From a virus, in IMG/VR virus record IMGVR_UViG_3300049847_000170, positions 1 to 21,575 of that record: a stretch of DNA of 21,575 nt, one strand, 5' to 3'. Shown piece after piece: positions 1 to 21,575 of this stretch. A program made the position numbers and the translations under genes. Numbering within the stretch: the stretch's first letter is position 1; each line of letters starts with the position of its first letter. The notes beneath the pieces were generated by a model. That model was not told where the DNA came from. It worked only from the letters and a program-made list of their open reading frames with translations, and made no database searches.

Positions 1-390
1 ATTGATTGGTCGGCAGTTAGCCTAGACAGCGCATTGGTAGCTCTAACGGCTGTTCGTGTATCTCAAAGGCTAACGGCTGAACAGATAGCAGTATGGGTTG
101 GCGTAGCATTGAAGGACGTGCTTGCTAATCGTGCTGCTGCAATCAGTGCTGGCAAATTGCATACGGAACTTCAAGCGCAATTGCAGGTTGCTGCGACAAT
201 GGCGGATTACACAAAAGCCCTATCAACGCTATCAGCACCAGTGCCGAATCTCAAACAACAAAGTGCAATGGCTTGCAAGAATTTGCTTGTTCAAGCAAAA
301 GACAACGGTGTCAACGATGACATCAGCGCCGCCTTGCTTGCCAAACTGGAGAAGATTCTCAATCCAGAAATTGCCAGCGACAATCTGTAA
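1..390 (+). CDS. 3' end of an unrecognised gene (partial)
   Basis: The frame is open from the first base of the window to a TAA at 388-390, giving the last 129 residues of a protein whose start lies outside the window. A TTG at 34 is in frame but has no ribosome binding site, so it is probably internal. The visible part is Ala/Leu/Gln-rich and looks largely alpha-helical, with no signal peptide, membrane segment or catalytic motif. The codons are richer in GC than in the terminase genes downstream. It is followed by a short hairpin and a 52-codon gene. I do not recognise the family. Because it lies upstream of the late-gene promoter region, it may belong to the end of a different transcription unit, such as early or replication genes; that is inference. 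Confidence 0.65.
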   Translation: MDWSAVSLDSALVALTAVRVSQRLTAEQIAVWVGVALKDVLANRAAAISAGKLHTELQAQLQVAATMADYTKALSTLSAPVPNLKQQSAMACKNLLVQAKDNGVNDDISAALLAKLEKILNPEIASDNL

Positions 391-400
391 TTAGCAACAA

Positions 401-430
401 CAACGGATTAGGGTAATCAGTAGTCCGTTG
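401..430 (+). other. inverted repeat / RNA hairpin after the first gene
   Basis: CAACGGA at 401-407 pairs exactly with TCCGTTG at 424-430 around a 16-base loop. An alternative inner hairpin, GATTA-GGG-TAATC (406-418), competes with it. No T-run follows, so it is not a standard rho-independent terminator. It could be a processing site or a protein-binding site, or chance. Confidence 0.35.
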
Positions 431-462
431 CATGGTGTTAATTACAATGAAAGGGAATTAAA

Positions 463-621
463 ATGTGCTTAACTGAACGCGAAGCCTTACGTGCTTTATC
501 AGCATTGCAAAGTCTTTGCCTTCCTATGGGTTTGCGCCGTATGTTGTTGGTTGCTGAATTGGAATGTAAAAAGTATCAACGGCCTGTTACATGGATACTT
601 CCTACGGAATGGATGGAATAA
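463..621 (+). CDS. small hypothetical protein, 52 aa
   Basis: This ATG frame of 52 codons starts 7 bases after a strong Shine-Dalgarno sequence (AAGGGA, 451-456) and ends at TAA 619-621. The product begins MCLTEREALRAL and ends in TWILPTEWME. It has three Cys and several basic residues, with no membrane segment or known motif. The N-terminal part is predicted by eye to be helical. It sits between the GC-richer first gene and the non-coding stretch ahead of the terminase genes. The ribosome binding site, normal codon use and absence of a better frame in either direction support it being real. Function unknown. Confidence 0.6.
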   Translation: MCLTEREALRALSALQSLCLPMGLRRMLLVAELECKKYQRPVTWILPTEWME

Positions 622-671
622 GCTAAGCTTTTTCAGTCTATTACCGCTAAACCTGTTAGATTCTATACTCT

Positions 672-717
672 CTGCCAGTAGCAAGTAAGCAAACAGTATC
701 ATGCTTGCTGCTGGCAG
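672..717 (+). other. long stem-loop in the intergenic region
   Basis: The 14-base arms CTGCCAGTAGCAAG (672-685) and CTTGCTGCTGGCAG (704-717) are complementary apart from one G-T wobble, around an 18-base loop. This is the strongest inverted repeat in the window. It is not followed by a T-run, so simple intrinsic termination is unlikely. It lies between the 52-residue gene and the late-gene promoter candidate. It could be a transcript-end or processing structure, a regulatory RNA element or a binding site. Confidence 0.55.
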
Positions 718-752
718 TTAGTTAGATAGTCCATAATTATCAATGACTTGGC

Positions 753-779
753 AAAGGCCATCCCCGTTAGACCTTTTTT
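753..779 (+). terminator. weak candidate rho-independent terminator
   Basis: AAAGG (753-757) can pair with CCTTT (772-776) around a 14-base loop, and the right arm runs into six consecutive T (774-779). The stem is only five base pairs, so the call is tentative. The position, after the last upstream gene and before the late-gene promoter candidate, is where a terminator would be expected. Confidence 0.35.
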
Positions 780-894
780 GTTTACTCCGCGCCTAATATC
801 CTTAGCATCAGCAAAAAATTTCTATACAAAAATAGGAAATGGGCTATAGATAATAACTAAAATAAACAAAAGTAAATGAAAGGAGTCATTCCTC

Positions 895-923
895 CTGTCG
901 GTATAGTTATGATAGGGTATAAT
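895..923 (+). promoter_or_regulatory. candidate sigma-70-like promoter for the late genes
   Basis: A perfect TATAAT lies at 918-923. The best -35-like hexamer at a 17-base spacing is CTGTCG (895-900), which matches TTGACA at only three positions, so the promoter would need an activator or a strong -10. A small hairpin-forming repeat (AGGAG 881-885 with CTCCT 892-896) overlaps the upstream side. The predicted transcript would begin about 37 bases before the small terminase start at 967. Confidence 0.45.
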
Positions 924-949
924 ACTAATTAAATTCATCCCAAAACCAT

Positions 950-960
950 CTTGGCCCAAG
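950..960 (+). promoter_or_regulatory. palindrome just upstream of the small terminase start
   Basis: CTTGGCCCAAG is a perfect 11-base palindrome around a central C, ending six bases before the ATG at 967. It occupies the ribosome binding site position. The single-base centre makes a hairpin impossible, so if functional it would act as a double-stranded operator-like site. A longer copy (CCTTGGCCCAAGG) occurs inside the gene at the right end, so chance is possible. Confidence 0.25.
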
Positions 961-966
961 AAAGTT

Positions 967-1584
967 ATGGAACAAAACCTAAAGATATATACTGGACAAG
1001 CAGCAAAAGTCTTAAACTTCCTCAAAGGAGGATGCACTCCTATACAAGCTGCCCAAGCTGTTGGAGTTACCATTGGATATGTTAGCCAACTTTGCAAAGA
1101 AGAAGACTTTCAAGCACAAATTGCACAGAAATTACAGGCAGATTTTGAAAAAGCAATAGAAACAGATAAGAATCTAGATGAAATAGAGCATACTCTTTCA
1201 GATAAATTAAAAAAGCTTGTTCCTTTCATGGTGGGACTTGATGACATCCTAAAAACTATGAAAGTTGTGCAAGGACAAAAGAGAAAAGTTGCTCCTTCAA
1301 TTAATCCTGGGCAAGATTCAGGAGGTAGTGGAGCTAAAATAGTAACTCTTGTATTACCAAAAGTCTTGGTGCAAAACTTTATTACTAATCCTAATTCAGA
1401 AATAGTCGCAGTAGATGGTAAAGAAATGATAACATTGAATTCTCAATCATTAGACTCCCTAGCTAAGAGAGTTCTTGATGAAGAAGTCATAGAAAATACT
1501 AATATGGTAATTCCCAAACTAGAATATTCTCAACCTAAGGCACAAAATGTCAAATCAAACGAAGATAAATGGGGTAATTTATAA
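967..1584 (+). CDS. terS: putative terminase small subunit
   Basis: The product has 205 residues and probably recognises phage DNA and hands it to the large terminase for packaging. Residues about 24-44 form a helix-turn-helix-like stretch (TPIQAAQAVGVTIGYVSQLC), the usual DNA-binding feature of small terminases. Residues about 48-90 look helical and could form the oligomerisation region, and the C-terminal third is more beta-rich and acidic. Size and position, first in the late operon just before the large terminase, fit the family. No good Shine-Dalgarno precedes the ATG; a palindrome CTTGGCCCAAG occupies that place. The last 38 bases overlap the next small gene. The call rests on position and the HTH rather than on a clear family signature; another DNA-binding regulator is possible. 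Confidence 0.7.
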   Translation: MEQNLKIYTGQAAKVLNFLKGGCTPIQAAQAVGVTIGYVSQLCKEEDFQAQIAQKLQADFEKAIETDKNLDEIEHTLSDKLKKLVPFMVGLDDILKTMKVVQGQKRKVAPSINPGQDSGGSGAKIVTLVLPKVLVQNFITNPNSEIVAVDGKEMITLNSQSLDSLAKRVLDEEVIENTNMVIPKLEYSQPKAQNVKSNEDKWGNL

Positions 1585-1726
1585 TATCCCATCAGAAACA
1601 CATGAACAAATAAGAAAAAGATTGCAAGAAAAAGAAAAAGTTAAGGCACAGAATCTTTTGGCCCAAGCTATGTCGCATTTACAAGCATTAAAAGTATATA
1701 ATGAAATACATAAAGACAAAAAATGA
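1547..1726 (+). CDS. small basic helical protein between the terminase subunits, 59 aa
   Basis: This 59-codon ATG frame begins inside the end of the small terminase gene and stops at TGA 1724-1726, overlapping the large terminase ATG (1723) as ATGA. An AAGG at 1537-1540 sits six bases before the ATG. The product begins MSNQTKINGVIYNIPSETHE and continues as a Lys/Glu/Gln-rich amphipathic helix (about residues 17-58). It fills the 138 bases between the two terminase genes exactly, and both overlaps suggest translational coupling. I do not recognise the family. It could be a packaging cofactor or a split-off part of the small terminase. Confidence 0.75.
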   Translation: MSNQTKINGVIYNIPSETHEQIRKRLQEKEKVKAQNLLAQAMSHLQALKVYNEIHKDKK

Positions 1727-3225
1727 GTGATCCAGAAGAAATACTGCCAACACTAGAAACAGTTAATGTAGATCCTAAACAAGCATTTGATAATGCTAGG
1801 GATAATCTCAATTTTTTAGCAGCGATGTGTTTACAGGAGGATTTTTTATTTAATTTTCCTTCTACGTTTTTAGCAATTTGGGCTTTTCTTAAAAGTAAGA
1901 TACATCTTACTAGAGATTTTTCTCAATTAGCTCTTGGCATTCCTAGAGGATTTGCGAAAACTACTCTTATAAAAATATGGTGTGTTTTTTGTGTGCTATT
2001 TACAGAGAAAAAGTTTATTTGTATCATTTCTCATACAGAAGATCATGCACAAAATATTATTAAAGACGTTTGTGGCATGTTGTCTACTCAAAATATTAAA
2101 AGTATCTTTGGGCAATGGAATACAAATATAGAAAGAGATAGAGTTGATTGTAAAATCTTTATATTTCGAGGAAGACGAATAATATTAGCAGGGCTTGGAG
2201 CAAATGGATCTATCCGTGGCCTTAATGTAGGTAATGCTAGGCCAGATGTAATGATTTTTGAAGATTTTCAGAGAAAAGTAGATTCTGAAAATGAGGAATT
2301 AAGCAAGAAGTTGTATAATGATATGTATGGTACATTTATGAAAGCCAAAAGTCCTTTTGGTTGCCTCTTCATATTTGTTGCTAATATGTACCCAACTCCT
2401 GGGAGTATTCTAAAGAAACTTAAAGTAAATAAAGACTGGACAAGTTTCATTGTTGGTGGCATCCTAGAAGATGGTACAAGTCTCTGGGAAGATCTTCAAC
2501 CAATTAGACAACTCCTTAAAGAGTACCAAGGAGATCTTAATGCAGGTTGTCCAGAAGTGTTTCTTGCTGAAGTTCTCAATGATGAAACTGCAGGATTAAA
2601 AGCTGGGATAGATATTACTAAACTTCCCCCTTATCCTTGGGATAATGATGAGTTACCTACTGCACGAGGGATAGTAATTGATCCTGCCCTAGATAATCCT
2701 ACATCAGACTATAATGGTATTGGACTTGTAGGAATCTATGATGGAGTTCCTACATTAGAGAAAGTTGATCTTGGTCGCTATAGCCCTTTGCAGTTGATAA
2801 AGAACGCTCTTATAATGGGATTTGAAAACAGTTGCAGACTCATTACAGTAGAGAATGCAAATATACAAAAGACATATCTATTCTGGTTTGAGAAAATTTG
2901 TTTAGATCATAATATAGAAGGCTTTACTTTTCTTCCTTTATCTATTGGTGGAGGGACAAAGAATGGTAAAATTGCCGCAGCCTTAAAGAAATGGCAAAAG
3001 AAAGAACTATTAGTTAAGCCAGAAGTTAGACCAATTCTGTTAAATGAAGTTATTAAATGGAATCCTAATAAAAAGAATAACAGTGATACTTGTCTAGACC
3101 TTATGGTAATGGCAGATAAAATTGTAGAAGAACATGGGGCACATATGATTATGCCTTATGAACATGAATTCTCTAGTATTGGACGACCCACAGTTTTAGA
3201 AATTGAAGAAAATTGTAATTTTTAA
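1723..3225 (+). CDS. terL: terminase large subunit (packaging ATPase and nuclease)
   Basis: This 500-residue protein is the motor that pumps DNA into the prohead and cuts it. The ATPase half has a variant Walker A (GIPRGFAKTT, residues 72-81, with Ala where Gly is common), a Walker B with catalytic Glu (PDVMIFED, 174-181) and a motif III-like segment (FIFVANMYPTPG, from 217). The C-terminal nuclease half has the expected acidic residues: D320 in GIVIDPALD, E377 in TVENA and D459 in CLDLMVMAD. Length is normal for the family. Translation appears coupled to the upstream small gene through an ATGA overlap. Arginine codons are mostly AGA/AGG or CGA, unlike the capsid genes. The identification is firm; the packaging type (pac, cos or other) cannot be read from this alone. 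Confidence 0.95.
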   Translation: MSDPEEILPTLETVNVDPKQAFDNARDNLNFLAAMCLQEDFLFNFPSTFLAIWAFLKSKIHLTRDFSQLALGIPRGFAKTTLIKIWCVFCVLFTEKKFICIISHTEDHAQNIIKDVCGMLSTQNIKSIFGQWNTNIERDRVDCKIFIFRGRRIILAGLGANGSIRGLNVGNARPDVMIFEDFQRKVDSENEELSKKLYNDMYGTFMKAKSPFGCLFIFVANMYPTPGSILKKLKVNKDWTSFIVGGILEDGTSLWEDLQPIRQLLKEYQGDLNAGCPEVFLAEVLNDETAGLKAGIDITKLPPYPWDNDELPTARGIVIDPALDNPTSDYNGIGLVGIYDGVPTLEKVDLGRYSPLQLIKNALIMGFENSCRLITVENANIQKTYLFWFEKICLDHNIEGFTFLPLSIGGGTKNGKIAAALKKWQKKELLVKPEVRPILLNEVIKWNPNKKNNSDTCLDLMVMADKIVEEHGAHMIMPYEHEFSSIGRPTVLEIEENCNF

Positions 3226-3257
3226 CTAAACAAAAAAACTAAACCGAAGGATTTATA

Positions 3258-5240
3258 ATGGCAAAAGATATGTTAATGATTTCAGAGCCTGCACAAAATA
3301 GACTTGTGCAATATATGAATGCCACTGCTACCATTCAAGATGAAGGTTGGCAGAATAGAACTCGGTTTGAGAATATAGATAGAAGTTACATGAGAACAAA
3401 AGATTTTACAGAAGAAACAAGAAAAGCAGAAAAAGCTAATCGTAGTGGGAATCCTACAAAGCTTCAAAATATGCAGGTTCCTCTTGTTCTAGAAAGTGTG
3501 GAAAATACTGTAGGTTTCCTCAGTAATGTTTTTCTCATGGATTATCCAATGTTTAAATTTGGAGCAGATCCAGAAGCAGAAGATGTTGCTCTCATGTGGA
3601 ATACATTAGTTGGAGAAGACCAAGTTCATTATGGATGGGCAGGACAGTTTAATGTAGCCTTTCGTAATTCAGATAAATATAACTTTGCCCCGATTGAAAT
3701 AGATTGGAAAGAAGAAACACTTTATAAAGTTGCTAATGGTAATGGAACTAATGGCGCTGTAATGGAAGAAAACATCTGGTCAGGAAATTGTATTACTGCC
3801 CATGATGTTTATAATACTATTTATGACCCACGAGTTCCTATCTTTAGAAATCATATAGATGGGGAATTTGCAGGGTATATAAAAATGATGTCAAGAATAC
3901 AACTTAAACTATTCTTAGCCAGCCTTGGGACTAAAAGGTTAAAGAATGATGTGAAAGCATTTGAGTCTGGACAAGGAAATATTATTTACTATATTCCTAA
4001 AATAAATCCTGAAGCGTATCTTCGCCAGAATCAACAAGGCGCAGGTAACTTTGATTGGATTCGCTGGGTAACTGATGCTGCTCAAAATCATATTGCTTAT
4101 AAAAATACCTATACAGTAGCAGTTCTTTACGCAAGGATAATGCCTTATGAATTTGGTATCCAAGCACCTAAAGATCAAACACCTGATATTTGGAAACTTA
4201 TCAAAGTTAATGATGTCTTGGTCTATGCAGAACCAATGCCTAATGCTCACAATTATCTACCGCTTATCATTGTTCAATCCCAAGTTGATAATTTGGATCA
4301 TCAAACGAAATCCTCAGCAGAAAATCAAATGCCGTTTCAAGACATGGCATCTGCTCTCTGGAACGCAGAATTAAATATTGCTAGAAGGGCAACTACTGAT
4401 AGGATGCTTTACAATCCTCTAATGATAGATCCAGATCATATTAACAGTCCTAATCCTGCTGCCAAAATTCCAGTTAAGCCAACTGCATATGGTAAAAAAT
4501 TAGAAGAAGCAGTTTATAAATTCCCCTTCGAAGGAAATTCTGCTGGCCTTTATATGCAAGCAGCGGATGGAGTAGTTAAATGGGGAATGCGAGCTAATGG
4601 ACAAAACAATGTTTCAGTGGGACAATTCCAAAAAGGGAATAAGCTGGAAAATGAATTCAATACAACTATGGCTAATGCTGGGGCACGAGAAAGAACTAAG
4701 GCCATAATGTGGGAAACTTATGGAATGCAGCCAATTAAAAGTATAATGAAAAGCAATTATCTGCAATTCTGTCCAAAAGGCAAACGTTACAATAGAAGCA
4801 CAAATCAGTCTGTTAACATTGACCCTGCTAAACTTAGAGAGATAGAAGGAGAGTTTGAAGTTGGAGATGGCTTGTTGCCAATTGAAAAACTTATGCACGC
4901 GGATGTTGCCCAAGGAGCATTTCAAGCAATAGCTTCTAATCCTAAAATTGGTGCTTCTTATCAAACTGGCCCATTCTTTTCTTATCTCATGAAGTTGCAA
5001 GGAGTAGATAAGTTAAACAAATTTGAAACTGATCCTACGATGCTTGCATATGAGCAATCTCTTTCTATATGGACGCAAGGAGCAGTAGAACTTACAAAAT
5101 CTAAACCTTCAATAACTGTAGATGAAGCAATGAAACTTGTAGAAGCAATTCTGGGCAAGAAACCAGAAGATCCCTCTAAAAAACAACAAGCGCAACAAAC
5201 TCAACAAGGAATACCAAATGGCCAGCCTCAACCCCAGTAG
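3258..5240 (+). CDS. portal protein
   Basis: This 660-residue protein follows the large terminase directly and has the length and composition of a podovirus portal, the dodecameric ring at the head vertex through which DNA enters and leaves. The N-terminal part carries the helical LVLESVENTVGFLSNVFLMD (about residues 76-95), followed by beta-rich wing-like segments and a long mid-C-terminal section rich in Asn, Ala and aromatic residues. The C-terminus (about 640-660) is a Gln/Pro-rich tail (KKQQAQQTQQG), probably disordered. The start is supported by GAAGGA at 3246-3251. The C-terminal 23 bases overlap the next gene. The call rests on size, gene order and general portal-like sequence. Confidence 0.85.
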   Translation: MAKDMLMISEPAQNRLVQYMNATATIQDEGWQNRTRFENIDRSYMRTKDFTEETRKAEKANRSGNPTKLQNMQVPLVLESVENTVGFLSNVFLMDYPMFKFGADPEAEDVALMWNTLVGEDQVHYGWAGQFNVAFRNSDKYNFAPIEIDWKEETLYKVANGNGTNGAVMEENIWSGNCITAHDVYNTIYDPRVPIFRNHIDGEFAGYIKMMSRIQLKLFLASLGTKRLKNDVKAFESGQGNIIYYIPKINPEAYLRQNQQGAGNFDWIRWVTDAAQNHIAYKNTYTVAVLYARIMPYEFGIQAPKDQTPDIWKLIKVNDVLVYAEPMPNAHNYLPLIIVQSQVDNLDHQTKSSAENQMPFQDMASALWNAELNIARRATTDRMLYNPLMIDPDHINSPNPAAKIPVKPTAYGKKLEEAVYKFPFEGNSAGLYMQAADGVVKWGMRANGQNNVSVGQFQKGNKLENEFNTTMANAGARERTKAIMWETYGMQPIKSIMKSNYLQFCPKGKRYNRSTNQSVNIDPAKLREIEGEFEVGDGLLPIEKLMHADVAQGAFQAIASNPKIGASYQTGPFFSYLMKLQGVDKLNKFETDPTMLAYEQSLSIWTQGAVELTKSKPSITVDEAMKLVEAILGKKPEDPSKKQQAQQTQQGIPNGQPQPQ

Positions 5241-5589
5241 TATCTTAAATGAATATACTTTTTCCGAAGCAGAAACAGTCCAAGCAAGACTTCTTAATCC
5301 ACTACAAAAAATGTGGTTACAAACGAAATATGCTCTTTATTTTAAAGAAAAAGCTTCTGGACTAATACCAGAAACTGGAGATATGGATAGAAGTTTCTTC
5401 TTACAACAAGGGGAACTTCAAGGAAAACTAGAACTTCTTCAAGAGATATTTGAAGATTGTAAAATAGCAGAAACAATTTTGGCCAACCCAGAAAAGCAAA
5501 CTGAAGGTATCGAGGTGCCCAAAACTGAAGTAGTAGAAATTGCAGTACTTTCTGATCGTGCAGCTCAACAAGTTCATAACCTAGACTAA
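5218..5589 (+). CDS. small helical protein downstream of portal, 123 aa
   Basis: The start ATG at 5218 lies inside the end of the portal gene and has AAGGA at 5206-5210 seven bases upstream. The product (MASLNPSSILNEYTFSEAET...) is mostly helical, with a middle section of Glu, Leu and Gln (GELQGKLELLQEIFEDCKIA) suited to a coiled coil. It has no membrane segment or enzymatic motif. Lying between portal and scaffold-like genes, it is probably a head-assembly accessory factor or minor virion protein. I do not recognise the family. Confidence 0.8.
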   Translation: MASLNPSSILNEYTFSEAETVQARLLNPLQKMWLQTKYALYFKEKASGLIPETGDMDRSFFLQQGELQGKLELLQEIFEDCKIAETILANPEKQTEGIEVPKTEVVEIAVLSDRAAQQVHNLD

Positions 5590-5603
5590 AAAGGAATAAT
5601 CAA

Positions 5604-6452
5604 ATGGCCGTCCAAACTGGCAGTAATGTTCTTCGTAATCCCTTTGCAAATGCTCGTGTAGATGCTCCTAATTTTAATGAGCCTGGCAAACGCTCTCCTA
5701 CTGATGGAAGTCAACAAAGACAGCCTGGGGATCAACAACAGCAAGTTAGATCTCCCACAGATCTTACTCAAAATGATGGTTTCCAGCCTGATTTGGGCAA
5801 AGATAATGGGGACAATAAACCAAAGGTAGATAGCAATGACCCGATGTCTGGACTTGATAACTTATGGGATGATGTTCCTGTCGATCCAAAAGCTCCAGTA
5901 AAGAAAGACTTTAAAGGGTATCTTCCTGATATTGATCCTACTAAATTTGCAGAACAAGTAGGACAAGTAGATTTCGCAGGAAAGATTGACCCTAAGCATT
6001 TTCAAGCTGTTGCTAAAGGTGGGGATGAAGCAATAGCAGCGATGGCGGAAATTGTAAATCAAATAGGAAGAAATACTTTTTCAATGTCATTTAACGCAGC
6101 AAGTAAAATGGCAAATGCGGGTTTTAGTAATGTAGAATCTCGTTTCATGAATGATCTTATCCCAAATAGCATCAATAACAGAATTGTAGATGATACTGTT
6201 ACAAGTGGTAATGAACTTGCAAGAGACCCCAAATACGCTCCAATGTTCCGAAGTGTTAAAGAACAGTTCGCCAGAAAATATCAAAAAGCAACTCCTCAAC
6301 AAATTGCAGAAGCTACGAATCAGTATATGCAACGATTCGTTACTGATGCCACCAAATCTAAAACTCCTGCACAAGATGATAATACTACGCGCCTTAAGAA
6401 AGGCGATGGTAATGCAGATTGGATGGAGTGGATTGCTCCCGAACTGAAATAA
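5604..6452 (+). CDS. putative scaffolding protein
   Basis: The 282-residue product has an N-terminal region (about 1-95) rich in Gln, Asp, Pro and Gly that is likely disordered, then a helical middle and C-terminal half (QVGQVDFAGKIDPKHFQAVA, later VKEQFARKYQKATPQQIAEA) and a charged end. Acidic, Gln-rich, partly disordered proteins between portal and major capsid genes are typical scaffolds, which line the prohead and leave before or during packaging. No protease motif is visible, so the scaffold would leave intact or be cut by something outside the window. AAAGGAA at 5590-5596 supports the start. The assignment is by position and composition, not a recognised domain. Confidence 0.7.
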   Translation: MAVQTGSNVLRNPFANARVDAPNFNEPGKRSPTDGSQQRQPGDQQQQVRSPTDLTQNDGFQPDLGKDNGDNKPKVDSNDPMSGLDNLWDDVPVDPKAPVKKDFKGYLPDIDPTKFAEQVGQVDFAGKIDPKHFQAVAKGGDEAIAAMAEIVNQIGRNTFSMSFNAASKMANAGFSNVESRFMNDLIPNSINNRIVDDTVTSGNELARDPKYAPMFRSVKEQFARKYQKATPQQIAEATNQYMQRFVTDATKSKTPAQDDNTTRLKKGDGNADWMEWIAPELK

Positions 6453-6489
6453 AGCGAACTTTTCTTAATAATTCCATTGGAGAACTCTT

Positions 6490-7239
6490 ATGCTAGTTAG
6501 TCCGACTTACCAAATTGGGCCAATCACTATTCCTATGTATCAAGGGGATCTGTTGAATCTTAATGAAATCGTGCAAACGGTAGCATTGGATAACCCGTAT
6601 ACTTATCTTGGCCCAGAACTTGTTGCTGGTGATATTTTCCGTACTTTGATGACTGCTGGACGTACAGACGTATTGCCTACTGCGCAACAAATTATTAACG
6701 CACTACAAGGTAGCTACAATATTATTACTCCTCCTGGTAATGAATTGTATGGTATTCAACCAACTCGTCAAGTATCTCTTGCTTGGCCTGCTAACTTGGC
6801 TCCGTTCCAACCAGGCTCTACCTTCCGTCGTCGTATTACTGCTACTACTGCATTTGCTTTGACTATGTCAGTTCCGGCAAATAGTGGTATTAGTTTGGCT
6901 GCTGCTCCTTATGACCAAACTATTATTGCAGCTTCTAGCTGGAGGGATTTCTTGTTTCAAATTCTTTCCAGCTCACCGACGCAAATCATTGCAGTTAACC
7001 AGACTAATGCTACCAAACCTTTGACTGTTCCTACTGCTGATTTGGCTAAATGTAATCAAATTACTCCTGGTATGTCAGCTTATGGAACTAACATTGCAGC
7101 AAATTCAAAAGTAGTTAGTGTCAATCGTGATACTGGCATTATCACTTTGGATACTAACGTTACTGCTACTTTGGCACTCAACCCTGTTACCTTTACTCCG
7201 ACCGTGGTTTGTTACGGTATGGGTGGTGGCCCGAAATAA
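6490..7239 (+). CDS. head protein upstream of the major capsid gene, 249 aa
   Basis: The product is beta-rich (Thr, Ala, Pro, Ile). Residues about 187-236 contain a compact beta repeat (ITPGMSAYGTNI, then VVSVNRDTGIITLDTN) of a kind common in phage decoration and fibre proteins. Position directly before the major capsid gene, a GGAG at 6479-6482 and shared codon use suggest an abundant virion component, such as a decoration, head fibre or capsid-stabilising protein. Of its eight Arg codons, seven are CGT and one AGG, a bias shared with the capsid gene but not with terminase or portal. I do not recognise the family. A second capsid protein is the main alternative. Confidence 0.75.
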   Translation: MLVSPTYQIGPITIPMYQGDLLNLNEIVQTVALDNPYTYLGPELVAGDIFRTLMTAGRTDVLPTAQQIINALQGSYNIITPPGNELYGIQPTRQVSLAWPANLAPFQPGSTFRRRITATTAFALTMSVPANSGISLAAAPYDQTIIAASSWRDFLFQILSSSPTQIIAVNQTNATKPLTVPTADLAKCNQITPGMSAYGTNIAANSKVVSVNRDTGIITLDTNVTATLALNPVTFTPTVVCYGMGGGPK

Positions 7240-7283
7240 TTTTTATATAACCATTTCCCAATTACATAAACGGAGATTAAATT

Positions 7284-8480
7284 ATGGCTGCAGGAATTTA
7301 TGGTAGTAATTTTCTAACGCAAGATGCTGCAGTAAAGAGTTTTAGCGGAATGATTGCTCGCTTCATGCCAATGGGCGATGCACCTATTTTTGCAATGACT
7401 TCGATGCTGCGTACTGAAACTGCTTTGCAATTCCAGCATGGCTATTTCAGTAAAACAATGATTTTCCCCTCAGTAACTTTGTCAGCTCAAGCTGCTGCTG
7501 CTGATTCGCTGATTAACGTTACTAGCACTGCTAATATCATTCCAGGCATGCTCCTTCGCCCAGATGGTTCAGCAACTGAAATTATGCTGGTTCTTGGGGT
7601 TGTTGGCACTACGCAACTGCAATGTCAACGTGGTGTAGGTAATACTGCTCCGGCAATTATTCCTATTAGCACTCTTTGTATCCAAGTTGGTAATGCGAAT
7701 GAAGAAGCTTCTCTGCGTCCGCAGGCAGTTTCTATCAGCATGGTTCTGCAAAATAACTACACTCAGATTTTTAGAAATACTTGGGCTGTAAGCGGAACTG
7801 CTGCTGAAACTCGCATGATTGCTGGTGAAGGCAATACTGCTGAAAGCAAAATGGATTGCGCAAGTCTCCATGCTGCTGATATTGAAAAAGGTATTATCTG
7901 GGGCCAGAAGTTCTTGGGAATGAGGAACAATCAACTGTTCCACACGATGGATGGTATTTTGTCTATTACTACCTCCTTTGCCCCAGGTAATATTGTAACT
8001 CTTGGTGCAACTACTTCTTTCACCCAATTGGAAGTTGCAATTGATCCGGTATTTAACGTTCGTACGGATCAAACGATTGGTAATGAAAGGATTTTCTTTG
8101 TAGGCGGTGTTGCTCGCCGTATCCTGAATAACATCTTCCGTCTGAACAGTTCTTATTTCATTGAGAACGGAACTACGGATTATGGTCTTCAGTTCTCTAC
8201 TGCTCGACTCACTCGTGGCACTTTGCGTATTGTGGAGCACCCGCTCTTCAACGCATTTGGTTCCGGTTCTTCGTATGCTAAGATGGGTATTATTGTGGAT
8301 CTTTCCACTTTCAATCTGGCATATCTTGGCAATCGTAAAACCAAAGCCATGGATATTGTCGGTGGGGATGATGGAGTTGACGCAGTTGGTGGTACTCTTA
8401 CCACGGAACTTACTACCGTGCTTAAGAACCCCCAAGCATTTGCACAACTTTTGAATTTCACTGCAGCGGCCATTGGTTAA
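7284..8480 (+). CDS. major capsid protein (SU10 / DUF5309-like)
   Basis: This 398-residue protein is the likely HK97-fold shell subunit. Residues about 65-142 form the inserted beta-hairpin region seen in DUF5309 proteins (INVTSTANIIPGMLLRPDG, then EIMLVLGVVG and QCQRGVG), followed by GNANEEASLRP (137-147). Later come a helical stretch beginning DIEKGIIWGQK and the conserved-looking GNERIFFVGGVARRIL. The order after portal and scaffold, the CGGAG site at 7271-7275 and the terminator immediately after the gene all suit an abundant product. Arg is encoded by CGN 14 times and AGA/AGG three times, pointing to selection for high expression. The family call comes from motif memory; an alignment or structure prediction would settle it. 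Confidence 0.88.
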   Translation: MAAGIYGSNFLTQDAAVKSFSGMIARFMPMGDAPIFAMTSMLRTETALQFQHGYFSKTMIFPSVTLSAQAAAADSLINVTSTANIIPGMLLRPDGSATEIMLVLGVVGTTQLQCQRGVGNTAPAIIPISTLCIQVGNANEEASLRPQAVSISMVLQNNYTQIFRNTWAVSGTAAETRMIAGEGNTAESKMDCASLHAADIEKGIIWGQKFLGMRNNQLFHTMDGILSITTSFAPGNIVTLGATTSFTQLEVAIDPVFNVRTDQTIGNERIFFVGGVARRILNNIFRLNSSYFIENGTTDYGLQFSTARLTRGTLRIVEHPLFNAFGSGSSYAKMGIIVDLSTFNLAYLGNRKTKAMDIVGGDDGVDAVGGTLTTELTTVLKNPQAFAQLLNFTAAAIG

Positions 8481-8495
8481 TTAATTGGCGAAAGT

Positions 8496-8525
8496 TGGCG
8501 GAACTTTAAAACCGCCATTTTTCTT
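8496..8525 (+). terminator. rho-independent terminator after the major capsid gene
   Basis: TGGCGG (8496-8501) pairs with CCGCCA (8512-8517) around a 10-base loop and runs into TTTTTCTT. It lies 16 bases after the capsid stop codon and before the ribosome binding site of the next gene. It would end part of the late transcript and let the head genes outnumber those downstream. Confidence 0.8.
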
Positions 8526-8537
8526 TAGGAGAAATGA

Positions 8538-8732
8538 ATGTCAAATACTATTCTTAAATGCCATCCTCTTATTACTTCAGTGACTATTAATGGTTCTGCT
8601 AAAGTTCCTGATGGAAACAATCTTATTACTGTTCCTTCAGCAGATGCTACAAGCCTCTTTCGCAATTCTATGGCACCTACTGCTTATGGGCCAATAATGC
8701 TACAACAACCTCCAACAGATCCTACAACTTAA
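8538..8732 (+). CDS. small hypothetical protein, 64 aa
   Basis: The ATG at 8538 follows AGGAG at 8527-8531 just beyond the capsid terminator. The product (MSNTILKCHPLITSVTINGS...) is short, beta-prone in its first half (a VTINGSAKVPDG turn) and Pro/Thr-rich at the end (QQPPTDPTT). No membrane segment or known motif is visible. Its position between the capsid gene and other virion candidates suggests a small structural or decoration protein. I do not recognise the family. Confidence 0.65.
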   Translation: MSNTILKCHPLITSVTINGSAKVPDGNNLITVPSADATSLFRNSMAPTAYGPIMLQQPPTDPTT

Positions 8733-8763
8733 TCTTTATAAACTTCCAAAAAGGAATACTAAA

Positions 8764-9324
8764 ATGGCTATTAGTCCTATTCAAGCTGCAGCTCTTGCTA
8801 AAATTCAAGCTGCAAAAAAAGCAGTTGTCTCTGAAGTTAAAAAAGTGGAAGCTACAATTATAGAAGAAGTAAAAGAAGTGGAGCAAATTGCTAAAACTTT
8901 TTATGCTAAAATTGCTCATTCTAGATTTGTGCATGAGGATGGCACAGAAACAGTTTTCCATTTTGGGAAAGCAATTGTTACCAATCCTGCCCACATTAAA
9001 GAGCTTGAGGCTATTTTGCCTCCGAATGGAAATAATCCTAATATTTTTCTTCCTGACTATATCCCTCCTGCTCCCCCAAAACCTGCCCAAAATGCAGTTG
9101 CGGAAGGTGAACTTAAAGTAGCAGATGCAGCCTTATTAGGTAAGGCAGTAGTTTCTGGAGAACTTAATGAGGGAGTTCCAGGAGATCAAACAGGAACAAT
9201 GATTAATGAGTCTACTATTGACGCAAATCTTGTAGCAGCTATGAATGGGATTTCTAATGCTGCTCAAGTAATTGCAGTTTCTGGAGACAAGACTCTTCCA
9301 GGTGCAGCAGGCAGTGCTTCGTAA
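8764..9324 (+). CDS. hypothetical virion-associated protein, 186 aa
   Basis: The start is supported by AAGGAA (8751-8756). Residues about 1-45 are Ala/Lys/Glu-rich and helical, with repeated KKV/KEV steps consistent with a coiled coil. They are followed by a compact charged module (RFVHEDGTETVFHFGKAIV, about 54-72), then a Pro-rich linker (PDYIPPAPPKPAQ) and a Gly/Ala-rich end. The middle pattern, a hairpin with Phe and Gly followed by a Leu-rich helix, resembles small phage head and neck proteins. I cannot name a family. The surrounding genes suggest a minor structural role. Confidence 0.7.
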   Translation: MAISPIQAAALAKIQAAKKAVVSEVKKVEATIIEEVKEVEQIAKTFYAKIAHSRFVHEDGTETVFHFGKAIVTNPAHIKELEAILPPNGNNPNIFLPDYIPPAPPKPAQNAVAEGELKVADAALLGKAVVSGELNEGVPGDQTGTMINESTIDANLVAAMNGISNAAQVIAVSGDKTLPGAAGSAS

Positions 9325-9356
9325 GTTTAGAGTTGTAATTCACTTAGGATAATAAG

Positions 9357-10103
9357 ATGAGCGGCGTCGATACTATTTATACAATGGTACAGGACGATGT
9401 TAAACGTCCAGATAAGCAAGCGCAAATCTGGCGCCGTATTCATCGCTCTATTCTGAAACATCATAGAATGGATAGATGGTTTAATGATCTTATAGAACAA
9501 ATATTTAATTTTGATGTTGCTAACTCCTCAGCATTACAAGGAACACTTCCTGGTGCTCAGGGACTTTTTATGAATTATTTTGGGGCAGCTAATCCTACCC
9601 TAAATGTGCAACAAATAGATACTTCTGAACTTATAAGATTTAGAAAAATTGATTATCTTAGAAAATGGATGACAGTTTCTCCTTATGGTACTGCGATTCT
9701 AGACCCAATTACTGGGCGCCAAGGGACAGTGGAAGGTGGAGATTTAACTGAAAGAAGCCCTTCTTTTACTCAAGATGGTTATGGGTTTGATACACAAGAT
9801 ACTTTTTATGCTTCCGGTGGGATAATTCAAATAAATTCTTCTACCCCATTAAATAAAGTATTTATAGGTTATTTAACAGATCCTCTTGTTAATCTCTCTT
9901 GTGCTACTTTAGCACAATTTCAGACTTATAATTCGTGGATAGCTGATAATTATCCAGGCATGATTGTTTGTGATGTAAAGACTTTCATCTTTAGTGATAT
10001 TGGTAAAAATGAATCAGAAATTAAAGGTGCCAGAGGCGAGTATGAAGAAGAGAAAATGGCTTTTCTGGCAAATAACATAAACCTTTCCACGAAAAAAGGA
10101 TAA
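9357..10103 (+). CDS. putative head-to-tail connector / adaptor protein, 248 aa
   Basis: The N-terminal half begins with a charged helical region (QIWRRIHRSILKHHRMDRWF, about 23-42) followed by DLIEQIFNF. This pattern of two amphipathic helices with basic residues and a trailing acidic one recalls adaptor proteins that dock under the portal. The C-terminal half is beta-rich (ASGGIIQINSSTPLNKVFIG) and ends in a charged helix (GEYEEEKMAFLANNINLSTK). It is the first sizeable gene after the capsid block, where connectors are usually found. AGGAT at 9346-9350 supports the start. A neck or tube protein is the main alternative. Confidence 0.6.
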   Translation: MSGVDTIYTMVQDDVKRPDKQAQIWRRIHRSILKHHRMDRWFNDLIEQIFNFDVANSSALQGTLPGAQGLFMNYFGAANPTLNVQQIDTSELIRFRKIDYLRKWMTVSPYGTAILDPITGRQGTVEGGDLTERSPSFTQDGYGFDTQDTFYASGGIIQINSSTPLNKVFIGYLTDPLVNLSCATLAQFQTYNSWIADNYPGMIVCDVKTFIFSDIGKNESEIKGARGEYEEEKMAFLANNINLSTKKG

Positions 10104-10109
10104 TTTAGC

Positions 10110-11009
10110 ATGACTACTGGAACAAGTGTTTGGGCACAATTAGCAGTAAGTAACGCAATTCAATATGCAGTTCCATTTATTGATGCCAATTCTTTGCAGC
10201 CTACAATAGACTCAGGATCTACTAGTGGTGTTCCTACTGGTGGCGGATTCTGTTATGTTCCTGCTATTACTGGTGCTCCTTTTAGTGGTTGGGGTGCGCT
10301 CCAAGTAGGAACTGCTGGAGACTTTTCTGGTGTAGATGCTATAAATTCCGGTGGCCAAATAGATAGTTATGTGCCCACTACTAATCAGGCTCCTGGCACT
10401 GTAGGTGCTGTTCCTGGCCATAGTGTTAGTGCTTCTCGTGGCACAAGATACATTCCTCTTAATATCCAAAATACAGACCTTCTTGGAGAATATGGAGGTT
10501 ATGGTTATATCAGCCAAGCTGGAGTTTTCTCCTATCAGAAACTTGCTGGCCTAAGTCTTTATGCTGCTGGTGCCAGCGTTACTTATCCTGGTGGAGAAAT
10601 TCGTTTCGGAACGAAAGCAGATGTTATGGGAGTATTCACTGAATGGTTGAAACTTTCAAATATTGGTAATTTGGAACCGATGGTAACTGGAACGAGTAGG
10701 CTAGGGTCTGCGGCCAAGGGGTTTGCAGCTTTAACTTTAGATTATACAAACTCTGCTACAATTGGTGCAGTTACAATTAATAAACCAGCAGGAAGTGGAA
10801 ATATTGCTCTGGGTGCATCAAGTGTAGTGGTTACGAATTCTCTAGTAACTGCAAATTCATTAGTTCTTGCTTGGCTCATGGCAAATGATGGAACTTTGAC
10901 AAGCATTAAAAGTGTAGTTCCTGCTGGAGGCAGTTTTACTGTTACGGGTAATGCTAATGCTACAGGAAATACTAAATTTGGCTTCCTTGTTATTAATACG
11001 GACTCCTAA
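10110..11009 (+). CDS. tail fibre-like protein, 299 aa
   Basis: The product is rich in Gly, Ser, Thr and Ala with almost no charge in its first 130 residues. The middle (EIRFGTKADVMGVFTEWLKL) is followed by LGSAAKGFAALTLDYT, a signature type seen before the C-terminal domain of phage fibre proteins. It ends with a beta-rich module (about 225-299) containing VVVTNSLVTANSLVLAWLM, then SVVPAGGSFTVTGNANATGN and FGFLVIN. This tip-like architecture suggests a receptor-binding or virion-surface fibre. AAAGGA (10095-10100) supports the start. Trimerisation and the receptor are unknown. Confidence 0.7.
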   Translation: MTTGTSVWAQLAVSNAIQYAVPFIDANSLQPTIDSGSTSGVPTGGGFCYVPAITGAPFSGWGALQVGTAGDFSGVDAINSGGQIDSYVPTTNQAPGTVGAVPGHSVSASRGTRYIPLNIQNTDLLGEYGGYGYISQAGVFSYQKLAGLSLYAAGASVTYPGGEIRFGTKADVMGVFTEWLKLSNIGNLEPMVTGTSRLGSAAKGFAALTLDYTNSATIGAVTINKPAGSGNIALGASSVVVTNSLVTANSLVLAWLMANDGTLTSIKSVVPAGGSFTVTGNANATGNTKFGFLVINTDS

Positions 11010-11020
11010 GGAAAACTATT

Positions 11021-11194
11021 ATGTCTTATGTTGTTAATCCTTTAGACCCTACAACTCCCACTAATGCACAAAATGCTTCTCAGGGAGCGGAAGAATTTAG
11101 AGCGCTTAAAGCACTTATTGTCGCTTTAATTGCGTCTGGTTCTGTCACCCCAGATATTGTTCTTTTTCAAAATTCTAGCCTAGGAGGCATTTAA
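11021..11194 (+). CDS. small protein with EFRALK motif, 57 aa
   Basis: This 57-codon gene fills the gap between the fibre-like gene and the next gene. AAGGAAA at 11008-11014 precedes its ATG, and its stop is followed one base later by the next ATG (11196). The product begins MSYVVNPLDPTTPTNAQNAS and contains QGAEEFRALKALIVALIASG (residues about 21-40). An acidic-aromatic EFRALK helix like this recurs in small phage tail-associated proteins, though I cannot name the family. The C-terminal helix is hydrophobic but short for a membrane span. It is probably a fibre accessory or attachment peptide. Confidence 0.75.
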   Translation: MSYVVNPLDPTTPTNAQNASQGAEEFRALKALIVALIASGSVTPDIVLFQNSSLGGI

Positions 11195-11195
11195 T

Positions 11196-11612
11196 ATGTC
11201 CGCAACTTCTGCATTCTTTGTAACTCCCAAAAATATCACTGCTCAATTACTTAATGCCGATGGTATTAATACACTTAAAACAGTTTATACTCCTACCACT
11301 GCGGCAAAACTGGCTTCTTTAATGATTACCAGCACAGAAACTGCGGTTGCTCATGATGTGAATATTTATGTCACTAAGGGCGGAGTAGATTATTTGCTGG
11401 GAACGGTTTCTGTTCCTATCAATTCTGGTTTCACGAGTGGTGCTCCCGCCGTAAATGCTTTCAATAGCACTAACATGCCAGGACTGGCAGTTGATAGTGA
11501 TGGTAATAGATATCTGATGTTGGAAGCTACATCTGTTTTGAAAGCATCTGTTCCAGTAATTGTTACTGCGGCTAAAGCATTGAATTTTGCTGGTTATGGT
11601 GCGGAACTATAA
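11196..11612 (+). CDS. beta-rich virion-like protein, 138 aa
   Basis: AGGAGG at 11182-11187, inside the end of the previous gene, precedes the ATG at 11196. The product is Thr/Ala/Val-rich and predicted by eye as alternating beta strands: KLASLMITSTETAVAHDVNI, then YVTKGGVDYLLGTVSVPINS. It has no Cys, signal peptide or enzymatic motif. Layout and composition recall the 112-residue protein at 16913, suggesting a shared small beta-sandwich fold. It is probably a minor virion or surface protein. Family not recognised. Confidence 0.75.
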   Translation: MSATSAFFVTPKNITAQLLNADGINTLKTVYTPTTAAKLASLMITSTETAVAHDVNIYVTKGGVDYLLGTVSVPINSGFTSGAPAVNAFNSTNMPGLAVDSDGNRYLMLEATSVLKASVPVIVTAAKALNFAGYGAEL

Positions 11613-11614
11613 TC

Positions 11615-12136
11615 ATGTTACTTTCCGTAGGGCATAAAGCTAAACCCCCTGCTAGAGGTAATGCACCTTCCTCTGGTGGAGGGATTACTCTTGGAACTCC
11701 AGTAGCTTCTACCTCAGGAGCCGCTATTGATTTTACGGGGCTTCCTGCGGGAGTTAAACGAATAACTATTAACTTTAAATCAGTATCTCTTAATAGTGCT
11801 GATTTAATGCTTATTCAGTTAGGGGATTCTGGCGGTATAGAAACTGCAGGATATATAAGCGGATGTTGGGATGGAGCTTTTGCTGCTAGTACTGCTGGTT
11901 TCTTACTAATGCGTGCAGGCTCTGCTGCTTATATTATGTCCGGAACTATTATCCTTTCACTGGAAAATTCTACCAACTGGACATGGTGCTGTGAGGGGGT
12001 GTTACTTAATGAAGCAGTATTTTGTAATATGTGCTCCGGCATTAAAGCTACAAGTGCTCAAACTGACAGAGTAAGAATTACTTCTAACGGTGCTGGCACT
12101 TTCGACGGTGGCGAAATAAATATTTCTTGGGAGTAG
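11615..12136 (+). CDS. tail-associated beta-rich protein, 173 aa
   Basis: The start codon follows the previous stop by two bases, with only a weak GCGGAA site, so translation may be coupled. After a short basic, Gly-rich N-terminus, the product reads as one beta-rich domain: SGAAIDFTGLPAGVKRITIN, then SADLMLIQLGDSGGIETAGY, and a C-terminal TFDGGEINISWE. Domains of this type, with an IDFTGLPAGVKRI opening and an LGDSGG turn, occur in phage tail fibre and spike regions. Five Cys and a WTWCCEG segment are unusual and may reflect a folded core or a ligand site. It is probably a receptor-binding or fibre-tip subunit. Confidence 0.72.
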   Translation: MLLSVGHKAKPPARGNAPSSGGGITLGTPVASTSGAAIDFTGLPAGVKRITINFKSVSLNSADLMLIQLGDSGGIETAGYISGCWDGAFAASTAGFLLMRAGSAAYIMSGTIILSLENSTNWTWCCEGVLLNEAVFCNMCSGIKATSAQTDRVRITSNGAGTFDGGEINISWE

Positions 12137-12139
12137 ATT

Positions 12140-12325
12140 ATGACCGTGCGAGAAATCAATGTAATGACTGGAGTGGAAACTGTCCGAGAATATACTCTAG
12201 AAGAAATTGCTGCAAATAAAATTACTGCTGCTGAAGCTGCTGCACAGATATCTAAAGAACCTACAAAAATGGAACTTAAGGCTCAAGTAGATATGCTACA
12301 AAGTAAGATAGATGCACTTCCTTAG
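12140..12325 (+). CDS. small protein resembling fibre-assembly cofactors, 61 aa
   Basis: GGGAG at 12129-12133 precedes the ATG. The product begins MTVREINVMTGVETVREYTL and ends with a helical section (KMELKAQVDMLQSKIDALP) suited to a coiled coil. A short strand, an acidic YTLEEIAANK helix and a Leu/Gln C-terminal helix make the layout of small tail-fibre assembly or attachment proteins. This agrees with its position after a fibre-like gene and before the nozzle-like gene. No catalytic residues are visible. The function is inference. Confidence 0.65.
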   Translation: MTVREINVMTGVETVREYTLEEIAANKITAAEAAAQISKEPTKMELKAQVDMLQSKIDALP

Positions 12326-12337
12326 AAAGTAAAATAA

Positions 12338-13978
12338 ATGCCTCAAATCTCTTATAGAGGTAATCTTACAAATGGTTGGCTTCCCTTTCTTGCCAGTTTG
12401 CAAGGACAGACTGTTATTGTCCCTCGCCAAGATAATAATGTTACTCCTCAAGGCCTTATTATGGCAGGGGAAAACGCTGGGGATAAAGATAGAGGCTTTC
12501 CTCAAATTATGTACATGCATAATTGCATGCCCACGCATACAGGATATAAAAGCATAGGTTTTGTAAATAGAATAGCAGGACTTTCTGGTAATACTTCATT
12601 TCAAGATTGTTTCATTCTTAGAGATATTAATGAGAATAAATTTCTTTACTCTCCTGTCTCAGGACAACATTATATTTGGGATGGGTTAAATAGATTTTGG
12701 AAACCTGCTTCCACTCAAATTATTTCTTCCTCTGGCATTGTAACTGTTGCATATATTAATGGAAATTCTTATGTCTTTTTTCAAGGCATAGGAATGTTTC
12801 AGTATGATACAAATCCAGTAAGTCTTACTTATCAAACTCTTATTCCTGTAGCTCTTACCGGAATTACAGCAACTGCCCTTAATGGGATTACTTCCAGTAA
12901 TGGATTTCTTATTGCTTGGGATAATTTTACCGTCTATCGCTCTAAGCCTTTATCTATCTTAGACTTTACTACAGATAGTAGTCAGGGTTCTGGATCCAGT
13001 ATTCCTAATGATATTAAAGGACAAATTGTTTGCTGTCTCCCTATTAAAGATGGGTACGTTGTTTACTGCACAAAAAATGCAGTAGCTGCAAGTTTTCAAA
13101 ATAACATTCAATATCCTTTTATATATAAAGAAATTGCAGGATCAGGAGGAATAACAGATCCTGGCCAAGTTAGTTGGACTTCTAATCTTGGCAGCCATTA
13201 CGCTTGGACTACTAATGGGTTATTACAAGTAAATAAACTTAATGCAATCCAAGTTCATCCGGAAGTATCAGACTTTCTTACTGCTTTGCAATATGAATTT
13301 TATGATATTGTAGCAAATACTTTAAATCTTACAAATCTCACTTCTCCTTTAATTACAAAATTATCTGTTGTAGCAGATAGATACCTTGTACTTTCTTATG
13401 GAATTTCTACTCTTACTGATGCTCTTGTTCTAGATATAGCATACAAACGTTGGGGTAAAATTCATATAGATCATGTAGCTTCTTTTGAATTTTATCAGCC
13501 TAATGCTTATGGAGATATTAGCTGGAATGGGTTAGGCAATATTAGTTGGACTGGTTTAGGAAATACCGCTTGGCAAGATTTAGCTACGGGTATTAAAACA
13601 ATTGATCTTCCACAAACTACCTTGGCATTCCTTCAAAATGATGGCACAATATATACAATAGAATTTGATGCTGTAGGCACTAATGAAACTGGAGTATTAA
13701 TCTTAGGTAGGTATCAATATCTAAGAAGCAATTTTCTTGTTCTTGACGAAGTAGATCTTCAAAATGCTAAATTAGGTCAACTTACTATAGTAGATTTACC
13801 CTCGTATGATGGGATGAATTTTTCTACTGCTATTCCTTTATTTCCTGACCCAAATAATACTGGAACACATCTTCATTATTATGCGGATGTAGAGGCGTTA
13901 AATCATTCTCTTTGTCTACAAGGTACATTTACTTTAGCAGATATTATTTTGAGTTTTCACGTTGCTGGACACGCTTAA
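12338..13978 (+). CDS. putative tail nozzle / tail tubular protein, 546 aa
   Basis: The protein is long, beta-rich and regular, with many short blade-like stretches such as FILRDINENKFLYSPVSGQH, GYVVYCTKNAVAASFQNNIQ and RYLVLSYGISTLTDALVLDI. This suggests a beta-propeller or barrel platform like those of podovirus nozzle proteins (P22 gp10- or T7 gp12-like). The N-terminus has few charged residues, and the C-terminus ends FTLADIILSFHVAGHA. Residues 394-417 hold a short tandem repeat (ISWNGLGN, ISWTGLGN, TAWQDLAT). Size and position after the connector candidate fit the closing part of a short tail. The stop overlaps the next start by one base (TAATG). It could instead be another tail platform protein. 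Confidence 0.65.
   Translation: MPQISYRGNLTNGWLPFLASLQGQTVIVPRQDNNVTPQGLIMAGENAGDKDRGFPQIMYMHNCMPTHTGYKSIGFVNRIAGLSGNTSFQDCFILRDINENKFLYSPVSGQHYIWDGLNRFWKPASTQIISSSGIVTVAYINGNSYVFFQGIGMFQYDTNPVSLTYQTLIPVALTGITATALNGITSSNGFLIAWDNFTVYRSKPLSILDFTTDSSQGSGSSIPNDIKGQIVCCLPIKDGYVVYCTKNAVAASFQNNIQYPFIYKEIAGSGGITDPGQVSWTSNLGSHYAWTTNGLLQVNKLNAIQVHPEVSDFLTALQYEFYDIVANTLNLTNLTSPLITKLSVVADRYLVLSYGISTLTDALVLDIAYKRWGKIHIDHVASFEFYQPNAYGDISWNGLGNISWTGLGNTAWQDLATGIKTIDLPQTTLAFLQNDGTIYTIEFDAVGTNETGVLILGRYQYLRSNFLVLDEVDLQNAKLGQLTIVDLPSYDGMNFSTAIPLFPDPNNTGTHLHYYADVEALNHSLCLQGTFTLADIILSFHVAGHA
13517..13588 (+). repeat. 24-base tandem repeat encoding ISWxGLGN
   Basis: Three adjacent 24-base units (13517-13540, 13541-13564, 13565-13588) encode ISWNGLGN, ISWTGLGN and the degenerate TAWQDLAT. 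The first two differ at four third-position or Asn/Thr bases and one Gly codon, so the repeat is recent or under constraint at protein level. It lies inside the nozzle-like gene. Confidence 0.7.
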
Positions 13979-14586
13979 TGCCTACACCAACTCCAGCAGC
14001 TACACAAAATTCAGTAGTTAATCTTGGTCTTCCCTCCGGAATTCCAGAAGCATATGATGAACCAAAAACACAGTCCCTGTATCAACTTATAGTTCAGTCA
14101 ACCAATAATTTACTTAATAGTCTAGAACAATATTGTGGGCTGACCCAAAAGCCTATGACCCAATGGAATAATCTAAGTCCCTCCGCTACACTACGGTCAT
14201 TGAATCTGAATAGGTTATATTGTATTGCTGGGGAAACAATTGCTTATGGTAGACTTGTTAATCTTTACAATAATGCTGGAGTTTTAACAGCCCGAAACGC
14301 TATATCGTCTGATGCTAATAAGAGGGCTCATGGTTATTGTAATGTTAATAACACTTCACAGAGTGGAATGGCTCTTGGGCAGTATGGAGAAGTTATTCTA
14401 GGCCGTGGAATTATAGCAGTTGCTGGTGTTAATCCAGGGGATGAGTTGTTTCTTTCTGCTTCTTCTGGGCAAATGCAAGTTGGGCCAGATACTACAGCAG
14501 GACATATTGAACAATTTATAGGATTTGGAGTTGCAACAAATCTAGTGAGCATTGATATTACAATTGGATCTTATTTGCAGCATTAA
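13978..14586 (+). CDS. virion-like protein, 202 aa
   Basis: The ATG at 13978 overlaps the stop of the nozzle-like gene as TAATG, and this is preferred over an in-frame upstream ATG at 13912, which lies inside that gene. The product starts Pro/Thr-rich, then has a helix (SLYQLIVQSTNNLLNSLEQY). From about residue 85 it has a beta-rich domain: ETIAYGRLVNLYNNAGVLTA, then YGEVILGRGIIAVAGVNPGD, then ELFLSASSGQMQVG. The latter pattern, a Gly-rich turn then a strand with a small-residue turn, resembles DUF2190-like capsid decoration and tail proteins. A surface or decoration function is likely; the family is not certain. Confidence 0.7.
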   Translation: MPTPTPAATQNSVVNLGLPSGIPEAYDEPKTQSLYQLIVQSTNNLLNSLEQYCGLTQKPMTQWNNLSPSATLRSLNLNRLYCIAGETIAYGRLVNLYNNAGVLTARNAISSDANKRAHGYCNVNNTSQSGMALGQYGEVILGRGIIAVAGVNPGDELFLSASSGQMQVGPDTTAGHIEQFIGFGVATNLVSIDITIGSYLQH

Positions 14587-14601
14587 TAGTAGAGGTGTTA
14601 A

Positions 14602-14805
14602 ATGCGACTTTTTATTGATGAAAATGGTAAGATGTATAAAGCGGAGAAGCCTAAAAGTGAAAATGATATGGAGCGAATGAACCCTTCGAAAGAGCAAATT
14701 GATGCTTTGCCTGAAGATGGTTCCGCTCTTACTCTTTTTCAATATGCTGAAGCTATGCGTCTTATGGATACTGGTGTAGAGGAGATTATAAATGAAATCG
14801 CTTAA
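14602..14805 (+). CDS. small acidic protein, 67 aa
   Basis: The gene begins six bases after GAGGTG (14591-14596). The product, MRLFIDENGKMYKAEKPKSE..., is acidic and helical in its second half (ALTLFQYAEAMRLMDTGVEE). It has no signal peptide or membrane segment. Its last 14 bases overlap the next gene, whose ribosome binding site is inside it, so the two are probably translated together. The function is unknown; a chaperone or accessory for the neighbouring exported protein is a guess from position. Confidence 0.75.
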   Translation: MRLFIDENGKMYKAEKPKSENDMERMNPSKEQIDALPEDGSALTLFQYAEAMRLMDTGVEEIINEIA

Positions 14806-15247
14806 GTTAATCCTTGCAGGACTTCTTCTTTCTGCCAGTATCTGTTTTGGCCAAGGGACAAATAATGTCCGAGATCCTTGCCAAACACCTAATGCAACTA
14901 AGCAAAGTGTTGCAATCAATATTTCTACAGCAGTAACTACTCAATTAGTTGCGCTTTCGGGAACTACTAGCATTTATGTTTGTGGATTTTCCCTCACAAT
15001 TAGTCAAGTAATAACTACCGCAAATACTATCCAGTTTGAGTATGGCACGGGAGCTTTGTGTGCAACGGGCACTACTGTACTTACAGGATTGTTTGGGGCA
15101 GGAGGGGTAACTGCTGGAGCTCCGTTAGTAATTTCTGCATCCGGCGCCAATCTTTTTACAGCTCCAGCAGGAAATGCTCTTTGTGCTGTTACTGTAATTG
15201 GAGCAACTGGTTCCTTTCAAGGTGTTCTTACTTATATTCAACAATAA
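14792..15247 (+). CDS. exported four-cysteine beta-rich protein with signal peptide, 151 aa
   Basis: Residues 1-20 form a textbook signal peptide: two Lys near the start, a hydrophobic core (LILAGLLLSASIC) and a likely cleavage near CFG/QG. The residues before Cys18 (SASIC) do not make a good lipobox, so simple secretion is favoured over a lipoprotein. The mature part is Thr/Gly/Ala-rich and beta-rich, with four Cys (30, 64, 90, 131), an even number compatible with periplasmic disulfides. GAGGAG (14779-14784) supports the ATG, which overlaps the previous gene. A signal peptide is out of place in a run of virion genes: it may be secreted or periplasmic and act in superinfection exclusion, lysis or host modification. 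The other option is a virion protein with a hydrophobic N-terminus. Family not recognised with certainty. Confidence 0.8.
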   Translation: MKSLKLILAGLLLSASICFGQGTNNVRDPCQTPNATKQSVAINISTAVTTQLVALSGTTSIYVCGFSLTISQVITTANTIQFEYGTGALCATGTTVLTGLFGAGGVTAGAPLVISASGANLFTAPAGNALCAVTVIGATGSFQGVLTYIQQ

Positions 15248-15249
15248 CT

Positions 15250-15504
15250 ATGGAAATCCCTCAGGATTTTACAAAACTAATTCAGAGTGTAACTCAGGAT
15301 ATGGATCCTGGGACTATTGTTATTATGAAACTTTTTGCTGATCCTGCTTCTACAGAAAAGAAATTGGAAGAAGACAGTATTAATGATCCTCTAAATCTTA
15401 ATCCTAACCCTTTTAAATATAGTAATAACAGTTTAGGAGGTGGTGCAGGGGGAGGAACTGGTAGTTCTGCTGGAGCTATTCTTGCAGGGAATCCGAATCA
15501 ATAA
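15250..15504 (+). CDS. small protein with Gly-rich C-terminus, 84 aa
   Basis: The ATG at 15250 comes two bases after the stop of the exported protein and lacks a clear ribosome binding site, so coupling is likely; an in-frame upstream start at 15058 would lie inside the previous gene and is rejected. The product starts MEIPQDFTKLIQSVTQDMDP, is acidic in the middle, and ends in a flexible Gly/Ser tail (SLGGGAGGGTGSSAGAILAG). The TAA overlaps the next ATG by one base (TAATG). Position next to the collagen-like fibre gene suggests a linker or accessory protein. Function unknown. Confidence 0.65.
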   Translation: MEIPQDFTKLIQSVTQDMDPGTIVIMKLFADPASTEKKLEEDSINDPLNLNPNPFKYSNNSLGGGAGGGTGSSAGAILAGNPNQ

Positions 15505-16211
15505 TGGCTAAAATATCTTATTATCCAGATGGAACTTTAATTGCAGATACTGACTTGTTCATTGTAGAACGAGTTGATGGAAATAATTATACATTTACTG
15601 GGGCAGAATTAAAAGCTCAGCTTGGTGGAGGCAGTCCAGGAAAAGATGGACTTACTGTTTTTGCTAAAGATGGAGACGATGGCTTAGATGCTTTTCCTGT
15701 CCCTGGGGAAAGAGGAACAACAGGGCTTACTGGAAATACTGGGGCAGATGGAGCAGTTCTTTTACTTACTGGCGATGCTGGAGATGATGCTCAAGTAATT
15801 CCTGGCGTTGATGGTAAAGCTGGCCAAGATGGATTAGTTATATTTCTTCCTGCCCAAGATGGTGAAGATGCTATTTATCCTTTGCCAGGGAATGATGGTT
15901 CAGCAGGTGTGCAAGGAGCCAGAGGTCAAGCAGCTATTTCTCCAATTTTTGGTCAAGTATCTACAAATATTGCTAGACCAAAAAGAGCAGGAACTTTATA
16001 TCTTGAGCCAGTAAACGGATTTCCTCAAAATCAAATAGGGAAACCAGTATTTGTTCAACAAGCCCCAAGTTCTAACGATGAAGAAGAATGTGTCCAACTT
16101 CATTGTGTTGGCGAAATATTTAATTCTAGGCAATTACGAATTCGTTGGATGAGTATACAAAATAGACTTGTTCGTGGCAAGAAAACTTTTAATTATTTAA
16201 TACCTGCATAA
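15504..16211 (+). CDS. collagen-like fibre protein, 235 aa
   Basis: After an N-terminal domain (about 1-42), residues about 43-142 are rich in G-X-Y-type triplets with interruptions (SPGKDGLTVFAKDGDDGLDA, VPGERGTTGLTGNTGADG, GNDGSAGVQGARGQ). Three imperfect units of about 30 residues can be seen: roughly 46-75, 82-108 and 109-138. Each carries DG or DA turns and a VF/LL/IF hydrophobic pair. The C-terminal domain (about 150-235) contains NGFPQNQIGKPVFVQQ and two Cys near ECVQLHCVG. Collagen-like segments make stiff trimeric stalks in phage fibres. It starts by TAATG overlap with the previous gene. A fibre or fibre-attachment function is likely. Confidence 0.8.
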   Translation: MAKISYYPDGTLIADTDLFIVERVDGNNYTFTGAELKAQLGGGSPGKDGLTVFAKDGDDGLDAFPVPGERGTTGLTGNTGADGAVLLLTGDAGDDAQVIPGVDGKAGQDGLVIFLPAQDGEDAIYPLPGNDGSAGVQGARGQAAISPIFGQVSTNIARPKRAGTLYLEPVNGFPQNQIGKPVFVQQAPSSNDEEECVQLHCVGEIFNSRQLRIRWMSIQNRLVRGKKTFNYLIPA

Positions 16212-16221
16212 GGAATATATC

Positions 16222-16899
16222 ATGGCAACTCTAGACTCAGTTCAAAATCCTGGTATTTCTGAAGAAGTTGATCCTTCTTTTCGAGCAGGAAGAATTTCAC
16301 TACGTCCATTAGAATATACTACCTTGCAAGGTAAAATTCTTGGGCATTATTCTATAGTTGGTACAAGTGCTGCTTCTGCTTTTGCTGCGGCCAGTAATCA
16401 ATTTGCGGCTCGTTGGGCAGACCCAACTAACTTTATGGTACTTATGCGTTTGTGGGCTTCTTTACAAGTAGTAACCGCAGTAACTGCTCAATCCCTTGCA
16501 CCTCTTATGGCATTTATTGCCCGTGGGTATACTATAAGAGACGCTACTGGAGCGACAGCGTTAGCAGTAGCTAATCCAAATACGCAAAAACTGCGTAGCA
16601 CAATGGGAACTACTCTATTTGCTTCCAGTGGAAATATTGACGTAGGCAGTTTGGCTGCTGGAGTAACTGCTGGAACTAAAACAGTAGATGCAAATCCTAT
16701 TGGATTTATGGGACTCCCAGGTATTGGTGCATTAGGCACAGGTGCGCAAGCAGATCTTTATAAATGGGATAAACTTGGGGGACATCCTATTGTTCTTGCC
16801 CAGAATGAAGGTATTGTTGTGCAAAATACTACTCTTTTCGCTACTGGCACTGTTTCCCTTACTGTAGGGATGGAGTGGGCAGAAGTAGCTGCATTTTAA
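16222..16899 (+). CDS. beta-rich virion-like protein, 225 aa
   Basis: AAGGAA (16210-16215) supports the ATG. The N-terminus (MATLDSVQNPGISEEVDPSF) is followed by an Ala-rich section (GTSAASAFAAASNQFAARWA) and a mainly beta domain with many Ala, Thr and Gly. A motif reading SNQFAARWADPTNFMVLMRL suggests a compact fold, and the end is SLTVGMEWAEVAAF. No signal peptide, membrane span or catalytic motif is apparent. Proteins of this composition occur in phage structural operons, but I cannot name the family. The neighbours suggest a virion surface or fibre accessory role. Confidence 0.72.
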   Translation: MATLDSVQNPGISEEVDPSFRAGRISLRPLEYTTLQGKILGHYSIVGTSAASAFAAASNQFAARWADPTNFMVLMRLWASLQVVTAVTAQSLAPLMAFIARGYTIRDATGATALAVANPNTQKLRSTMGTTLFASSGNIDVGSLAAGVTAGTKTVDANPIGFMGLPGIGALGTGAQADLYKWDKLGGHPIVLAQNEGIVVQNTTLFATGTVSLTVGMEWAEVAAF

Positions 16900-16912
16900 T
16901 TAGGAGATTATT

Positions 16913-17251
16913 ATGGCAGGTGTAACTAAACGTCTAGCTGGCCCAGTTGCATTAGCTAATGCGGCAGGTAATATTTATAATCAGGGTTCTGCTCTTATTT
17001 ATACGGTTATTCGACATATCTCTATTGTAAATAAGACTGCAGCTTCTCATAATTTTTCCCTCTTCGTAGGTGCAACTGGAGGTAGTGCAGCAGGAACTGA
17101 AGTAGTAGGTTCCGCAAAAGTAATCGCTGCTAATGACGTGTTTAACTGGTATGGAATGCTTAGATTAGATTCTACTGATTTTCTTACAGGACTTGCTGAT
17201 GCTGCTGCGTCCTTAAGTATTACAGTAGAAGGCGACATTAACGTAATTTAA
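16913..17251 (+). CDS. beta-sandwich-like virion protein, 112 aa
   Basis: TAGGAG (16900-16905) precedes the start. The protein is a single small domain: TVIRHISIVNKTAASHNFSL, then FVGATGGSAAGTEVVGSAKV, then NDVFNWYGMLRLDSTDFLTG, ending in TVEGDINVI. The layout of strands linked by small residues, with a WYG turn, is that of a small beta sandwich. The first half resembles the 138-residue protein at 11196 in pattern (hydrophobic strand, Thr/Ala loop, then a His/Asn-Phe/Val strand). A minor virion or decoration role is likely. Family name not assigned. Confidence 0.75.
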   Translation: MAGVTKRLAGPVALANAAGNIYNQGSALIYTVIRHISIVNKTAASHNFSLFVGATGGSAAGTEVVGSAKVIAANDVFNWYGMLRLDSTDFLTGLADAAASLSITVEGDINVI

Positions 17252-17267
17252 TATTAAGGAGATGATT

Positions 17268-17552
17268 GTGGCAGAACCTCAAGATAATTCATTGGAAGTT
17301 AATAGTCCCTGGGGCAAAATAAAAACTAGTGGGTCTATCACATTACTTGTAATTATTTTTGGGGCTGCTGGAATCTTTGGTTGGAATAAATTACAAGCAC
17401 ATGATGAAACAAGTAATAGCCATTTAAGTAAAATTTTAGAAGCACAGGAAGCCACTAATTATATATTAACTCTCAGTCAAGATGATAGAAATAAACTTCA
17501 ATTGACTAAGCCAAAAGCAGTTAGGGAGATGGAACGGAGGGACAATAGATGA
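17268..17552 (+). CDS. single-span membrane protein, holin or spanin candidate, 94 aa
   Basis: The GTG at 17268 is preferred as start: AAGGAG (17256-17261) is six bases upstream, whereas the ATG at 17262 touches that site directly. The product has an N-terminal hydrophilic section, one transmembrane helix at about residues 22-40 (SITLLVIIFGAAGIFGW) and a charged helical tail (SHLSKILEAQEATNYILTLS). Position just before an endolysin, with an ATGA overlap, argues for lysis. One span with a short cytoplasmic N-terminus and a coiled-coil-like outer part fits an inner-membrane spanin or an unusual holin; neither has a diagnostic motif here. Confidence 0.7.
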   Translation: MAEPQDNSLEVNSPWGKIKTSGSITLLVIIFGAAGIFGWNKLQAHDETSNSHLSKILEAQEATNYILTLSQDDRNKLQLTKPKAVREMERRDNR

Positions 17553-17890
17553 GTATTCTTCTTGATAAACAGCATCAATTTTCTAGGATGCTCCCAAAAC
17601 TTCTCCAATGGTGTTTTGATAATGGTTATGAAGTTACTGTTGGAGAAGTGCTTAGAGGTAAAAAACAAGCTGAAGCTAATGCTGCCGCTGGCATTGGTAT
17701 TGCGAATTCTAATCATTTGCGCTCTCTTGCTATTGACCTTAGTCTCTTTAAGGATGGCATATATTTGGATAAATCCGAATCATATTTGCCCGCTGGAAAA
17801 TATTGGGAATCTCTTGGAGGCTGTTGGGGTGGCAGGTTTCATAATCCTGATGGGGATCATTTTTCGCTAGAGTACAAGGGAGTGAGATAA
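17549..17890 (+). CDS. endolysin, M15-family peptidase
   Basis: The 113-residue product is a small metallopeptidase of the M15 family, which cuts the peptide stems of peptidoglycan. The zinc-ligand signatures are SNHLRSLAIDL (54-64: His56 and Asp63) and DGDHFSLE (101-108: His104, with Asp101 three residues before as the likely catalytic residue). The Ser-x-His-x(3)-x-Ala-x-Asp pattern keeps the family ligands, though Ser60 sits where Gly is common. No signal peptide is present, so release would need a holin or pinholin, consistent with the membrane protein that overlaps its start (ATGA). Length is usual for phage M15 endolysins (about 110-150). The exact bond cut (D-Ala or L-Ala-D-Glu) cannot be read. 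Confidence 0.88.
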   Translation: MSILLDKQHQFSRMLPKLLQWCFDNGYEVTVGEVLRGKKQAEANAAAGIGIANSNHLRSLAIDLSLFKDGIYLDKSESYLPAGKYWESLGGCWGGRFHNPDGDHFSLEYKGVR

Positions 17891-18270
17891 TGAAGTTTAC
17901 TATTTGCTTTACTTCTCCTTTAAGAGTGCAAGAAATTACTAATGGTCAATGGGTACTTACGGATGATTTTGTCGTTACTATTGATGATAAAACAGTGTCC
18001 GTCCCCAAGGGTTTTATAACTGATTTTGCCTCTGTTCCCAGATTACCTTTTGCTTATATGATGTTTGGTGGAATTGGCAATCGTCCAGCAGTGCTTCATG
18101 ATTATCTTTATTCTATTGGTGGAGATTCTAAAGCTAAAGAATTTGCAGATAATGTTCTCTATTATGGCATAATGGCTGATGGAGATTCTAAGTGGAAAGC
18201 GAAAGCAATGTATACAGGTGTAAGACTATTTGGTGGAAAATTCTGGAAATCCAAATCGGAGAATAAATAA
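17890..18270 (+). CDS. DUF1353 family protein, 126 aa
   Basis: Residues 41-51 (GFITDFASVPR) and 70-74 (HDYLY) are the two conserved signatures of DUF1353, a family of small phage proteins often found beside lysis or tail genes. The invariant-looking His and Asp suggest metal binding or hydrolysis, though the activity is not established. The start overlaps the endolysin stop as TAATG, and a GGGAG lies just upstream. The same kind of overlap (TAATG) joins it to the next gene. It may assist lysis or peptidoglycan handling, by position only. Confidence 0.85.
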   Translation: MKFTICFTSPLRVQEITNGQWVLTDDFVVTIDDKTVSVPKGFITDFASVPRLPFAYMMFGGIGNRPAVLHDYLYSIGGDSKAKEFADNVLYYGIMADGDSKWKAKAMYTGVRLFGGKFWKSKSENK

Positions 18271-19169
18271 TGTCTATTCAATCTCCACAACCTACTGTCC
18301 CTGTCGCAGATAATGGAGCAATGGCTTTATTAAGCCAAATATTTGCTAATGGCGGAGCTATGTTTGGCAAAGGAGAGGAGACCTCAAAAACTACTACTGA
18401 TCCTGCAAATATTCAAGGACTTAATCCTGCTCTTATGGATCAAATGGTTCAAGGAATTTTGCAAAAAGCTGCTATTAACTTTGGGCCAAATATTGCAAAT
18501 TCTCTTGGGGCGGGAAATAGAGCACTCACCGACACTACATTAGCATCTAATCAACAGTTAGCAATGGGCACGGCGACAGCTCAAGCGGCCCAAGCGCAGT
18601 TGCAAGCCATAACTCAACAAAATCAGATAATGGCTCAAATTGCTTTAGCTAATAAAACTACTAGCACTAAGACTGCTGCTTCTCCTTTGGGAAAGGCTAC
18701 AAGTATTCTTGGGGCTGCCGCTGCAGGATATAGTCTTTATGATAAGATTGTAAATGGAGATAAGAAAAAAGTCCCTCCTGGAAGTGGAACAGCAGCAGAA
18801 CAAATTATTAATCCCTCAAATCCTAGTGATGTATTCGGAAGTAGTGGAGGTAATCCTGCAGGAACAGTAGATGCTGTAGAAAGTGCGGGGGTAGGAGGAG
18901 ATTTAAGTAACCCGCTATTAGGCGGAGATTCTGCTCTTGAGTCTTTTTCTCTTTTTAATGCTACTCCAGGAGTAGAAGTTGCTACAGATGTAGCTTCTGG
19001 AGCAGCAGATTTAGCAGGAGATACTTCTCTCTTTGAAGATATTTTTGGTTTTTCTAATCCTATAAGTGACGCTATCAGTGATATCCCAATAGTAGGAGAT
19101 GTGTATCAAGCGGTAGAGGACATTCCTATTGTTGGGGATTTCTTAGATTTTTTCGATTTTGGTTTTTAA
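18270..19169 (+). CDS. putative internal virion / ejection protein, 299 aa
   Basis: The N-terminal half (about 1-150) is Ala/Gln-rich with a helical section (ATAQAAQAQLQAITQQNQIM), ending in an Ala-rich hydrophobic patch (ATSILGAAAAGYSLYDKIVN). The second half is Gly/Asp-rich and low in complexity; at the end, DIPIVGD occurs twice within about 20 residues, followed by FLDFFDFGF. Ala/Gln-rich helical proteins placed after the lysis genes and before very large genes resemble podovirus internal virion proteins, which leave the head ahead of the DNA and help it cross the envelope. TAATG overlap with the DUF1353 gene. Family not recognised. Confidence 0.65.
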   Translation: MSIQSPQPTVPVADNGAMALLSQIFANGGAMFGKGEETSKTTTDPANIQGLNPALMDQMVQGILQKAAINFGPNIANSLGAGNRALTDTTLASNQQLAMGTATAQAAQAQLQAITQQNQIMAQIALANKTTSTKTAASPLGKATSILGAAAAGYSLYDKIVNGDKKKVPPGSGTAAEQIINPSNPSDVFGSSGGNPAGTVDAVESAGVGGDLSNPLLGGDSALESFSLFNATPGVEVATDVASGAADLAGDTSLFEDIFGFSNPISDAISDIPIVGDVYQAVEDIPIVGDFLDFFDFGF

Positions 19170-19197
19170 TTAAACTATACAATCTTAAGGTATTACT

Positions 19198-20319
19198 ATG
19201 GCTGAATTAACTATTGATGAACTTCTAGGAAAAGCAGCAGAACTTTTTTCTCAAGTTCCTACTTCTATCCCAGAGTTTAAAGGAGTTAATAATAAACCAG
19301 TTCAGACAGAACTCAAGCGAGTTATGGCTGGTAGGGAAACTCTTGATAAGCAGCTATTAGAGGAACAAGGAAATTATAAAGCTGGCGCAACTACTCAAAA
19401 GACAGGACTAACTGATTCGGCCCAAGCAGAAGCTGATAAGATCCTTGCAGCTCAAGCCAGAGATCAACTTATTGCAGATAATGTTGTTAAGATCAATAAA
19501 GCTACTGGTGTTGGAATTGACCCTGGTGATATTGTAGGTAAACTTATTGCTGAAACTGCTGTTCTTAAACCACAAGCTGATGCTATGCTTGGGGATATTC
19601 AAGCTAGACAATCTGTTGGCCCACTTGATAACCCAGTAGAGTGGTTACTAAATGGTCTTCAATTACCTTCTAAAATTCAAGCCTATAATTCTCAAGCTGC
19701 TAAGATCAATGGAAATCAGGCAATGATTTCTGATCTTACAGAGGAAGCTAAAAACATTTCTACCCAAGTTAATCGTGGTGTGCCAACAACTACGATACTT
19801 ATGGCACAGGCCGACGCCAAGAAAGCTCTTGCAGATGCTCAAGTTAAAGTTGGTCAGCTTAATAGAGAAGCAGCAGTATTTAATATCAAGACAGATAATG
19901 AAAAGTTTGCTGCCGATCTTGCTACATATGATAAGACTGCAACAACGACAAGACTTGAATTTGAGAATGCTGCTAAGATTTATGATTCTAAGATTAAAGC
20001 GATTGAAGTTGCCACAAGTATGGCAGTTCGTTTAGAGAAAGCTGCGGAACTTAAGCAACAACTTAAGAATCGTGAAGCTAACCGAGAACTTATTGATCGC
20101 TATTCCGACGCCAAGGGAATTCCTAGGGGCACACTTACTCCTGAAATTGTTGCAAAACTTCCTAAGACTACACAGGAACAAATTGTTGCTATTGGTGCGA
20201 CGGGTAGCTTTGGTAACTCTCCTGTAGATGCTGCTCAAGCTTTGCAAGAAACTGGAGGAACTGGCCCGCTCTTTTCAGAAGATAGTAAGAAAGTAGTTAA
20301 TTACGTTAGAGAAGATTAG
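19198..20319 (+). CDS. putative internal virion protein, coiled coil, 373 aa
   Basis: TAAGGT (19186-19191) supports the start. The protein is largely charged and helical, with long coiled-coil-like stretches: KQLLEEQGNYKAGATTQKTG, DAKKALADAQVKVGQLNREA, and AVRLEKAAELKQQLKNREAN (about 275-300). A shorter Pro-containing region (SVGPLDNPVEWLLNGLQLPS) separates the two halves. It has no enzyme motif, signal peptide or membrane helix. Between an Ala-rich ejection candidate and another large gene, it is probably a rod- or tube-forming internal virion protein. A tail or scaffold protein is the alternative. Confidence 0.65.
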   Translation: MAELTIDELLGKAAELFSQVPTSIPEFKGVNNKPVQTELKRVMAGRETLDKQLLEEQGNYKAGATTQKTGLTDSAQAEADKILAAQARDQLIADNVVKINKATGVGIDPGDIVGKLIAETAVLKPQADAMLGDIQARQSVGPLDNPVEWLLNGLQLPSKIQAYNSQAAKINGNQAMISDLTEEAKNISTQVNRGVPTTTILMAQADAKKALADAQVKVGQLNREAAVFNIKTDNEKFAADLATYDKTATTTRLEFENAAKIYDSKIKAIEVATSMAVRLEKAAELKQQLKNREANRELIDRYSDAKGIPRGTLTPEIVAKLPKTTQEQIVAIGATGSFGNSPVDAAQALQETGGTGPLFSEDSKKVVNYVRED

Positions 20320-20329
20320 TGCAGTTACT

Positions 20330-20848
20330 ATGGGGATTACAGATTTAGAGAAAAAGGCAGCAACAAGTCATAATATAGCTGATGTTGCTGAACTTGCTAG
20401 AATAAAAGCGTTTACTCCTCAACAAAAAGCAGATCATTATTCTGCAAAAGTAAATGATTTAATTTCACAAGATATGAGCAACCCAGAAAAATCTGTTATG
20501 TTTCATTCCTTTTCTCCGGCTAAAGTACTTGCTGCTGATGAAGAATTTGCAGCATCCCCTGCAGGATTATTGCTTGCTCCCCTAGCAGTTAAAGATATGG
20601 ACATTCCTGCAGATGTAATTGTTTCTACAATGGGGGCTGCTTATAAAAATCCGGAAGAAGCAGGAGCTACGGGAGCAGAGTTTTATAAAAGAAGCATTGC
20701 TTTAAGGAATACTACTATAAATTATAAAGGGGCAAATTTTGACCTTACTAATCCTACGGACTTTACAAAACTTATTATTGTAAAGAAAATGGAAGAAATA
20801 ACTAGTCGAGGCTATGCTGCAATGAGACAATCGGAAGGTGGAAGATAA
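20330..20848 (+). CDS. hypothetical protein in the internal virion block, 172 aa
   Basis: The ATG at 20330 lies ten bases after the previous stop and has no convincing Shine-Dalgarno, so translation may be by reinitiation. The product (MGITDLEKKAATSHNIADVA...) is mainly helical, Ala-rich and mixed in charge, with a middle segment (EEFAASPAGLLLAPLAVKDM) and a C-terminal helix (LIIVKKMEEITSRGYAAMRQ). The stop overlaps the next start as TAATG. The family is unknown; membership of the ejection block is inferred from position and composition. Confidence 0.7.
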   Translation: MGITDLEKKAATSHNIADVAELARIKAFTPQQKADHYSAKVNDLISQDMSNPEKSVMFHSFSPAKVLAADEEFAASPAGLLLAPLAVKDMDIPADVIVSTMGAAYKNPEEAGATGAEFYKRSIALRNTTINYKGANFDLTNPTDFTKLIIVKKMEEITSRGYAAMRQSEGGR

Positions 20849-21575
20849 TGGCTGACTTTACTGATGTCATAAGTGCTGCGGATAATCATAATATCGCTAA
20901 TGGAGATTCTTCTTGGCTAGAGAAAAAAATCTCAGCCACTGGAGAACTTTTTTCTGATATTGGCAAAAGTATTGGTTTAGGACTCCCAAGTGCCCTAGTC
21001 GCTGGAACTAATAGCATTCTTAATAGCGGAATTGCAGTTGGTAACTTCCTTGGCCTAGATACAGAGCCAATTTCAACTCACAATACTTTGGCCAAATTAG
21101 ATTCAAATCTTAGTGATTATTATGACCAACATAAAGAAGGAGTAGAAACTGCTGGCTTCGCTATTGGTATGTTTGCTCCAGGAACTGCTGGAGTGAAGAT
21201 GCTTAATGCTGCGAAGGCAGGATTCCTTGGCACAAATATGGCTAGAAGTTCTGGCCTTATGACTTCTCTCACTACAGACTATGCTAAACTTGCTAAGGCA
21301 GAACTGGCCTCAGGCAACTCTCCTTTTAGTGTCCTCAATAAAACTACTTTCCAAGCCTTGGCCCAAGGAATGGGTGCAAGTACTTTAGAAATGGCAGCCT
21401 TTAATACTGCTGTCGTTGCAACAATGTTTAAATCTCCAATGCTTAGTGAGGAAAGTGTTGGAGACCTCATTAAGAATGATATTTATGATACTGCTATTTT
21501 TGGCGCAATTGGTGGAGTCTTTAAAGGATTTTCTATTTATGGTAAAATTACTCAAGCAGGAAAAGCCGCGGATAT
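20848..21575 (+). CDS. N-terminal part of a large internal virion protein (partial)
   Basis: The frame begins at ATG 20848 (TAATG with the previous stop) and is open to the window end, giving the first 242 residues. The start is acidic and helical (MADFTDVISAADNHNIANGD). Several long Ala/Gly/Ile-rich hydrophobic stretches follow: SIGLGLPSALVAGTNSILNS, AGFAIGMFAPGTAGVKML and AIFGAIGGVFKGFSIYG. Gly-rich hydrophobic segments in a large Ala-rich protein at this position suit an ejection protein that inserts into the host envelope, as podovirus internal virion proteins do. It may be very large; an enzymatic domain such as a lytic transglycosylase or RNA polymerase could lie beyond the window, which is not shown here. 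Confidence 0.7.
   Translation, partial: MADFTDVISAADNHNIANGDSSWLEKKISATGELFSDIGKSIGLGLPSALVAGTNSILNSGIAVGNFLGLDTEPISTHNTLAKLDSNLSDYYDQHKEGVETAGFAIGMFAPGTAGVKMLNAAKAGFLGTNMARSSGLMTSLTTDYAKLAKAELASGNSPFSVLNKTTFQALAQGMGASTLEMAAFNTAVVATMFKSPMLSEESVGDLIKNDIYDTAIFGAIGGVFKGFSIYGKITQAGKAAD

Follow-up and report, generated by a model that had tools for sequence, protein, structure and literature searches.

We have identified, among the late genes of a short-tailed phage, a small gene whose product is strongly supported, by comparison with its relatives, as an exported and disulfide-bonded protein. Its domain, here called the knob, appears to belong to a new viral family: as judged from their sequences, the members are always exported, always carry the domain at the C-terminus, and are scattered through the late genes of unrelated tailed phages. 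The knob is hypothesized to be an accessory exported protein that binds the host envelope or surface, with receptor masking as the likeliest benefit, a reading to which we assign a probability of roughly 40%.

The window, that is, the whole stretch of DNA analysed here, is a virus contig of 21,575 bases with genes for a terminase (phrog_38), a portal (phrog_15554) and a major head protein (phrog_1328). Compared by terminase, portal and capsid, the cultured phages closest to it are EBPR podovirus 3, Polaromonas phage Tiera, Aeromonas phage P5 and the PaMx41/PaP2 group (~ 28-36% identity). All are short-tailed, and the window phage is read as a distant short-tailed relative of Pseudomonas phage PaMx41. 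The knob gene (14792..15247, + strand) is an open reading frame of 151 codons with an ATG start and an AGAGGAG Shine-Dalgarno sequence 6 nt 5′ of it, and encodes 151 aa; these are exactly the coordinates given in an earlier, sequence-only reading of the DNA. It lies among late genes, between tail/fibre genes and lysis genes (M15 peptidase at 17549), ~ 2 kb before the lysis cassette. An upstream gene for an acidic 67-aa protein (14602..14805, + strand), with no PHROG and no significant Pfam family, overlaps the start of the knob gene by 14 nt, and a gene for an 84-aa protein with a Gly-rich tail (15250..15504, + strand), with no family in PHROG or Pfam, begins 2 nt past its stop. This spacing is as noted in the earlier reading, and the overlap with the upstream gene suggests translational coupling. 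Next is a gene for a collagen-like fibre protein (15504..16211, + strand) that has PHROG tail-fibre matches and no signal peptide, its product being a candidate for an ordinary, non-exported fibre of the window phage.

Two other regions of the window deserve mention. Positions 17262-18270 form a probable lysis cassette consisting of a one-pass membrane protein, an M15 peptidase (PF13539) and a DUF1353 protein. Positions 16913-17251 encode a beta-rich protein of 112 aa whose single relative, at 44% identity, comes from Xanthomonas phage PBR31 and is annotated there as an acetyltransferase, a doubtful label for such a short beta protein; its single-sequence model was poor (pLDDT 58) and was left out of the analysis. 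This gene and those at 10110, 11196 and 11615 were considered as non-exported cousins of the knob within the window and rejected, as none had profile similarity to it. The corresponding region of three near cultured relatives contained no equivalent domain protein with a signal peptide, the heuristic signal matches there being one spanin, one one-pass membrane protein and one spurious call.

Every signal-peptide call in this work comes from a home-made heuristic, supplemented by inspection by eye. The N-terminus of the knob protein, MKSLKLILAGLLLSASICFGQG, has a charged n-region followed by an uncharged, leucine-rich h-region, and residues 1-20 (14792..14851, + strand) constitute a predicted Sec signal peptide, in agreement with the sequence-only reading. 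Cleavage probably occurs after Gly20 at CFG|Q, which matches AFG|Q in relative L002; the heuristic favored A15|S16 instead, so the exact site is not settled. A signal peptide was found at the start of all 57 non-redundant relatives (~ 50 by script and the rest by eye, with by-eye signals at internal start codons in L022, L027, L034, L038, L046, L050 and L051), and it is common to all of them even though their middle parts share little. The motif [small]-x-[A/G]-Q occurs within residues 15-42 of 41 of the 57, as compared to 15.2 expected in shuffles (maximum 26 in 1000), and further downstream in only six. Under strict settings, the heuristic marked 41 of 47 domain genes versus 60 of 566 other + strand open reading frames on the same contigs; among adjoining genes, it marked 5 of 46 preceding and 16 of 44 following ones. 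Exported proteins had been described as uncommon among late genes, which holds for the average gene (~ 11% by a permissive heuristic) but not for this neighborhood, given how often the next downstream gene bears a signal. Conservation of the n-, h- and c-regions and of the small-x-small site in homologues, as called by heuristic and by eye, marks the protein as a predicted Sec-exported protein of the signal peptidase I type. A lipoprotein processed by signal peptidase II was rejected, as the lipobox [LVI][ASTVI][GAS]C is absent; C18, the only cysteine near the site, has Ile17 at −1, and L002 has no cysteine near its cleavage site.

The window protein has five cysteines, namely C18 in the signal peptide and, as previously noted, four in the mature part: Cys30 (14879..14881), Cys64 (14981..14983), Cys90 (15059..15061) and Cys131 (15182..15184), all on the + strand. 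Cys90 and Cys131 are invariant in 52 of 52 non-redundant domains. Cys30 and Cys64 are present or absent jointly in 51 of the 52 (both in 34, neither in 17), the one exception being L062, which has a further cysteine upstream. The first cysteine of this pair can occupy either of two sites six columns apart, always alongside its partner. Fisher's exact test for paired occurrence gave p = 8e-13, a value inflated by the kinship among the sequences. When the cysteine columns were left out of tree building, approximately three changes of paired state were found, one of them on well-supported branches, and both cysteines were concordant each time. This is the pattern that two disulfides, 30-64 and 90-131, would give. 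The expectation that homologues would keep both signal peptide and cysteines is borne out, with one refinement: the 90-131 pair is invariant, and one subfamily lacks both members of the 30-64 pair. Given an export signal and two likely disulfides, the knob protein probably acts outside the cytoplasm of its bacterial host.

The window protein had no Pfam, PHROG or PDB sequence match, and 47 family members gave at most single stray matches to Pfam and PHROG. A search of IMG/VR contigs yielded two relatives at first and 60 with a four-sequence alignment; a second alignment returned the same 60-relative set with longer flanks. Annotated phages carrying the knob are the complete podovirus genome MW202554 and two Synechococcus phages, Ssp-JY42 and Yong-M4-211 (relative XAI96956.1), whose members share 63% identity with the two-cysteine subfamily. 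Two pattern scans of 84,980 prokaryotic species genomes produced 49 and 171 pattern matches, from which no relative was confirmed, and a plasmid scan found none. Since the scans of prokaryotes relied on a small number of peptide patterns, they may have overlooked rare or diverged copies, and it is within these limits that a prokaryotic origin was rejected. As far as scanned, the family is restricted to viruses. In the 35 records that were profile-searched, the knob occurs once each, except in one contig with two copies (G034, the contig of L062 and L109; 4201-4557 and 7531-7887), the first of which is the one with the odd cysteine pattern. A terminase family was matched in 20 of the 35 records, which are therefore tailed phages, and a PHROG that we take to be an integrase was matched in three, most contigs having none. 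The domain is C-terminal in every relative, in proteins of ~ 132 to 1163 residues. In short members it directly follows the signal peptide, and in long members it caps low-complexity, fibre-like repeats; the C-terminus is the usual place of a fibre tip. No description of the family was found in the open-access literature searched.

AlphaFold2, given the mature protein and 46 relatives, produced a confident, all-beta model (mean pLDDT 87, pTM 0.82), consistent with the beta-rich domain proposed earlier. From its structural matches, we read the predicted fold as a beta-sandwich of jelly-roll type, which gives no function. Foldseek matches to the PDB were weak (E about 1e-3), led by a chain of the cyanophage Pam1 cement protein and including the Sf6 tail-needle knob, IBDV VP2 and the KHP40 cement protein. 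Further weak fold matches were to CBM36 modules and to a TNF-like lectin (PLTL). A second aligner gave Z values of up to 8.3, which is the usual background range for unrelated beta-sandwiches, with matches to the FBNSV capsid, an archaeal-virus turret protein, KHP40/KHP30 cement proteins (7.8, over 109 residues for KHP40) and the Bdellovibrio Bd2133 fibre tip (6.3 over 106 residues). Predicted phage proteins of unknown function match better, with a best TM-score of 0.71.

Gene order around the knob varies between relatives. The knob gene is followed by scaffold and major head protein genes in L086 (phrog_8865 and phrog_283), by a major head protein gene of another family in L093 (phrog_334), by a portal gene in L014 (phrog_146), by a head maturation protease gene in L091 (phrog_530) and by a tail-type gene in L063. 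Because it lies beside different capsid families (phrog_283, phrog_334 and, in the window, phrog_1328), its occurrence does not depend on a single type of capsid, which is what one would expect if it were an accessory gene directed at the host. Its position relative to lysis genes is likewise not conserved.

Several relatives have exported genes downstream of the knob. In L066, L082, L087, L090, L099 and L101 these encode long exported proteins (300-1100 aa), mostly without a Pfam family; one is a BNR_4 (sialidase-type) protein and one is apiosidase-like with a collagen-binding-type domain. In MW202554.1 (L114), four probably exported genes at 5835-11335 come right after the portal gene and encode, in order, a knob-tipped 846-aa protein, a 197-aa exported protein, a ConA-like lectin/glucanase and an endopolygalacturonase. 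The last has a likely GTG start at 9737, with AGGAG before it, that adds a signal missed by the annotation; the signals of the lectin and the endopolygalacturonase were read by eye and were unmarked by the heuristic. Some fibre repeats of the knob-tipped protein in this genome recur in L118, an ordinary 690-aa protein that comes from a different phage and has no signal, and exported and non-exported forms therefore share building blocks. A further observation concerns an LLLGxG motif, which stands right behind the signal peptide in some exported phage genes and at the extreme C-terminus in others (RMLLLGVGP, RSLLGVGL); it was seen in genes downstream of the knob in L031, L049 and L062, at 8949-9740 of L114 and in the next gene of L106.

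From these computed features (signal peptide, paired cysteines, fold, restriction to viruses as scanned, C-terminal position, and spread over phage types and positions), we infer actual export, disulfide pairing, any oligomer, the target and the benefit. The knob would be the product of an accessory, moron-like late gene, made late in infection. Its precursor would pass through the host Sec translocon and be cleaved, and the mature protein would fold in the periplasm into a disulfide-stabilized beta-sandwich of jelly-roll type. It may then act as a binding module in the periplasm, on the cell surface or in the medium, alone in the window phage and, in other phages, at the tip of long exported proteins that resemble fibres. 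The likeliest target would be a glycan on the surface of the infected cell or a component of its envelope; the bound knob could hide receptors, which would protect against superinfection and keep progeny from being lost on debris. A surface, superinfection-exclusion or envelope-modifying role, as raised in the sequence-only reading, is possible.

Exported phage proteins that act at the envelope are a known kind, with roles in superinfection exclusion and lysogenic conversion; examples are Ltp of TP-J34 and HK97 gp15, a membrane protein (PMC11437467). The knob gene would resemble such genes as an accessory inserted among phage genes, absent from close relatives and acting at the envelope. In contrast to Ltp and HK97 gp15, which are lipoproteins or membrane proteins and typically prophage-expressed, the knob is predicted to be a soluble-type, disulfide-bonded beta-sandwich domain and is found in the late regions of contigs that mostly have no integrase match. 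The mosaic adhesive trimer (MAT) fibres of Bdellovibrio are also Sec-exported and phage-like, are encoded by bacterial genes and have a conserved ~ 130 aa domain after the signal, followed by a beta-helical fibre (PMC10769870). They share with the knob family a Sec-type signal before a phage-like fibre architecture and a C-terminal tip, that of Bd2133 being a beta-sandwich. The knob family, however, is phage-encoded and, judged by description, does not have the described MAT layout, which the single-domain window protein cannot have. The similarity to the Bd2133 tip was set aside as a sign of kinship, as its Z of 6.3 is at background level, and we claim an analogy and no common descent.

The variable position of the gene, the diversity of capsid types and its absence from near relatives favor a host-acting accessory protein over a core virion part. 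In line with this, fibre candidates of the ordinary, non-exported sort are present in the window phage as well, and the downstream neighbors in relatives are often exported too, some of them being of glycan type. Position within head and tail modules and a cement-like fold favor a virion part instead. The knob or knob-tipped fibre might be exported, oxidized in the periplasm, and attached to completed virions as lysis proceeds or afterwards, serving in decoration or adhesion; we consider this somewhat unlikely. In L086 and L093 the gene has scaffold and major capsid genes as neighbors, the repeats shared with the signal-less protein of L118 belong to an ordinary phage protein, and the nearest solved folds, phage cement proteins and a tail-needle knob, point equally to a virion role. 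The trimeric cement proteins of KHP40/KHP30 and cyanophage Pam1 are single jelly-roll-like domains of similar length, but the match (Z 7.8 for KHP40/KHP30) is weak and no kinship was detectable by family or PDB sequence search. The Sf6/HS1 tail-needle knob is likewise a C-terminal phage beta knob and among the top Foldseek PDB matches, but TM-scores are only about 0.4, and it is a virion part that is not known to be exported. The fold matches are weak overall, the highest Z of 8.3 lying within the range of unrelated beta-sandwiches, and the phages that carry the domain differ in capsid family. Because tailed phages put their particles together in the cytoplasm, a piece that has been exported would miss assembly until lysis.

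The exported neighbors raise the prospect, in our view unlikely, that the knob is a secreted glycan-binding partner that, together with glycan-active proteins, weakens the polymers of capsule, biofilm or cell wall surrounding the lysing cell, easing the spread of progeny. BNR_4, apiosidase-like plus collagen-binding, ConA-like lectin/glucanase and endopolygalacturonase proteins in relatives, and the lectin and CBM36 modules among the fold matches, are consistent with this, but most neighbors have no family, no exported enzyme lies beside the knob gene in the window, and no catalytic or sugar-binding residues were identified in the knob. Longer hydrophobic stretches or poor cleavage sites in L005, L008, L016, L021 and L039 would suit an uncleaved N-terminal segment that tethers the knob to the inner membrane, for example as an envelope-stress or lysis-timing factor, as would the short distance to the lysis cassette in the window. 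This is quite improbable given the clean small-x-Ala|Gln site after the hydrophobic stretch in most relatives (41 of 57 versus 15 expected) and the lack of a conserved position relative to lysis genes. Finally, an ordinary cytoplasmic structural protein with a signal-like N-terminus and unpaired cysteines would agree with the position among structural genes and with nothing else. Such a coincidence, which we regard as extremely improbable, is already contradicted by the family comparison, in which every relative has a signal, cysteine pairs are kept or lost jointly, and one pair is invariant in 52 of 52 domains.

Late phage genes are commonly assumed to encode virion parts. In the present case, a family amid the head and tail genes of phages with different heads carries export signals and paired cysteines, and automatic annotation would label its long members tail fibres. 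We tentatively suggest a "secreted fibre" programme, in which many environmental tailed phages would use the host Sec pathway to export disulfide-bonded knobs, knob-tipped fibres and glycan-active proteins late in infection, to work outside the cell apart from the virion; the knob would be a viral domain family of its own and the window gene its minimal, knob-only form. If these proteins are exported, receptor-binding predictions from metagenomes would be partly wrong, and phages would alter the exterior of the dying cell to a much greater degree than has been assumed.
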